Positions 1-64,000 of a DNA stretch of 64,000 bases are shown here, one piece after another. The stretch is from Muribaculaceae bacterium (GTDB taxonomy: Bacteria > Bacteroidota > Bacteroidia > Bacteroidales > Muribaculaceae), in assembly GCA_022510405.1 (NCBI GenBank), contig JAFLTP010000017.1, positions 1 through 64,000 of the forward strand. The letters run 5' to 3'. The notes beneath the pieces were generated by a model. The model saw only the letters and a list, made by a program, of their open reading frames with translations. It searched no databases and was not told the DNA's origin. Made by a program: the position numbers and the translations under genes. The first letter of the stretch is position 1. Each line of letters opens with the position of its first letter.

Positions 1-54
1 GTGAGAAAGTTTAAATGCGAGAAAGTTTAGTTAGATATGTTTATAGTGGAATCG

Positions 55-88
55 GGAGAGGGACTGTGTGAACAGCCCCTCTCTTATT
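55..88 (+). terminator. Probable rho-independent terminator at left edge
   Basis: GAGAGGG and CTGT on the left pair with ACAG and CCCTCTC on the right, with one A/C mismatch and a GTGA loop. TTATTATAT follows on the plus strand. It probably ends a plus-strand gene that lies outside the window. On the minus strand no T-run follows, so it is a poor terminator for the nitroreductase. Confidence 0.55.
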
Positions 89-137
89 ATATCACAGTTT
101 AAATAACATTAAATATTAAGTGTGTAATTATATCTTA

Positions 138-890
138 TTATTTTTGGATGTTATAGCCTTGAGCCTTGAGATAATCAAGGATCTTATACTCCATTGCATG
201 ACGATAATATTCAAGGATATGGCCACACCAATCATTGTCGGTGGTACCACCGGAACGAGTTTCGTTATAATGTTTCACAATCTTGTCATATTCCATCAAG
301 TCCTTAGTAAGTTTAGCCGGATCCTGTGAATATGAATTTTTAAAGAACACTGTTTCATTTGCCTGCTTTGGTTTCAAATCAGGATGTTCACGAGGAATTC
401 CTAATGCCAGCCCACATACCACAAACACTCCTTTGGGTAATTTCAACAATTCTGCTACTTTAGCCGGATCAACTGTTCTTAAATAGCCGACACAGTTACT
501 TCCTAACCCTGCGGCTTCAGCAGCGACCACTGCACTCATCATAGCCAGCGATGCATCCACGATTCCTATTATGGTTCCGTCCATAGTATCAGTGAAAGGG
601 GGCATGTCTAAATTCTTCTCTTTAGCTAAGAGTTCCATTTTATGATAATCGGAACAGAAAATCAAAAGACGGTTGCAGGTTTTAAGTTGTTTTTGACCCG
701 TCAGTTCATAAAGTTGTTCTTTCAATTCCTGGTCATCGATATCAATTACAGAAAATTGTTGACCATTATAGCTTGTAGGAGTATTTCGAATGGCATCGAA
801 AATAAAATCCATTGTTTCCTGAGGAATTGCCTCTCTTTCGTAACGACGAATACTTGTGCGTTCAAGAAGAACTTTTTTTACTGATTCCAT
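138..890 (-). CDS. NADPH-dependent nitroreductase / flavin reductase (NfsA-FRP type)
   Basis: A 250-residue cytoplasmic flavoenzyme of the nitroreductase superfamily, expected to bind FMN and reduce nitro-compounds, quinones or free flavin with NAD(P)H. The N-terminal ERTSIRRY is the classic FMN-phosphate-binding start of the family. NTPTSYNGQQ supplies the next FMN contact, and EAAGLGSNCVGYLR is the conserved central stretch. Length and the extra C-terminal helical part fit the NfsA/FRP branch better than the short NfsB branch. The ATG start is supported by the conserved beginning. It stands alone, downstream of a terminator-bearing structured RNA, so it may be controlled by that leader. The true substrate cannot be read from sequence. 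Confidence 0.85.
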   Translation of the reverse strand: MESVKKVLLERTSIRRYEREAIPQETMDFIFDAIRNTPTSYNGQQFSVIDIDDQELKEQLYELTGQKQLKTCNRLLIFCSDYHKMELLAKEKNLDMPPFTDTMDGTIIGIVDASLAMMSAVVAAEAAGLGSNCVGYLRTVDPAKVAELLKLPKGVFVVCGLALGIPREHPDLKPKQANETVFFKNSYSQDPAKLTKDLMEYDKIVKHYNETRSGGTTDNDWCGHILEYYRHAMEYKILDYLKAQGYNIQK

Positions 891-948
891 ATGATAAGTT
901 TTATGCTATGAGTTATTAGTTTTGATTAATTAATAGGGAGAAAAGAGA

Positions 949-985
949 AAACCGATGAAAGAAAAATTTCGTTTCATCGGTTTTA
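949..985 (-). terminator. Strong intrinsic terminator of the structured RNA
   Basis: A perfect 13-bp stem, AAAACCGATGAAA against TTTCATCGGTTTT, with an 11-nt loop. On the minus strand it is followed by CTCTTTTCT. It sits about 60 nt upstream of the nitroreductase start, so it either ends an independent RNA or acts as an attenuator. Confidence 0.75.
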
Positions 986-1201
986 TAAGGGCCACACCAA
1001 AGTAAATTAAGATGAAACTCCGATAGTCAGGATTTGAGTGCCACCTGCACCTTTGTAATCCGCCTGCGCCCCAAAAGGGCAACATCATGAAGATGTGGGG
1101 CCCGCCATTGATGCAGTTGCGTTTCTCGGTTTTTCATTAAAAATTGATGAGTTTCCCAATAATCTTTGATGTGGTTTAAGTTTATTTTTTTCTCATCTTA
1201 T
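949..1201 (-). ncRNA. Structured RNA of about 190-250 nt with own promoter and terminator; 6S-like or leader RNA
   Basis: A minus-strand transcript should start near 1201, just below an exact TTTG-N19-TATATTTG promoter, and end at the strong hairpin 949-985. Nested long-range pairings are visible. CCACATCAAAG (1164-1174) pairs with CTTTGGTGTGG (992-1002), and GAAACTC (1149-1155) pairs with GAGTTTC (1014-1020). CTGCA (1112-1116) pairs with TGCAG (1045-1049). The apex has GCCCC/GGGGC and ACATC/GATGT. This long irregular rod closed at its ends resembles 6S RNA in size and shape, but I do not recognise a family sequence. Alternatively it is a regulatory leader of the nitroreductase: GTTTCATC near 1011-1018 could pair instead with GATGAAAC in the terminator arm. 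No credible ORF lies inside. Confidence 0.6.
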
Positions 1202-1207
1202 GTAATG

Positions 1208-1238
1208 CAAATATAATAGGTTTGGGTCAAATTGCAAA
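1208..1238 (-). promoter_or_regulatory. Sigma-ABfr promoter for the structured RNA
   Basis: On the minus strand, TTTG (1235-1238), exactly 19 nt, then TATATTTGC (-7 box at 1208-1215). This is a full match to the Bacteroidota housekeeping consensus TTTG-N19-TAnnTTTG. Confidence 0.75.
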
Positions 1239-1377
1239 GAAAATAATACAAAAAAATTCGAGACTGTTCCACAATTTTTGTTAAAATCCGACAGATAGAT
1301 TTTTGATAAAAATATTATAATTCAATATAATATCTAATCTCTCATCTTGGGAATCGTATGGAAAATAACGTTTGAGG

Positions 1378-2154
1378 TCAATACGAAATAAACACAGGAA
1401 GCCCGGGTTTCGAATGATCGGGGGAGAAAACAAAATCAGGGGAATCAATTGAAATAAGCTGTTGGAAGGATTGAATGTCTTTTTGCAAGATCAGCCTGTA
1501 CATCAGTCCTCTTAGTTCTTTCAATCTTTTTGCAATAGGGGTTTTAAATTTACCATCCGAGGTGATTGTTTGAAAACAAATTTTATGAACTGAAGAAAAG
1601 GCTCTAATAATTTTCCAATCAAGACATTTGTCAGCATCTCCCGGCAATAGATTTATAATATCTTTTACTTTATTTTCTTTAATGAAATTTACTATATCAA
1701 TCGTATTTTTCAGTTTAAAGAGCTGAATTGGTGTTTTATTATCCGGAGCGATAGACTTGTTAAATTCACTTCTGTATGGTTTTATTATATCAAAAGGTTT
1801 TAAAACGCCATAAACAGAAGATATAATTCTTAGATTTTGTTGCGATTCATCTAATTTTTCAGCGGGAATTGATTTAATATCCAAAGCCCTAAAAGCTTGA
1901 CCGATGAAAGCGTCTAAAGCTTTTATTCCGGTAATTTTATGGGGGAATTCATAAGCCAATGTCCGTGCTTTTATTGCAAGTTGATTGCTTATTCCCATCA
2001 AGGACGCTATTTCCGTAGGTGATTTTTGAGCCATAAATGCCATAATGGCATCCGCAGTGTCCTCAAAAACGGGCTTATGATTTTGAAATTCAACGTCTGA
2101 GATCGGGAACTGAGAACCAGACATTGTTTTAGATTCCGCAAGAAGAGTCAACAT
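1378..2154 (-). CDS. yaaA: Peroxide stress protein YaaA (UPF0246/DUF328)
   Basis: A 258-residue member of the YaaA family, a cytoplasmic DNA-binding protein that limits iron-driven oxidative damage after peroxide stress in E. coli. The start MLTLLAESKTM matches the family start (MLILISPAKT-like), which fixes the ATG. The conserved interior is seen in SVYGVLKPFDIIKPYR, near residues 110-125. Full length is normal for the family. The start codon lies only 6 nt after a terminator-like hairpin, and a second hairpin precedes that, so expression is probably set by this leader. The next gene downstream on the same strand is the nitroreductase, after an independent RNA unit. Confidence 0.9.
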   Translation of the reverse strand: MLTLLAESKTMSGSQFPISDVEFQNHKPVFEDTADAIMAFMAQKSPTEIASLMGISNQLAIKARTLAYEFPHKITGIKALDAFIGQAFRALDIKSIPAEKLDESQQNLRIISSVYGVLKPFDIIKPYRSEFNKSIAPDNKTPIQLFKLKNTIDIVNFIKENKVKDIINLLPGDADKCLDWKIIRAFSSVHKICFQTITSDGKFKTPIAKRLKELRGLMYRLILQKDIQSFQQLISIDSPDFVFSPDHSKPGLPVFISY

Positions 2155-2160
2155 AATAAA

Positions 2161-2190
2161 ACGGGACAGATGCCTCGACCTCTGTCCCGT
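2161..2190 (-). terminator. Terminator-like hairpin immediately before yaaA start
   Basis: Perfect 10-bp stem ACGGGACAGA/TCTGTCCCGT with a 10-nt loop, followed on the minus strand by TTTTATT and directly by the yaaA ATG. It could end a small RNA beginning near 2241, or attenuate yaaA transcription and hide its start region. Confidence 0.55.
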
Positions 2191-2191
2191 T

Positions 2192-2239
2192 TTGTCGCGA
2201 TAGCATTGTTTTATTATTTTATGGCAATGTCTGCGACAA
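2192..2239 (-). promoter_or_regulatory. Second leader hairpin upstream of yaaA
   Basis: TTGTCGC and GCGACAA (7 bp) close a 48-nt element whose inside also pairs (CATTG/CAATG). A TATATTTG -7 box at 2248-2255, with an imperfect CTTG about 18 nt upstream, would start transcription almost exactly at this hairpin. Confidence 0.45.
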
Positions 2240-2293
2240 TTACCTTACAAATATAAGACAGAGTGATCTCGGCAAGGTTTAAATTTATATCTA

Positions 2294-2629
2294 TTATTTT
2301 TTCTTACCTTTCTTGAAAAAAGAAAAGACTTTCCTTGCACCACTGAAGAGAGACCATCCTAACATAACATAATCCATATAACTCAAGCCGTTGACGAGTT
2401 TTAAAGCAATGGAACCGGCTTTACCGGGAATTGAGGTGCTCGAGGGTGAAAGTGGATTAAATTTTTGAAGATTATTCCAACTTTTAATTAATTTGGTTTT
2501 ACTGAAATCAGCTTCCATAGCCAAAAGTGCTCTTTGAAAACGGATCTCCTCGATAGTGTATCCCTTGAACTCATTTTTTGGAGAAACGATATCTTGCGCT
2601 ATCTGTTCTTTAGACTTAATCTCTTTCAT
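2294..2629 (-). CDS. Conserved hypothetical protein of the holin-like/YtxH cluster
   Basis: A 111-residue protein that I do not recognise by name. The N-terminal half is charged and helical (MKEIKSKEQIAQDIV..., GYTIEEIRFQRALLAMEADF). A short hydrophobic stretch (YMDYVMLGWSLFSGARKVF) near residues 83-102 could be membrane-associated, and the tail is strongly basic (FFKKGKKK). It follows the holin-like membrane gene after 5 nt, so the two are almost certainly co-transcribed and probably act at the same membrane site. The FQRALLA pattern may contact the partner protein, but this is inference only. Confidence 0.6.
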   Translation of the reverse strand: MKEIKSKEQIAQDIVSPKNEFKGYTIEEIRFQRALLAMEADFSKTKLIKSWNNLQKFNPLSPSSTSIPGKAGSIALKLVNGLSYMDYVMLGWSLFSGARKVFSFFKKGKKK

Positions 2630-2634
2630 CTGAA

Positions 2635-3003
2635 TTATTTTTTAGAATTTTTATTCTCGGGATGATCCAATAAAACCTTGCTTATAAATTTAGCAACAGG
2701 ATTAATAACAACCTGCTTTCTGAAAAGGACCAGAACGCTAAGAAGCACCAAAACAATACCACCGACACAAATATATGCCACGGCCACAGGCAGGAAACCA
2801 ATAAAAACCTGCGCCAATGCGAACAGGAACATTAATATTGCGGGCAATAAAAGAAGAAGCACCACAATACCAATAACCATCATGCTAACGAGAATGATTA
2901 TTTTTTCTGCTGCGGTGAGTTTGAGATATTCAATTTCCAATTTTGCCCAATTCACACTTTGGGCTAAAAGCTCTTTTATCTCGTCGGTCAGTTTTGGTTT
3001 CAT
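2635..3003 (-). CDS. Small inner-membrane protein, phage-holin-like / Holin-X family (PF07332 type)
   Basis: A 122-residue protein with a charged N-terminal amphipathic helix (residues 1-30). Two strongly hydrophobic segments follow, near 35-66 (IIILVSMMVIGIVVLLLLLPAI) and 70-95. The C-terminus is basic and cytoplasmic. The topology and the motif LEIEYLKLTAAEKI fit the putative Holin-X family, which is chromosomal and not phage-derived in Bacteroidota. In related genomes such genes accompany YtxH-domain proteins, as they do here. The role is unknown, perhaps envelope stress. It is followed at 5 nt by the 111-residue hypothetical gene. Confidence 0.7.
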   Translation of the reverse strand: MKPKLTDEIKELLAQSVNWAKLEIEYLKLTAAEKIIILVSMMVIGIVVLLLLLPAILMFLFALAQVFIGFLPVAVAYICVGGIVLVLLSVLVLFRKQVVINPVAKFISKVLLDHPENKNSKK

Positions 3004-3110
3004 ATAAAAGAATTGATGTAAAAAAACTTGCTTTTTTCAAAGCAGGAATAAATGATAATATCAGATAACTTATAATAAAGATAACGAAATTACCAATATG
3101 ATAGTGTAAA

Positions 3111-3145
3111 AAGAGTGTGTCAAAGAAATCTTTGACACACTCTCA
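3111..3145 (-). terminator. Intrinsic terminator of the YtxH pair
   Basis: Stem AGAGTGTGTCAAAGA / TCTTTGACACACTCT (15 bp, minimal AA loop) lies directly downstream of the second YtxH gene on the minus strand, followed by a T-rich run. Plus-strand flanks are also A/T-rich, so it may work in both directions. Confidence 0.7.
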
Positions 3146-3152
3146 AAAATTA

Positions 3153-3347
3153 TTATTCTTCAGAATTTGCAAGTTCAGCAACTAAAGCGTCAACTTCAGC
3201 ATCGCTGATTTTAATACCTTTCCTCTTGATAAGATCACAAATCTTTGATCTTACATCCTCACCCTTTTCAGGAGCTAAAAGGATTGCAGCAGAGCAACCA
3301 ACAATAGCACCACCAAGGAATGCATAAAGAATATTCAACGCTTTCAT
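3153..3347 (-). CDS. YtxH domain-containing small membrane protein
   Basis: A 64-residue protein with the full YtxH signature. An N-terminal transmembrane helix of small residues (YAFLGGAIVGCSAAILLAPEKG) is followed by the EDVRSKI-type charged helix and an acidic tail. YtxH proteins are single-pass, stress-associated membrane proteins; their biochemical role is not defined. It lies 17 nt downstream of a paralogue of nearly the same length, which indicates a tandem duplication within one operon that ends at the terminator 3111-3145. Confidence 0.85.
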   Translation of the reverse strand: MKALNILYAFLGGAIVGCSAAILLAPEKGEDVRSKICDLIKRKGIKISDAEVDALVAELANSEE

Positions 3348-3364
3348 AACTTCTAATTTATAAG

Positions 3365-3568
3365 TTAAATTACGTTTTCAATTTGGTCCTCGATCTCGTC
3401 TACAAGTTCTTCAAGCTTGTCTTTCTTAAGGCATATACCTTTTTCTTTGAGAACCTTCATAATTCTTTTACGAGTTTCGTTACCCTTTTCAGGAGCAACC
3501 AAAAGACCAACGGCTGCACCGGCGATAGCGCCACCTACTACAGCACATACGATGTGAATTGCTTTCAT
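3365..3568 (-). CDS. YtxH domain-containing small membrane protein (paralogue)
   Basis: A 67-residue YtxH protein when started at the ATG (MKAIHIVCAVVGGAIAGAA); the ORF track begins at an upstream TTG that adds only two residues. The glycine/alanine-rich transmembrane helix, the VAPEKGNETRKRIMK motif and the acidic C-terminus match its neighbour at 3153-3347. The pair shares a layout of roughly one helix in the membrane and one in the cytoplasm. It is the first gene of the two-gene unit. Function is unknown beyond the general stress association of the family. Confidence 0.85.
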   Translation of the reverse strand: MKAIHIVCAVVGGAIAGAAVGLLVAPEKGNETRKRIMKVLKEKGICLKKDKLEELVDEIEDQIENVI

Positions 3569-3671
3569 AGTCAAAGTTTTTTAATAGTTTATTTATATAA
3601 CAAAAAGTAGACGTTTTTGATTAACTCTTTGTGTTAATTTTTATTATTAAAGAGCAAATAGCTCGCCAAAA

Positions 3672-4217
3672 TCAATAACAAGCCATTAAAGGCTGCATTA
3701 TCCCATTTTTATAAGATGCAATTCCTTCATCAGATAATTCCACATCCACGAAATTGCCATCAACTCCAAGAATTTCTACATTTTGATTGTCCTTGAATTT
3801 CAAGAAATCTGTCTTAGCATCTTCATTACAATAGAAACTCCATGTTTGTGTTTGTTTATCAAAATCAAAATTCATCGTATTGCCATCAGGTGTCAAAACT
3901 TTATACCCGTTTTCATTAGCAAGGATTTGATAATTTCCGTGTTCTGTTTCAATTATTTTGTTTTGGGCTTCCAATGGTTTGTTACCACTCCAAAACTCAA
4001 TGGAATTAATCACCAAAAGATCAGCCACAGCTGTCACCTCATACACCGGTAGCACCCAAAAAGCGAAAAACACCAATTCATTTACAAATTTATTGTTGAC
4101 GTTTCGGTTCCAGGTTAACACTTTATTAGTTAAAGAAAAACTTCCTATGCAAGATTGGAAACTTAAAGAAGATATTAAAAGCAATGCGCCGCCAATATAG
4201 AATGATTTACGTTTCAT
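3672..4217 (-). CDS. DUF3332 family lipoprotein
   Basis: A 181-residue envelope protein. The N-terminus is a lipoprotein signal peptide with lipobox LSFQSC, so the mature protein starts at Cys23. The next part, IGSFSLTNKVLTWNRNVNNKFVNELVFFAFWVLPVYEV, is the hallmark of DUF3332, whose members carry a hydrophobic region just after the anchor. The C-terminal half is beta-rich (FDFDKQTQTWSFYCNE). The role of the family is not known. It is monocistronic, with free intergenic spacers on both sides. Confidence 0.8.
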   Translation of the reverse strand: MKRKSFYIGGALLLISSLSFQSCIGSFSLTNKVLTWNRNVNNKFVNELVFFAFWVLPVYEVTAVADLLVINSIEFWSGNKPLEAQNKIIETEHGNYQILANENGYKVLTPDGNTMNFDFDKQTQTWSFYCNEDAKTDFLKFKDNQNVEILGVDGNFVDVELSDEGIASYKNGIMQPLMACY

Positions 4218-4267
4218 AATATTTTAATTTTCTTCAAATTTAAGAAAAAAGAGTGAATAACAAGCAT

Positions 4268-4302
4268 AAAAAAACCTGAGGATTTATTCCCCAGGTTTTT
4301 TA
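4268..4302. terminator. Bidirectional intrinsic terminator
   Basis: AAAAAACCTG-A-GG pairs with CC-C-CAGGTTTTTT around a short AT loop. A-runs and T-runs on both sides allow it to act on either strand. It lies just after the end of the PH-domain gene at 4320-4757. Confidence 0.7.
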
Positions 4303-4319
4303 GATAAATTTTTTATTTT

Positions 4320-4757
4320 TTATGAGAGTTTGTCATTTATATATTTGGCAAATTCTTTGGAGTCCTCACTTCCGATTATATATTTTTTACCATCTTTAAA
4401 AGTGATAAGCACGGGTTCTTTGTATTTCCCATGGAACCTACCTCTTCCTTCAGCATCAGCAGGATAACTGTCGCCATAATAAGGTTCCACTGATTTAATA
4501 TCAGAATATCTGAATTTTCTTTTATGGAAAGGTCTATTAACACCTATATAATCATCATCGGCATCTACTGAATATGGTATTGAACCAAAAATACAGCAGC
4601 AACATAAAACAAACAAACCAACGAGTATCCAGAAGAAAACATCATCAAAGGGTTTATTTATGAACACCCAGAATAATACGAAAATTGCTATAAAAGCAAC
4701 AAAAATAGCGATTGTGATACCTGATACAACCGAGCTGTAAGAAATTTTTTGTTTCAT
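4320..4757 (-). CDS. Two-helix membrane protein with bacterial PH-like domain
   Basis: A 145-residue protein with two transmembrane helices near residues 11-33 and 41-61 (the second contains a CCCC run). A roughly 80-residue soluble domain follows (YIGVNRPFHKRKFRYSDIKSVEPYY ... VLITFKDGKKYIIGSEDSKEFAKYI). That domain has the strand order and the terminal helix of bacterial PH domains (bPH_6/PF10882-like), which often report on the membrane state. The exact function is unknown. It has its own terminator and no obvious operon partner. Confidence 0.65.
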   Translation of the reverse strand: MKQKISYSSVVSGITIAIFVAFIAIFVLFWVFINKPFDDVFFWILVGLFVLCCCCIFGSIPYSVDADDDYIGVNRPFHKRKFRYSDIKSVEPYYGDSYPADAEGRGRFHGKYKEPVLITFKDGKKYIIGSEDSKEFAKYINDKLS

Positions 4758-4908
4758 AATAATCTAATTTTATAGTTAATATTTATGTATATATAACAAA
4801 AAAAGATAACAATTAGATTATTAAAAATAAATTTTTTACTTCCCTTATCTATAAGAAATTATAATTTATGCTGGATCCACGCCAAGAAGCCTTTTTATAA
4901 AAGCAAAA

Positions 4909-6477
4909 TCAATCTGATATCAGGAATGCTGACCTGATGGCAGCACGGATTTTTTCAGCCTCCTCCCCTCCGGTTTTCAAAAGGGATATTACTCCTCTCA
5001 CATAATCATCCTTGTTTTTGTAACCTAAAAGAGCCGGCACATCACATTCAGCTATCAAAGGTTTATGATTAAAAACTTTCAATAAAGATGAGTAATCCTG
5101 AGTTTCGACTATTTTTCTAAAAGTATGAAGCAGTTCATTATATTGTTTACGAGGATTCAATATATTGATAAGTTGCCGAAGATGAGTCTCAAGAGCTGTA
5201 ATACAGGTGAATTTACCGTCTATCTTAGCATCAACTTCCCTCTTGACCCTATGTCGGACATGCTCCAAAACTTGAGCATGCAATTTATAACTGAATTCCT
5301 GCAACGCCTTCTTCTTGACTTTTTTAAAAACCTGTTCATGATTTTTACCTCTTGCACGGGCCATAGACCTTACAACATCTTCCAAAAGGAAAAGATTCTC
5401 GACCTCCGCGACTTCGGGAACCATTATAAATTTACGTCTCAAATATTCTACCTCCCTATCTGTACGACGGTCACGATCCACAATTCCTTTGCTTTCCAGA
5501 TGATGCATACTTGTGAGTCCATTGAAAGAACGTGTCGTTTCTATAACCTTATCACAAGATCCCAGAGGCTTTACAGTATAATCCGGGAACACCAGAGGGT
5601 AAAGTTTGGCATCAATACTGTGTGTAAGGTCTCCTTCTATAAACAAAACCGGCTTTCGGCTGCCTACCAACTCAATGAAAATATCTTCACGAATTTCTCC
5701 CGGACCAATTATTTCATAATCCCATTGAGTCTTTGATGCATCGAAACTTTTAACCCATAGAATGACATTTCTATTACGGGAACTTACGAATTCCACATCT
5801 ACAGAATTATATACAAAAGTGCAATCAGGTCTAAGAGCCTCAATAGAATTCCAAAGAGAATTAAGAATCGTTGGATGAAGAAAAAGTGACGGAGCATCAA
5901 TAAAAATAACAGCATTCTGCATCGCATAAAGAGCACCTGCCACATAATAAAGAACCACCATTTCACCCTGACTGAGCCGCTCTACAGGAATAAGATCATC
6001 ACCTGCCGGGGTTGAAAACATAAGAGTTCCTGCAGATGTAACAATCTTATTACCGGGGAACACCTTTTCCCAAATAGCAGAGAGCTTATCCAGTTTGGTG
6101 GCAGGGAATTTATGCAAATGTCCTTTAGAGTTAGCTTTCCCCTTTAACTTCAACAATTGTTCAAATTCATCTGCGAACAACATGTAGACCAATTTCTCTA
6201 TCTCACTAACGGCGTTGATTCGCATATAGGGCCGTCGGGAAGCAGCCTTGGAATACAAATCATCAATACTGCCTTTCAATTTTGATTCCACTCTTTCCGG
6301 GAAGGGAGCGCGGATTGCAGAAAGGCAGTAAGTCCTGTCACCCGTGAGTTCCATCAGGCGTTCCATAAATTTAGTTTTTCCGGCTCCACTGCCACCGATT
6401 ATGGTCAGCAGTCTTCCGTCAGGTAGTTTAGGGATTGATTTATCCCCGATTAAGGGAGGGAGAGTGAGAGAACGCAT
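4909..6477 (-). CDS. ABC-type ATPase fused to DUF4435 (TOPRIM) domain; PARIS AriAB-like / OLD-like candidate
   Basis: A 522-residue, two-domain protein. Residues 1 to about 255 form a compact ABC/SMC-type ATPase. They carry Walker A GGSGAGKT (28-35), signature RLSQGE (167-172) and Walker B AVIFIDAPSLFLHP (189-202). The usual catalytic glutamate after the Walker B aspartate is alanine here. Residues from about 275 look like a TOPRIM fold of the DUF4435 type: VLFIEGD (E281), an IVDRDRR acidic pair (D334, D336), and an EVAEVENLFLL motif (356-365). In PARIS phage defence the separate proteins AriA (ATPase) and AriB (DUF4435) trigger abortive infection; OLD and GajA pair similar domains for DNA cleavage. 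The gene sits 73 nt downstream of umuC behind degenerate repeats. A defence or DNA-damage role is inferred, not shown. Confidence 0.7.
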   Translation of the reverse strand: MRSLTLPPLIGDKSIPKLPDGRLLTIIGGSGAGKTKFMERLMELTGDRTYCLSAIRAPFPERVESKLKGSIDDLYSKAASRRPYMRINAVSEIEKLVYMLFADEFEQLLKLKGKANSKGHLHKFPATKLDKLSAIWEKVFPGNKIVTSAGTLMFSTPAGDDLIPVERLSQGEMVVLYYVAGALYAMQNAVIFIDAPSLFLHPTILNSLWNSIEALRPDCTFVYNSVDVEFVSSRNRNVILWVKSFDASKTQWDYEIIGPGEIREDIFIELVGSRKPVLFIEGDLTHSIDAKLYPLVFPDYTVKPLGSCDKVIETTRSFNGLTSMHHLESKGIVDRDRRTDREVEYLRRKFIMVPEVAEVENLFLLEDVVRSMARARGKNHEQVFKKVKKKALQEFSYKLHAQVLEHVRHRVKREVDAKIDGKFTCITALETHLRQLINILNPRKQYNELLHTFRKIVETQDYSSLLKVFNHKPLIAECDVPALLGYKNKDDYVRGVISLLKTGGEEAEKIRAAIRSAFLISD

Positions 6478-6480
6478 GAG

Positions 6481-6546
6481 GTAAGAGTTTAGAGTTTAGA
6501 GTTTAAAGTTGAAAGTTGAAAGTTGAAAGTTTAAAGCTTAGAGTTT
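6481..6546. repeat. Degenerate AGTTTAGAG / AAAGTTG tandem repeats
   Basis: About nine units of a 7-10 nt motif (GAGTTTA, AAAGTTG, AAAGTTT) fill the spacer between umuC and the ATPase-TOPRIM gene. The same motif family recurs at 11438-11488 and 51425-51535. No hairpin or coding potential is visible. Confidence 0.7.
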
Positions 6547-6550
6547 AGGT

Positions 6551-7846
6551 TTATCTGACTACAAAAGCATCTATTGAGGTGGAATAATCCGGACTTAACA
6601 AGGCTCGTTTTATGGCATGGGTAAACCTCACATTTTTACCGGACTTATCTCTTTGAGAATATTGCTGTGACATTAACCTAATAGTGTCAGCACCGAGTTT
6701 AGTGTTTATTTCATCGATCGCAGCAGAAATAGAACGATATTTTTGATGTAATCCGGCATTGAAATTAAATAAGTCAGGTTGAATAGCTTGAGCAGAACTT
6801 ATGTCACTCACCATCACACCTCCTCTTTTATAAGGAATTCCAGGTTTGTAGACTTTTTCCAAAGCAGCCAAAGCAGCCTGGACAATTTCGGGAGTAGTGT
6901 TAGTGGGAGTGCTAAAGACAAAAGAAACGCTGTTGGAGTATTGCGGCAGATCTTTCCTAAAGAAATTTGACTGAATAAAGACTGTAACCATACCACAAAC
7001 TGTTTTTTGTCTACGAAGTTTCATAGCACACCGAGAAGCATAATTGGCAACATGCGCAGTCAAGTCCTCGATATCTGTGATCATCTCCGGAAAAGATCTA
7101 CTTGTTACGATGCTTTGTTTAGTCTTGGCATCCATTTCGTCGATCCCGATAGCATTTTCCCCTCTAAGTTCGAGCCATGTTCTTTCTCCAGGAATATGGA
7201 AACGTGATTTAATCCAATTTCTTGGACGTAGGGTATAATCGTAAGCCGTATTAACTCCAACGCCATGAAGTTTTTTTGCTATTCTTCTACCTATACCCCA
7301 CACATCCTCCACATCAAACAATTTAAGAGCCTTTATTCTTTGATCGTCATCAGCTATAACACAACATTTATGGTAACCCGAATAATTTTTTCCAAAACGA
7401 CCGGCCACTTTAGCCAAGGTCTTTGTTGGTGCTATTCCCAATGTTACAGGGATACCCGTCCATTTCAATACTTTTTTTGAAAGATTCTCACCAAACAGTT
7501 TAAGGTTTTTCTTATCCATTCCATGGAAATCGATAAAACCTTCATCAATGGAATATTGGTGAAGTACGGGCACCTCTTCACGAATAACGGCCATAACGCG
7601 AGCCGACATATCTCCATAAAGCTTATAATTGGAAGAAAAGGCAGTGACACCGGAATTCGGAAATTGCTCCAACATTTGGTAGTAAGGTAAACCCATTTTA
7701 ATTCCCAAAGTTTTTGCTTCACGGGAAATAGCCACGACACAGCCGTCATTGTTCGACAAAACCACAACTGGTTTGCCGATCAATTCCGGTCGGAAAACTC
7801 TTTCACAACTGCAAAAGAAATTGTCGCAATCCACCAATCCCCACAT
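6551..7846 (-). CDS. umuC: UmuC, Y-family translesion DNA polymerase (pol V catalytic subunit)
   Basis: A 431-residue Y-family polymerase that copies past damaged bases. The metal-binding start VDCDNFFCSCERVF (residues 5-18) and the palm motif YSIDEGFIDF (about 98-107) contain the acidic residues needed for catalysis. LSNNDGCVVAISREAKTLGIKMG is the finger region. The little finger and a degenerate C-terminal DUF4113-like tail follow. It comes 13 nt after umuD, the standard SOS operon order. The ATPase-TOPRIM gene follows after a repeat-filled spacer. Confidence 0.95.
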   Translation of the reverse strand: MWGLVDCDNFFCSCERVFRPELIGKPVVVLSNNDGCVVAISREAKTLGIKMGLPYYQMLEQFPNSGVTAFSSNYKLYGDMSARVMAVIREEVPVLHQYSIDEGFIDFHGMDKKNLKLFGENLSKKVLKWTGIPVTLGIAPTKTLAKVAGRFGKNYSGYHKCCVIADDDQRIKALKLFDVEDVWGIGRRIAKKLHGVGVNTAYDYTLRPRNWIKSRFHIPGERTWLELRGENAIGIDEMDAKTKQSIVTSRSFPEMITDIEDLTAHVANYASRCAMKLRRQKTVCGMVTVFIQSNFFRKDLPQYSNSVSFVFSTPTNTTPEIVQAALAALEKVYKPGIPYKRGGVMVSDISSAQAIQPDLFNFNAGLHQKYRSISAAIDEINTKLGADTIRLMSQQYSQRDKSGKNVRFTHAIKRALLSPDYSTSIDAFVVR

Positions 7847-7859
7847 AACAATCTTCTGA

Positions 7860-8297
7860 TTAACGGAATCTTTTTATCACGCTGCTAACTACACCCCACA
7901 CCACCAATTGATCACCCTCGTGCATATAGATGGGTTCATATCTATCATTGTCGGGGCGCAGACAAATGATACCTTTATCTTTTTGACTGAGGTCGATATA
8001 TTTGAGAGTGAACTCGCCATTAAGACAAGCAACAACAATATCCCCGTCACGGGGTTCCAAAGCACGGTCGACCACCACAATATCTCCGGTGTCAATTCCG
8101 GCACCTTCCATCGACTGACCTAAAACTTTCGCATAGAAAGTGGCTGCGGGATGCCGGATAATTTCTCGATTAAAATCCAAAGTTCGGTCCATATAATCTT
8201 GAGCGGGACTTGGGAATCCTGCAAAAATACCGGCATCGGCATACTTTAAAGGCAAATCTGTTGAAAAATCACCACTAAAAATTTTCAATTCTTTCAT
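7860..8297 (-). CDS. umuD: UmuD, S24 self-cleaving pol V accessory protein
   Basis: A 145-residue S24 peptidase. The ATG at 8297 is preferred over the TTG that opens the track ORF. The cleavage region IFAGFPSPAQDYMD parallels the E. coli site QCGFPSPAADY, with Ala-Gly as the bond cut on RecA filaments. The serine lies in VLGQSMEGAGI and the lysine in GEFTLKYI. Activated UmuD' dimers join UmuC to form a translesion polymerase. It heads the umuDC pair. A small palindrome at 8337-8349 is a candidate operator. Confidence 0.95.
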   Translation of the reverse strand: MKELKIFSGDFSTDLPLKYADAGIFAGFPSPAQDYMDRTLDFNREIIRHPAATFYAKVLGQSMEGAGIDTGDIVVVDRALEPRDGDIVVACLNGEFTLKYIDLSQKDKGIICLRPDNDRYEPIYMHEGDQLVVWGVVSSVIKRFR

Positions 8298-8336
8298 TAT
8301 CAAATCCTCAATTTACCTTCAGTACAAAAATCCAAT

Positions 8337-8349
8337 GTATAGATTATAC
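8337..8349. promoter_or_regulatory. Candidate operator upstream of umuD
   Basis: GTATAGATTATAC has perfect 5-nt arms (GTATA/TATAC) with a 3-nt centre, 40 nt upstream of the umuD start. The position suits a damage-regulated operator. I cannot match it to a proven Bacteroidota LexA box. Confidence 0.3.
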
Positions 8350-8383
8350 TTTCCAAAAACTTTTATACAACCAATTAAGCTGT

Positions 8384-9364
8384 TCAATAAGCCTTTCTAT
8401 ATTTATCGTCACCCTTAGCCTGCATCACCTCCTCCATGATAGACAGATAGGATGCAAACCGACTTGGAGCAATCTCACCCTTCTCCACTGCCTCTTCCAC
8501 AGCGCATCCCGGTTCACCGAGATGTCTGCAATCTCCATAACGACATTCACACGCCTTTTTGAAGATTTCAGGGAAATAATGACACACCTCTATAGGTTGA
8601 AACTCAATCATACCGAAACCTTTTACTCCAGGTATGTCAATAAGTTCTCCTCCTTCCGGCAAAGGAATCATTTCTGAGAAAGTGGTGGTGTGAGTGCCCG
8701 TGTGATGAATGTCGGAAACATCTCCGGTTTTTAAATTCAAACCCGGAACCAAAGCATTGATTAAAGAAGATTTTCCCACTCCGCTGTTTCCTGCCAATAG
8801 ACTAATTTTATCTTTTATCTCCGATTTTAACTGTTCTACACCCTCACCACATATAGAAGAAGTAAACAGCACATGATAACCGATACCTTCATAAAGATTT
8901 TTTAATTCGGCAGCGTATTCTCGAATTTCGGGAGTCCACAAATCGGATTTATTAAAAACGATCAAAGCAGGTATGGAATAAGCCTCCGCTGTAGCCAAAA
9001 ACCTGTCGATAAAAGTGGTGGGTGTTTCAGGATTAAAAATAGAGGCCACCAAAATAGCAAGGTCGATGTTTGCAGCGAGTATATGACTTTCCTTAGAAAG
9101 GTTTGAAGCCCTTCGAATAATATAATTTTTACGTGGAATAATTTCCCTAATGTAAAAAGCATCATCGGAAGCATGAGCGATCTTGACTATATCACCCACA
9201 GCCACGGGATTTGTGGTTCGAATCCCCTTGATTCGGAAATTACCTTTAATCCGACAGGGATACTCCTCGCCTTGTGGGGTTTTGACCACATAAGAACTTC
9301 CTGTATTTTTAATCACTCGCCCTTCTATCAAGTCCGGATGGTTTTCATCTTTTCTGCTTCCCAT
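8384..9364 (-). CDS. rsgA: RsgA, ribosome small-subunit-dependent GTPase
   Basis: A 326-residue assembly GTPase that proofreads late 30S maturation. An N-terminal OB fold (residues 10-75) is followed by a circularly permuted GTPase domain. NKSDLW (G4, about 138) comes first, then GNSGVGKSSLIN (G1, about 192) and DIPGVKGFG (G3, about 242). The C-terminal zinc motif is C-x4-C-x-YGDC-x-H-x5-C-like (KACECRYGDCRHLGEPGC). The start MGSRKDENH is the first ATG with this N-terminus. No co-directional partner is tightly linked. Confidence 0.95.
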   Translation of the reverse strand: MGSRKDENHPDLIEGRVIKNTGSSYVVKTPQGEEYPCRIKGNFRIKGIRTTNPVAVGDIVKIAHASDDAFYIREIIPRKNYIIRRASNLSKESHILAANIDLAILVASIFNPETPTTFIDRFLATAEAYSIPALIVFNKSDLWTPEIREYAAELKNLYEGIGYHVLFTSSICGEGVEQLKSEIKDKISLLAGNSGVGKSSLINALVPGLNLKTGDVSDIHHTGTHTTTFSEMIPLPEGGELIDIPGVKGFGMIEFQPIEVCHYFPEIFKKACECRYGDCRHLGEPGCAVEEAVEKGEIAPSRFASYLSIMEEVMQAKGDDKYRKAY

Positions 9365-9389
9365 ACTGCAAAAATATAAAAAAATTTAT

Positions 9390-9397
9390 TACTTTTG
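9390..9397 (+). promoter_or_regulatory. -7 box for the DUF2582 gene
   Basis: TACTTTTG matches TAnnTTTG on the plus strand, 92 nt upstream of the gene. No TTTG is found at the normal -33 spacing, so this is a partial match. Confidence 0.35.
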
Positions 9398-9488
9398 TGC
9401 CCGAATTTTGTTATAATAATAAATGAATATAATAAAATTCATTAAGAACACGTTAAAAAAGAAGTTTAACCAATAAAATTTTTAGGTT

Positions 9489-9695
9489 ATGAACATTGAA
9501 TCAATCGGTACCTGGGCAGGTGAGGTTTACCAGGCATTAGAAAAGTCAGACACTCACATCCTTGGTCTGAAAGAATTGAAGAAAGCCACCAAACTGAAAA
9601 AAGATGAAATCATGGCAGCTCTTGGTTGGCTTGGCAGAGAAGGCAAGATAGTAATCGCGATGAACGATGAAGAAATTGCAGTTAACCTCGTATAA
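9489..9695 (+). CDS. DUF2582 winged-helix protein
   Basis: A 68-residue protein of the small winged-helix family DUF2582 (PF10771). Helix-turn-helix elements are seen in AGEVYQALEKSD, LGLKELKKATKLKKDEIMAALGWLGREGKI and the short wing IAMNDEEIAVNLV. Members are common in Bacteroidota and are thought to bind DNA, with no defined regulon. The gene is monocistronic, with its own -7 box and a clean terminator downstream. Confidence 0.9.
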   Translation: MNIESIGTWAGEVYQALEKSDTHILGLKELKKATKLKKDEIMAALGWLGREGKIVIAMNDEEIAVNLV

Positions 9696-9723
9696 GCACA
9701 AAAGCAAAAAATACGATTAAAAG

Positions 9724-9752
9724 AATGAGACCTTTCGGTCTCATTTTTTTAT
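9724..9752 (+). terminator. Terminator of the DUF2582 gene
   Basis: Perfect 9-bp stem AATGAGACC/GGTCTCATT with a TTTC loop, followed by a T-run. Confidence 0.9.
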
Positions 9753-9811
9753 AATGTTCATGAATTTTCTATAACACTCCTGATTATTATATAACCATCA
9801 CGGCTAATTTT

Positions 9812-10588
9812 TTAAATTGAACTTTCCGACAAAGCCTGGGAAAGGAAATGTTCAAGATCTGGAGCTGAGAGTTTGATTTTAAATTCACCTTCCATAGCTA
9901 CGGAAATATTACCCGTTTCCTCACTGACTACCACACATACGGCATCAGTGGCCTGACTCATACCCAAGGCGGCTCTGTGGCGCAGTCCCAATTCCTTGGG
10001 AATATCCATATCATGGCTTACGGGAAGAATACAACCTACAGATTTAATCTTGTTGTCTGCTATAATCATGGCACCGTCGTGAAGCGGAGAATTCTTGAAG
10101 AAAATATTCTCTATGAGCCTTACATTTATATCCGCATCGATCATATCCCCGGTAGCTTCATAAGTGGTGAGAGGTACCTTTCTCTGGAAAACAATCAATG
10201 CTCCGGTCTTTGTTTTACTCATACTCATACATGAATAGACCACAGCCATGATATCTTTTCGTCTTGCTTCCGGTTCGGCATCGTGTTTAAAAAGTTTGCG
10301 GAAATATTTCATTCTTCCATGAGAACCGATATCGATAAGGAAGCGTTTTATCTGATCCTGGAAAATCACCACGAGCACGATCAAACCTATACCCATAAAC
10401 TTATCCAGGATTGAGCCGGTGAGCCTCATATCGAAGATTTCAGAGGCAAGGACCCAAAGCACAAAGAAAATCAAAACACCATAGAAAAGGCTCAAAGTGC
10501 CGCTACTCTTCATCATCTTATAGATGTAGAAAAGCATTATAGCAATTATCAGGATATCAATTACGTCTTTAATGCCGAAACTGATCAT
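9812..10588 (-). CDS. cdaA: CdaA-type diadenylate cyclase (c-di-AMP synthase)
   Basis: A 258-residue membrane enzyme that condenses two ATP into cyclic di-AMP, a second messenger for potassium and turgor control. Three N-terminal membrane helices (residues about 8-25, 32-52, 62-82) precede the DAC domain. Catalytic motifs are PLHDGAMII (about 170) and LRHRAALGMS (about 205). It overlaps the end of folP by 4 nt (ATGA-type junction), so translation is coupled to folP. The usual Firmicute partners cdaR and glmM are absent. The same folP-cdaA order is typical of Bacteroidota. Confidence 0.93.
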   Translation of the reverse strand: MISFGIKDVIDILIIAIMLFYIYKMMKSSGTLSLFYGVLIFFVLWVLASEIFDMRLTGSILDKFMGIGLIVLVVIFQDQIKRFLIDIGSHGRMKYFRKLFKHDAEPEARRKDIMAVVYSCMSMSKTKTGALIVFQRKVPLTTYEATGDMIDADINVRLIENIFFKNSPLHDGAMIIADNKIKSVGCILPVSHDMDIPKELGLRHRAALGMSQATDAVCVVVSEETGNISVAMEGEFKIKLSAPDLEHFLSQALSESSI

Positions 10589-11418
10589 TGGGCTATTTCT
10601 TTAAGTTTCTTGAATAGTTTTATGGTTTCCACAGCAGGTTTGATATCATGCACTCTCAAAATATTTGCACCTTTCTCCAGTGCAAAGCAATTCAGAGCAA
10701 CGGTGCCCACCAAAGATGCTTCAGGTGAGCATTCGAGTGTTTTGTATATCATCGATTTTCGGGATATGCCCACTAACAGTGGCAAATCCATTTTAGCCAC
10801 TTCCTCCAATTCGTTGAGCAGACAGAAATTTTCATCGAGAGTTTTTGCGAAACCAAACCCAGGATCAATAATCACATCGTTGACACCTAATCGATGAAGT
10901 TCATTAACTTTCTTAGACAAATCTGTTATTACATCGGATGTAATATCTTTATACAGGAGGTGTTGTTTTGAATTATGGGTCAAAACATACGCAATCTTAC
11001 TGTCAGCAACTACATTGAACATATTTTCATCTCTACCTCCGCTAATATCATTAATGATATCAACCTTCCATTGGGAGATGGCTTCTTTTGCTATTGAAGC
11101 CCTAAAGGTATCCACACTAAGAGGTAAGTCAGGGTCCAAATCACGCAAAATTTTGCATCCCAGATCAATCCTCTTCATTTCCTCTTCTTCAGGGACTTCA
11201 TTGAAACCGGGACGTGTGGAACAACCCCCCACATCTATAATGTCGACACCTTCCGATATCATGAGATTTATACGGTTTCTGATCGTATCCTCTTGATATG
11301 TGCGGCTGCCGGAATAGAAACTATCAGGAGTGACATTTAGGATACCCATCACCTTGGGAACCTCCAAATCCATCAGATGTCCTCCTAAATTCAAGGTGTA
11401 TGAATATCCTCCACTCAT
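10585..11418 (-). CDS. folP: Dihydropteroate synthase
   Basis: A 277-residue TIM-barrel enzyme of folate synthesis, joining p-aminobenzoate to pterin pyrophosphate; it is the sulfonamide target. Family motifs are GILNVTPDSFYSG (about 25-37), IIDVGGCSTRPG (about 61-72), NDISGG, IIDPGFGFAKT and GISRKSMI. The N-terminus MSGGYSYTLNLGGHLMDL precedes the first strand, and the ATG is well placed. It lies directly upstream of cdaA and overlaps it by 4 nt. Confidence 0.95.
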   Translation of the reverse strand: MSGGYSYTLNLGGHLMDLEVPKVMGILNVTPDSFYSGSRTYQEDTIRNRINLMISEGVDIIDVGGCSTRPGFNEVPEEEEMKRIDLGCKILRDLDPDLPLSVDTFRASIAKEAISQWKVDIINDISGGRDENMFNVVADSKIAYVLTHNSKQHLLYKDITSDVITDLSKKVNELHRLGVNDVIIDPGFGFAKTLDENFCLLNELEEVAKMDLPLLVGISRKSMIYKTLECSPEASLVGTVALNCFALEKGANILRVHDIKPAVETIKLFKKLKEIAQ

Positions 11419-11437
11419 TGTAATATACTCTAATCTT

Positions 11438-11488
11438 TATATTTTGAACTTTAAACTTTAAACTTTGAACTCTAAACTTTAAACTTTA
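11438..11488. repeat. AAAGTTTA heptamer repeats between typA and folP
   Basis: Seven or so degenerate units of AACTTTA/AACTCTA (minus strand AAAGTTT) fill the spacer downstream of typA and touch its stop codon. Same motif as at 6481-6546 and 51425-51535. Confidence 0.7.
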
Positions 11489-13282
11489 ACGATTGGCGCG
11501 TTTTCTTTCATTTTCGTCAAGAATAATCTTACGAAGACGAATATGCTGAGGTGTGACTTCCACATATTCATCTTCCTTGATATATTCCAAGGCTTCTTCA
11601 AGAGAGAAGACTACCGGTGGCACAATTCTTGCTTTATCGTCGGCACCTGAGGCACGCATATTTGTAAGCTTCTTTGACTTCGTGACATTCACCACTATAT
11701 CTCCTTCCTTAGCATTTTCACCTACCACCTGGCCAGCATACACCTCCTCCTGAGGAAAAATAAAAAATCTTCCACGATCTTGGAGTTTGTCTATCGCATA
11801 TGCATAAGCAGTGCCGGCTTCCATAGCAATAAGGCTACCATTTGTTCTTCTTTCGATATCACCTTTCCAAGGTTGATACTCTAAGAAACGGTGTGCCATA
11901 ATAGCCTCTCCGGCTGTGGCCGTCAGAATATTGTTACGCAGACCAATGATACCTCTTGACGGAATATTGAATTGAATATCTATACGATCGTTGCGGGTAT
12001 CCATTGAAACTATCTCGCCCTTACGACGGGTGACCATATCAACCACCTTACTGCTGTATTCTTCCGGGACATTGACAGTGAGAGTCTCTATAGGCTCACA
12101 TTTCACACCATCAATTTCTTTCACGATTACCTGGGGTTGACCCACCTGCAATTCATAACCCTCGCGTCTCATAGTCTCGATAAGGATTGACAGATGTAAC
12201 ACTCCGCGGCCATATACTGTCCATTTATCTTCAGTATCCCCTTTTTCCACCCTAAGGGCAAGATTTTTATCCAATTCTCTTTCCAATCGTTCCGCAATAT
12301 GACGTGAGGTGACATATTTTCCATCTTTACCGAAGAAAGGCGAATCATTGATGGTGAAAGTCATAGACATGGTAGGTTCATCAATTGCGATTCGAGGCAA
12401 TGGGTCGGGATTATTAATATCTGAAACGGTATCCCCTATTTCAAAATTTTCAAAACCAACGATAGCACAAATATCGCCACTGCTGACTTCTTTCACCTTT
12501 TTGCGACCCATACCTTCAAAGACATGTAGTTCCTTGATCTTTTGTTTGCTTACGGAACCATCTTTCTTACAAAGGGCTACTTCCATTCCTTCTTTGAGAG
12601 TTCCTCTATGCACTCTTCCGATGGCGATTCTACCTACATAACTGCTGTAGTCGAGAGAAGTTATCAACATTTGTGGATCGCCTTCCAAAATTTCAGGAGC
12701 AGGTATATATTTAATAATGGCATCAAGCACCGGAGTTATATTATCGGTTCTATCCTTCCAATCCTGACTCATCCAATTTTGCTTGGCACTACCATAGATA
12801 GTAGGGAAATCCAGTTGGTCCTCAGTAGCCCCAAGGTTGAACATAAGATCAAACACCATTTCGTTGACCTCATCTGGACGGCAATTTGGTTTATCCACCT
12901 TGTTTATAACCACCACGGGCTTTAACCCCATTTGGATAGCCTTCTGAAGCACAAACCTGGTTTGAGGCATTGGTCCTTCGAAAGCATCCACCAAAAGAAG
13001 GCAACCGTCGGCCATATTCAAAACGCGTTCCACTTCTCCTCCGAAGTCGGCGTGGCCCGGAGTATCAATGATATTGATTTTAGTGTCGCCATAATTTATG
13101 GAAACATTTTTGGAAAGAATAGTTATTCCACGTTCCCTTTCGAGGTCATTGTTGTCAAGTATAAGTTCGCCGGTGGTCTGGTTATCTCTAAAAAGGTTTC
13201 CGGCAAGAAGCATTTTGTCGACCAAAGTAGTTTTCCCATGGTCGACATGAGCAATAATTGCTATATTTCTAATCTGCTGCAT
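11486..13282 (-). CDS. typA: TypA/BipA ribosome-associated GTPase
   Basis: A 598-residue translational GTPase involved in 50S assembly and in stress and cold adaptation. G1 is [12 protein letters not shown] (residues 10-21), G2 includes RERGITI, G3 is [11 protein letters not shown] and G4 is [11 protein letters not shown]-like domains II, III and V follow, and the BipA-specific C-terminal domain ends in a basic tail. Full length is normal. It is preceded by rpsO and its terminator, so expression depends on readthrough or on a promoter in the short gap. Confidence 0.97.
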
Positions 13283-13325
13283 GAATCAAAAACGAAATTA
13301 CAATAAAAATGGCATATGGCCTAAA

Positions 13326-13356
13326 AAAGCCATTCCGGAGGAGTCGGAATGGCTTT
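13326..13356 (-). terminator. rpsO terminator
   Basis: Perfect 12-bp stem AAAGCCATTCCG/CGGAATGGCTTT with a 7-nt loop; TTTTTT follows on the minus strand. It separates rpsO from typA. Confidence 0.85.
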
Positions 13357-13430
13357 GAACTATAAGTTTATAATACCTTATCTGATAATGGGATAGTCTT
13401 CCCGACTTAGCGATTATGAAAGAGAAGATA

Positions 13431-13706
13431 TTATTTACGGATACCGAGTTCTTTCTTCGCAATGATAGCACGATAACGGTTGATATCCTTACGGATAAGA
13501 TAGTCGAGAAGAGAACGTCTCTTACCTACAAGAGCCTTAAGAGCACGAGCTGTGGTATGATCTTTGTGATTGTCTTTCAAGTGCTCAGTGAGGTGTTTGA
13601 TACGGAAAGAGAATAATGCGATCTGACTTTCTGGGCTACCAGTATCAGTTTTACCGGAACCGTAGGTTTCGAAGATTTTTTCTTTTTCTTCTTGTGAAGG
13701 ATACAT
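13431..13706 (-). CDS. rpsO: Ribosomal protein S15
   Basis: A 91-residue small-subunit protein that binds 16S rRNA helices 20-22 and helps nucleate the platform. The S15 core is visible in TGSPESQIALFSFRIKHLTEHLKDN and the LVGKRRSLLDYL segment. Length is normal (about 89). The leader from the promoter at 13802 is about 90 nt and contains a GAGGCA/TGCCTC hairpin. S15 often represses its own mRNA through such leaders; that is inference here. Confidence 0.97.
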   Translation of the reverse strand: MYPSQEEKEKIFETYGSGKTDTGSPESQIALFSFRIKHLTEHLKDNHKDHTTARALKALVGKRRSLLDYLIRKDINRYRAIIAKKELGIRK

Positions 13707-13756
13707 AGTTATGAGAGTTTAAATTGTTAATAAAAACTTTTCTTCAAAAAGGTGAA

Positions 13757-13783
13757 TGAGGCAGTCTCTCCGTTTGCCTCCCA
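13757..13783 (-). promoter_or_regulatory. rpsO leader hairpin, possible S15 autoregulatory site
   Basis: On the minus strand GAGGCA and TGCCTC form a 6-bp stem with a purine-rich loop (AACGGAGAGAC), between the promoter and the rpsO start. The place suits feedback control by S15, but the structure does not match a named S15 leader that I can recognise. Confidence 0.35.
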
Positions 13784-13801
13784 TTTTTTCAAAAAGCTCT
13801 G

Positions 13802-13833
13802 CAAAGTTACAGAATTTCTATTTAATGCACAAA
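13802..13833 (-). promoter_or_regulatory. rpsO promoter
   Basis: On the minus strand TTTG (13830-13833), 20 nt, then TAACTTTGC (-7 box at 13802-13809). Near-perfect sigma-ABfr match; it lies just outside and inside the end of the AddB-like gene. Confidence 0.65.
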
Positions 13834-13837
13834 TAAG

Positions 13838-16813
13838 TTATCTACCGCAGAAAGTTCTGAAGTTACAAAACGCACAAGATTTGGAATTGGGACATTCCTC
13901 AAATGTTGGACTCATGAAAATACTTTCAATCATCTCTTCTATTCTTCTATTAAATTCAGCACTGAAATAACTGAAAGATTCAACTTTCTGTTTGTCAATT
14001 TCCGGAAGACCGCCTTCACCTTTTATCAAATCGGGGACAAAATAAATTTCAGTCATTACATCTTCCGCACCTTTGATACCCAACTTACCTAATAACCATG
14101 CATAAGTGAAAAGTTGGAAAAGCTGCTCGCTGCCAAAACCCCCTTTAAAAACCTCCTGTAAACTTGTAGCCTTTCTTTTTTTCGCACCGGTTTTATAATC
14201 AACAATACGAAGTCTTTTCTGTCCTTTATATTCTATTTCATCCAAACGATCGATAGCAAAACGGAAATTTACCTTGCGACCCGAAGAAAGGCAAACCACC
14301 ATATTTTCTGAAATCTCACACCCATATAAATTGAATGGAGTCAAAGAGAGATCATATCTTATAATATCCTTTATCAGTTCCACTATCTGATCGGAAATAA
14401 TCTCTGTAACCCCTGATTCGATTTCAATTTTATTTCCTGTTTTATTACCATAATAAATTTCCTGGATGTTTTTATCAACCAAACTTTTTATATATGTGGG
14501 TTTCGATAAAATATTGTTTAAGAAATCTTCAGTTATAACAACCGGATTTTGTAATAATTTCTTTTGAAGGTTCACGGGCATATATAATTGCATCATGACG
14601 TTATGGAGGACATCTCCGATTGTGATGGCATCCATATACTCCCCTCTTTCGGGATCTGAATTTATATTTAGGATATTCTGAAGTAAGAATCTTACCTGAC
14701 ATTCCCGATAAGTGTTGAGAGAGGAAGCAGAAAAATTTTTCCCTTCTTTTCCAGGTGTGGAAAATAATTCCACCATTTTCTGAAGTTCCGGATTTTTTTC
14801 TATTGAAGCGTCATTTTTGGGAACGGACTGTAGTCTATATTGCCAAGAAGATTCATAAAGTTTCTCCGGGGGCATATAATGCCTTAACTGGAGGAGATAA
14901 CGAGACTCACCTCCTCTCAAGCCAGAGATAGCTCTTCCGTCGTATATCAAAGTGACCTTTTCAGCCCTGCTTATAAGACGATAGAAATAATAACTGAAAA
15001 TTTCTTCGGCATAACCAACGGGTGGTAAAGCATATGCTTTTCTCAGGGTTTCAGGAATAAATGAAGAGGAGAATGCTTTGCGAGGCATAATACCTTCATT
15101 CATTGATAAAATGATGACATGCTTAAAATCCAGGGAACGGGTTTCCAGAGTACCCATAACCTGAAGACCTATAAGAGGTTCCCCTTCAAAACCGATTTTT
15201 TCAGCGCTAACCAATCTGTCCACCATTTGCATTATAGATGTGGAAGACATATCGATTGAAAATTCATCAATGGCTTGTTGGAGGGAATCGACGTATTCCC
15301 CATAAATTTTTATCTGGGAAATATCTTGGTTCTCCTCCGGTTTTTCAACAGTAAGAGTCAAATTAGATATCAGCGATTGGATAATATTACGAACAAAAAT
15401 AAAAAGGGACTCCTTAGATGATTTATCTTTAGAAGGGAAAGATAAAAATTGAGTTGCAGAAGGCAAAAATTCTTCTATTTCTTTTAGGCTTAATCTGATT
15501 TTATGAAACTGAGTTATATAAGCCAATAAATTTTCAATTTTTTCAGGTTCAAACAGAATATACGAATATGGATGTGAAAGGAGCATTTTCAAATCTTTGA
15601 CAAAAATCATCAGACTTTTCCCACTACCATTTGAAGATGCATAGAGTCTTCTTAATAAATACATGAAAGAGGCAACGGGAGTTTGTCGCAAGCTGTAACC
15701 CATGGTGAGATTAATTTTTCCTATCCCATCCGGCAAAGAATAAAGGATATTCGACAACAAAGATTCATCCGGTAGGACCAAAGCTACCTCAGCGTCTGTG
15801 ATCATCTTTCTTTTTTCCGGAGTATCATATTCAGAAAGCAGAATACCGGCCACCTTGGCCTGGGCAGTCAAAGAAGGTGCGGAAATAATGTTTATTTCCG
15901 GGAATTCGTTTATTTCATTATCCTGCAAAACCGGAATCAGCCAATCAGGTTCCGGGAAATGCTTTTTGTTATAATCTACAAAACGAGTAGCCGAAAAATT
16001 TTTGCTATTCAAAATAGGTCCGGTGGCATCCCAAATAAAATCCGCAAAGTCATCACAACCCGGTGTGGGTTCTTCATTTTGAATAATTTTAAAAATTTTT
16101 CTTTCCGACTCAGTCAAGGCATTAAATCCTACCAGAATCAATTTATTATAAGGAAGAACAGATCTGCCGAGATTATCTAATCTTTCTGTTGCCTCTCGGA
16201 ATATACTTCCAACCGAACCGAGACCTTTGTTCGCAAGAGTGGCAATAAATTTTTCATGAAGGGGTGCTAAAATCTGCCAAAGATTAAGGAATTTTTGTTG
16301 AAGTTCGGTTAGTTTATCGGGATCATTGAAAGATTTCCAAAATCCTGAAGAATCTCCATCGGGCTCAATACCGAAATATTCCTTCATAACTTCTTTCTGT
16401 TCGTCGGTCAAGAAATTAGAAGATATTTCGCGATAATCCTTTACATTTTTGAAGACTTCATAAGGATCTGCCAAATTAAGGTCGACAGTATTGAAATCAG
16501 CAATAACGGTTTCACCCCATCCTCTGAATGCATCGAATTCAAGTTGAATATCGGGACCTACTATCTCTTTATAAGCGTTAAAAAGGATAAACAATTGCAC
16601 TATCCTGCTTGCTTCATATTTTTTAGCGATTTGGGTCACAAATTCAGAGATAGTTAAGATATGAGGCATTTGTTCTGACGTTATCCCACATTGAGCAAAA
16701 TAATTTTTTAAATATATTCCGCAACGTTTATTAGGGAAAATAAAACAAAAACGTGTAAGGTCCTTGTATCTCTCGGTATATGCTTTGGCGATGGTTTTTA
16801 AAATCGGTTCCAT
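13838..16813 (-). CDS. AddB-like PD-(D/E)XK nuclease with 4Fe-4S cluster
   Basis: A 991-residue protein with the layout of AddB, the second subunit of the AddAB/RecBCD-type enzyme that resects double-strand breaks. The N-terminal two thirds form an inactive UvrD-like helicase (FIFPNKRCGIYLKN replaces a normal Walker A). The C-terminal nuclease has RIVDYKTGAK as its D-x-K core. Four cysteines bracket it, one in YRECQVRF and three in CPNSKSCAFCNFRTFC, as in the AddB iron-sulfur staple. No AddA helicase-nuclease gene is adjacent; the upstream neighbour (holB) is divergent. Confidence 0.85.
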   Translation of the reverse strand: MEPILKTIAKAYTERYKDLTRFCFIFPNKRCGIYLKNYFAQCGITSEQMPHILTISEFVTQIAKKYEASRIVQLFILFNAYKEIVGPDIQLEFDAFRGWGETVIADFNTVDLNLADPYEVFKNVKDYREISSNFLTDEQKEVMKEYFGIEPDGDSSGFWKSFNDPDKLTELQQKFLNLWQILAPLHEKFIATLANKGLGSVGSIFREATERLDNLGRSVLPYNKLILVGFNALTESERKIFKIIQNEEPTPGCDDFADFIWDATGPILNSKNFSATRFVDYNKKHFPEPDWLIPVLQDNEINEFPEINIISAPSLTAQAKVAGILLSEYDTPEKRKMITDAEVALVLPDESLLSNILYSLPDGIGKINLTMGYSLRQTPVASFMYLLRRLYASSNGSGKSLMIFVKDLKMLLSHPYSYILFEPEKIENLLAYITQFHKIRLSLKEIEEFLPSATQFLSFPSKDKSSKESLFIFVRNIIQSLISNLTLTVEKPEENQDISQIKIYGEYVDSLQQAIDEFSIDMSSTSIMQMVDRLVSAEKIGFEGEPLIGLQVMGTLETRSLDFKHVIILSMNEGIMPRKAFSSSFIPETLRKAYALPPVGYAEEIFSYYFYRLISRAEKVTLIYDGRAISGLRGGESRYLLQLRHYMPPEKLYESSWQYRLQSVPKNDASIEKNPELQKMVELFSTPGKEGKNFSASSLNTYRECQVRFLLQNILNINSDPERGEYMDAITIGDVLHNVMMQLYMPVNLQKKLLQNPVVITEDFLNNILSKPTYIKSLVDKNIQEIYYGNKTGNKIEIESGVTEIISDQIVELIKDIIRYDLSLTPFNLYGCEISENMVVCLSSGRKVNFRFAIDRLDEIEYKGQKRLRIVDYKTGAKKRKATSLQEVFKGGFGSEQLFQLFTYAWLLGKLGIKGAEDVMTEIYFVPDLIKGEGGLPEIDKQKVESFSYFSAEFNRRIEEMIESIFMSPTFEECPNSKSCAFCNFRTFCGR

Positions 16814-17044
16814 GATTCAAAATTAATAAAAAAGGCTTTAAACAGTAAATATTAACCTCTACAAGACACATGGATATGTCCATTTATAAAAATAATCAAT
16901 AAATAGGTAAAGGATGTGAAGAGAACTGTAACAATTGCTATGTGAAAGGGTTGATTTTATTTGTGATTTTAATGGGGGAAAAACGGGTGAATATTGAGAG
17001 AATTTACAATTTTTTGATTAATTTTGGAGAAAAGTTGCGGCTTA

Positions 17045-18196
17045 ATGAGATTTGCGGATATAACCGGACATAAAGAAATAATCCGTTCATTACAAGGGTT
17101 GACCGAAGCGGGAAAAATTCCTCATGCGTTTCTGTTTACGGGTATATCTGGCATCGGAAAAATGAGGACCGCAAGAGCATTAGCCCAATATATCCACTGC
17201 AAAAACAAAAAGGATGGGGATTCTTGCGGAGTATGTCCATCCTGCCTTCAACATCAAAAACACAATAATCCTGACCTTCATTTTGTTTACCCCATCGTAA
17301 AGAAAGAAGGAGCTCTTATTTCTAAAGATATGATAGAGCAATGGAGGGAAATGATTACGGATTATAGTTATATGCCGCCGGAAAAATGGAATGAACTTAT
17401 AAAAGCGGGAAATTCTCAACCGGCCATTTATGTGAATGAGAGTGAAGAAATCATATCCCGGGCTTCCCTGTCGGCTTTCCAAGAGGATTTTAAAATTTTC
17501 ATTATCTGGTTGCCCGAGAAGATGCGTCCTGAGGCTGCAAATAAACTGTTGAAAGTGATAGAAGAGCCATTTGAAGACACTATTTTCATATTGGTAAGCA
17601 ACAACGACAGTAAAATCTTACCCACCATTCAATCACGTACCCAAAGATATAACTTCAAACCACTTTCCGAGATTGAGTTGCAGGAACTGCTACTAAAAAC
17701 GGGAGTCGATCCTGATATGGCAGCTGATGCAGCAAGGATATCGGAGGGTAGCCTTCAGAAAGCGGATGAAATAGCATGTCATCCGGAAGAATTGATAGAA
17801 TTTTCGAATCTTTTTAAGGAAATAATGAGGGCAGCTTATACATTGAATGCCAAATCACTTAAAGAGTTATCAGAGACGGTGGCCGGATTTGGAAGAGAAA
17901 AACTGCTCCGTTTCCTCACCTATTGCGGAAGGCTGATAAGGGAAAATTATATTTATAATTTTCAAATTCCAAGTTTGGTTCTGATGACCCAAGAAGAATC
18001 CAACTTCAGCAGCAAATTCGCTCCATTTATACATGACGGGAATGTGGAACGCCTATCGGAAGAGATAGCAAGAGCGTCGCAGGATATAGAAAGAAACGGG
18101 AATTCCAAAATAGTGATGTTTGATTTATTTCTGTTGCTCTCACGCCTTGTGCGGACACCCAAAGCCAACACACTTCCTGGATTTGAAAATATTTAG
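17045..18196 (+). CDS. holB: DNA polymerase III delta-prime subunit (clamp loader)
   Basis: A 383-residue AAA+ clamp-loader protein when started at the ATG giving MRFADITGHKEI. The track ORF starts seven codons earlier at TTG, where TTGGAG more likely serves as the ribosome-binding region. The P-loop region is TGISGIGKMRTARALA. A four-cysteine zinc motif follows (CKNKKDGDSCGVCPSC), as in delta-prime and tau. The sensor arginine region is NNDSKILPTIQSRTQ. The GISGIGKM P-loop lacks a standard Ser/Thr after lysine, in line with delta-prime being a poor ATPase. Divergent from the AddB-like gene. Confidence 0.88.
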   Translation: MRFADITGHKEIIRSLQGLTEAGKIPHAFLFTGISGIGKMRTARALAQYIHCKNKKDGDSCGVCPSCLQHQKHNNPDLHFVYPIVKKEGALISKDMIEQWREMITDYSYMPPEKWNELIKAGNSQPAIYVNESEEIISRASLSAFQEDFKIFIIWLPEKMRPEAANKLLKVIEEPFEDTIFILVSNNDSKILPTIQSRTQRYNFKPLSEIELQELLLKTGVDPDMAADAARISEGSLQKADEIACHPEELIEFSNLFKEIMRAAYTLNAKSLKELSETVAGFGREKLLRFLTYCGRLIRENYIYNFQIPSLVLMTQEESNFSSKFAPFIHDGNVERLSEEIARASQDIERNGNSKIVMFDLFLLLSRLVRTPKANTLPGFENI

Positions 18197-18235
18197 CATT
18201 ACCACAATAAAATATCTACCTTAATAACTAAGAAT

Positions 18236-19135
18236 ATGAAACCCACTTTGTTTATCCTTGCTGCCGGTATGGGCAGCCGTTACGGTGGTTTGAAACAACT
18301 CGACGGCCTTGGGCCGAGCGGAGAAACCATCATGGACTATTCTGTGTATGACGCACTCCGTGCGGGCTTTGGAAAAATAGTATTTGTAATCCGTCACGAT
18401 TTCGAACAAGAATTCCGAGATAAAGTAATCTCAAAATACGAGGGCCATATACCGGTGGAGGTTGTGTTCCAAGATTTGAACGATATACCCGGAGGTTACA
18501 AACCAAATCCCGAAAGGAAGAAACCATGGGGAACCAACCATGCAGTTTTGATGGGAAAAGATGTAATTAAAGAACCTTTCGCCGTGATCAATGCCGATGA
18601 TTATTACGGAGCAGAAAGTTTCCAAATTTTAGCTGACTTCTTAAAATCGGTTGAAGGAAAGAAAGATTGTTATTGCATGATAGGTTTCAATGTGGAGAAC
18701 ACATTGAGCGAAAATGGTGGAGTGTCACGCGGACTTTGTGAAGTTAGTGTAGAAGGTGACTTAACCGGTGTAGTGGAATGTCATGGAATCCAAAGAAAAG
18801 ATGGCAAATTGATTCACGAAGTAGACGGCAAAGAAGAGAGTTTCCCCGAAGGAGCAGCCGTATCCATGAATATGTGGGGTTTCACTCCTGATTATTTTGA
18901 TTATTCAGTTGCATCTTTCTTGAAATTCCTTGAAAAGAACCATGACGAATTGAAGGCTGAATTCTACATACCGACTGTTGTGAACGAGCTTATCGAGGCA
19001 GGAAAAATCAAACTAAAAGTACTTCCCACCCCTTCCAAATGGTTCGGAGTGACATATGCGGCCGATAGAGACGCCACAGTGGCTCAATTCCAAAAATTGG
19101 TAGACGAAGGAGTGTATCCTAAAAAACTTTTCTAA
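18236..19135 (+). CDS. Sugar-phosphate nucleotidyltransferase (GT-A fold)
   Basis: A 299-residue enzyme that should couple a nucleoside triphosphate to a sugar phosphate. The N-terminal nucleotide loop is LAAGMGSRYGGLKQLDGLGPSGE, and the metal-binding aspartate pair lies in VINADDYYG near residue 120. GTNHAVLMGK is the base-contacting segment. This branch is widespread in Bacteroidota without an assigned substrate. It is followed by galE after one nucleotide, which suggests UDP- or dTDP-hexose supply for surface sugars. Confidence 0.85.
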   Translation: MKPTLFILAAGMGSRYGGLKQLDGLGPSGETIMDYSVYDALRAGFGKIVFVIRHDFEQEFRDKVISKYEGHIPVEVVFQDLNDIPGGYKPNPERKKPWGTNHAVLMGKDVIKEPFAVINADDYYGAESFQILADFLKSVEGKKDCYCMIGFNVENTLSENGGVSRGLCEVSVEGDLTGVVECHGIQRKDGKLIHEVDGKEESFPEGAAVSMNMWGFTPDYFDYSVASFLKFLEKNHDELKAEFYIPTVVNELIEAGKIKLKVLPTPSKWFGVTYAADRDATVAQFQKLVDEGVYPKKLF

Positions 19136-19136
19136 G

Positions 19137-20159
19137 ATGAAAGAGAAAATTTTAGTCACCGGAGGCACCGGTTATATTGGTAGTCATACTACAGTGGAAT
19201 TGATGAATGCCGGTTATGAAGTAGTTATAATTGACAATTTGTCAAACAGTAATGAAAAAGTGCTTGACGGAATTGAGAAAATAACCGGTAAACGCCCTGT
19301 CTTCGTAAAAGGAGATTGCACAGATCTCAACACCTTGAAGAAGTTGTTTGAGGATAATCCTGGCATCAAAGGAATCATCAACTTCGCGGCTTCAAAAGCA
19401 GTGGGAGAAAGCGTACAGAAACCCTTGCTTTATTACCGAAACAACCTCAATACCCTTATTAACCTTTTGGAGTGCATGCCGGAGTATGGGGTTAAAGGTA
19501 TAGTATTCTCTTCATCATGTACTGTGTATGGTGAGCCCGATGTGAATCCGATAGACGAGAGTGCACCGATCAAGGCAGCAACGTCCCCCTATGGGAACAC
19601 GAAACAGATATCTGAAGAAATCATAGTGGACTACGTAGCAAGCGGTGCCCCGATCAAGAGTATCATCTTGAGATATTTCAATCCTATTGGTGCCCATCCC
19701 ACAGGCTACATTGGAGAATTGCCGTTAGGTGTGCCCCAGAATCTTGTACCCTATCTTACCCAAGCTGCAGCCGGAATCAGAAAAGAACTTACAGTATTCG
19801 GAGATGATTACAATACACCCGACGGCAGTTGTATAAGAGATTACATAGATGTAGTAGACCTTGCCAAAGCACATGTTATCGCAATGGAAAGGATGCTAAA
19901 CGGGACAGACCACGATGCTATCGAGATCTTCAACTTAGGAACCGGCAACGGTCTTTCGGTGCTTGAACTTATCAACGCATTCGAAGCTGCGACCGGAGTC
20001 AAAGTGCCTCATAAGATAGGGGAACGAAGAGCCGGAGACATTGAAAAGATTTGGGCAAATCCTTACAAAGCAAACAATGTGTTGGGATGGAAAGCTGAGG
20101 CAGATATAAAAGACACTATGAAGAATGCCTGGCAATGGCAATGTAATTGTAAAGGCTAA
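19137..20159 (+). CDS. galE: UDP-glucose 4-epimerase
   Basis: A 340-residue short-chain dehydrogenase that interconverts UDP-glucose and UDP-galactose through bound NAD. The NAD motif is TGGTGYIGSHT (residues 8-18). The catalytic serine lies in FSSSCTVYG (about 125), and the Y-x3-K pair is YGNTK (about 150). RDYIDVVDLAKAH and RRAGDIEKIWA are further GalE marks. The start is 1 nt after the nucleotidyltransferase stop, so the two form one operon ending at the terminator 20195-20230. Confidence 0.95.
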   Translation: MKEKILVTGGTGYIGSHTTVELMNAGYEVVIIDNLSNSNEKVLDGIEKITGKRPVFVKGDCTDLNTLKKLFEDNPGIKGIINFAASKAVGESVQKPLLYYRNNLNTLINLLECMPEYGVKGIVFSSSCTVYGEPDVNPIDESAPIKAATSPYGNTKQISEEIIVDYVASGAPIKSIILRYFNPIGAHPTGYIGELPLGVPQNLVPYLTQAAAGIRKELTVFGDDYNTPDGSCIRDYIDVVDLAKAHVIAMERMLNGTDHDAIEIFNLGTGNGLSVLELINAFEAATGVKVPHKIGERRAGDIEKIWANPYKANNVLGWKAEADIKDTMKNAWQWQCNCKG

Positions 20160-20194
20160 AACTTAAAGTGTAAAGTTTTAATAATAATTATAAA

Positions 20195-20230
20195 AAGAAG
20201 AGACTTGGATAAGCAACCAAGTCTCTTCTT
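20195..20230. terminator. Convergent bidirectional terminator between galE and ffh
   Basis: Perfect 14-bp stem AAGAAGAGACTTGG/CCAAGTCTCTTCTT with an 8-nt loop. T-rich tails on both strands serve the facing operons. Confidence 0.85.
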
Positions 20231-20280
20231 AATTTTATGTTTTAAACGTTTAATTCCAAATAAGTTCTAAATTCTAAACC

Positions 20281-21639
20281 CTACTTTCTAAACCCTTTAC
20301 CCATAGCAGCCTGGGCTTGCTTAAGCTGGCCCATCATCTTCATGGGGTTTTTCATATTGGTTGCAGCCTTCATCATCTTTCGGGTATCTTCAAACTGCTT
20401 AAGGAATCTGTTGACAGCTTGAATTGAGTTGCCGGATCCTTTGGCAATTCTTTGGCGACGGCTTTGATTTATAATCTCGGGGTTATGTCGTTCATAAGGG
20501 GTCATAGAATTAATCATAGCCTCAATAGAATTGAAAGCCGAGTCATCGATATCTATATCCTTTATTGCTTTGCCTACACCCGGAATCATAGAAGCGAGAT
20601 CTTTCAGATTACCCATTTTCTTAATCTGATGTATTTGATTCAGGAAGTCTTCGAAATCAAACTTATTCTTTTTGATTTTTTGTTGAAGACGTTCAGCCTC
20701 TTTTTGGTCATAGATTTCCTGAGCACGTTTAGCGAGTTCCACGATATCACCCATACCGAGGATACGACTTGCCATGCCTTCTGGATTGAATTCCTGAATG
20801 TCCTCAAGTTTTTCTCCAGTGCCGACAAATTTGATAGGTTTGTCTACAACTGAACGAATAGAAAGAGCCGCACCACCACGGGTATCACCATCAAGTTTAG
20901 TGAGAACTACACCATTGAAATCTAATCTTTGATTGAATTCTTTGGCTGTGTTCACCGCATCCTGACCGGTCATTGAGTCCACAACAAACAAGATTTCCTG
21001 AGGCTTAACAGCATTTTTTATAGACTCTATCTCGTCCATCATTTCCTTGTCGACCGCAAGACGACCGGCGGTGTCAATGATGACAACATCATATTGCTTT
21101 CTTTTCGCTTCAGCTATGGCATTTTGCGCGATTTGCACAGGATTCTTATTTTCTTCCTCAGTATAAACCGGGACATCAATTGACTGGCCGAGCACCTTCA
21201 ACTGTTCAATGGCAGCAGGACGATATACATCAGCCGCCACCAAAAGAGGATGTTTGCCCTTTGTTGATTTTAATTTTTTAGCAAGTTTCCCGGAGAAGGT
21301 AGTCTTACCCGAACCTTGAAGACCCGACATAAGGATAACCACAGGGTTACCATTCAGGTGCAAAGGAGCCTCCTGTCCTCCCATGAGGTTAGTGAGTTCC
21401 TCATGAACAATCTTCACCATCAATTCTTTAGGACGCAACGCATTGATAACGTTTTGTCCCAAAGCTTTTTTCTTGACAGTATCGGTGAAATCTTTAGCGA
21501 CACGGTAACTTACGTCCGCATCCAATAGTGCACGACGGACGTCTTTCATTGTTTCCGCGATATTTATTTCTGTAATCCTTCCTTCTCCTTTGAGGATTTT
21601 AAAGGATCTTTCAAGTCTTTCTTGTAATGAATTGAACAT
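20281..21639 (-). CDS. ffh: Signal recognition particle protein Ffh (SRP54)
   Basis: A 452-residue GTPase that brings ribosomes making membrane proteins to FtsY. The N domain (residues 1-90) precedes the G domain with GLQGSGKTTFSGKLA (G1, about 107), DTAGRLAVDKEMM (G3) and TKLDGDTRGG (G4). The C-terminal M domain is methionine-rich (MKNPMKMMGQLKQAQAAMGKG) and binds SRP RNA and signal peptides. It is the last gene of the panC-panD-ffh cluster, 2 nt after panD. SRP RNA itself was not found in this window. Confidence 0.97.
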   Translation of the reverse strand: MFNSLQERLERSFKILKGEGRITEINIAETMKDVRRALLDADVSYRVAKDFTDTVKKKALGQNVINALRPKELMVKIVHEELTNLMGGQEAPLHLNGNPVVILMSGLQGSGKTTFSGKLAKKLKSTKGKHPLLVAADVYRPAAIEQLKVLGQSIDVPVYTEEENKNPVQIAQNAIAEAKRKQYDVVIIDTAGRLAVDKEMMDEIESIKNAVKPQEILFVVDSMTGQDAVNTAKEFNQRLDFNGVVLTKLDGDTRGGAALSIRSVVDKPIKFVGTGEKLEDIQEFNPEGMASRILGMGDIVELAKRAQEIYDQKEAERLQQKIKKNKFDFEDFLNQIHQIKKMGNLKDLASMIPGVGKAIKDIDIDDSAFNSIEAMINSMTPYERHNPEIINQSRRQRIAKGSGNSIQAVNRFLKQFEDTRKMMKAATNMKNPMKMMGQLKQAQAAMGKGFRK

Positions 21640-21641
21640 AA

Positions 21642-21989
21642 TTAAAGTTTGTTAGTAGCAGTGTCGGGAAAGATTATGGTGGGCTTAAATACTTTTGCTT
21701 CCTCGGGTGTCATCTGTGCATATGAAATAATAATTACCACATCGCCCGGCTGAACCTTACGAGCCGCGGCGCCATTTAAACAAATGACTCCACTACCCTC
21801 TTCTCCTCCAATAGTATAGGTGTCGAATCTTTCTCCATTATTATTATCAACGATCCATACTCTTTCTCCCTCAAGGATATTGGCCGCCTTCAAAAGAGCC
21901 CTATCGATAGTGACACTTCCAATATAGTTAAGATTCGCCTGAGTCACTGTGACCCGATGAATCTTTGATTTCATCATTTCGATCAACAT
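21642..21989 (-). CDS. panD: Aspartate 1-decarboxylase
   Basis: A 115-residue pyruvoyl enzyme that makes beta-alanine from aspartate for pantothenate synthesis. The self-cleavage site is the Gly-Ser bond in NYIGSVTID (about 26-27), where the serine becomes the pyruvoyl group. The start [16 protein letters not shown] aligns with known PanD starts. It begins 6 nt after the panC stop, so both steps of beta-alanine supply and use are co-expressed. Confidence 0.96.
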
Positions 21990-21995
21990 TTCGTA

Positions 21996-22853
21996 TCAAT
22001 TAGGAAGTCGGTAAGCAATATTGTCGATGAGTCTGACGTCACCACAGAAAACAGTGATACATCCGACAATCCAATTTGATTCCTCCCATTCCTCAACAGG
22101 CTGTAGAGTTCGGGCATCAACAATTTCAAAATATTCAACCCTCATACCGGGAATAGCGTCGATTCTTTCCACAACTGTGTCATGAGTGGCACGAACGGAA
22201 TGATCCTGACTGTATTCTACACTATATTTAAGGGTGGCATAAATTTCCGGAGCGAGTTTTCTTTGCTCCTCATCGAGTCTGGCATTTCTACTCGAGAGGG
22301 CCAGCCCGTCTGGAGACCTCTTGATAGGACAAGCCACTATCTCCACATCCAATCCTTCACTTTTGATGAGGTTTCTGACCACTGCTATTTGTTGAAAATC
22401 CTTTTCTCCGAAATAAGCCCTGTGAGGGTTGACCAATCTGAACAGGATATCGAGCACCCTCGCCACTCCCTGGAAATGTCCGGGACGATATTTACCTTCC
22501 ATCACCTCCGCAACACCACCGAGATTATATTCTTTACAATTTTTATTATCATCGGGATACATTTCCTTGGCAGTCGGAGCAAAAACAGCATCTACACCTG
22601 CAGCAGCCAGAAGTTTGAAATCCTCTTCTTCAGTGCGTGGATATTTATCAAAATCATCCGCATTATTAAATTGGATCGGGTTGACAAAAAGGCTGACTAC
22701 AACTACTTCATTTTCTTTAACTGCCTTATTAACGAGAGACATATGTCCCTCATGAAGTGCACCCATTGTGGGCACAAACCCCACAGAAGCACCTCTGTCT
22801 CTCTGACGGACTCTATATTCCGTCATATCATAGAGAGTCCTGATTATTTTCAT
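21996..22853 (-). CDS. panC: Pantothenate synthetase
   Basis: A 285-residue ATP-dependent ligase joining pantoate and beta-alanine. The HIGH-like nucleotide motif is in FVPTMGALHEGHMSLV (residues 27-42). FVNPIQFN, GEKDFQQ and LALSSRNARL are further active-site blocks, the last close to the KMSKS-like region. It is the first gene of panC-panD-ffh, with a promoter in the divergent gap to the GT5 gene. Confidence 0.96.
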   Translation of the reverse strand: MKIIRTLYDMTEYRVRQRDRGASVGFVPTMGALHEGHMSLVNKAVKENEVVVVSLFVNPIQFNNADDFDKYPRTEEEDFKLLAAAGVDAVFAPTAKEMYPDDNKNCKEYNLGGVAEVMEGKYRPGHFQGVARVLDILFRLVNPHRAYFGEKDFQQIAVVRNLIKSEGLDVEIVACPIKRSPDGLALSSRNARLDEEQRKLAPEIYATLKYSVEYSQDHSVRATHDTVVERIDAIPGMRVEYFEIVDARTLQPVEEWEESNWIVGCITVFCGDVRLIDNIAYRLPN

Positions 22854-22898
22854 TGCTTATGTAAGTTTTGGTAAGGGTAAACCCTCATAAAATTACCA

Positions 22899-22930
22899 CA
22901 AAATTAGTGATTTATTCATAATTACCCAAT
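22899..22930 (-). promoter_or_regulatory. panC promoter
   Basis: On the minus strand TAATTTTG (22899-22906) with TTG about 20 nt upstream. Partial but good sigma-ABfr match, about 45 nt before panC. Confidence 0.45.
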
Positions 22931-22947
22931 GTATGAGAAAAAATCGT

Positions 22948-22956
22948 TAACTTTGC
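22948..22956 (+). promoter_or_regulatory. -7 box for the GT5-DUF4270-CapA operon
   Basis: TAACTTTGC on the plus strand is an exact TAnnTTTGC. The -33 element is not recognisable. Confidence 0.45.
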
Positions 22957-23056
22957 ACCTTGAAACCATACATTATAATATCCGTTCTTAGGATTGAAAG
23001 ATAAGAATTAACCGTTGATTATCAGACTACGGGATAAAAATCTACAAAGTAAAGCA

Positions 23057-23869
23057 ATGGCAAAAGAGCGTATACTTTTTATCACCCAGGAAATCACCCC
23101 TTACATTTCAGCAAACCCTGTGTCATCATTGGGTAAATTTTTACCAGTGAGCATGCAAGACAAAGGATTTGAAGTGAGAACCTTCATGCCCAAGTTTGGA
23201 GCTGTAAACGAAAGACGGAATCAACTTCATGAGGTGATACGACTTTCCGGAATAAATATCAATATAGATGACAACGATCATCCTCTGGTTATAAAAGTGG
23301 CATCTTTACAGCCTTCCAGAATACAAGTCTATTTCATAGATAACGATGACTTTTTCCAGAAACTTGAATCGGATATTGACGTATCGGGAGTTAATCGAGA
23401 AGACAATGATGAAAGAGCGATATTTTTCTCAAGGGGCACTATGGAAACTGCTAAGAAATTACGTTGGGATCCAAAAATTATACACTGTTCCGGATGGATC
23501 ACTTCACTGATCCCAATTTATATCAAAAGACTCTACGGAGATGATTTGTCTTTTAAAAACAGCAAGATAGTTTATTCTATCCAACCGGCCAAAGATATGG
23601 CGCCGATCAATCCCAAGATAATAAACAAACTAAAGGCTGAAGGAATTTCCTCTCGTGATCTTAAAAAATATGCCTCTGACACCACTGATGTGAATACCTT
23701 GCATAAGATAGGCATTGATTATGCACATGGAATAATCGTGAATGATCCTGAGATTGATCCATCATTGCTTGACTACATCAAAGAGAGCGGTAAACCTCTG
23801 TTGATGGCACCGGATATGGAACTTGACGCCGACAAATATTTAGAATTCTATAACTCACTTTGCAACTAA
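23057..23869 (+). CDS. Short glycogen/starch synthase-like protein (N-terminal GT5 domain only)
   Basis: A 270-residue protein when started at the ATG (MAKERILFITQEITPYI); the track ORF begins at a TTG 14 codons earlier. It corresponds to the N-terminal half of GT5 glycogen synthases. The first strand-loop is TQEITPYISANPVSSLGKFLP, where full enzymes have the K-x-G-G-L ADP-glucose loop, and a PKFGAVNERR segment follows. No C-terminal GT-B half is present, and the canonical KTGGL is absent, so it is probably not a normal synthase. This short form is recurrent in Bacteroidota. It leads into DUF4270 and CapA genes. Confidence 0.75.
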   Translation: MAKERILFITQEITPYISANPVSSLGKFLPVSMQDKGFEVRTFMPKFGAVNERRNQLHEVIRLSGININIDDNDHPLVIKVASLQPSRIQVYFIDNDDFFQKLESDIDVSGVNREDNDERAIFFSRGTMETAKKLRWDPKIIHCSGWITSLIPIYIKRLYGDDLSFKNSKIVYSIQPAKDMAPINPKIINKLKAEGISSRDLKKYASDTTDVNTLHKIGIDYAHGIIVNDPEIDPSLLDYIKESGKPLLMAPDMELDADKYLEFYNSLCN

Positions 23870-23896
23870 CCCCGGGAAAGAAAAAGGGTACCGAGA

Positions 23897-25333
23897 ATGA
23901 AATTATATAAATTATCAGGAATTTTTATAGTATTAGGATTTCTCGCAGCGACGACAGCCTGCGAAGATGAAACAACCACAATCGGTAGTGCGATTGCCTC
24001 CGGTGAGGTAGATATCAATGTGGATACTTTTTATTTCAATTTGGAAGGGAAAGCTAAAGCTATATCCAACTTTGATTCTAAGACCGGCAACTTGATGTTG
24101 GGAAGTATAAACACTCCGGATTATGGTTCCCTCAACTGTTCATTTGTGACCAGGTTGATGTGTGTGCCTAAACTTGATGTGGCAGATTCTCTGTTAAAGA
24201 CAAATTTAGTTGATAGGGTTGATTCCTGTAAATTAATTCTGGGAGCAAACAGGAATGATATCATAGGGGATTCTTTGGCACCACAAAAACTGTCGGTTTA
24301 TACCCTCACTCAACAGTTGCCTTCTAATATCAACAATCTATTTAATCCGGAAGGATATTACAATGCCGGTTCTCCTTTAGCTTCCAAAAGCTATACACTT
24401 TCAGAAATTTCTGGAACCGATTCCGCTTTTTATAATAATTCTTTCGTAGATTTATCAGTAGACCTTCCCGTAAGTTTTGGAAAAGAAATATTTGAAAAAT
24501 ACCTAAACGAACCGGAAATATTTCAATGGCCACAAACGATGGCAGAGAAATTTCTTCCGGGCTTTTATGTAAAATCCACCTTCGGAAAAGGTTGCGTAGC
24601 GAATATCAAGAGCGCGTATGTAGCAGTTTTTTATTATAACCTTGACACAAAAACAGTAGTAGAAGATTCCGATACAATAGTCACCCAGGTACACGTACGT
24701 AACGTGACATTTCCCTTCACCGTTTCTCCTGAAGTGTTGAGCAGCAACAATATAACCTATGAGCCATCGCAACAGGTAAAGGATAAGAATTCAATTGAAG
24801 ACGGACAAGTGGTTATTACTACACCCGGAGGTTATATTGCAACTTATGAATTTCCCGCCGCTCCATTGATTGAAAGGTATAAGGAAAAGAATGTACACTT
24901 ATCTACAGTTAACGATCTGATCCTATACATACCGGCCGAAGCATTCGATTCAGAATCAGGAATTAGTGTGGCTGAAAACCTTTTGATGATAAAGAGTTCC
25001 GAATATGAGAATTTCTTTAAAAACAACAAGACACCTGATAACCTGACTTCATTTACAGGTGTGTATGATCCCGCCAACAAAAGATATTATTTCACTACAC
25101 TGCGTAGTTATTTCCTTGAGTTGCTGAATAAAGATGATCTCACACCGGAAGATTTGGAATTTACACTTGTTCCTGTAGAAATAGAGACTGAGACACAAAA
25201 CAATTATTATTACACAACGAGTACGACATATGTCACCAAATGTGTACCGTATACTTCAAAGCCAACAATGACACTTTTGAAGACAGATGAAGCAATAGTG
25301 ACTTTCTCGTTCTCTACACAAGTGATTGATTAA
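23897..25333 (+). CDS. DUF4270 family lipoprotein
   Basis: A 478-residue secreted lipoprotein. The signal peptide ends in a lipobox (LAATTAC, Cys22), followed by acidic EDETT, a pattern that favours surface export in Bacteroidota. The rest is beta-rich and matches the DUF4270 layout: TTTIGSAIASGEVDI, then GSINTPDYGSLNCSFVTRL. The family has no assigned role and is often found beside the short GT5 protein. It starts 27 nt after that gene and ends 4 nt before the CapA-like gene, so the three form an operon. Confidence 0.85.
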   Translation: MKLYKLSGIFIVLGFLAATTACEDETTTIGSAIASGEVDINVDTFYFNLEGKAKAISNFDSKTGNLMLGSINTPDYGSLNCSFVTRLMCVPKLDVADSLLKTNLVDRVDSCKLILGANRNDIIGDSLAPQKLSVYTLTQQLPSNINNLFNPEGYYNAGSPLASKSYTLSEISGTDSAFYNNSFVDLSVDLPVSFGKEIFEKYLNEPEIFQWPQTMAEKFLPGFYVKSTFGKGCVANIKSAYVAVFYYNLDTKTVVEDSDTIVTQVHVRNVTFPFTVSPEVLSSNNITYEPSQQVKDKNSIEDGQVVITTPGGYIATYEFPAAPLIERYKEKNVHLSTVNDLILYIPAEAFDSESGISVAENLLMIKSSEYENFFKNNKTPDNLTSFTGVYDPANKRYYFTTLRSYFLELLNKDDLTPEDLEFTLVPVEIETETQNNYYYTTSTTYVTKCVPYTSKPTMTLLKTDEAIVTFSFSTQVID

Positions 25334-25337
25334 CTTA

Positions 25338-26426
25338 ATGTGGAACCTTATATATACCGTAATATCGGTTCTATCCACTCTCCCATTGAGCATCGTTGCT
25401 CCCGAAGCCACATTGGTTTTTGTGGGAGACGCCATGCAACATCAAGCACAACTTGACAAAGCCTTGGAAATTGGTAAGGATGAATATGATTATTCAGAAT
25501 GCTTTAACCTAATTTCAACGGCTATATCAGAAGCGGATTACGCGGTTTGTAATCTTGAAGTTCCATTAGGAGGAGGACCCGATTATTCCGGATATCCTTG
25601 TTTCAGCGCTCCTGACAGTTATGCCGAGTCATTAAAGGAGGCCGGTTTCGACATGTTGTTGACGGCCAACAATCATTGCCTTGACCGGAGAGGGAAAGCC
25701 GCTAAAAGGACGTTGAACGCTTTAGATAGTTTACAGATTGACCACATCGGGACTTTCCGTTCAGTAGAAGAAAGGGACTCTTTGGCGCCTTATATAAAAG
25801 ATATAAATGGTTTCAAAATTGCTTTTTTGAATTATACTTACGGCACCAATGGTATCAAACCTGATGAAGGAATTGAAGTAGCTTTAATAGATAAAGAAAA
25901 AATCAAGTCGGAAATAGCTAAGGCAAGAGCCCGGGGTGCAGAAATTATTGTGGTAGCAATGCACTGGGGAATAGAATATGTACTAATAGAAAATAACGTG
26001 CAAGATGAACTTGCTGATTTTCTCATAGATAATGGCGTAGACATGATTATAGGCAGCCATCCCCATGTAGTGCAACCAATGAAAGTGGTCCATAATGAAA
26101 ATGAGAATAAAGATGTATTGGTGGTTTATTCCTTAGGTAATTTCATTTCCAATATGAAAACAGCCGACACCAGGGGCGGTGCAATGGTCTGGGCAACTTT
26201 AACAAGAGACGAAGAAGGTAGAGCACGATTTAAAGATGCCGAATATGAAATCTTATTTGCTGCGAAACCGGAAGGTAAAAGGAATTTTAGAGTTATTCCC
26301 GGTTGGCTTGAAGATTCTGTTCCTATTTATCAAAAGCAACATTGGGAAATTTTCAAGCGAGGCTCACTCAAAGTATTTGACCAACATAATGTAAATGTGC
26401 CACGTCACAAAAACTTTTCGCTTTAA
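25338..26426 (+). CDS. CapA-family (poly-gamma-glutamate synthesis-like) metallophosphatase
   Basis: A 362-residue exported protein when started at the ATG (MWNLIYTVISVLST); the track ORF begins at a TTG 4 codons earlier, inside the DUF4270 gene. A signal peptide covers the first 20 or so residues. CapA signatures are FVGDAMQHQAQL, CNLEVPLGG, LLTANNHCLDR, VVAMHWGIEY and IIGSHPHVVQP, forming the metal-binding centre. These proteins help make or modify surface polymers, but the substrate here is unknown. It is coupled to the lipoprotein gene just upstream. Confidence 0.85.
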   Translation: MWNLIYTVISVLSTLPLSIVAPEATLVFVGDAMQHQAQLDKALEIGKDEYDYSECFNLISTAISEADYAVCNLEVPLGGGPDYSGYPCFSAPDSYAESLKEAGFDMLLTANNHCLDRRGKAAKRTLNALDSLQIDHIGTFRSVEERDSLAPYIKDINGFKIAFLNYTYGTNGIKPDEGIEVALIDKEKIKSEIAKARARGAEIIVVAMHWGIEYVLIENNVQDELADFLIDNGVDMIIGSHPHVVQPMKVVHNENENKDVLVVYSLGNFISNMKTADTRGGAMVWATLTRDEEGRARFKDAEYEILFAAKPEGKRNFRVIPGWLEDSVPIYQKQHWEIFKRGSLKVFDQHNVNVPRHKNFSL

Positions 26427-26448
26427 TCCTTATAAATTTAAACATTAG

Positions 26449-28095
<1,647 letters not shown>

Positions 28096-28099
28096 AGAC

Positions 28100-29083
28100 A
28101 TGAATTTTAAAGTATTTTTTACAGCAATCATATTTTCAGTCATTACAGTGAGCGTCATGGCTGAAAATTATAATGTAACACCAAAGGAACAGCAACAAAT
28201 CTTAGAAGAGGCAGACAACTGGATTGACGAGATGCCTGATGGACTAAATGACAGATTGAGTGATGCTGTGAACCATGCAATGCATGGATTCTATTCGGAA
28301 ATAGAACTTTTTAGGAATGCTGCTGATACTACAAATATCGGAAAATATAAAGTTAAGGTAGAGAATCTTACCGGAGGTAAACTTGGGGAACTTTCCTTAA
28401 GAATATATTCAGCAACAGAGAGCACTACCCCACTTTTTATCTATTTTCATGGAGGAGGTTGGAGTCTCGGGTCTATAGAAACCACCGACAAATTTTGCAG
28501 GGCTTTGGCATCCGAAGGGAAAGTGAAGATAGTGTCAGTTGAATATGCGCTGGCTCCTGAGAATCCATTTCCTAACGGATTAAAGCAATGCATAGATGCA
28601 GTTGACTACATATTAACCAAGTCCAAAGAGTGGCATTTTGATGTAAATAACGTATCTTTAGGAGGTGATGGAGCCGGAGGTAATTTAGCTTTGGGTACTT
28701 ATTCTAAGATAGAGGGAAACGACAGAATCAAATCTATCGTTCTATATTATCCGTTGATTAACAGTTCAGGCACTTTGGATCCGGCATCCAAAAGAGAATA
28801 CGGAAGAGGCTACGGATTCGATTCAAGATTATGGGAAGCCTTCATTGAAGCATATAAAGACAATACAACGGATCTAAATAAACTTGAAACCCTCCCTCCC
28901 ACACTTTTAATAGGCGCAGGAAGGGATATAATAATCGAAGAGGAAAGATTATTCTCTAAAGCCTTTCCCGGCATCACTTATGTCTTATTAGAGGGAGCTA
29001 TTCATGGCTTTATAACTGACGGACACCAGCCCACAGCCTTTAATAAAGCAGTAGCATTGACGGATGAGTTTTTGACTCGATAA
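28100..29083 (+). CDS. Exported alpha/beta-hydrolase, HSL-esterase-like, catalytic serine replaced
   Basis: A 327-residue protein with an N-terminal signal peptide (MNFKVFFTAIIFSVITVSVMA). The HSL family oxyanion motif is intact (FHGGGWSLGS, about 112-121). The nucleophile elbow, normally GDSAGG, reads GDGAGG, so the active serine is glycine (codon GGA). The acid residue region (LIGAGRDIIIEE) and the histidine (EGAIHGF) remain. It is therefore probably not a normal esterase; it may bind a ligand or be decaying, though the reading frame is complete. It starts 4 nt after the ABC-F gene and ends at a terminator. Confidence 0.8.
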   Translation: MNFKVFFTAIIFSVITVSVMAENYNVTPKEQQQILEEADNWIDEMPDGLNDRLSDAVNHAMHGFYSEIELFRNAADTTNIGKYKVKVENLTGGKLGELSLRIYSATESTTPLFIYFHGGGWSLGSIETTDKFCRALASEGKVKIVSVEYALAPENPFPNGLKQCIDAVDYILTKSKEWHFDVNNVSLGGDGAGGNLALGTYSKIEGNDRIKSIVLYYPLINSSGTLDPASKREYGRGYGFDSRLWEAFIEAYKDNTTDLNKLETLPPTLLIGAGRDIIIEEERLFSKAFPGITYVLLEGAIHGFITDGHQPTAFNKAVALTDEFLTR

Positions 29084-29101
29084 TACTTTAAAGGATAAAT
29101 T

Positions 29102-29140
29102 AAAAATGGCACTCTCAATTGGGAATGCCATTTTTAATTT
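29102..29140 (+). terminator. Terminator after the esterase-like gene
   Basis: Perfect 10-bp stem AAAAATGGCA/TGCCATTTTT with a 14-nt loop and a T-rich tail. Confidence 0.8.
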
Positions 29141-29162
29141 TATTTATATGAGTATTTATTTT

Positions 29163-29456
29163 TTAAATCTGATAATCCACGCAAGCTCTATCCAATTTAT
29201 ATGGGGCTATTATGGCTACTGCAGCCTGATGAGCAGGATGAGCTGAATAAATTGCAACATCTTCCATACTGTCGGCAGTGGCTGTCAATACTAAATCCCA
29301 TGTTTCAGCAGGATTCATATTGATTCCTACATCAATACTTTTCAACTGAGGGATTTCGCAAGGCAGTTGAATAAGGGCTTCCATGAATTTTGTGGCGATA
29401 TCCTTTCTTTCATCGGGAGAACCCTTGAATTTAAACATCACAATATGTTTGATCAT
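29163..29456 (-). CDS. Dabb (stress-responsive A/B barrel) domain protein
   Basis: A 97-residue ferredoxin-like alpha/beta-barrel protein that forms dimers. The start MIKHIVMFKFKGS is the usual Dabb start, with the first-strand histidine. SIDVGINMNPAETWDLVLTATADS and YSAHPAHQAA complete the fold; the HPAHQ motif is typical. Members range from small enzymes to unknown stress proteins, and the function here is open. It follows ridA after a short gap and is probably co-transcribed. Confidence 0.85.
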   Translation of the reverse strand: MIKHIVMFKFKGSPDERKDIATKFMEALIQLPCEIPQLKSIDVGINMNPAETWDLVLTATADSMEDVAIYSAHPAHQAAVAIIAPYKLDRACVDYQI

Positions 29457-29501
29457 GGGATTTGAGGTGTTTAAATCTAATTGTTTTTAAGTTTGGGATT
29501 A

Positions 29502-29879
29502 TTAGGCATGGTAAGCTATCACTTCAATTTCCACAAGGGCTTGTTTTGGAAGTTCCTTAACGGCGAAAGCAGCTCTTGCAGGATAAACTTTCTTGAAATA
29601 CTCGGCATATACTTCATTCATATCACCGAAAAGAGACATATCTGCCAAATAAACGGTGCTTTTCACTACATCATCAAGTGTTGCTCCGTCTTCTTCAAGA
29701 ATAGCTTTAATGTTCTCAATACTTTGACGTGTCTGGTCCTTGATTTCACGAGGCATCTCGCCGTTAGAGGCATTGATGGGCAACTGACCCGATACGAAAA
29801 TTAAATTTCCTGCCTTAACTGCCTGGCTATAGGGACCAATTGCTCCCGGTGCTTTCTTTGAATTTAATTCTGTTTTCAT
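29502..29879 (-). CDS. ridA: RidA, reactive 2-imino/enamine deaminase
   Basis: A 125-residue trimeric enzyme that hydrolyses reactive imines made by PLP enzymes (for example from threonine dehydratase). Key parts are [26 protein letters not shown] and [13 protein letters not shown], the latter with the catalytic arginine; the C-terminal [10 protein letters not shown] is also conserved. Length is typical. It lies between tRNA-Thr and the Dabb gene on the minus strand. Confidence 0.95.
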
Positions 29880-29894
29880 GATATCTTTTTAAAT

Positions 29895-29970
29895 TGGAGC
29901 CGCGACCGGGACTCGAACCCGGGACCTTTTCGTTACGAATGAAATGCTCTACCGACTGAGCTATTGCGGC
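29895..29970 (-). tRNA. tRNA-Thr (anticodon CGU), CCA encoded
   Basis: A 76-nt cloverleaf on the minus strand starting GCCGCAATAGCTCAGTCGG and ending in encoded CCA. D arm GCTC/GAGC, T arm CCGGG-TTCGAGT-CCCGG, anticodon loop TTCGTAA giving CGU (reads ACG). Two A-C mismatches are visible: acceptor position 6-67, and anticodon-stem base pair 31-39. The discriminator is U. All conserved loop bases are present, so it looks functional, but the two mismatches deserve a check. Confidence 0.92.
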
Positions 29971-30011
29971 TGATAAGATTCAGAGATAAATCCTGAAAAT
30001 TAAGTGGTATG

Positions 30012-30043
30012 CAAAATTAAAGGTTTTTTCTTTTATTTCCAAC
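30012..30043 (-). promoter_or_regulatory. Promoter of tRNA-Thr
   Basis: On the minus strand TAATTTTGC (-7 box 30012-30019) with GTTG about 20 nt upstream, about 42 nt before the tRNA. Confidence 0.5.
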
Positions 30044-30065
30044 ACAACAAAAGAAATGAATAAAA

Positions 30066-30094
30066 AATCCGGCAATGGAAATTCATGCCGGATT
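30066..30094 (-). terminator. gdhA terminator
   Basis: Perfect 9-bp stem AATCCGGCA/TGCCGGATT; on the minus strand TTTTTT follows. Located just past the gdhA stop. Confidence 0.85.
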
Positions 30095-30128
30095 CAAAAT
30101 TTTAAGAAAAGTAATTATTGCAATGTAA

Positions 30129-31466
30129 TTAAATGATGCCCTGTCCCATCATAGCGTCTGCCACCTTCATGAAGCCTGCAATATTAGCACCCTTCATATA
30201 GTTGATATAACCATCAGGTTGTTTGCCATATTCAACACAAGCTTCATGGATAGAACTCATGATTTCATGAAGTTTGGCATCCACCTGTTCAGCGCTCCAT
30301 TGGAGGTGTTCGGCATCCTGAGTCATTTCAAGACCGGAAGTAGCCACACCACCGGCGTTAACAGCCTTACCCGGGCAATAAGTGATTTTGGCAGCAATGA
30401 AGGCATCGATAGCTTCAGGAGTGCAACCCATGTTGCTGACTTCTGCACATAGAAGTACTCCATTATTTATAAGCATCTTGGCATCCTCGCCATTGAGTTC
30501 GTTCTGAGTAGCACATGGAAGGGCTATGTCGACTTTCTGTTCCCATGGTTTTCTTCCTGGGAAGAAAGTAGAGCCGGGGAATTTTTCAGCATAAGGAGCA
30601 ACGATATCATCACCTGTTGCACGTAGCTCGAGCATATAAGCAATTTTTTCTTTGTCAAGACCGGCAGGATCAAGGATATAACCGTCGGGACCTGAAATAG
30701 TAATAACTTTAGCCCCAAGTTCAGTTGCTTTTTCTGCAGCTCCCCAAGCAACATTACCGAAACCGGAAATCGCGATTGTCTTACCTTTTATGTCTAAACC
30801 TTTTTCTTTCAAAACGTCCTGAACGAAATAGAGTGCACCATACCCTGTTGCTTCAGGTCGAATTCTCGAGCCACCAAAACTCAAGCCCTTACCGGTGAAA
30901 GTGCCTGTGTTTTCGCGAGCAAGTTTCTTATACATTCCATACATGTATCCAACTTCACGTCCTCCTACGCCTATATCACCTGCAGGCACGTCGCGATCGG
31001 GACCAAGATTTCTCCAAAGTTCGAGAATGAAAGCCTGGCAGAAACGCATGATTTCAGCGTCGCTCTTGCCTCTGGGACTAAAGTCTGAACCACCTTTGGC
31101 ACCTCCCATTGGAAGAGTGGTGAGCGCATTTTTGAAAGTCTGTTCAAATCCGAGGAACTTAAGGATGGAAAGATTTACAGAAGCATGGAATCGGATGCCA
31201 CCTTTATAGGGACCAATGGCATTATTAAATTGAACGCGGTAACCGATATTGTTTTGAACTTCACCCTTGTCGTCTACCCAAGTGACACGGAAGGTGAAGA
31301 TACGGTCGGGTTCCACCATTCTTTCAATGATACGGGCTTTTTCAAATTCCGGATGGCGATTGTAGACTTCTTCAACTGAAAGGAGAACTTCCTTAACTGC
31401 CTGAAGATACTCATTTTCGCCGGGGTGCTTTGCCTCCAAACCGGACATGATCTCATTAATGTTCAT
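30129..31466 (-). CDS. gdhA: NADP-type glutamate dehydrogenase
   Basis: A 445-residue hexameric enzyme that makes glutamate from 2-oxoglutarate and ammonia, or the reverse. GPYKGGIRFH and the LPMGGAKGGSDF segment hold the substrate lysines. PAGDIGVGGREVGYM is the next core block. ISGFGNVAWGAAEKATELGAKV is the Rossmann nucleotide loop, with a serine after the last strand that suits NADP(H). Length is the standard for the small (50 kDa) bacterial type. It has its own exact promoter and terminator. Confidence 0.96.
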   Translation of the reverse strand: MNINEIMSGLEAKHPGENEYLQAVKEVLLSVEEVYNRHPEFEKARIIERMVEPDRIFTFRVTWVDDKGEVQNNIGYRVQFNNAIGPYKGGIRFHASVNLSILKFLGFEQTFKNALTTLPMGGAKGGSDFSPRGKSDAEIMRFCQAFILELWRNLGPDRDVPAGDIGVGGREVGYMYGMYKKLARENTGTFTGKGLSFGGSRIRPEATGYGALYFVQDVLKEKGLDIKGKTIAISGFGNVAWGAAEKATELGAKVITISGPDGYILDPAGLDKEKIAYMLELRATGDDIVAPYAEKFPGSTFFPGRKPWEQKVDIALPCATQNELNGEDAKMLINNGVLLCAEVSNMGCTPEAIDAFIAAKITYCPGKAVNAGGVATSGLEMTQDAEHLQWSAEQVDAKLHEIMSSIHEACVEYGKQPDGYINYMKGANIAGFMKVADAMMGQGII

Positions 31467-31608
31467 GTTTTTAGATTAGATTTTTTGGTTAGAAGATTGA
31501 TCAATTAAAAAGAGTTTTTCATGCGGGACCTTAAGTTGCGCATATCATTTACTTACATATTGCAATCAAATATGCTTGACAACCATAGTTCCTTACATGT
31601 TTCACTTG

Positions 31609-31639
31609 CAAAAATAAAGTTTAATTTTATTTCTCCAAA
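31609..31639 (-). promoter_or_regulatory. gdhA promoter
   Basis: On the minus strand TTTG (31636-31639), exactly 19 nt, TATTTTTGC (31609-31616). Full sigma-ABfr consensus; the leader to gdhA would be about 135 nt. Confidence 0.7.
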
Positions 31640-31672
31640 ATTTTTCTAAGAATTTTTTTGTAAAAAATAAAA

Positions 31673-31700
31673 AAGGAACCGATCCTAAAACCGGTCCCCT
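31673..31700 (-). terminator. Terminator-like hairpin upstream of the gdhA promoter
   Basis: On the minus strand AGGGGACCG pairs with CGGTTCCTT (9 bp, two G-U) and is followed by TTTTATTTTTT. It should end a transcript coming from about 31800, before the gdhA promoter. Confidence 0.5.
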
Positions 31701-31710
31701 TCGAATAATT

Positions 31711-31784
31711 AGGATTAGGCGTCGAATTGTTTTTCAATAATCATGTTTTGGCTCTGACGCCTAAAAAAGTAATTGCCTAATCCT
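31711..31784. repeat. Competing inverted repeats, possible small RNA
   Basis: AGGATTAGGC (31711-31720) matches GCCTAATCCT (31775-31784) with 10 bp. Overlapping TTAGGCGTC (31715-31723) instead matches GACGCCTAA (31756-31764) with 9 bp. The two helices exclude each other. Confidence 0.5.
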
Positions 31785-31966
31785 TATTATCTTTTACCTT
31801 TTCGTTTGTTTGCTCTTTTATCTTATAACATAAAGAGGATGAAATAGTTTGTTAAGAGGTGTTAAAAATAAATATTTTGATAAACAACCCATTTTAACTA
31901 ATTTCGCAATTAGTAGCAAAGAATACTTTTTTCGCCCTAATAGGTATATAAAGGAAACCAAGAGAA

Positions 31967-32806
31967 TTGAAACTGAACAAGAGATACCGGATAACAGTGG
32001 AAGATGAATCCTCTTTGGAAAAGCGGATAGACATTACAGCCCGCACTTCATGGATGATTCTGGCTTTGATAGGAATTGCAGTGTTGGCCGGTGCGTTCGG
32101 AATGTTTATCCTTGCGTCAACACCAATGAAAAATTATTTGCCGGGATATCTTAAAGAATCGGAAAGAACTGCAACCGAAGAACAACATATACGGCTTGAT
32201 TCTTTGGCAAAGGTTTATGAAATCAACGAGGCTTACATCACCAGTATTCTGAATGCCCTGAATCCTTCCGAAAAGGATAACCTGAGGACTCGAATGGATC
32301 GAAAACCAACACCATTATCATTGGATTCCCTTGTTTCTGCCAGTGAGGAAGAAAAGAAATTTATGGAAAGGATCAGGGAAAGGGATAAATATAACATCGC
32401 TTATACTTCGCCTGCTGCAGCCCAGACCATGATGTTCCAGTCGGTTAACAAGGCCGCAATTATAACGGATGATTCTAAAAATAAATATCAGGCGGAAATT
32501 ATATTACCCTCCGGATCACCAATTTCAACAATAGCAGAAGGGAAAATCATATCCATCGCATCGTCTCCTAAGGCCTCAGGTGGATATGAAGTGATAATCC
32601 AGCATCCAAAAGGATTCTTAAGCAAAAGCAGTCACCTCTCGAACCTTATGGTGCAACCTGGCGACCGGGTTGCAGCTGGTCAAATCATAGCAGGAGGAAC
32701 ATCCACATCAGGTCAAAAAAACAACCATATTATATTTGAACTATGGCACGATGGAGACCCCTTAATACCATCGAGATATCTGAACGGAGGGGTAACATCT
32801 AATTAA
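31967..32806 (+). CDS. LytM (M23) domain protein, zinc ligands degenerate
   Basis: A 279-residue envelope protein starting at TTG, with AAGGAAACCAAGAGAA in front. No suitable ATG precedes the membrane helix (WMILALIGIAVLAGAFGMFIL, residues 29-50). A short coiled region follows, then a LytM domain (about 160-275). SSHLSNL keeps one active-site histidine. The H-x3-D ligand pair is replaced (NKYQAE) and the final H-x-H reads HIIFE. It thus resembles non-catalytic LytM activators such as EnvC and NlpD more than an endopeptidase. It stands just before dxr-rseP. Confidence 0.75.
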   Translation: MKLNKRYRITVEDESSLEKRIDITARTSWMILALIGIAVLAGAFGMFILASTPMKNYLPGYLKESERTATEEQHIRLDSLAKVYEINEAYITSILNALNPSEKDNLRTRMDRKPTPLSLDSLVSASEEEKKFMERIRERDKYNIAYTSPAAAQTMMFQSVNKAAIITDDSKNKYQAEIILPSGSPISTIAEGKIISIASSPKASGGYEVIIQHPKGFLSKSSHLSNLMVQPGDRVAAGQIIAGGTSTSGQKNNHIIFELWHDGDPLIPSRYLNGGVTSN

Positions 32807-32834
32807 AGAACCTGAAATAAAAGCAAAATATAAA

Positions 32835-33995
32835 ATGAAAAATATTGCTGTATTAGGTAGCACAGGAAGTATCGGTACCCAAACACTTGATATAGTAGAA
32901 TCCCATCCAGACCTATTTAAAGTATCAGTACTGACAGCTAACAATAACTGGAAGTTGTTGGCATCCCAAGCAAAGAAATTTCATCCGTCATTAGTAGTTA
33001 TCACTAATGAATCTTATTATCTGCCACTAAAAGAAGCACTTAAAGGCACTGAGATAAAAGTGGAAAGTGGCAATGAAAGTCTTGCTGTTGCACCGGAATA
33101 TGACGAAGTGGATATAGTAGTGACAGCATTAGTGGGTTATAGCGGTTTGATTCCAACGATAAACGCGATAAAAAAAGGAAAGACAATAGCACTCGCAAAT
33201 AAAGAAACCTTGGTGGTGGCAGGGGAAATAATAACAAAATTAGCCAAAGAAAACCAAGTAAAGATACTTCCGGTGGATAGCGAACATTCAGCTATTTTCC
33301 AATGCTTGCAAGGGGAAGAACATAAAAATATGTCAAAAATACTCCTAACTGCGAGCGGTGGACCCTTCCGTACCTTATCTAAGGAAGAATTAAAAAATGT
33401 GACGGTCGCACAGGCACTCAACCATCCAAATTGGGATATGGGTGCCAAAGTTACAATTGATTCCGCTTCTATGATGAACAAGGGTTTTGAAATGATCGAG
33501 GCCAAATGGTTGTTTAATTGCGATCCTTCAGATATAGAGATTCTTGTACATCCACAAAGCCTTGTTCATTCCATGGTACAATTCTGCGATGGTTCCGTAA
33601 AGGCCCAAATCGGCATACCGGATATGAGAATACCTATCCAATATGCCCTTTCCTATCCCGACCGGTTGGATTCACCGGGATTTGTTTTGGATTGGAATAA
33701 AGTGAATCAACTGACATTCGAAAAGCCGGATATGAATAAATTTCCCTTGCTTCGACTTGCGTTTGAATCGATAAAAAAAGGTGGCAATATGCCTTGTATT
33801 TTAAATGCAGCCAATGAAGTTGCCAACAAAGCTTTTCTTGAAGGTAAAATTTCATTCGTGATGATGCCTGAGGTGGTTGAAAAGATGATGAATGAGATAT
33901 CCTTTATAAATAATCCTACTTTAGAAGAATTGGTTTTCACGAATAAAGAGACCAGAGAAAAAGCACAAAATTGGGTGAAAACACATTGTTTATAA
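32835..33995 (+). CDS. dxr: 1-Deoxy-D-xylulose 5-phosphate reductoisomerase
   Basis: A 386-residue NADPH enzyme, the committed step of the MEP isoprenoid path and the fosmidomycin target. The NADPH loop is LGSTGSIGTQTLDIVESHP (residues 6-24). Metal ligands lie in PVDSEHSAIFQCL (about 146). The flexible loop is HPNWDMGAKVTIDSASMMNKG, and the substrate loop is ILNAANEVANKAF. Complete and typical. The next gene, rseP, follows after about 106 nt. Confidence 0.96.
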   Translation: MKNIAVLGSTGSIGTQTLDIVESHPDLFKVSVLTANNNWKLLASQAKKFHPSLVVITNESYYLPLKEALKGTEIKVESGNESLAVAPEYDEVDIVVTALVGYSGLIPTINAIKKGKTIALANKETLVVAGEIITKLAKENQVKILPVDSEHSAIFQCLQGEEHKNMSKILLTASGGPFRTLSKEELKNVTVAQALNHPNWDMGAKVTIDSASMMNKGFEMIEAKWLFNCDPSDIEILVHPQSLVHSMVQFCDGSVKAQIGIPDMRIPIQYALSYPDRLDSPGFVLDWNKVNQLTFEKPDMNKFPLLRLAFESIKKGGNMPCILNAANEVANKAFLEGKISFVMMPEVVEKMMNEISFINNPTLEELVFTNKETREKAQNWVKTHCL

Positions 33996-34101
33996 CAATT
34001 TTCACGTTATAATTTGAAGGGTCGATTATTTCTTTCAAATCATATACCCTTCTCCTTTCTCCTCAAAAAATAAAAATATAATTTAAAACTAACTTCTTAC
34101 A

Positions 34102-35601
34102 TTGGATACATTTTTAATTAAAGCCACCCAATTAATACTCGCATTTGCGATACTTGTAATTATTCATGAATTCGGACATTTCCTGTTCGCTCGTTTATTT
34201 GGGGTAAAAGTAGAAAAGTTCTATATTTTCTTTGATCCATGGACAGAATTATTCAAGTGGAAACCGAAGAAATACATCGGAGGTTTAGGCAAACATAAAA
34301 ATATTTCTGACCAACCTGAATTGACAGCCGAGCAACAGAAAGAGTTGGAACAAAAATGCGAGGAGGAAGAGGCTAAGGCAGTGGCAAACGGCGCGCCAAA
34401 GAAAAAGAAATCCTTCTGGGGAAATACAGAGTATGGGATAGGCTGGTTGCCTTTGGGAGGATATTGTAAAATTGCGGGTATGATAGATGAATCTATGGAT
34501 ACCGAGCAAATGAAAAAGGAGCCGCAGGATTGGGAATTTCGTTCTAAGCCTGCTTGGCAACGACTGCTGATAATGATAGCAGGTGTCCTTTTCAATTTTC
34601 TTTTGGCCATATTGATTTACGCCGGAATAGTTTATGCCACCGGTGAAAAATATGTACCCTTCGAAGAAGCAAAGATGGGTATGGCATATTCCGGAGAAGC
34701 CCAAAAGATAGGATTCCATGATGGAGATATTCCATTATATGCAGACGGTGAAAAGCTTGACAACCCCAATGAGGCCAGAATGAAAATGATTCAGGCTTCT
34801 ACGGTGACTGTGCTTCGGAATGGTAAAGACACCCTGGACATAAAGATTCCTGAAAAATTTATATTTGCATTAGATCATGAGGCCAAAAGCGATACTGCAG
34901 TAATCGCATTGATGACCTACCGTATACCGACGCGTATTACCCAAGTCATGCCAGGCGAAGGGGCAGCAAAAGCAGGAATTAAAGTTGGAGATGAGATAAT
35001 CGCAATAGACTCCACGGCTACCCCGTCGCTCGATAGATTTATGGAAACCTTGCAAGGCCATGAAAACGCCACTGTGGACTTGACAGTAGTAAGGAAAAAC
35101 AATGAAGCCAATGATACACTTGTAATACCGGTGGTGTTATCTGAAAATTCCAAAATGGGTGTAGGTCTTGAAGTGGATCCGTCAGCCTTCTATAATTCCA
35201 AAGAAATAAAATATTCACTTTTACAGTCTGTACCAAAAGGGATAAGCATGGGTACAGATCGGCTGACATCCTATGCACAGAGTATGAAATTGGTATTCAC
35301 AAAAGAAGGTGCCAAGAGTGTGGGAGGATTCGGTTCTTTGGGAGCTATATTCCCCGAAAAATGGGATTGGATCGCATTCTGGAACATTGCAGCGTTTCTT
35401 TCAGTGGCACTTGCCTTCATGAATATATTGCCCATACCTGCGCTTGATGGGGGCCATGTTCTATTTCTACTTTATGAAGTTGTGACACGTAGAAAGCCGT
35501 CGGAGAAATTCTTGGAATATGCTCAGATGGTGGGTATGAGTTTACTCATCATATTGTTGATATATGCCAACGGAATGGATATTGTGAGATTGTTTAAGTA
35601 A
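34102..35601 (+). CDS. rseP: RseP, site-2 intramembrane metalloprotease (M50)
   Basis: A 499-residue inner-membrane zinc protease that cuts anti-sigma factors and leftover signal peptides. It starts at TTG (MDTFLIKATQLILAF), which aligns with family N-termini. The zinc motif is IIHEFGHFLFA (about 21-31), and the third ligand is in NILPIPALDGGHVLF near residue 445. Two PDZ domains sit between (GEAQKIGFHDGD and MPGEGAAKAGIKVGDEI). A charged insert near 70-100 is common in Bacteroidota. It lies 10 nt before the RlmI-type gene. Confidence 0.95.
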   Translation: MDTFLIKATQLILAFAILVIIHEFGHFLFARLFGVKVEKFYIFFDPWTELFKWKPKKYIGGLGKHKNISDQPELTAEQQKELEQKCEEEEAKAVANGAPKKKKSFWGNTEYGIGWLPLGGYCKIAGMIDESMDTEQMKKEPQDWEFRSKPAWQRLLIMIAGVLFNFLLAILIYAGIVYATGEKYVPFEEAKMGMAYSGEAQKIGFHDGDIPLYADGEKLDNPNEARMKMIQASTVTVLRNGKDTLDIKIPEKFIFALDHEAKSDTAVIALMTYRIPTRITQVMPGEGAAKAGIKVGDEIIAIDSTATPSLDRFMETLQGHENATVDLTVVRKNNEANDTLVIPVVLSENSKMGVGLEVDPSAFYNSKEIKYSLLQSVPKGISMGTDRLTSYAQSMKLVFTKEGAKSVGGFGSLGAIFPEKWDWIAFWNIAAFLSVALAFMNILPIPALDGGHVLFLLYEVVTRRKPSEKFLEYAQMVGMSLLIILLIYANGMDIVRLFK

Positions 35602-35610
35602 TTATCAAAG

Positions 35611-36789
35611 ATGAAAAAGATAGTTCTTAAAAACGGGAAAGAAGAATCGATACTACGCCATCATCCATGGGTATTTTCAGGCGCTATTGCAAAAATAGAG
35701 CCGGAGGTTCAAGAGGGCGAATTGATAGAAGTTTTCTCATCCAAGGGTAAGAAATTGGCTACGGGCCACTATCAAATAGGAAGCATCGCAGTGAGAATTC
35801 TCGAATTCGGCGAAACAACTCTTCAAGATAATTTTTATGCTGCCAGATTGACATCTGCTTTCAATCTTAGAAAAGCATTAAATCTTGTTCGACCGGACAA
35901 CAATTGCTATAGGCTGGTGCATGGAGAAGGAGATTTTTTACCCGGTCTTGTTGTAGATATTTACGGGAATACGGCTGTGATGCAGGCTCATTCACCCGGG
36001 ATGCATTTCGAGAGGATGAAAATAGCCGAGTCTTTGGTGTCATTGCCGGAGGCCAACATTAAAAATGTATATTACAAAAGCGATACCACACTTCCATTCA
36101 AAGCCAACCTTGATCCGGTGAACGATTATATAGTGGGCTGCTACGACGGAAGTCTGGCATTGGAAAATGGACTTCAATTTAATATTGACTGGCTGAAAGG
36201 TCAAAAGACGGGATTTTTTATAGATCAAAGAGAAAACCGGAAGTTGCTTGAAAATTTTTCCAAAGGAAGGAATGTGCTAAACATGTTCTGTTACACCGGA
36301 GGATTTTCGGTTTATGCCATGAGAGGCGATGCAGAGAAAGTGATATCAGTAGATTCTTCATCAAAAGCCATTGAATTGACCGAAGCCAATATCAATTTAA
36401 ATTTCCCGTTTGATAATCGTCATGTAGCAGTAGCCGAAGATGCATTCAAATATCTTGATTCCATAGGCAAAGATGATTTTGACTTGATAATACTTGATCC
36501 ACCCGCCTTTGCAAAGCATAGAAGCGCTTTGAAAAACGGACTTATAGGATATAGGAAACTTAATTACAAGGCATTTGAAAAAATCAGGAAAGGTGGTATC
36601 ATCTTCACCTTCTCATGTTCACAGGTTGTGACAAAAGAAATGTTCAGACTTGCAGTATTCACCGCAGCGTCACAATCGGGAAGGAAAGTTAGAATACTTC
36701 ACCAACTCACTCAACCGGCCGACCATCCTGTGGATATCTCCCACCCTGAAGGCGAATATTTAAAGGGGTTAGTTTTGTATGTGGAATGA
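35611..36789 (+). CDS. rlmI: RlmI-type class I SAM-dependent rRNA methyltransferase
   Basis: A 392-residue enzyme with an N-terminal PUA domain (KNGKEESILRHHPWVFSGAI, residues 6-25), a middle domain and a Rossmann SAM domain. SAM motifs are VLNMFCYTGGFSVYAM and VDSSSKAIE. The catalytic region is DLIILDPPAFAKHR, and the C-terminal cysteine lies in FTFSCSQ. E. coli RlmI makes m5C1962 in 23S rRNA; the same target is inferred. It is co-directional with rseP, 10 nt downstream. Confidence 0.88.
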   Translation: MKKIVLKNGKEESILRHHPWVFSGAIAKIEPEVQEGELIEVFSSKGKKLATGHYQIGSIAVRILEFGETTLQDNFYAARLTSAFNLRKALNLVRPDNNCYRLVHGEGDFLPGLVVDIYGNTAVMQAHSPGMHFERMKIAESLVSLPEANIKNVYYKSDTTLPFKANLDPVNDYIVGCYDGSLALENGLQFNIDWLKGQKTGFFIDQRENRKLLENFSKGRNVLNMFCYTGGFSVYAMRGDAEKVISVDSSSKAIELTEANINLNFPFDNRHVAVAEDAFKYLDSIGKDDFDLIILDPPAFAKHRSALKNGLIGYRKLNYKAFEKIRKGGIIFTFSCSQVVTKEMFRLAVFTAASQSGRKVRILHQLTQPADHPVDISHPEGEYLKGLVLYVE

Positions 36790-36845
36790 GTTGTGAGTTG
36801 TGAGTGTTAAGTGAAAAGTAAATTTGAGATAAAAAATATTAAATA

Positions 36846-38870
36846 ATGAAATCTATACTCGCTACTATGTTGGCATCATCAATTGCACTAACAGCATCCG
36901 CTGTGGTTGACAAAAATTTTGATTATCATGTAGACCGTTTTGCCGATATCGAAGTGCTTCGATACGAGGTTCCGGAATTTGACAGACTTACCCCCCAACA
37001 GAGAATTATGATTTATTATCTATCTCAGGCGGCTCAAGCAGGAAGGGACATAATATGGGATCAGAATGGTAAATACAATCTGCAGATTAGGAAACTCTTG
37101 GAAAATATCTATACCGGTTTTGCTGGTAACAAAAACTCAAAAGACTACAAGGCTTTTGAAAAATATATGAAACAGGTGTGGTTTGGCAATGGCATACACC
37201 ATCATTATTCCACCGACAAATTCACACCGGAATTTTCAGAAGCATTTTTCACTGAGCAAGTAGCACTTCTACCGGATTCAGCGTTGCCCTTGCAACCGGG
37301 TCAGACTCGAGAGGAACTCATATCTATTTTAACACCCGTCATATTTGATCCCACAGTGATGCCCAAAAGAGTTTTTCAAGATGGTGCATATGACGTGGTT
37401 GTGAATTCAGCATCCAATCTATATGGTGAAGGAGTGACTCAAAAAGAAGTGGAGGACTTTTACAATTCTTTAAAAAATCCCAATGATCCGGAACCCATTT
37501 CTTATGGTCTAAATTCACGAATCGTAAAAGAAGACGGAAAAATTAAGGAAGAGGTTTATCATTTGAATGGTTTGTATGGTCCGGCCATTGCAAAAATAAT
37601 TTATTGGTTGGACATGGCTAAGAGTGTGGCGGAAAATGACGCGCAGAAGGCCTATATAACCAAATTGATTGATTATTACGTGACCGGTGATTTAAAACTT
37701 TTCGATGAATATTCAATTTTATGGGCAGAAGAAACTGATGGAGACGTGGATTTCGTAAACGGATTTATAGAAAGTTACGGAGATCCCCTCGGCATGACAG
37801 GTTCATGGGAATCATATGTGAATTTCAAGAATCAAGCCTCAACCAAACGAACTGAAACGATAGCCTCAAATGCACAATGGTTTGAAGACAACTCCCCTAT
37901 GGACTCGAGATTCAAAAAAGATAAGGTTAAAGGTGTATCTGCCAAAGTTATCAACGCAGCAATGCTTGCCGGCGATGCTTTTCCTTCAACAGCAATAGGA
38001 ATCAATTTACCGAACGCCAACTGGATCAGGGCGGCCCATGGTTCAAAATCTGTGACACTCGAAAATATCACAGAGGCTTATGATATGGCATCACATGGGA
38101 ACGGGTTTAATGAAGAATTCGTGATTGATGCACCAACCTCTAAAATTATGGATGATTATCTTTATATCACGGATATGTTGCATACCGATCTTCATGAATG
38201 TTTGGGGCACGCTTCAGGCCAATTGTTGCCTGGAGTAGATCCAGACGCATTGAAAGAAAACGGTTCAGCACTTGAAGAAGCAAGAGCAGATTTATTCGCA
38301 TTATATTATTTACCGGACAATAAACTCATAGAACTCGGAATTCTTGATAATCCGGATGCTTATAAAGCAGAGTATTATAAATATATGTTGAATGGTCTTA
38401 TGACACAACTAAACCGAATCGAACCAGGTAAGGATATAGAGGAAGCCCATATGCGCAACCGCCAACTAATAGCGGCCTGGATACTTGATCATGGCAAGAA
38501 AGACAAGGTTGTGGAATTGGTAAAGAAAAACGGCAAGACATATGTCAAAATAAATGACTATAAGAAAATGAGAGGCCTAATCGGTGAACTTCTTGCGGAA
38601 ATCCAGAGGATAAAGAGCGAGGGTGATTATGAAGCCGGAGCAGCCCTTATCAATAAATATGCAGTGAAAGTGAATCAGAATCTTCATAAGGAAGTTCTTG
38701 ACAGGTTTGCCACACTTGATATTCCTCCATATCGTGGTTTCATTAATCCGGTAATGATACCGGTATTGGGAGACAATGGAGAAATTGTAGATGTGACACT
38801 TCAATATGGGGAAACCTATCCGGAACAAATGCTTCGTCTGAGCAACGATTTCAAAACATTAGGATATTAA
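36846..38870 (+). CDS. Dipeptidyl-peptidase III (M49)
   Basis: A 674-residue zinc exopeptidase that removes dipeptides from the N-terminus of oligopeptides. An N-terminal signal peptide (MKSILATMLASSIALTASA) places it in the periplasm. The zinc motif is LHECLGH (about 450) and the third ligand is in LEEARADLFALYY (about 480). HECLGH, not HELLGH, is the form known from Bacteroides DPP III, and the length agrees. It supplies dipeptides from peptide breakdown and is followed by an ABC transporter pair. Confidence 0.93.
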   Translation: MKSILATMLASSIALTASAVVDKNFDYHVDRFADIEVLRYEVPEFDRLTPQQRIMIYYLSQAAQAGRDIIWDQNGKYNLQIRKLLENIYTGFAGNKNSKDYKAFEKYMKQVWFGNGIHHHYSTDKFTPEFSEAFFTEQVALLPDSALPLQPGQTREELISILTPVIFDPTVMPKRVFQDGAYDVVVNSASNLYGEGVTQKEVEDFYNSLKNPNDPEPISYGLNSRIVKEDGKIKEEVYHLNGLYGPAIAKIIYWLDMAKSVAENDAQKAYITKLIDYYVTGDLKLFDEYSILWAEETDGDVDFVNGFIESYGDPLGMTGSWESYVNFKNQASTKRTETIASNAQWFEDNSPMDSRFKKDKVKGVSAKVINAAMLAGDAFPSTAIGINLPNANWIRAAHGSKSVTLENITEAYDMASHGNGFNEEFVIDAPTSKIMDDYLYITDMLHTDLHECLGHASGQLLPGVDPDALKENGSALEEARADLFALYYLPDNKLIELGILDNPDAYKAEYYKYMLNGLMTQLNRIEPGKDIEEAHMRNRQLIAAWILDHGKKDKVVELVKKNGKTYVKINDYKKMRGLIGELLAEIQRIKSEGDYEAGAALINKYAVKVNQNLHKEVLDRFATLDIPPYRGFINPVMIPVLGDNGEIVDVTLQYGETYPEQMLRLSNDFKTLGY

Positions 38871-38888
38871 GGGATTCATAATTCCTTT

Positions 38889-39548
38889 ATGCAGACTATT
38901 ACAATAAATAACCTTCTCCCTAATGTTTTCAAAGGAATGGAGGAATCTTCCCAAATCCGTGAGTCACGGATTTGGGAAAATCCTTCTTTTAATTTCCATA
39001 AAGGCTGCAGGATATGTATTCATGCTGAATCCGGCGGAGGTAAGTCTTCTCTTTTAAGTTTTATTTATGGAAATAGGAATGATTATCAAGGGAAAATTTT
39101 GTTTGACGGTGAAAATATCCGGAATCTTAACATTTCCCAATGGTGTGATATCCGACAAGGAACGATTGCACTACTTCCTCAGGAGATGAGACTTTTTCCG
39201 GAACTAACTGCAATTGAAAATATCCAACTAAAAAACGGTCTGACAAATAATAAAAATCAGGAAGAGATTGATGAGATGTTAAACCTTCTCGGGATTCTTG
39301 ACAAGAAGCATTCACCGGTAGGGAAAATGAGTATAGGTCAACAACAACGGGTAGCTATCATCAGAACCCTTTGTCAACCCTTCGATTTCATTTTCCTTGA
39401 TGAACCGGTGAGTCATCTCGACGAAGCAAACAATAAGACTGTGGCAAGATTGGTGGAAAGAGAAGCGAATAAGAATAATTCAGGAATTATTGCAACTTCT
39501 GTAGGGAACCATCTGATGCTTGATAAAGCAGAATTCATAAACCTATGA
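38889..39548 (+). CDS. ABC transporter ATP-binding protein (FtsE/LolD type)
   Basis: A 219-residue ABC ATPase. Walker A is ESGGGKSSLLSF (about 49-56), the Q-loop is ALLPQEMRLFPEL, the signature is MSIGQQQRVAI, Walker B is FIFLDEPVSHLD. The N-terminal region up to residue 38 is not well conserved and contains a 31-nt perfect palindrome at DNA level. It overlaps the permease gene by 4 nt. In LolD-type systems the pair moves lipoproteins or substrates off the membrane; the cargo here is unknown. Confidence 0.9.
   Translation: MQTITINNLLPNVFKGMEESSQIRESRIWENPSFNFHKGCRICIHAESGGGKSSLLSFIYGNRNDYQGKILFDGENIRNLNISQWCDIRQGTIALLPQEMRLFPELTAIENIQLKNGLTNNKNQEEIDEMLNLLGILDKKHSPVGKMSIGQQQRVAIIRTLCQPFDFIFLDEPVSHLDEANNKTVARLVEREANKNNSGIIATSVGNHLMLDKAEFINL
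38948..38978. repeat. Perfect 31-nt palindrome inside the ABC ATPase gene
   Basis: TTCCCAAATCCGTGA and TCACGGATTTGGGAA form 15-bp arms around a single G. It encodes residues around SQIRESRIWENPS. Confidence 0.95.
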
Positions 39549-40732
39549 AAAAGATAGGACTAAGCACCCTTCTTAAAAAGAACCTGTCAAAAGGTCAACT
39601 TATAGGCTATTCAATTGCCAATTTAATAGGATTGACAGTGATATTATCGGGCATACTTTTCTATTGTGACAGCCGACACCACAGAAAAACAGATGACAAA
39701 TATTTTTCTGAAGACTATATAGTAGTGTCGAAAGAAGTTAAGGGAATCAATCTTGAGCCCGTGGCCTTCACACAAGAAGAATTAAAAGAAATAGGTTCCC
39801 AACCATGGGTTAAAAAATTCGGCGTATTCACTCCGGCAGATTTTTCTGTGAGCGCCTCCATAAATATGGGTGGAAAGGGGATGTCGACCTATCTGTTTTT
39901 TGAATCGGTACCTGATGATTTTTTTGATGTGATACCAAACGGATGGGAATTTGATCCTAATAAGAACTTTGTTCCTATAGTATTGAATAAAGATTATCTG
40001 GCTCTTTATAATTTTGGATTCGCCTTACCTCAGGGTCTGCCTCAATTGAGTGAAGAAATGATCGGGACCGTACCGTTAAAATTATTAATTAAAGGTAAAA
40101 ACGGTCGGACGGAAATATTTGACGCAGGTGTTGTAGGCTTTTCTTCACGCTTAAACACAATAGCAGTGCCACAAGATTTTATGGACTGGGCTAATTCAAA
40201 ATTTTCCGTAGATAACACTCCGGAGATATCCAGACTTATTATAAAGATAGACAGACTTAATTCAAATGTCTATGAAAAATTCCTTACTGAGCATGGTTTG
40301 GAAATTGCCGGAGACAAAGAAGGAGATTCAAAAGTGTCAGAATTTTTGGGATTGGTATCAGGTGTTGTAGCCGCAATTGGAGTGATAATAGCACTGCTTG
40401 CACTTTTTATTCTTTTACTGAGTATCTTCCTTCTGCTTCAAAAGAGTCGTCCTATGCTGCGGAATCTTATACTATTGGGTTATTCACCTCTCCAACCGGC
40501 AAAATATTATATAGGATTGGTATTAAAAATCAACGCTATGATTACTTTGCTTGCAGTTGGATTTACTTTCATAAGCAGATTAATATGGCACAAATCTTTG
40601 ATAAGTCTGGGATTGGGAGACGGTAACGTTCTTTTTATGCTTGGCGCGGCACTTCTCTATTTCATAATTATTTCTGTTGTCAATATAATTGTGATTCGAA
40701 GACATCTTTTTTCTATATGGAAAACCAATTAA
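39545..40732 (+). CDS. ABC transporter permease (FtsX/LolE-like)
   Basis: A 395-residue membrane protein with the MacB/LolE-type layout. One N-terminal helix (about 20-45) leads to a large periplasmic domain (about 50-255). Three C-terminal helices follow, near 265-295, 315-345 and 355-385. GYSPLQPAKYY is the cytoplasmic coupling loop, and the C-terminal part has an FtsX-domain profile. It overlaps the ATPase gene by 4 nt (ATGA), so the two are translated together. Cargo is unknown; it lies between DPP III and a PHP phosphatase. Confidence 0.85.
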   Translation: MKKIGLSTLLKKNLSKGQLIGYSIANLIGLTVILSGILFYCDSRHHRKTDDKYFSEDYIVVSKEVKGINLEPVAFTQEELKEIGSQPWVKKFGVFTPADFSVSASINMGGKGMSTYLFFESVPDDFFDVIPNGWEFDPNKNFVPIVLNKDYLALYNFGFALPQGLPQLSEEMIGTVPLKLLIKGKNGRTEIFDAGVVGFSSRLNTIAVPQDFMDWANSKFSVDNTPEISRLIIKIDRLNSNVYEKFLTEHGLEIAGDKEGDSKVSEFLGLVSGVVAAIGVIIALLALFILLLSIFLLLQKSRPMLRNLILLGYSPLQPAKYYIGLVLKINAMITLLAVGFTFISRLIWHKSLISLGLGDGNVLFMLGAALLYFIIISVVNIIVIRRHLFSIWKTN

Positions 40733-40741
40733 TAACTCCTA

Positions 40742-41527
40742 ATGAAAACCAATCTTCATAGTCATACACAATACTGCGACGGCCGTTCCTCAATGGAAGA
40801 GATAATTTCTGCAGCACTTGAAGCCGGGTTTTCGACCTGGGGCTTTTCGCCTCATGCTCCAATCAGTTTGGAAAGTCCTTGCAATATGAAGATAGAAGAT
40901 GTCTCGCTCTATCTAAAAGAAATTGAAAGATTGAGAAAATTATTTCCCGGTATTAAAATTCTTGCCGGAATGGAAGTGGATTATCTTGATGATGACAATG
41001 GACCTTCTTCACCACAAGTAAAAGATTACGGTTTGGACTATGTGATAGGATCAGTACATTTCATTCCAAATCAAGAAGGGGAATTCTTTGATATCGATGG
41101 CTCTCCGGAACGTTTTAAACGAATATTAAACGAGCATTTTAAGGGAGATTTGAATTATGTGGTGAGGACTTTCTGGGAACAGACACGGAAGATGATAGCA
41201 GCCGGAGGATTAAATATTGTGGGTCATATCGATAAAATAGCCTTGAATGCCTCGTTTGTAAATCCGGAAATTGAGAATGATCCAGAATATAAAAAGATGG
41301 CAGAGGAAACCATTGACCTGGCAATAAAAAAGGGTCTTCAATTAGAGATAAATACCAAGCACTGGGAAAAATATGGTCGCTTCTTCCCAAATCCACATTA
41401 TTGGGCACATATCATAAATTCGGGTATCAAGATGCCGATAAATTCCGATGCCCATTATGCTGACAGAATAGAATCGGGAATATCCCAAGCAGTTACACTT
41501 CTAAATACTCTAAACTTAAAAATATGA
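40742..41527 (+). CDS. Histidinol-phosphatase-type PHP protein
   Basis: A 261-residue PHP-fold phosphoesterase. Metal motifs are NLHSHTQYCDGRSSMEE (about 3-19), FSPHAPI (about 36) and GMEVDYLD. DYVIGSVHFI and VGHIDKIAL follow, and the last pair lies in NSDAHYADRIESG. Length and order match HisK-type histidinol-phosphatases, though related PHP proteins have other substrates. No other histidine gene is in the window. It overlaps the next gene by 4 nt. Confidence 0.8.
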   Translation: MKTNLHSHTQYCDGRSSMEEIISAALEAGFSTWGFSPHAPISLESPCNMKIEDVSLYLKEIERLRKLFPGIKILAGMEVDYLDDDNGPSSPQVKDYGLDYVIGSVHFIPNQEGEFFDIDGSPERFKRILNEHFKGDLNYVVRTFWEQTRKMIAAGGLNIVGHIDKIALNASFVNPEIENDPEYKKMAEETIDLAIKKGLQLEINTKHWEKYGRFFPNPHYWAHIINSGIKMPINSDAHYADRIESGISQAVTLLNTLNLKI

Positions 41528-42420
41528 AAAATTCAATTAAGGGTTTAACTTTATTCATTTTACTTTTATCAAACTTTAATTTTATATCATTCGCCCAAGG
41601 TGTGGAAAACAAAGAATATCCGATAGAAATACCATTATGGGATAATAAGAAATCATCCCATAGCAACAATCTTCCGAATGATGCTGAAACGGTGGAAAAT
41701 CCCGGATGGATAAATATGGTTACAAAACCTGAATTGTATGTATATCCGGCAGAAAATCCGAATGGGAAGGCTATTCTTTTATGTCCGGGAGGAGGATATT
41801 CAGGAGTTGCGATAAAACATGAAGGAAAAGATTGGGCTAAATTTTTGAATCCTGAAGGGATTACATTATCTGTCTTAAAATACCGAATGCCAAATAAAAA
41901 TTCTGAAGTGCCTTATGAAGATGTTGTGAGAGCATTAGAAATATTGCATGAAAACTCTTCACACTGGGGAATCAATCCAAGTATGATAGGAATAGCCGGA
42001 GCTTCGGCTGGTGGTCATTTGGCATCCACGATGGCCACCCACTTAAATGATGAAACGTTGAAACCTGCATTCCAAGTTTTGCTTTACCCTGTGATCACCA
42101 TGGATGAAACATTCACCCACATGGGATCGAGGGAAAACCTATTGGGAGAAAATCCCACTTCGGAAAAAGTTAAATATTATAGCAACGAATTAAACGTAAG
42201 CGCCCAGACTCCACCTTCTTTTATTGCCTTATCATCGGATGATAGAGTTGTACCGGTCAAAAATTCGCTTGTGTATTATGAAGCTTTAATTAAAAATGGA
42301 ATACCGGCAGCTTTGTTCATTTATCCCACAGGAGGCCACGGTTGGGGCTACAATCCGGATTTCCCTTATAATGAAGCCTGGACATTTGAACTAATCAATT
42401 GGCTTAACAATATCAAATAA
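41524..42420 (+). CDS. Exported alpha/beta-hydrolase (carbohydrate-esterase-like)
   Basis: A 298-residue protein with a signal peptide (residues 1-25, FISFAQ). The esterase triad is complete: GASAGGHLAS holds the serine (about 155), SSDDRVVPVKNS the aspartate and YPTGGHGWGY the histidine. The oxyanion loop is LLCPGGGYSGVA. This set fits BD-FAE-like or acetylxylan-type esterases that act on plant glycans, though the substrate is inferred. Translation is coupled to the PHP gene by a 4-nt overlap. Confidence 0.83.
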   Translation: MKNSIKGLTLFILLLSNFNFISFAQGVENKEYPIEIPLWDNKKSSHSNNLPNDAETVENPGWINMVTKPELYVYPAENPNGKAILLCPGGGYSGVAIKHEGKDWAKFLNPEGITLSVLKYRMPNKNSEVPYEDVVRALEILHENSSHWGINPSMIGIAGASAGGHLASTMATHLNDETLKPAFQVLLYPVITMDETFTHMGSRENLLGENPTSEKVKYYSNELNVSAQTPPSFIALSSDDRVVPVKNSLVYYEALIKNGIPAALFIYPTGGHGWGYNPDFPYNEAWTFELINWLNNIK

Positions 42421-42441
42421 TAAATAAATTCTTAGAAATTG

Positions 42442-42476
42442 ACCTCGGTTCTTCAATAAGAATCGGGGTTTTCTTT
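42442..42476 (+). terminator. Terminator after the secreted esterase
   Basis: A 12-bp stem ACCTCGGTTCTT/AAGAATCGGGGT with two G-U pairs, a CAAT loop and TTTTCTTTCTTT. Confidence 0.8.
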
Positions 42477-42620
42477 CTTTATGTAAACAAATTTGTGTTA
42501 ATTTAACATAAAATTGGAGTGATTTTTGTATTTCAATGTAATAACTTTATCAAATTTGCATTGTCTAAATAGAAACAAAATATCATTTATCACCTAAAAG
42601 ATAAAAGATTTCCTAACAAC

Positions 42621-44162
42621 ATGGTTATGATAAAAAAGAATTTTATGTCATTTTCCGGTGCCTTATTATTAGGTACTCTTTTAATGACTTCCTGTATGGA
42701 ATCCCGAGGTCATGAGTCAGATGCATTGCCATTGCAACAACAAAAGACTTACCAGGAACCTGATGAAAGCCAATTTATCAGGACAGCCTCCCATCCGGCT
42801 TCTTTTGAAACAGATTTCACGGTAGCAGCTGAAAGCACAGTGAATGAAGTGGTATGTATTAAAAGTTATGCAACCCCACGTCAAAGCCAATATGGTGGTG
42901 GCGGATATGATCCATTCGGTATGTTCGATTTCTTTTTCGGGCCGCAGGAACGTCAACAACAACGACGCCAACAGCAGCAACAAAGTCGTGAACCGGTTCA
43001 AACCGGTTTAGGTTCCGGTGTAATACTCTCTGAAGATGGATATATAGTCACCAACAATCATGTAATTGATGGAGCTGAGAAACTTGAGGTGCTTCTCAAC
43101 GACAACTCCACCTATGAAGCAACAGTGATTGGTACAGACGAGGCTACAGACCTTGCACTCATCAAAATCGATGCTTCCGGATTATCAGCCATCACATTCG
43201 GAGATAGCGAAGCTGTAAAGATAGGAGAATGGGTTTTGGCTGTAGGTAATCCTTTCGGTTTTAATTCCACGGTAACTGCCGGTATTGTAAGTGCTAAAGC
43301 ACGCAGTTTGAACCAGAATTCCCGCAACGGAAGAATGGGCATCGAATCTTTCATTCAGACAGATGCAGCTCTCAATCCCGGTAACTCAGGTGGCGCGTTA
43401 GTAAACCTCAAAGGAGAACTCATAGGTATCAATTCAGCAATCTATTCCAATACCGGAAGTTATTCAGGGTTCTCGTTTGCTATTCCAACTTCAATCGTAA
43501 AGAAAGTAATGGTCGACCTTATGCAATATGGTACAGTGCAAAGAGCTGTATTGGGTTGCTCAGTGACAGAACTTGATGCAAAACTTGCAAAAGAAAAAGA
43601 CATTACTGCAGTGAAGGCCGGACTTCTTGTAAGGGATGTAAATGACAGAAGTACCGCAATGGAACTTGGGTTACAAGAAAACGATGTCATCACCGCTATC
43701 AATGGTGTTGAGGTTACTAATTTTGCCCAACTTGTGGAGCAACTTAGCAAATATCGTCCCGGTGACCAGATTTCTGTAACTTATTATCGCAATAATAAAA
43801 AAGAGACCAAGAGTGGTACATTACGTAACACTCAAGGAAGCACAACCATCACAAAGAAGGGAGAATTCTCCGATATGGGAGTAGCCTTTATGAAAGTCAG
43901 CGATGAAACCAAGAAGAAACTTGGCATATCTTCGGGAGTAAGCGTAGCAGGCATTAAGAATGGTCCATTCAAAGATGCTGGTGTAAAAGATGGATTCGTG
44001 ATTACAGAAATCAACGGAATGTCGGTTAACTCTGTAGATGATGTAGAAAAGATCTACAATCAGATTATGAAGAGCGACGATGAAGACAAGGTTATGTTCC
44101 TGACAGGACTTTATCCATCGGGTAGAAAATACTATTATGCGGTAAATCTGCAACCGGAATAA
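42621..44162 (+). CDS. htrA: HtrA/Deg-family serine protease with two PDZ domains
   Basis: A 513-residue periplasmic protease and chaperone for misfolded envelope proteins. The signal part (LLLGTLLMTSCMES) has a cysteine compatible with lipid anchoring. A Q/R-rich insert (RQQQRRQQQQQSRE) leads into the protease: NNHVIDGAE (His), ATDLALIKID (Asp) and NPGNSGGALV (Ser). Two PDZ domains cover about 285-380 and 400-510. A complete triad suggests an active enzyme. It is monocistronic; a weak -7-like AAATTTGC lies upstream. Confidence 0.93.
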   Translation: MVMIKKNFMSFSGALLLGTLLMTSCMESRGHESDALPLQQQKTYQEPDESQFIRTASHPASFETDFTVAAESTVNEVVCIKSYATPRQSQYGGGGYDPFGMFDFFFGPQERQQQRRQQQQQSREPVQTGLGSGVILSEDGYIVTNNHVIDGAEKLEVLLNDNSTYEATVIGTDEATDLALIKIDASGLSAITFGDSEAVKIGEWVLAVGNPFGFNSTVTAGIVSAKARSLNQNSRNGRMGIESFIQTDAALNPGNSGGALVNLKGELIGINSAIYSNTGSYSGFSFAIPTSIVKKVMVDLMQYGTVQRAVLGCSVTELDAKLAKEKDITAVKAGLLVRDVNDRSTAMELGLQENDVITAINGVEVTNFAQLVEQLSKYRPGDQISVTYYRNNKKETKSGTLRNTQGSTTITKKGEFSDMGVAFMKVSDETKKKLGISSGVSVAGIKNGPFKDAGVKDGFVITEINGMSVNSVDDVEKIYNQIMKSDDEDKVMFLTGLYPSGRKYYYAVNLQPE

Positions 44163-44183
44163 ATTGAAGGAAAAATAATTTCA

Positions 44184-44228
44184 AAAATTAGAGATTTCTA
44201 AAAAAATAAGAAATCTCTAATTTTTTTT
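44184..44228 (+). terminator. htrA terminator
   Basis: Perfect 16-bp stem AAAATTAGAGATTTCT/AGAAATCTCTAATTTT with a 9-nt loop and T-run. Confidence 0.85.
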
Positions 44229-44342
44229 ATCACCTATACAATAATAGAAATAATCTGACGTTTAGTTAGAGGTATATACCGCAAAGAATATAAATAAAAA
44301 GTCTACAGGTAAACTACTTATTGCGCAATTATCAGTTAATCT

Positions 44343-45206
44343 ATGAGACAACTAAAGATTACACCGGGCAATATAACGGCCCGTGGCACCCGTTCTATTG
44401 AAAAATATTTGCAAGAGATCGGTCACTGCGACCTCATCAGTGCGAATGAAGAAGTAGAACTCACACAAAAAATCAAAAAAGGAGATGTTGAAGCCCGTAA
44501 CAAACTTGTTATGGCCAATCTACGTTTCGTGGTGTCTGTTGCAAAACAGTATCAAAACCAGGGTCTAAGTTTGGAAGACCTAATCGACGAAGGAAATATC
44601 GGCTTAATAAGAGCGGCAGAAAAATTTGATGAAACCAGAGGTTTCAAATTCATTTCCTATGCTGTTTGGTGGATTCGACAAAGTATCCTCTCAGCGCTTG
44701 AAGAACAGACCAGGATAGTAAGACTGCCGCAAAATCAAGTGGGAATCCAAAAAAAGATTTCCCAAGCCAATATGGAATTCGAACAGAAACATGGTCGGCT
44801 CCCATCTTCTGATGAATTGAGTGAAATATTAGATCTTCCGGCTAACAAAATTGAAGAATTAATAAAGGTTTCCGGGAAACATATTTCTATGGATGCTCCA
44901 TTTGCGGATGGAGAAGACGGCTCCCTGTTAGATGTCCTACCTAATAATGACAGTCCTCGTGCAGATTCAGTTTTGAATAAAGAGAGTCTTTCCAAGGAAA
45001 TAGATAGAGCATTAATGCAACTTTACGATAGAGAAAGAGAAATCCTAAAAATGTTCTTTGGAATAGGATGTCAGGAAATGTCGCTTGAAGAAATCGGTGA
45101 CAAATTCGACCTCACCAGAGAAAGAGTTCGCCAGATCAAGGAAAAAGCTATCAAAAGGTTGAAGGGACAAAAGAGCCGCTTATTAAGAAGTTACCTTGGC
45201 GAATAA
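44343..45206 (+). CDS. Divergent RpoD-like sigma-70 factor (paralogue of rpoD)
   Basis: A 287-residue sigma factor with the short Bacteroidota RpoD plan: region 1.2 ([10 protein letters not shown]), region 2 ([52 protein letters not shown]), region 3 and region 4 ([27 protein letters not shown]). It is clearly related to the next gene over its whole length. It differs in regions 2.2 and 3 ([35 protein letters not shown]). The canonical residues of regions 2.4 and 4.2 are kept, so it probably reads similar promoters. It lies 15 nt upstream of the second sigma gene and is probably co-transcribed. Confidence 0.9.
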
Positions 45207-45221
45207 CCATAAAAACTAAGA

Positions 45222-46082
45222 ATGCGACAATTAAAAATAACAAAATCTATAACCAACAGAGAGAGTGCCTCACTTGATAAATACCTACAGGAAATAGGTC
45301 GGGAAGAACTTATTTCAGTAAGTGAAGAGGTAGAACTCGCTCAAAAAATAAAGAAAGGCGATCATACTGCCCTTGAAAGATTGACACGAGCCAATCTTCG
45401 CTTCGTAGTGTCGGTAGCCAAACAATATCAGAACCAAGGTCTGAGTCTACCGGATCTAATTAATGAGGGGAATTTGGGATTAATTCGAGCTGCACAAAAA
45501 TTTGATGAAACGAGAGGGTTCAAATTTATATCGTATGCGGTGTGGTGGATTCGTCAAAGCATCCTTCAAGCATTAGCAGAACAAAGCCGTATCGTTAGAT
45601 TACCCCTTAATCAAGTAGGTTCTCTTAATAAAATCACCAAAGAATTATCAAAGTTTGAGCAGGAGAATGAGCGCAGACCCTCTCCCGAAGAATTGGCGGA
45701 AAGACTTGGAATGCCTGTTGACAAAGTGGCAGATACTTTAAAAGTGTCGGGTCGCCATATTTCTGTGGATGCACCCTTTGTGGAGGGAGAAGACAACTCA
45801 CTGTTGGATATCCTGACAAATGATGATAGTCCCATGGCCGACCAGTCACTTAACCAAGAAAGTCTATCTAAGGAAGTGGACAGAGCCTTGAAACAACTTT
45901 ATGAACGGGAACGAGAAATCATAAAGATGTTCTTTGGGATCGGTTATCCTGAAATGACCCTTGAAGAGATCGGAGAAAGATTCGATCTGACTCGTGAAAG
46001 AGTGCGTCAGATAAAAGAAAAAGCGATCAAACGTCTAAAAGGTCAAAAGAGCAAAATACTCAAAAGTTATTTGGGAGAGTAA
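45222..46082 (+). CDS. rpoD: Housekeeping sigma factor RpoD (sigma-ABfr)
   Basis: A 286-residue primary sigma factor with the exact Bacteroidota form: [21 protein letters not shown] start, [11 protein letters not shown], the [17 protein letters not shown] block and [12 protein letters not shown]. Region 4 is [24 protein letters not shown]. It lacks the long region 1.1 of proteobacterial RpoD, as expected. Its recognition TTTG/TAnnTTTG matches several promoters in this window. It is the second of two tandem sigma genes and precedes valS. Confidence 0.95.
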
Positions 46083-46122
46083 TGAACACTCTAAACATAA
46101 AACTAAACTTTCAACATCGAAC

Positions 46123-48744
46123 ATGAATACACAATATAATCCGGCAGACGTTGAAAACAAATGGTATGCCTATTGGATGGAACACGGATTATTCCATTCA
46201 GAACCGGATGATAGAGAACCCTTCTGTATAGTGATACCCCCACCGAATGTCACAGGTGTATTACATATGGGTCATATGCTCAACAACACCATACAGGATA
46301 TTCTTACCCGCAGAGCTCGAATGATGGGTAAAAATGCCTTGTGGGTGCCTGGCACGGACCATGCAGCAATCTCAACAGAAGCGAAAGTTGTAGCTAAACT
46401 TGCTGAAGAAGGAATCCATAAAAATGATTTATCAAGGGAACAATTCCTTGAACACGCTTGGGATTGGACAAAAAAATATGGAGGAATCATTCTTCAACAG
46501 CTTAGGAAGCTGGGCGCTTCCTGTGATTGGGAACGCACTGCGTTTACAATGGATGAAATCCGCTCTAAAAGCGTGATGAAAGTTTTCTGCGAATTATATA
46601 ACCGAGGACTTATATATCGTGGAGTTAGAATGGTGAACTGGGATCCGAAAGCATTGACGGCGCTTTCAGACGAAGAAGTGATCTATAAAGAGGAAAACAG
46701 CAAACTTTTCTATCTTAAATATGTGATAGACGGTGAACCGGATAAATATATCACAATCGCTACCACTCGTCCGGAAACAATTCTCGGAGATACGGCTGTA
46801 TGTGTTAATCCTAATGATGAAAGATATCAGTGGTTGAAGGGCAAAAGAGTGATTGTTCCTCTTGTAGGCCGGTCAGTTCCGGTGATCATGGATGATTATG
46901 TTGAGATGGACTTCGGTACAGGTTGTTTGAAAGTAACACCTGCACATGATGTCAACGACTATATGTTGGGAGATAAATATGGCCTTGAAAGCATTGACAT
47001 ATTTAACGATAACGGCACAATTTCTGAGAAAGGTGGCATGTATGTCGGCATGGACCGTTTTGATGTAAGGAAAAAAATTTCGGAAGACCTTAAAGAGAAA
47101 GGACTACTTGAAAAAACTGAAGACTATACCAATAAAGTTGGTCATTCGGAAAGGACCGACGCTGTGATAGAACCGAAACTTTCAATGCAATGGTTTGTAA
47201 AGATGGAAGATCTTGCCAAGCCGGCATTGGCAGCAGTTGAGAACGGAGATATCAAGTTCGTGCCGGATAAATTCCGCAACACCTATCGTTATTGGATGTC
47301 GAATATAAAAGACTGGTGTATCTCACGTCAATTATGGTGGGGCCATCAAATTCCCGCCTATTATCTTCCCGACGGTGGTTATGTAGTGGCAGAAACAGAA
47401 GAAGAGGCCCTATTGAAAGCCATCGAAAAAACCGGGAACCCGGAACTTAATCTTTCAGATTTAAGAAGAGATCCTGACTGCCTTGACACCTGGTTCTCCT
47501 CATGGTTATGGCCATTGTCACTTTTCAATGGGATATTGGATCCTGATAACAAGGAATTCAAATACTACTACCCCACCACAGATTTGGTAACCGCTCCCGA
47601 TATCATCTTCTTCTGGGTGGCAAGGATGATAATAGCGGGTTATGCATTTGCTGATGAAAAGCCTTTCTCCAATGTTTATTTCACCGGTATCGTGAGAGAT
47701 AAGATAGGAAGGAAAATGTCAAAGTCCTTAGGTAACTCACCTGATCCTTTGGATTTAATAGATAGATTTGGAGCAGACGGAGTGCGTATGGGACTTATGT
47801 TGGGAGCACCAGCTGGAAATGATATCATGTATGATGATTCCTTATGTGAACAGGGAAGAAATTTCTGCAACAAGATATGGAATGCTTTCCGTCTTGTGAA
47901 AGGATGGGACGTGGATTCAGAAAAGCCTCAACCGGAGGCATCAAAAGTTGCTATAAATTGGTTTGAAACCATTCTTTCTAAAGGCCTTGAGGAAACATCC
48001 GACCTGATGGGCAAATTCCGTATTTCAGAAGCTTTGATGGTGGTGTATAAACTCTTTTGGGATGAGTTTTCAGCATGGTATCTTGAAATTATAAAACCAT
48101 CTTATGGAAGTCCTATTGACAAGACAACTTATAATGCCACTCTTAGATTCTTCGACGCCTTATTGAAGATGCTTCATCCATTCATGCCTTTTATCACTGA
48201 AGAACTATGGCAAAATCTGGAGCCAAGGAAAGATGGTGAGAGCATAATGGTGGCAAGAATGCCGGAACCAAAGAAGTATGATGAAACTTCAATAAATGAT
48301 TTTGACATACTCAAAGAAACCATAGCCGGAATCAGAACCATAAGGAAACAAAAGAACATTCCTCAGAAAGAAGCCCTTCAACTTATGGTTAAGGGTAATC
48401 ATAATGGAAGTCTTAACTGTGTTCTCGAAAAAATAGGTAATATCTCATCTATTTTGGAGAGTGATGAAAAACCAGCAGGAGCAGCTTCTTTCTTAGTTGG
48501 AGCCACTGAATATAGCATACCGTTGGCCCAATCCATAAACCTTGATGAAGAATTGAAAAAACTTCAAGGTGACTTGGATTACTACAATAAATTCCTTGAA
48601 AGTGTAAGAAAGAAACTAAGCAATGAAAAATTCGTTGCCAATGCTCCGGAAAAAGTAGTTGCACTTGAAAGAAAGAAAGAGGCTGACGCCCTTGAAAAGA
48701 TAAATACACTCAATGCATCAATTCAGGCTTTGAAGGGTATGTGA
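46123..48744 (+). CDS. valS: Valyl-tRNA synthetase
   Basis: An 873-residue class I synthetase. The HIGH motif is [17 protein letters not shown] (about 38-54), and KMSKS is [15 protein letters not shown] (about 525). An editing (CP1) domain lies between, with [11 protein letters not shown]. The C-terminal anticodon and coiled-coil arm ([28 protein letters not shown]...) is typical of ValS. Complete. It follows the tandem sigma genes after 40 nt and ends before a terminator. Confidence 0.97.
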
Positions 48745-48772
48745 AATATACAGGGAATATAAATGATAAGAG

Positions 48773-48812
48773 AAATCCCGGATCCTCACGGACCCGGGTT
48801 TCTTTCTTTCAT
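48773..48812 (+). terminator. valS terminator (imperfect)
   Basis: CCCGG-A-TCC pairs with GGA-C-CCGGG around TCAC, with flanking A/T pairs, followed by TTTCTTTCTTT. Confidence 0.65.
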
Positions 48813-48854
48813 GATGTTGGTTATGTAATTCTTATAATGTTAACTTTATAAAAG

Positions 48855-49961
48855 TTAGAGTGACAAAGGAGTGTAAGGAAGATCCCATGCCTCGGCCACT
48901 GCTTTATAAGTTACTTTACCATCAACCATGTTAACTCCTTCTGCCAAGCCACTGTCTTGCTTGCAAGCTTCGATCCAACCAAGGTTTGCCAATTTCACTG
49001 CATATGGCATTGTGGCATTCGTGAGAGCCAAAGTTGAAGTGAAAGGTACTGCACCAGGTATGTTTGCTACAGCATAGTGAACTACACCATCCACTACATA
49101 TGTGGGATCGGTATGTGTGGTTGGTTTAGATGTGTCCAGACTGCCACCTTGGTCAATAGCAACGTCAACTACAACACTTCCTTTCTTCAATAATGGAAGC
49201 ATATCTTTAGTGATGAGATGAGGAGCCTTCGCACCCGGAATAAGAACAGAACTGATTACGAGATCTGTGGTGGGAAGTTCAGCTTCAATATTATGACGAT
49301 TGCTGTAAAGAGTCTTTACATTCTTAGGCATAATGTCAGCACAATGACGAAGAGCCGGAAGAGAGATATCACAAATAGTTACGTCCGCACCTAAACCGGC
49401 CGCCATAAGAGCGGCATTACGTCCTACGACACCTGCTCCAAGTACAAGCACTCTTGCCGGTTTCACACCCGGTACACCTCCAAGGAGAATACCTTTTCCA
49501 CCTTGTGGTTTTTCAAGGAAACGAGCGCCTTCCTGAACTGACATTCTACCAGCCACCTCACTCATCGGGATGAGCAATGGAAGAGAATTGTCTCGGCCAC
49601 GAACTGTTTCATAGGCGATGCAAACGGCACCGGCCTTAATCATTGCTTCAGTAAGAGCCAAATCACTTGCAAAGTGGAAATAAGTGAAAAGAACCTGTCC
49701 TTTCTTCACCAATTTATATTCAGGTTCGATTGGTTCTTTTACCTTTATAATCATTTCACCGATGGCATATACATCTTCGATAGTGGGAAGTATTTTAGCA
49801 CCGGCTTTTTCATATTCTTCGTCAGCGAAACCGCTACCTTCACCGGCAGTGTGCTGTACATATACTTCATGTCCGTTGCGAACAAGTTCGCTTACTCCGG
49901 CCGGGGTGGCACCCACACGGTTTTCATTGTTCTTAATCTCTTTTGGAATTCCAATTTTCAT
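48855..49961 (-). CDS. ald: Alanine dehydrogenase
   Basis: A 368-residue NAD enzyme that interconverts alanine and pyruvate plus ammonia. The N-terminal domain opens MKIGIPKEIKNNENRVGATPAGV with the substrate arginine. The Rossmann loop is VLGAGVVGRNAALMAAGLGADVTICD (about 170-195). DVAIDQGGSLDTSKPTTHTDPTY carries the active-site aspartate region. Length matches Ald (about 370). It lies convergent to valS; together with gdhA it links amino acids and ammonia. Confidence 0.95.
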   Translation of the reverse strand: MKIGIPKEIKNNENRVGATPAGVSELVRNGHEVYVQHTAGEGSGFADEEYEKAGAKILPTIEDVYAIGEMIIKVKEPIEPEYKLVKKGQVLFTYFHFASDLALTEAMIKAGAVCIAYETVRGRDNSLPLLIPMSEVAGRMSVQEGARFLEKPQGGKGILLGGVPGVKPARVLVLGAGVVGRNAALMAAGLGADVTICDISLPALRHCADIMPKNVKTLYSNRHNIEAELPTTDLVISSVLIPGAKAPHLITKDMLPLLKKGSVVVDVAIDQGGSLDTSKPTTHTDPTYVVDGVVHYAVANIPGAVPFTSTLALTNATMPYAVKLANLGWIEACKQDSGLAEGVNMVDGKVTYKAVAEAWDLPYTPLSL

Positions 49962-50101
49962 GGTTTCAGATTAAAGTTTTAAGGTTATGTTTAATAAGGT
50001 TTTTATTGTATCGCTAAATTAAATAATTCTGACAAATATGAAAAGAAATAGAGTAAAATTTAGAGTCTCTCTACAATTTTTTTAATATCAGATACAAAAC
50101 T

Positions 50102-51331
50102 TTAATGGAAGAAGAAATAACTTACCACCACCGCAGCTACCGCTCCTACTATATCGGCAAAAATGGCATAGCCGGCAGCATATCTTGTTTTATAAACTCC
50201 TACACTTCCAAAATAAACCGCCAGAATATAGAATGTGGTATCAGTAGATCCTCTAACAGCAGCTGCCACTCTGCTTACAAAAGCATCCGCACCATTAGCC
50301 TTCACTACATCGAGCATCATGGCACATGAGCCACTTCCACTTAAAGGTTTCATCAACATCGTGGGCAAAGCGCCAACCCAATCAGCATCAATTCCCATAA
50401 AAGTAACACCTTTTTCCACCCATGCGGTGAATGCATCTAAAGCACCCGAAGCTCTGAACATTCCAATTGCCACAAGAATCGCTACAAGATAAGGGATGAT
50501 GGTGACAGCTGTTTTAAATCCTTCCTTTGCTCCTTCAATAAAAGTGTCGTAAACATTTATTCTTTTACTCACCCCTGCTACAAGGAATGTAATGATTATT
50601 AAGAACAGTATAGCATTAGCTGCAAATGTGGAATATAATTCCACTTTATCAGCCGGAAGTTGGGAAAAGAAACCTACAACTAAAGCAACTAATGCCGCTA
50701 TTCCTGCCAACCAGCTCCAAATCACGCCGTCCATTCTAATTCGCTGTTTTATGCAAAGTGCAATCAGTCCGGCAAGTGTCGCTATCGCTGTGGCTATTAG
50801 AATTGGCAAAAAAACATCTGTGGGATTCGCGGCACCACCCTGAGCCCGATACATCATTACACTGATAGGAATCAAGCAAAGACCCGATGAATTGAGCACA
50901 AGAAACATTATCATAGCATCGGTGGCCCTCTCCTTTTCTTTATTGAGGGACTGCATTTCTTGCATGGCTCTTAAACCCATAGGGGTAGCAGCGTTATCAA
51001 GACCCAGCATATTTGCCGAGATATTCATAAAAATAGCGCCCATCGCAGGATGACCTTTGGGAATACCCGGGAACAGGCGTGAAAAGAAGGGATTTATCAG
51101 TCGTGCAAAAAAATCGATCACTCCTCCCCTTTCGCCTATTTTCATTATTCCAAGCCAAAGAGTGAGGACGCCTGTAAGACCCAAGGAAATTTCAAAGGCA
51201 AAAGCAGCCTGTGAAAAAGAACTGTTTATTATCTCTGACCAAATGGTAAGATTACCTTCGAATATGGTTTGACCCACAGCCATTAGAAAAGCCACGGCGA
51301 GAAGTCCGATCCATATCCAGTTTAGAACCAT
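50102..51331 (-). CDS. SpmA/SpmB-like membrane protein (two nucleoside-recognition domains)
   Basis: A 409-residue multi-pass membrane protein formed by two Gate/nucleoside-recognition domains (PF07670). The first half is SpmA-like (GVLTLWLGIMKIGERGGVIDFFARLINPFFSRLFPGIPKGHPAMG...), and the second half is SpmB-like (KEGFKTAVTIIPYLVAILVAIGMFRASG, GSCAMMLDVVKANGADAF). In spore formers spmA and spmB are separate genes; the fused form is usual in Bacteroidota. The transport role is unknown. It lies downstream of trpS behind long repeats. Confidence 0.85.
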   Translation of the reverse strand: MVLNWIWIGLLAVAFLMAVGQTIFEGNLTIWSEIINSSFSQAAFAFEISLGLTGVLTLWLGIMKIGERGGVIDFFARLINPFFSRLFPGIPKGHPAMGAIFMNISANMLGLDNAATPMGLRAMQEMQSLNKEKERATDAMIMFLVLNSSGLCLIPISVMMYRAQGGAANPTDVFLPILIATAIATLAGLIALCIKQRIRMDGVIWSWLAGIAALVALVVGFFSQLPADKVELYSTFAANAILFLIIITFLVAGVSKRINVYDTFIEGAKEGFKTAVTIIPYLVAILVAIGMFRASGALDAFTAWVEKGVTFMGIDADWVGALPTMLMKPLSGSGSCAMMLDVVKANGADAFVSRVAAAVRGSTDTTFYILAVYFGSVGVYKTRYAAGYAIFADIVGAVAAVVVSYFFFH

Positions 51332-51334
51332 TAG

Positions 51335-51420
51335 GGAGTGGAGAGTTGTGGGTTGTAAGTTGTGGGTTGGGAGTTGTGAGTTGTGGGTTGGGAGTTGTCG
51401 GTTATGGGTTGTAAGGTGTG
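51335..51420. repeat. GTTGTGGGTTGT(A/G)A degenerate tandem repeats
   Basis: Units like GAGTTGTGGGTT, GTAAGTTGTGGGTTGG and GGTTATGGGTT repeat over about 85 nt, G/T only with few A. A shorter relative lies at 36788-36815. Confidence 0.7.
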
Positions 51421-51424
51421 AGAA

Positions 51425-51535
51425 ACAGTTCTTTAAACTTTTAAACTTTAACCTTATTACTTTAAACTTTTAAACTTTTAAACTTTTAACCTTTAGCCTT
51501 TTTACTTTTTACTTTAAACTTTAAACTTTAAATAC
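51425..51535. repeat. TAAACTTTTAAACTTT repeats upstream of spmA/B gene
   Basis: Around fourteen degenerate units (AAACTTTT, AAACTTTA, TTACTTTT) run up to the trpS stop. Same motif family as at 6481 and 11438 but with a slightly longer T run. Confidence 0.7.
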
Positions 51536-52616
51536 TGCGTATACCCATTATTTCGCGTACCTCACGTAAAGTTTTGGAAGCGGTTTCCCTGGCTCTCTCC
51601 GCACCCTGCTTAACAATTTTATTAAGATATTCGTCATTACCTTTTATATCAAGAATTCTTTCCCTGATTGGAAGGGTGACCTTCAAGATATCTTCAGCGA
51701 GTTGTTTCTTCAGGTCACCATACCGAATGGAACAATCGGCATACGCATCTCTATAATGTTTTATGACCTCGGGTTCAGAAACGAGTTCCATTAATGTGAA
51801 GAGATTTTCAATAGGTTGACTCACCGGAGAGTTTGGCTCTTTTGGACCTTCATCTGTGACTGCTCTCATAACTTTTTTTCGGAGTGTCTTCTCATCATCA
51901 ATAAGATAAATGCAATTACCTTCGCTTTTACCCATCTTTCCACTTCCATCGAGTCCGGGGACCTTCAAGGCAGCTGAACCGAAATTGAAATTAACGGGTT
52001 CTCCGAAATAATCTTTCTTATAGAAAGAATTAAATCTTCGAGCAAATCTCCTGGTCAGCTCCAAGTGCTGTTCCTGATCCTTTCCCACGGGTACGAAATC
52101 AGCGTGATGAATAAGTATATCCACCGCCATCAAGGTAGGATATGTCAAAAGCCCCGCATTAACACGTTGGTTGCTTTGATTCCCAATAATTTCCTTTTCA
52201 ATTTCGTCGCTATCTGAAATTATTCCCAATGCTTTTCGAGCTTTTTCCTTAAAAGAAGCAGTACGCATCAACTCACCGATGCCCACATGCATATTCATCA
52301 GAAGATACATTTCTGATATTTCAGGTATGTCACTTTGCACATAAATAATATTCTTCTCAGGATCAAGACCCGCAGCAATGTATTCAGCAAGAATATCCTT
52401 AACACTTGCATGAAGCTGTGAAGGATCCGGATTAGTGGTGAGAGCATGTAAATCTGCAATGAAATAACGACAATCGTAATCATCCTGCAATTTTACAAAT
52501 TTGCTCAAAGCGCCGAAATAATTTCCCAAATGGAGGTTACCTGTACTTCTGATACCACTTACAACGACTTTCTTTTTTTCGTTGTCATTTATCTTTTCTT
52601 GTGATGTATTTTCCAT
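51528..52616 (-). CDS. trpS: Tryptophanyl-tRNA synthetase
   Basis: A 362-residue class I synthetase when started at MENTSQEKINDNEKK. The track ORF adds 19 residues that run across the -7 box at 52636, so this ATG (with AGGAAAAG in front) is preferred. The HIGH motif is STGNLHLGNYFG, the KMSKS variant is GKMGKSEGN, and the tryptophan pocket includes YPTLMAVDILIHHADFVPVGKDQEQHLELTR. Complete. It precedes the repeat-rich spacer. Confidence 0.95.
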   Translation of the reverse strand: MENTSQEKINDNEKKKVVVSGIRSTGNLHLGNYFGALSKFVKLQDDYDCRYFIADLHALTTNPDPSQLHASVKDILAEYIAAGLDPEKNIIYVQSDIPEISEMYLLMNMHVGIGELMRTASFKEKARKALGIISDSDEIEKEIIGNQSNQRVNAGLLTYPTLMAVDILIHHADFVPVGKDQEQHLELTRRFARRFNSFYKKDYFGEPVNFNFGSAALKVPGLDGSGKMGKSEGNCIYLIDDEKTLRKKVMRAVTDEGPKEPNSPVSQPIENLFTLMELVSEPEVIKHYRDAYADCSIRYGDLKKQLAEDILKVTLPIRERILDIKGNDEYLNKIVKQGAERARETASKTLREVREIMGIRSI

Positions 52617-52635
52617 ATTTTTTACTTTTCCTGTG

Positions 52636-52643
52636 CAAATATA
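52636..52643 (-). promoter_or_regulatory. trpS -7 box
   Basis: TATATTTGC on the minus strand, 20 nt upstream of the chosen trpS start. The -33 is not clear (TTTG lies 27 nt away). Confidence 0.5.
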
Positions 52644-52722
52644 ACTAATTCTGTTAAACCGATAAGAACGCAAAGTGTTATTAATATAGAAGATTAAACA
52701 TTAACTATAAAAAAACGATATT

Positions 52723-53274
52723 ATGGCAGTAGTATTTGAAAAGTTGAAAATGGAGGATTATCCCAATTTTCTAAGTCTCTATAACTCCACATTTCCAAAA
52801 GATCAAAGACGTCTTTATGAAGATGAAAAACATCTTGACAACTATATCAAGATGAAGGGAGGAAAATTCAATGCCTTCTCTGCAGTGGATGGTGATTTGT
52901 ACCTTGGATTTCTTTCTTATTGGACCTTCGAAGGATACACATACATAGAACATTTCGCAGTTGCCCCAGAACAAAGAGGTAAGAATCTCGGAAGAATGAT
53001 GCTTGAACATCTGTTTAAAGAGGTTAGTCCGAATGTATTGCTGGAGACAGAACCCGGAGACACACCAGAGGCCCAGAAACGAATTGAATTCTATGAAAAG
53101 AACGGATTCAAAGTGAGAAAGGAAATCAATTATACCCAGCCGGCATATGGTGGGAAAGGACAGGTTGCAGTTCCAATGTTATTGATGACCCATGGAGACG
53201 TTAATCTCCACAACATTGATTCCATAAAAGATATGCTTCAAGAAGTGTATAATGTAAACAACGGCGCGAACTAA
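52723..53274 (+). CDS. GNAT-family N-acetyltransferase
   Basis: A 183-residue GNAT protein. The acetyl-CoA motif A is IEHFAVAPEQRGKNLGRMMLEHL (about 72-95). The beta-4/5 V-shape follows (VLLETEPGDTPEAQKRIEFYEKNGFKV), and the protein ends without an extra domain. The acceptor is unknown; this family includes small-molecule and ribosomal-protein acetylases. It diverges from trpS and ends at the hairpin near 53294. Confidence 0.85.
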   Translation: MAVVFEKLKMEDYPNFLSLYNSTFPKDQRRLYEDEKHLDNYIKMKGGKFNAFSAVDGDLYLGFLSYWTFEGYTYIEHFAVAPEQRGKNLGRMMLEHLFKEVSPNVLLETEPGDTPEAQKRIEFYEKNGFKVRKEINYTQPAYGGKGQVAVPMLLMTHGDVNLHNIDSIKDMLQEVYNVNNGAN

Positions 53275-53293
53275 ATAAAGATCAATTATAAAG

Positions 53294-53328
53294 AGAGCCC
53301 ATTTCTAATTTCGGAATGGGCTCTTTCT
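53294..53328 (+). terminator. Terminator after the GNAT gene
   Basis: Perfect 10-bp stem AGAGCCCATT/AATGGGCTCT with an 11-nt loop and TTTC-rich tail; A/T flanks also allow use by yitT on the minus strand. Confidence 0.8.
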
Positions 53329-53347
53329 TTGTATAATTTTGTCAATT

Positions 53348-54271
53348 CTATTTTTTCATCTTGATTTTCATGGTGTCAAAACCTTTACCGTATACACCAT
53401 TTACATTAGCTTGAGTTATAAAGGCATTTTCATCAACGCTCTTTACAATGCGGAAGATAGTGACACTTTCAATTTTTCTACACCACACCATCAATATCTT
53501 GACAGGATGTTTAGTATACCAACCTTCTCCGTCCATTACTGTGACACCTCTATGAGCCTCAGTGTTAATTTGGTCGGCAATTTCTGCCCATTTTGTTGAA
53601 AATATAATGAATTGGGTTGCCTGTCGGTTAGTGTTGATAACCATATCTGTCATATATGCAACGATAAAAGTAATAACCCAACCATATACGATCAAAGGCA
53701 CTCTTGCTTCAATTCTCTGTTGCACATCTCCTTCATATGGCAGAAAAATAGATAGGGCAACAATAGTCATGTCAGTAAATATCATTGTACGGCCGATGCT
53801 GACATTACTAACTTTCGAGACCATAGCCGCCACAATATCCGTTCCTCCGGAAGAACCGTTGTGTACAAAACATAACCCCACTCCGATTCCACAAAGAATT
53901 GCTCCCAGGATTGCACTCATAGATACATCAGGGATCAAAGGATGATTTAATCTCATAAATATGGCTTCGAAAATACCAATTGAGAGGGAGATTACGGTAG
54001 CACCGAAGATAGTACGCATCACAAAAGTTTTACCTACCAACTTAAACGCGAAAGCTAAAAGCAATAGGTTGCATGCATATTGAGTAGCCGCTACAGGAAT
54101 CAAGCCATTAGTGGCAAAATATACAAGAGTTCCAACACCTGACAGACCTCCGATAACTATTTCATGAGGGAGAATGAAAGCGGTGAACCCGAAACCATAA
54201 AGTAAAAGACCCAATATTATAAATAGATAATCCTTTATATTAGTGAAAAGATTTGCCCTATTAAATTTCAT
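53348..54271 (-). CDS. YitT-family membrane protein (DUF2179)
   Basis: A 307-residue protein with five or six membrane helices (YLFIILGLLLYGFGFTAFIL; ATQYACNLLLLAFAF; AILGAILCGIGVGLCFV; VYGWVITFIVAYMTDMVI). A soluble C-terminal DUF2179 domain follows (RGVTVMDGEGWYTKHPVKILMVWCRKIESVTIFRIVK). The GNGSSGGTDI-like motif appears as HNGSSGGTDIVAA. Family members are inner-membrane proteins of unknown transport role. It diverges from pepT. Confidence 0.9.
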   Translation of the reverse strand: MKFNRANLFTNIKDYLFIILGLLLYGFGFTAFILPHEIVIGGLSGVGTLVYFATNGLIPVAATQYACNLLLLAFAFKLVGKTFVMRTIFGATVISLSIGIFEAIFMRLNHPLIPDVSMSAILGAILCGIGVGLCFVHNGSSGGTDIVAAMVSKVSNVSIGRTMIFTDMTIVALSIFLPYEGDVQQRIEARVPLIVYGWVITFIVAYMTDMVINTNRQATQFIIFSTKWAEIADQINTEAHRGVTVMDGEGWYTKHPVKILMVWCRKIESVTIFRIVKSVDENAFITQANVNGVYGKGFDTMKIKMKK

Positions 54272-54316
54272 CTGTTATCATTAATAATTTGGGGGCAAAA
54301 TTACATAATTTTTTAT

Positions 54317-54324
54317 TAACTTTG
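54317..54324 (+). promoter_or_regulatory. -7 box upstream of pepT
   Basis: TAACTTTG on the plus strand, about 77 nt before pepT; no TTTG at the normal -33 spacing. A divergent TAATTTTG for yitT lies at 54296-54303. Confidence 0.4.
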
Positions 54325-54400
54325 TAGGTGTGGTGAGTTAGTAAAATAAATAATATCAACCAAAATAAGCAATCTTTAGCAGCCCTAAAATAAAGAAAAA

Positions 54401-55627
54401 ATGGATTCAAAATTAATTGACAGATTCCTGAAATACGTATCTTTTGATACCCAAAGTGATGAGGAAACTAATATGACGCCATCCACTCCCGGCCAGATGG
54501 TTTTTGCCAAATATTTAAAAGAAGAATTAGAGAATTTAGGTCTTCAGGAGATCACACTTGACGACTACGGATATCTTATGGCAACTTTACCTGCCAATAC
54601 CACAGAGCAATTGCCAACAGTCGGGTTCATAGCTCATATGGATACCTCCCCTGACATGAGTGGAAAAAATGTGAAGCCAAGAATCGTAAAAGATTATGAC
54701 GGCAAAGTGATAGTGCTCAATGAAAAAGAGAACATTACTTTGAATCCTGAAGAATTTCCGGAACTTCTGAACTATATTGGCGAAGATTTAATTGTGACAG
54801 ACGGAACGACACTTTTGGGTGCCGACGATAAAGCCGGAATAGCAGAGATAATCACTGCAGTGGAATATCTTATGGAGCATTCGGAAATCAAACATGGAAA
54901 AATCCGAATAGCATTCAATCCTGATGAAGAGATCGGAATGGGTGCACATAAATTTGATGTTAAATTGTTTGGAGCAGATTTCGCCTACACGATGGATGGA
55001 GGCGCAGTTGGCGAACTTGAATTCGAGAATTTCAATGCCGCTTCAGCAAAAGTAACCATAAAAGGAAGGAATGTACATCCCGGTTCGGCCAAACATAAAA
55101 TGATCAACTCAATTAGGGTAGCTACTCAATTTATCGTTATGTTACCCAGATGGGAGACACCGGAACATACAGAAGGTTATGAAGGTTTCTACCACCTGGT
55201 TGGAATACAAGGATCAGTGGAAGAAACAGTTTTGAGTTACATAATCCGTGACCATGACAGAGCCAGATTTGAAAGCAGGAAGCGTGAAATAGAACACTTG
55301 GTGAATAAAACGAATTCGGAATATCCGGGGTGTGCATCAGTTGAGATTAAAGATCAATATTACAACATGCGCGAAAAGATCGAACCTGTGATGCATGTTA
55401 TTGAGACCGCTGAAAGAGCGATGAGAGAAGCCGGAGTAGAACCTAAAGTTCAACCTATCCGTGGAGGAACAGATGGTGCTCAACTCTCTTTTAAAGGACT
55501 TCCGTGCCCCAATATTTTTGCAGGAGGAGAAAACTTCCACGGAAGATATGAATATGTACCAATCTCATCGATGGAAAAAGCCAAGGATGTTATTGTGAAT
55601 ATCTGCAAGGACATAGCTTCGAAGTGA
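54401..55627 (+). CDS. pepT: Peptidase T (tripeptidase, M20B)
   Basis: A 408-residue di-zinc aminotripeptidase. The first ligands are in [14 protein letters not shown] (His about 78), and the bridging aspartate is in [15 protein letters not shown]. The catalytic Glu pair is in [15 protein letters not shown], with further ligands in [14 protein letters not shown] and [13 protein letters not shown]. Length is typical. Its stop overlaps the miaA GTG start by 4 nt. It fits the peptide-using life style also shown by DPP III. Confidence 0.95.
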
Positions 55628-56547
55628 AAAAAAAGAAATTGATAGTGATAACAGGGCCGACTGCTTCCGGGAAGTCGGCTCTTGCTGTATCATTGGCAGA
55701 GAAGTTAGAGACCGAAATAATAAGCGCCGACAGCAGGCAGATTTATCAGGGCATACCCATTGTTACGGCAGTACCAACAAAGGAAGAACGCAATGGCATA
55801 CCGCATCATTTGCTTGAAATCTTACCATTAGACGCTTATTATTCGGCAGTCAAATTTCAGGAAGATACCGACAGAATTATCCAAAACATATTCCGTGAAA
55901 AAAATACCGTAATTGTATGTGGAGGATCGATGCTATATATCGATGCCTTATTAAGCGGCATAGATGAGTTACCTACCGTTCCTGATACAATAAGAAACAA
56001 CTTGATGTTGCAGTGGAAAGAAAATGGTGACAAATGGTTAATTGAACAACTTAAAGAAAAGGATCCCGATTATTATAATAAGGTTGATTTAAAAAATTTG
56101 AAACGAGTTTTCCATGCAATAGAAATCTCTATAACCGCAGGCCAACCTTATTCATCACTTTTGACAAAAGAGAACAGGAAATCCGAAATGCGGCAACTGC
56201 CTTTTGAAGTTATAAAGATATGTCTTAACGGCAGCCGTGATCAATTATTCAACCGAATAAACCAACGTGTTATAAAAATGATTGAAACGGGTTTAGAGGA
56301 AGAAGCCAGGAGCGTATATCACCTCCGGCACCTAAATTCTTTGAACACCGTAGGATTGAAAGAAATGTTCGCATGGTTTGACGGTACCATGACTAAAGAG
56401 GAAGCCATATCACGTATCCAGAAAAACACACGCGTTTATGCCAAAAAACAAATGACTTGGCATAAGCGTGATGAAAATTTAAGATACCTTGATTTTGATG
56501 AAGGTATAATGAAGAATAGGGATAAGGTGTTGGGGTTGTTGGTCTAG
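55624..56547 (+). CDS. miaA: tRNA dimethylallyltransferase MiaA
   Basis: A 307-residue enzyme that adds a dimethylallyl group to A37 of tRNAs reading UNN codons, using DMAPP from the MEP path (dxr is also in this window). P-loop [10 protein letters not shown] (about 10-19) and the conserved [14 protein letters not shown] loop are present. [15 protein letters not shown] and [17 protein letters not shown] form the C-terminal part. It starts at GTG within the pepT end (4-nt overlap). Confidence 0.95.
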
Positions 56548-56670
56548 TAGTCTTGTAGTCTCGTAGTCTGGTAGTCTAGTAGTCTAGCAGTCTTGTGGTC
56601 TAGTAGTCTAGGAGTCTAGTAGTCTGGTAGTCTGGGGGTCTTGTGGTCTTGTAGTCTTGTGGTTTAGTGG
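56548..56670. repeat. GTAGTCT(N) short tandem repeats
   Basis: About 14 units of a 9-10-nt motif, TAGTCTNGTAG / TGGTCTAGTAG, fill the spacer between miaA and the outer-membrane barrel gene. The same motif appears at 62641-62712. Confidence 0.8.
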
Positions 56671-56695
56671 GATTTGGTGGGGGAATTTGAAGGAA

Positions 56696-57394
56696 TTAGA
56701 AATCGTAACCGATTGAGAATTCCCAACTTTTGTTTTTACCGCCTGAAGGCTGTTTCCAAGTTTTACAGAATCCAGCTAAATAATGCACCCCGAGATAATA
56801 ATGGTCGAAGAAACGAAGACCTGTACCCATTTTTAATCCCACATCCACAGAGTTGTGTTGTGCGGTGTATTGAGAATACCCCAAATTTTGAGGTTGACGA
56901 TATAAAACAACAATATTGTTATCTCCCATGTGTTTCAGTGCAAACTGCAGGTAAGGACCTAATTCAACCATCCATTTTATTTTCTCAGCAATATTAAACT
57001 TCACGACTCCCATTACAGGAACAGTGATATAGTAACCTCTAAGATGACCCATTGCATAATGAGTATCTTCCTGAGCGTTATAGTTAAGATAATTTGTCAG
57101 ATAAGCATAATCACCACTTCGAGATTCAAAGAAAATTCCAGGTTGAAGGGATAGATATTCCTTGAAATTCAGGTTAGCCAAAACACCTATATTAAAACCA
57201 GTACCCCAGCTATTATTATTCCAAAGGTTGAAATGGCCTTTAGGGAAAGTCTTATTTGAAGTGTTGAAACCCAATCTGCCACTAAAAGAGAAGAAAGAAG
57301 CAGCATCAGAAGTATCAAAGAAATCTTGAGCCTTAGACTGTGAGGGACACAAGGAGGCTACAAGAACTGCGATTACAAAAATTATTTTTTTCAT
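56696..57394 (-). CDS. Outer-membrane beta-barrel protein (PorT-like / OmpA-like porin fold)
   Basis: A 232-residue secreted protein. The signal peptide is MKKIIFVIAVLVASLCPSQSKA (cleavage after KA). The rest alternates short strands with aromatic-rich ends (FSFSGRLGFNTS, LSLQPGIFFESR, IKWMVELGPYLQFAL, LGVHYLAG, WEFSIGYDF), as in 8-stranded barrels. The last residue is aromatic (F), a mark for BAM insertion. It is preceded by a structured RNA with a strong promoter, so its expression may be RNA-controlled. Function unknown. Confidence 0.8.
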   Translation of the reverse strand: MKKIIFVIAVLVASLCPSQSKAQDFFDTSDAASFFSFSGRLGFNTSNKTFPKGHFNLWNNNSWGTGFNIGVLANLNFKEYLSLQPGIFFESRSGDYAYLTNYLNYNAQEDTHYAMGHLRGYYITVPVMGVVKFNIAEKIKWMVELGPYLQFALKHMGDNNIVVLYRQPQNLGYSQYTAQHNSVDVGLKMGTGLRFFDHYYLGVHYLAGFCKTWKQPSGGKNKSWEFSIGYDF

Positions 57395-57459
57395 TATTCT
57401 AATATTAATTTACAAATTTAGTTTATAAATTTTATTCTATAAAACTAAGATGGTATAAA

Positions 57460-57622
57460 ATAAAAAAGCGGAAAAATGTTTCGCAACATTCGGCCGCCGG
57501 TGATTCGGATAGATTTTCTCACCTTCCCAGGCAATCGAATTTCACCGTATCACTACTTACAAAGTTATATCTCTATTTAGTTATTCCCTAATTCACCGCA
57601 CCAATAGTGCGGTATCTTTCCG
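57460..57622 (-). ncRNA. Candidate structured leader/small RNA upstream of outer-membrane barrel gene
   Basis: From an exact promoter (57627-57657) a minus-strand RNA of about 160 nt can be drawn. It has an ACCGCAC/GTGCGGT hairpin (57594-57612) and a long stem CGGTGA-AA-TTCG / CGAATCACCG (57498-57507 with 57536-57547). An apex CCT-GGGA-AGG follows, then a terminator. CGGAAA near the 5-prime end can pair TTTCCG near the 3-prime end. It does not match a named RNA that I can recall. Confidence 0.5.
57462..57497 (-). terminator. Terminator of the candidate RNA
   Basis: GCGG and AATGTT pair with AACATT and CCGC in a nested hairpin (GCGA loop), followed on the minus strand by TTTTTTATTTTAT. Confidence 0.6.
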
Positions 57623-57626
57623 AGTG

Positions 57627-57657
57627 CAAAGATAATATTAAATTTTCAAAAATCAAA
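57627..57657 (-). promoter_or_regulatory. Promoter of the candidate RNA
   Basis: On the minus strand TTTG (57654-57657), exactly 19 nt, TATCTTTGC (57627-57634). Full sigma-ABfr match, overlapping the end of the DUF4296 gene. Confidence 0.7.
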
Positions 57658-58420
57658 AAGGGCCGAAAGATTTTTGGGATCTTCTTTTAGAACGATAGTT
57701 CAAGGTGTCAATCTGCTCACCTTTAATAGATATACTGTCGATAAAAAGAGGGAGAGATTTAGTCTCTTTAACGTGGATAGTTCCAAATATTCTTGATACA
57801 ACTTTAGATGAGTCGGTCTGCAAGTCCATTTCAACCTTATTTTTAGATGAATTGTTTACCAAAGCCTCCCCGAATCCATCCTGATACTCTACCCCCAAGG
57901 TGTTTTTAAGATTGGTGGAATTTGGCAAAAAGAAAGAAAGTTTAATCACCTCACCCTTTTCTATTTCGGGATAAGGAATTGAAAAGGAGAAAGCATCCTG
58001 TCCACTTAAAGGAGAAATCACCAAATGCTCACCAAATTTCCAAAGATCATCAGAAACCTTAAGGTTCTCTCCTTCGATTTCCATATATTTCTTTCTTCTC
58101 CTATTAATTTCTTTGTCAACCTTTTCAAACAACTCCACATAATTATCCATATTTCTGCCGTACCAAGCCAGAGTAGTATCGAGGGTTTCTTCAGCTATAC
58201 CATGATCGGCCAGAATTCTTTTCCCCATTTCTTCTCTATCTTTGGAAGTCACAGATCCTTGAGTGTTCAGATAGGCTTCAGTAAGTTCCATATCCACTAT
58301 AAGATTGACCATATCTTTTTCCTTAAGCACATTTGAAGGGCGATGGCTACATGAAAATAAGCCAATCACACTCACCATAACAGCGAAAGATTTTAAGAAA
58401 ATATGACTAATCTTTCTCAT
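57653..58420 (-). CDS. DUF4296 lipoprotein
   Basis: A 255-residue lipoprotein. The lipobox is VIGLFSC (Cys24). The DUF4296 domain spans about residues 36-115 (KDMVNLIVDMELTEAYLNTQG). A helical and beta-rich tail follows. The family is a constant neighbour of lspA in Bacteroidota, as here: it overlaps lspA by 14 nt. Its role is unknown. Confidence 0.85.
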   Translation of the reverse strand: MRKISHIFLKSFAVMVSVIGLFSCSHRPSNVLKEKDMVNLIVDMELTEAYLNTQGSVTSKDREEMGKRILADHGIAEETLDTTLAWYGRNMDNYVELFEKVDKEINRRRKKYMEIEGENLKVSDDLWKFGEHLVISPLSGQDAFSFSIPYPEIEKGEVIKLSFFLPNSTNLKNTLGVEYQDGFGEALVNNSSKNKVEMDLQTDSSKVVSRIFGTIHVKETKSLPLFIDSISIKGEQIDTLNYRSKRRSQKSFGPF

Positions 58421-59075
58421 TCTGTGAATCTGATTCTTTTATCACTTTCTTACCAATCAAATTGAAGGCTTTTGAAGCGTCGCTTGAATAAAAGAATATT
58501 AAAAGGCAAACGCCGACACAAATGGAAGCATCAGCAATGTTGAAGATATACTGAAAAAATTCAAAATAAGTTCCACCTATGCCCGGAATCCATTCGGGCC
58601 AGTAAAAATCGAAGAAAGGAAAGTACATCATATCCACCACTCTACCTTCAAACCAGCCGGCATACCCGCCATCGGGAGGAATGATCTGAGCTATCTGAGG
58701 AGGCATAGGGTTATTGAAAATGACGCCGTAGAACACACAGTCGAATATGTTGCCTGCAGCTCCGGCTGTTATAAGCGCGATAGCAATAAAAAAACCTAAG
58801 CGAAGATTCTCGGCAAACCTAATACGGAACACAAACCAGATAAAAATACCTACGGCAATTATACGACCGAAAGTTAGAACAAATTTGTTCCATAGTTCCA
58901 GTCCGAAAGCCATGCCATTATTCTCAATGAATTTAAGGTGCCACCACGAAGTAATGGGCAAGTCTTCCCCCATATAGAAGGAAGTCTTGACCCATATTTT
59001 CATAATCTGGTCGGCAATAATGACAGCAATGCAGACCACGAAGACCCACCAGAGACGATTGTTTGCTTTATTCAC
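58407..59075 (-). CDS. lspA: Lipoprotein signal peptidase (signal peptidase II)
   Basis: A 222-residue four-helix membrane aspartyl protease that cleaves lipoprotein signal peptides. The start at GTG (VNKANNRLWWVFVV) is preferred; an ATG 24 nt earlier (MPRRKLV) is also possible, and the track start would overlap ileS by 80 nt. The motif NNGMAFG and the two catalytic aspartates (AAGNIFD and FNIADASICVG) are present. An insertion between helices lengthens the protein compared with E. coli. Many lipoproteins in this window depend on it. Confidence 0.92.
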   Translation of the reverse strand: MNKANNRLWWVFVVCIAVIIADQIMKIWVKTSFYMGEDLPITSWWHLKFIENNGMAFGLELWNKFVLTFGRIIAVGIFIWFVFRIRFAENLRLGFFIAIALITAGAAGNIFDCVFYGVIFNNPMPPQIAQIIPPDGGYAGWFEGRVVDMMYFPFFDFYWPEWIPGIGGTYFEFFQYIFNIADASICVGVCLLIFFYSSDASKAFNLIGKKVIKESDSQNEKD

Positions 59076-62000
59076 TTTTACTAATTTTCGCCTTGGCATC
59101 CAAACCTTCGATTTCGAGATCAACCACATTCTCTCCAACCAAAGCATTCACCAAAGAGATATTTTTAGCAAGGACCTGAGTGGCTATATAATCTCCAAAC
59201 GCTTCAACAGCATCCCTGATTTCCGGGAGATCGGAAAGTTCCACATTTATCTTATCAGTAATTTCAAAACCACTTGACTTTCTTATGTTCTGGATACGGT
59301 TGATCAATTCACGTGCCATACCCTCGTTACGCAGTTCGGGAGTGACAGTGACATCAAGTGCAACAGTAAGGTCACCATCGTTAGCCACGAGCCAACCCGG
59401 GATATCTTCTGCAAAAACATCCACATCATCTAAAGTCACCACAGGTTCACCTTCAATATCAGCGAATTTAAATTCACCATTTTTCTCCAAAGAGGCGATG
59501 TCAGCTTGTGACATAGAAGCTATAGCGGCACCAAGTTGCTTCATAACTTTTCCATACTTTGGACCAAGTTTCTTGAAATCAGCCTTCACCTTCTTCACAA
59601 GTCCGCTCTCTTCGTTACCAACAATCTTCAGATCTTTGATGTTAAGTTCACTCTTAATCAAATTTTCGAGAGCCTTGACCCCCTCTTTCTGTTCATCACT
59701 GACAACAGAGACCAGCAAAGTCTGGAGGGGTTGACGCACCTTAATATTAGTTTTTCTACGAAGAGCCAATACATTGGAGGTTATCTTCTGCGCAAGTGCC
59801 ATTCTTTCTTCAAGAGAAGAGTCGATAAGATCCGGATCAGAGACCGGGAAGTCAGATGTATGAACGGAAGCATAACCATTACCTTCCAAGGCAGGGCCTA
59901 TCAAATCTTTATACATTCTATCTGAATAGAAAGGTGCAAACGGTGCCATCAAAAGGGCTACAGTCTTCAAACATTTATAAAGAGTCTGGTAAGCCGACAA
60001 TTTATCGTTATCCATTTCACCTGCCCAGAAACGCTTCCTATTCAGACGTACATACCAATTGCTGAGATTGTCGTTGACAAAATCTTCTATGGCACGCGCA
60101 GCCTTTGTAGGTTCATAGTCGTCTAAAGCTTCTGTTACTTCAGCAACAAGAGAGTTGAGCAATGAAAGAATCCAACGATCGATTTCAGGTCTTTCTGAGA
60201 AAGGAACATCTTCTTCGGCACCTGTGAAGCCATCCACGTTAGCGTAGAGAGCAAAGAATTTATAAGTGTTGTAAAGAGTAGAGAAAAGTTTTCTTGCCAC
60301 CTCTTCCACCCCTTTCTCATCATACTTGAGGTTATCCCAAGGAGCAGAATTTGAAATCATATACCAACGCACCGGGTCACTGCCGAATTTTTCGATATTA
60401 CCAAACGGATCTATAGCATTACCAAGACGTTTAGACATCTTATTGCCATTTTTATCGAGGACAAGACCATTAGAAATAACAGCCTTAAAAGCAACGGAAT
60501 CGAAGACCATACCGGCAATAGCATGAAGCGTGAAGAACCAACCACGGGTCTGGTCGACACCCTCAGCAATGAAATCGGCAGGATACACCTCTTTAGAATC
60601 AAGCAGTTGCTTGTTTTCAAAAGGATAGTGTATCTGAGCATAAGGCATGGCCCCAGAATCAAACCAAACGTCGATAAGGTCGGTTTCACGTTTCATCGGT
60701 TTTCCAGATTTAGAAACGAGGACTATTTCATCGACATAGGGACGATGGAGATCGGCCTTTTCATAATTCTCTTTAGAGTTGTCACCGGGTTTGAAACCTT
60801 TGTCCTTAAGAGGATTTGATTTCATCACCCCTGCCTCAACCGACTTATCTATTTCTTGGCATAATTGTTCATAACTTCCGATACAAACTTCTTCCTTGCC
60901 GTCTTCAGTTCTCCAAATTGGTAAAGGAGTACCCCAGTAACGGCTTCTTGAAAGATTCCAATCCTGCAAATTCTCGAGCCATTTTCCGAAACGCCCTGAA
61001 CCGGTAGAAGCCGGTTTCCATTTGATTGTCTCATTAAGATTAATAAGATTATCGCGGGATGCAGTTGTGCGGATAAACCAGCTATCCAAAGGATAATAAA
61101 GGACCGGTTTGTCAGTTCTCCAGCAATGTGGATAATTATGGACATGCTTTTCAATACGGAAAGCCTTACCCTCCATTTTCAATTCAACAGAAAGTTGCAC
61201 GTTTAAGTCTTCTGCAGATTCAGCAGCTTTGGCGTCATACTTTCCATTTTCATTGAATCTTGGATCGTAAGCATTCTTCACATAGTGTCCGGCATGCTTT
61301 TCATATTCAGCAACATTTACACAATATTTAACGAACTCCGGTGCCAAATGATCAACAGGATAATATCTACCTGTAAGATCAACCATTGGACGAGTTTCTC
61401 CTGCTTTATCAATCATAAAGAGAGGAGGGATACCGGCAAGTTTAGCCACCTTCGCGTCATCAGCACCGAATGTAGGAGCGATATGAACGATACCTGTACC
61501 ATCTTCTGTAGTTACATAATCACCCGGGATCACTCTGAAAGCAAGGTCTGCCACTTCCACGAATTTATCCTCATCGCATGCAAAGACTTTATCCGGATGT
61601 TCCGAAGCATATTTTTTGAATACCTCTTCGGTGTTGTCGTTCAATGGTTCTACGGGTTTAACCCAAGGCATAAGTTGGGTATATTTCATACCTACCAAAT
61701 CAGCACCTTTCCATTTAGCCACAACTTTGTAAGGTATAACTTTGTCACCCGGTTTATAATCCTCTAAATTCAGATCAGCACCTTCCTTTTTAAAATAATT
61801 GGGGACCAAAACCTCAGCAAGAACAACGGTTATTTTTTCAGAAGTGTAAGGATTATATGTTTGTACGGCAACGTAATCGAAAGTCGGCCCTACACAAAGA
61901 GCAGTGTTTGAAGGAAGGGTCCAAGGAGTGGTGGTCCAAGCCATGAAGAAAGGTTTACCCCACTCCTGCAATTCTTTGGAAGGTTCTAATATTTCAAAGA

Positions 62001-62637
62001 GGGCCGTTGCAGTAGTGTCTTTAACGTCCCTGTAGCAACCCGGCTGGTTGAGTTCGTGGGTACTAAGTCCTGTACCCGCAGCCGGAGAATAAGGTTGAAT
62101 TGTGTAACCTTTGTAAAGGTATCCCTTGTCATAAAGTTGTTTTAGGAGCCACCAAACGCTCTCCATGTATTTGCTTTCATAGGTGATATAAGGATTGTCA
62201 AGGTCTACCCAATAACCCATTTTATGAGTAAGGTCAGTCCATTCCTTGGTGTATTTCATCACCTCTTTTTTACAAGCTTCGTTATATTCATCAACAGATA
62301 TCTTCTTTCCGATATCCTCTTTAGTTATACCGAGATTTTTTTCAACACCAAGTTCCACAGGAAGTCCGTGTGTGTCCCACCCGGCTTTTCGCTTTACATG
62401 GAAACCTTTCATCGTTTTGTAACGGCAAACGATATCCTTGATGGTACGAGCCATTACATGGTGAATACCCGGCATACCGTTGGCGGATGGTGGACCTTCG
62501 AAGAAAACGAAAGTAGGACCACCCTCACGGTGTTTCATAGAATTCTCAAAAAGGGAAGCGTCGTCCCATTCTTTAAGCACCTCTTTATTCACGTCAGAGA
62601 GGTTTAACTGGCTGTTATATTCCTTGAATTTTTTCAT
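59068..62637 (-). CDS. ileS: Isoleucyl-tRNA synthetase
   Basis: An 1189-residue class I synthetase of the eukaryote-like long type. The HIGH motif is GPPSANGMPGIHHVMAR (about 49-65), and the KMSKS signature is NKMSKRLGNAIDP. The editing domain carries TTPWTLPSNTAL. The C-terminal domain is long and lacks the bacterial zinc finger, as in type 2 IleRS, which often gives mupirocin tolerance. That is inference from type. It is followed by lspA with overlap. Confidence 0.95.
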   Translation of the reverse strand: MKKFKEYNSQLNLSDVNKEVLKEWDDASLFENSMKHREGGPTFVFFEGPPSANGMPGIHHVMARTIKDIVCRYKTMKGFHVKRKAGWDTHGLPVELGVEKNLGITKEDIGKKISVDEYNEACKKEVMKYTKEWTDLTHKMGYWVDLDNPYITYESKYMESVWWLLKQLYDKGYLYKGYTIQPYSPAAGTGLSTHELNQPGCYRDVKDTTATALFEILEPSKELQEWGKPFFMAWTTTPWTLPSNTALCVGPTFDYVAVQTYNPYTSEKITVVLAEVLVPNYFKKEGADLNLEDYKPGDKVIPYKVVAKWKGADLVGMKYTQLMPWVKPVEPLNDNTEEVFKKYASEHPDKVFACDEDKFVEVADLAFRVIPGDYVTTEDGTGIVHIAPTFGADDAKVAKLAGIPPLFMIDKAGETRPMVDLTGRYYPVDHLAPEFVKYCVNVAEYEKHAGHYVKNAYDPRFNENGKYDAKAAESAEDLNVQLSVELKMEGKAFRIEKHVHNYPHCWRTDKPVLYYPLDSWFIRTTASRDNLINLNETIKWKPASTGSGRFGKWLENLQDWNLSRSRYWGTPLPIWRTEDGKEEVCIGSYEQLCQEIDKSVEAGVMKSNPLKDKGFKPGDNSKENYEKADLHRPYVDEIVLVSKSGKPMKRETDLIDVWFDSGAMPYAQIHYPFENKQLLDSKEVYPADFIAEGVDQTRGWFFTLHAIAGMVFDSVAFKAVISNGLVLDKNGNKMSKRLGNAIDPFGNIEKFGSDPVRWYMISNSAPWDNLKYDEKGVEEVARKLFSTLYNTYKFFALYANVDGFTGAEEDVPFSERPEIDRWILSLLNSLVAEVTEALDDYEPTKAARAIEDFVNDNLSNWYVRLNRKRFWAGEMDNDKLSAYQTLYKCLKTVALLMAPFAPFYSDRMYKDLIGPALEGNGYASVHTSDFPVSDPDLIDSSLEERMALAQKITSNVLALRRKTNIKVRQPLQTLLVSVVSDEQKEGVKALENLIKSELNIKDLKIVGNEESGLVKKVKADFKKLGPKYGKVMKQLGAAIASMSQADIASLEKNGEFKFADIEGEPVVTLDDVDVFAEDIPGWLVANDGDLTVALDVTVTPELRNEGMARELINRIQNIRKSSGFEITDKINVELSDLPEIRDAVEAFGDYIATQVLAKNISLVNALVGENVVDLEIEGLDAKAKISKSE

Positions 62638-62640
62638 ATT

Positions 62641-62712
62641 CGAGTCTTGTGGTCTGATAGTCTTGTAGTCTGGTAGTCTTGTAGTCTAGTAGTTTTGTAG
62701 GCTGGGGGGGTA
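62641..62712. repeat. GTAGTCT-type repeats between ileS and ddl
   Basis: TCTTGTGGTCTGATAGTCTTG and related units over about 70 nt, the same family as at 56548-56670, about 6 kb away. Confidence 0.8.
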
Positions 62713-62718
62713 ATGTTT

Positions 62719-63909
62719 TTATGATTTTGAGCCTTTGATTCCACCTTTTAAACCGGCACCCATAGCGAAGATGTTGGTATCGTAAGAATAGGTTTTTCTA
62801 TCGGTGTCTCTTTTCCTTTTGAGAGCCAAAGCGATAAGTTTATCTATAAGTTCTTTGAAAGAAATGCCCGTTTCTTCCCAGAGATAGAAAGAGAGGCTAC
62901 CGGGAATTGTATTAATTTCATTAACAAAGATGTCACCGTTTTCCTTGTCAATCATGAAATCTATTCTTGATACACCGTTACAAGCGAGCACTCTGAAAGT
63001 ATCAGAGGCGAGTTGTTGAATTTTGGCGGAAGTTTCAGCCGGGATATCGGCAGGAATTTTCTTTTGAGAAGCCTGCATACCGGATTTTGCACCACCACCA
63101 TATTTTTCGTCGTAAGTGAGGAAATCTTTCTGTTTGATTGGTTCTTCACATACACTGGTTTGACGTTGATCGGCATCACCCAATACACTACAATTAATTT
63201 CCATCATATCTTGCACCATATGCTCGACAATGATACGAGATGAAAAACGTATGGCATTTTCGATAGCAGAGTCAAGGCTTTTACGGTCGGAAGCTTTACT
63301 GATACCTACACTTGAACCCAAATTTGCCGGTTTCACGATAACGGGATATCCAAGTTGATCCTCAACAATTTTGTCAGTAGCTTCACGATTAGAAAGCCAT
63401 TCCCTATCAGTGAACCAAACGTAATCCACCACAGGAATTCCGCTTTCTCTGAGGATCATCTTCATAGTGATTTTATCCATTCCGTTGGCAGAAGATAGAG
63501 TATCGCAACCGACGAATGGGATACCAATAGTTTCGAGAACACCTTGGAACATACCGTCTTCACCATGAGACCCGTGCAGCACGGGGAAAGCAATGTGCAA
63601 ATCGGCAACAACCGGATCCTTTTTTGAGAATAATCCGCCTTTTACATTGGATCTGTAAAGTTTATAATCACCATAAACAGGTTTCATATAAACCTCCTCC
63701 ACTTTATTTTCCAACGCCTTTAAATCCTTATAGTTGGAAATGTTGAGAAGTTCGGGACCTGTGTACCATTTACCTTGCTTGGAGATATAGACGGGAATCA
63801 ATTGATATTTATCGGAATCAAAAGCATTTATTGCCTGTAAAGCAGATATTACAGAAATTTCATGTTCTACAGATCTGCCACCGAAAAAAACACCTACGAT
63901 AGTTTTCAT
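62719..63909 (-). CDS. ddl: D-alanine-D-alanine ligase
   Basis: A 396-residue ATP-grasp enzyme that makes the D-Ala-D-Ala end of peptidoglycan precursors. The start MKTIVGVFFGGRSVEHEISV is typical. HGSHGEDGMFQG, KPANLGSSVGISKA and NEINTIPGSLSFYLWEE carry the serine, lysine and metal ligands. The protein is longer than E. coli DdlB by about 90 residues, as are many DdlA-type enzymes. An LSFYLWEE tail favours D-Ala over D-lactate, as inferred. Confidence 0.95.
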   Translation of the reverse strand: MKTIVGVFFGGRSVEHEISVISALQAINAFDSDKYQLIPVYISKQGKWYTGPELLNISNYKDLKALENKVEEVYMKPVYGDYKLYRSNVKGGLFSKKDPVVADLHIAFPVLHGSHGEDGMFQGVLETIGIPFVGCDTLSSANGMDKITMKMILRESGIPVVDYVWFTDREWLSNREATDKIVEDQLGYPVIVKPANLGSSVGISKASDRKSLDSAIENAIRFSSRIIVEHMVQDMMEINCSVLGDADQRQTSVCEEPIKQKDFLTYDEKYGGGAKSGMQASQKKIPADIPAETSAKIQQLASDTFRVLACNGVSRIDFMIDKENGDIFVNEINTIPGSLSFYLWEETGISFKELIDKLIALALKRKRDTDRKTYSYDTNIFAMGAGLKGGIKGSKS

Positions 63910-63930
63910 ATTTTACCTGTAAAAAGTCTA

Positions 63931-63962
63931 CAAAATTACCAATATATGTGCTAAAAAGCAAA
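63931..63962 (-). promoter_or_regulatory. ddl promoter
   Basis: On the minus strand TTTG (63959-63962), 20 nt, TAATTTTG (63931-63938), about 22 nt before ddl. Confidence 0.6.
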
Positions 63963-64000
63963 AATCAAGTTAAGTTCGATTAAATTTCGCTCTATAAAAG

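Follow-up and report, generated by a model that had tools for sequence, protein, structure and literature searches.

6S RNA is laid out as a closing stem, a helix P2, a central bubble and an apical arm, and B. subtilis 6S-1 has in addition a central bubble collapse helix (PMC8876501). In the Bacteroidetes, where the promoter consensus is TTTG / TAnnTTTG, dRNA-seq has detected a 6S RNA in Bacteroides thetaiotaomicron together with product RNAs of two classes (PMC7366714). Bacteroidales-1 was described by Weinberg et al. 2010, who tabulated it as a likely RNA with its cis-regulatory and switch status undecided (PMC2864571); Rfam holds the family as RF01693 with the label "6S-Bacteroidales RNA suggested". 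Here we describe an RNA gene of this family in a 64,000-nucleotide stretch of a Muribaculaceae genome (the window) and compare it with the known 6S families.

Identity, promoter and terminator

The preliminary description of the window had judged a 250-nt region, left unexplained by the open reading frames, to fit a 6S-like RNA, and had listed Bacteroidales-1 among the Rfam families to scan. The scan matched that very family. By cmscan, positions 984-1176 of the minus strand align with the full RF01693 model (1-179 of 179) at 93.2 bits and an E value of 6e-14, the gathering score being 60 bits; at E up to 1, no family in all of Rfam except RF01693 matched the stretch. This is the one RF01693 copy in the 3.0-Mb genome. 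The window RNA shares with the family the conserved blocks GGGAAACTCATCAA, ATGGCGGGCC, GGATTACA, CTCAAATC and GGAGTTTC, although its score remains below those of the best members, which reach 184 bits.

Upstream of the RNA on the minus strand lies a predicted Bacteroidetes housekeeping promoter, TTTG-N19-TATATTTG (1208-1238), composed of a -33 box TTTG (1235-1238) and a -7 box TATATTTG (1208-1215) separated by a spacer of 19 bases. It agrees with the consensus at 10/10 positions; when the 150-base upstream stretches were shuffled with their composition kept, 5 of 1,440 shuffles scored as well. Judging from the position after the -7 box, transcription is predicted to start at about 1201-1204 (minus strand). 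The segment between this start and the conserved RNA, 1175-1204 (minus strand), differs in length and sequence among relatives and is probably trimmed as an unconserved 5' leader. At the other end, an intrinsic terminator with a 13-bp stem occupies 948-984 of the minus strand, in which AAAACCGATGAAA (972-984) pairs with TTTCATCGGTTTT (948-960). Nearly every Bacteroidales relative that was read has a stem-loop after the RNA, the stem differing in sequence from one to another, and both the promoter and the terminator are conserved among relatives. The full promoter consensus and the 13-bp terminator noted in the preliminary description are thus both present, on the minus strand.

With a probability of roughly 0.93, the segment 984-1176 on the minus strand is a 6S RNA gene of the RF01693 family, of the type found in Muribaculaceae-type Bacteroidales, with a housekeeping promoter and a terminator of its own. 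Nothing about it calls for a new RNA class: the family is known, and this is one more ordinary member.

Of 37 genomes of the genus, 31 contain RF01693, the present genome among them, and several other Bacteroidales families have it as well. The nearest named relatives, as determined by the nitroreductase encoded next to the RNA, are Muribaculaceae and other Bacteroidales assemblies and MAGs, with up to 92% protein identity. The six genomes of the genus lacking an RF01693 match gave none even with a model built in this analysis. These absences are probably assembly gaps rather than losses, because no close nitroreductase orthologue is present in five of the six either, and the sixth has that gene 200 bases away from the end of a contig.

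Fold and covariation

Folding of the minus strand yields -73.2 kcal/mol compared with -54.7 ± 5.0 for shuffled sequences (z = -3.69), and 0 of 200 shuffles folded as well; the fold of the plus strand is weaker (z = -1.84). The 33 relatives were aligned with MAFFT (alignment A1) and a consensus was derived by RNAalifold; it is rod-shaped and open in the middle. In the structure named from it, 95.8% of cells are paired across the relatives. Two-sided changes occur in 19 pairs versus 9.8 ± 1.6 in shuffles, with a covariation score of 0.281 versus 0.143 ± 0.008; the observed values were reached by none of 500 shuffles and by no slid register. Inverted repeats that arose by chance in AT-rich intergenic DNA, a reading that has the AT-richness in its favour and nothing else, would have to produce the Rfam E value, this covariation beyond all shuffles and the fold z-score together, and its probability is negligible.

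The closing helix P1 pairs CCACATCAAAG (1164-1174) with CTTTGGTGTGG (992-1002), both on the minus strand, over 11 bp including one G-U. Nine of its 11 pairs show two-sided changes, and 97.8% of cells are paired in the 33 relatives. Inside P1, helix P2 is formed on the minus strand by a 5' strand at 1149-1158 (GGGAAACTC near 1157-1149, containing GAAACTC) and a 3' strand at about 1010-1020 (GAGTTTC near 1020-1014); the GAAACTC/GAGTTTC core of 7 bp can be extended to about 10 by pairing 1149-1158 with approximately 1010-1020. P2 shows no two-sided changes in the 33 relatives, with 97.9% of cells paired, because its sequence is nearly invariant; it is neither supported nor refuted by covariation. 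The two sides of the central bubble then follow on the minus strand, the 5' side (1128-1148) unpaired in the consensus and the 3' side (1021-1035) unpaired in the tested structure, the latter carrying the highly conserved CAAATCcTG. The apical arm (1036-1127, minus strand) carries the conserved ATGGCGGGCC ... GGATTACA, and 10 of the 12 pairs of its stem have two-sided changes in the same relatives.

Thus, the fold is of the 6S type: a closing stem is followed by P2, the centre is an open bubble, and an apical stem completes the rod. Covariation shows the closing and apical stems. The deposited RF01693 model pairs the apical part only and leaves P1 unpaired, so the covariation of P1 in the window RNA and its relatives extends that structure slightly. 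The long-range helices of 11 and 7 bp and the apical stem-loop of the preliminary description are all present on the minus strand. It had also proposed a search for covariation in homologues, which was found in P1 and the apical stem and is absent from P2. Its 6S-like reading is borne out by the 93-bit RF01693 match, the covarying pairs of P1 and of the apical stem, and the conserved promoter and terminator.

Relation to the nitroreductase gene

The RNA lies between two protein-coding genes of the same strand. Upstream is a gene for the peroxide-stress protein YaaA (1378-2154, minus strand; PF03883, E 3e-43), and the order YaaA-RNA recurs in three other loci (L022, L031 and L102). Downstream, outside the RNA, is a nitroreductase-family gene (138-890, minus strand; PF00881, E 7e-18). 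In the genus (the window, L004 and L007-L031), the nitroreductase gene comes next after the RNA, in the same orientation, at 25 of 27 loci, and the other two are cut by contig ends. This arrangement alone would allow the RNA to be a leader, a cis-acting switch or attenuator of the nitroreductase in which the terminator competes with a GTTTCATC/GATGAAAC antiterminator. The window does contain such 8-base alternative pairings, GTTTCATC/GATGAAAC as the antiterminator and TAAGATGA/TCATCTTA as the leader pairing. The preliminary description had pointed out both and held a switch-like leader to be as good a fit as a 6S RNA.

Conservation argues against that assessment. Of the 33 relatives, only the window has an antiterminator pairing of at least 7 bases, and two have a leader pairing of that length, so the pairings described earlier exist in the window but neither is conserved. 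Terminator stems stand 3' of the RNA almost everywhere, yet their sequences differ. The RNA and the nitroreductase also occur apart. In the other Bacteroidales families sampled, no nitroreductase was found within about 1.5 kb of the RNA; conversely, three loci (L039, L042 and L043) encode nitroreductase orthologues of 83-90% identity with no RNA directly upstream. In the close relative G358, the RNA resides at a separate locus (L103), where it has a promoter and a terminator to itself and no nitroreductase. The next long frame there is convergent and, judged by eye, resembles xseA (exonuclease VII large subunit), leaving no co-directional gene behind the RNA. A second genome, G359, represents a weaker case of unlinking, its contig ending just after the RNA (L102).

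The unlinked G358 copy has a promoter and terminator of its own and no co-directional gene after it, which is the reason why we regard the RNA as a predicted free-standing gene and not a leader. The riboswitch or attenuator leader was rejected on the unconserved alternative pairings together with this unlinked copy, and retains in our estimate a very slight probability; the equal standing given to it earlier does not hold.

Other 6S families and a possible mechanism

A search of the whole genome with the canonical 6S model (RF00013, which includes E. coli ssrS and B. subtilis 6S-1) gave no match at E 0.001. The same search matched the E. coli, B. subtilis and other controls and left a Bacteroides control genome unmatched; the model is therefore a poor test for Bacteroidetes. 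The Bacteroides control genome does match RF01693. From this match and the Rfam description, the 6S gene reported in B. thetaiotaomicron (PMC7366714) would correspond to the RF01693 locus. The window RNA resembles canonical 6S RNA in its rod-like order of closing stem, P2, open bubble and apical stem, the layout given in PMC8876501, and in its length of about 190 nt. It differs in being unmatched by RF00013 and in its neighbouring genes, and it would serve a Bacteroidetes sigma factor with TTTG/TAnnTTTG promoters.

The 6S-Flavo family (RF01685), which did not match the window at E up to 1, meets RF01693 elsewhere. Three loci that belong to other Bacteroidia families (L034-L036, at approximately 1501-1665) are matched by both models over identical bases and in the same orientation, RF01693 at 38-41 bits, below its cut-off, and RF01685 at 49-97 bits, with one of the three above its cut-off of 85. 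Because of this coincidence, the two families look homologous; in the Rfam output, neither is assigned a clan. In a separate locus, L022, a sub-threshold PrrB/RsmZ match at 2412-2551 (28 bits versus a cut-off of 44) is probably due to chance.

The proposed link between the window RNA and canonical 6S RNA draws on the fold, on the RF01693/RF01685 relationship and on B. thetaiotaomicron. Alternatively, the molecule could be a structured Bacteroidales-1 RNA whose family consists of trans-acting sRNAs of another kind. Such a reading would fit the failure of RF00013 to match and the wording of Rfam, which goes no further than "suggested" on whether RF01693 is 6S RNA; it sits poorly with the 6S layout of the fold, with the overlap of 6S-Flavo on the same molecules in L034-L036 and with the 6S RNA and product RNAs reported in Bacteroides (PMC7366714), and we consider it quite improbable.

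If the RNA is a 6S RNA and functions by analogy with the known ones, its open central bubble would mimic an open promoter and bind RNA polymerase carrying the primary sigma factor as growth slows. Upon the return of nutrients, the polymerase would copy a short product RNA from the strand comprising the 5' side of the bubble and P2, and this synthesis would open P2 and free the polymerase. The 5' strand of P2 is the likely template region for the product RNA, at about 1149-1160 of the minus strand (GAGUUUCCC...). A counterpart of the B. subtilis 6S-1 collapse helix can also be drawn, in which the 5' bubble sequence AUGAAA..CCGA (1137-1126) would pair with UCGG..UUUCAU (1023-1012) of the P2 3' strand. 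In most relatives this candidate helix exceeds shuffled sequences in stability (mean z -2.1), and its covariation among relatives does not rise above that of shuffles; a Bacillus-type collapse helix in the window RNA is only a suggestion.

A wider proposal would place the 6S RNAs of all Bacteroidia in a single homologous family, with RF01693 and RF01685 as its two ends and with release by a Bacillus-type collapse helix, and would have 6S transcription in this genus read through into the nitroreductase gene. Such read-through may be likened to the linkage of ssrS with ygfA in E. coli. Taken as a whole, we regard this proposal as speculative and rather unlikely.

The value of these results is small and methodological, lying in the P1 covariation and in the RF01693/RF01685 overlap. 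The former provides a covariation-backed closing helix where the Rfam model has unpaired bases. The latter could let Rfam place both families in one clan, which would aid the annotation of 6S RNA across the Bacteroidota, where the canonical model fails. For the organism itself, 250 nt that previously had no explanation are most probably a housekeeping 6S RNA gene.
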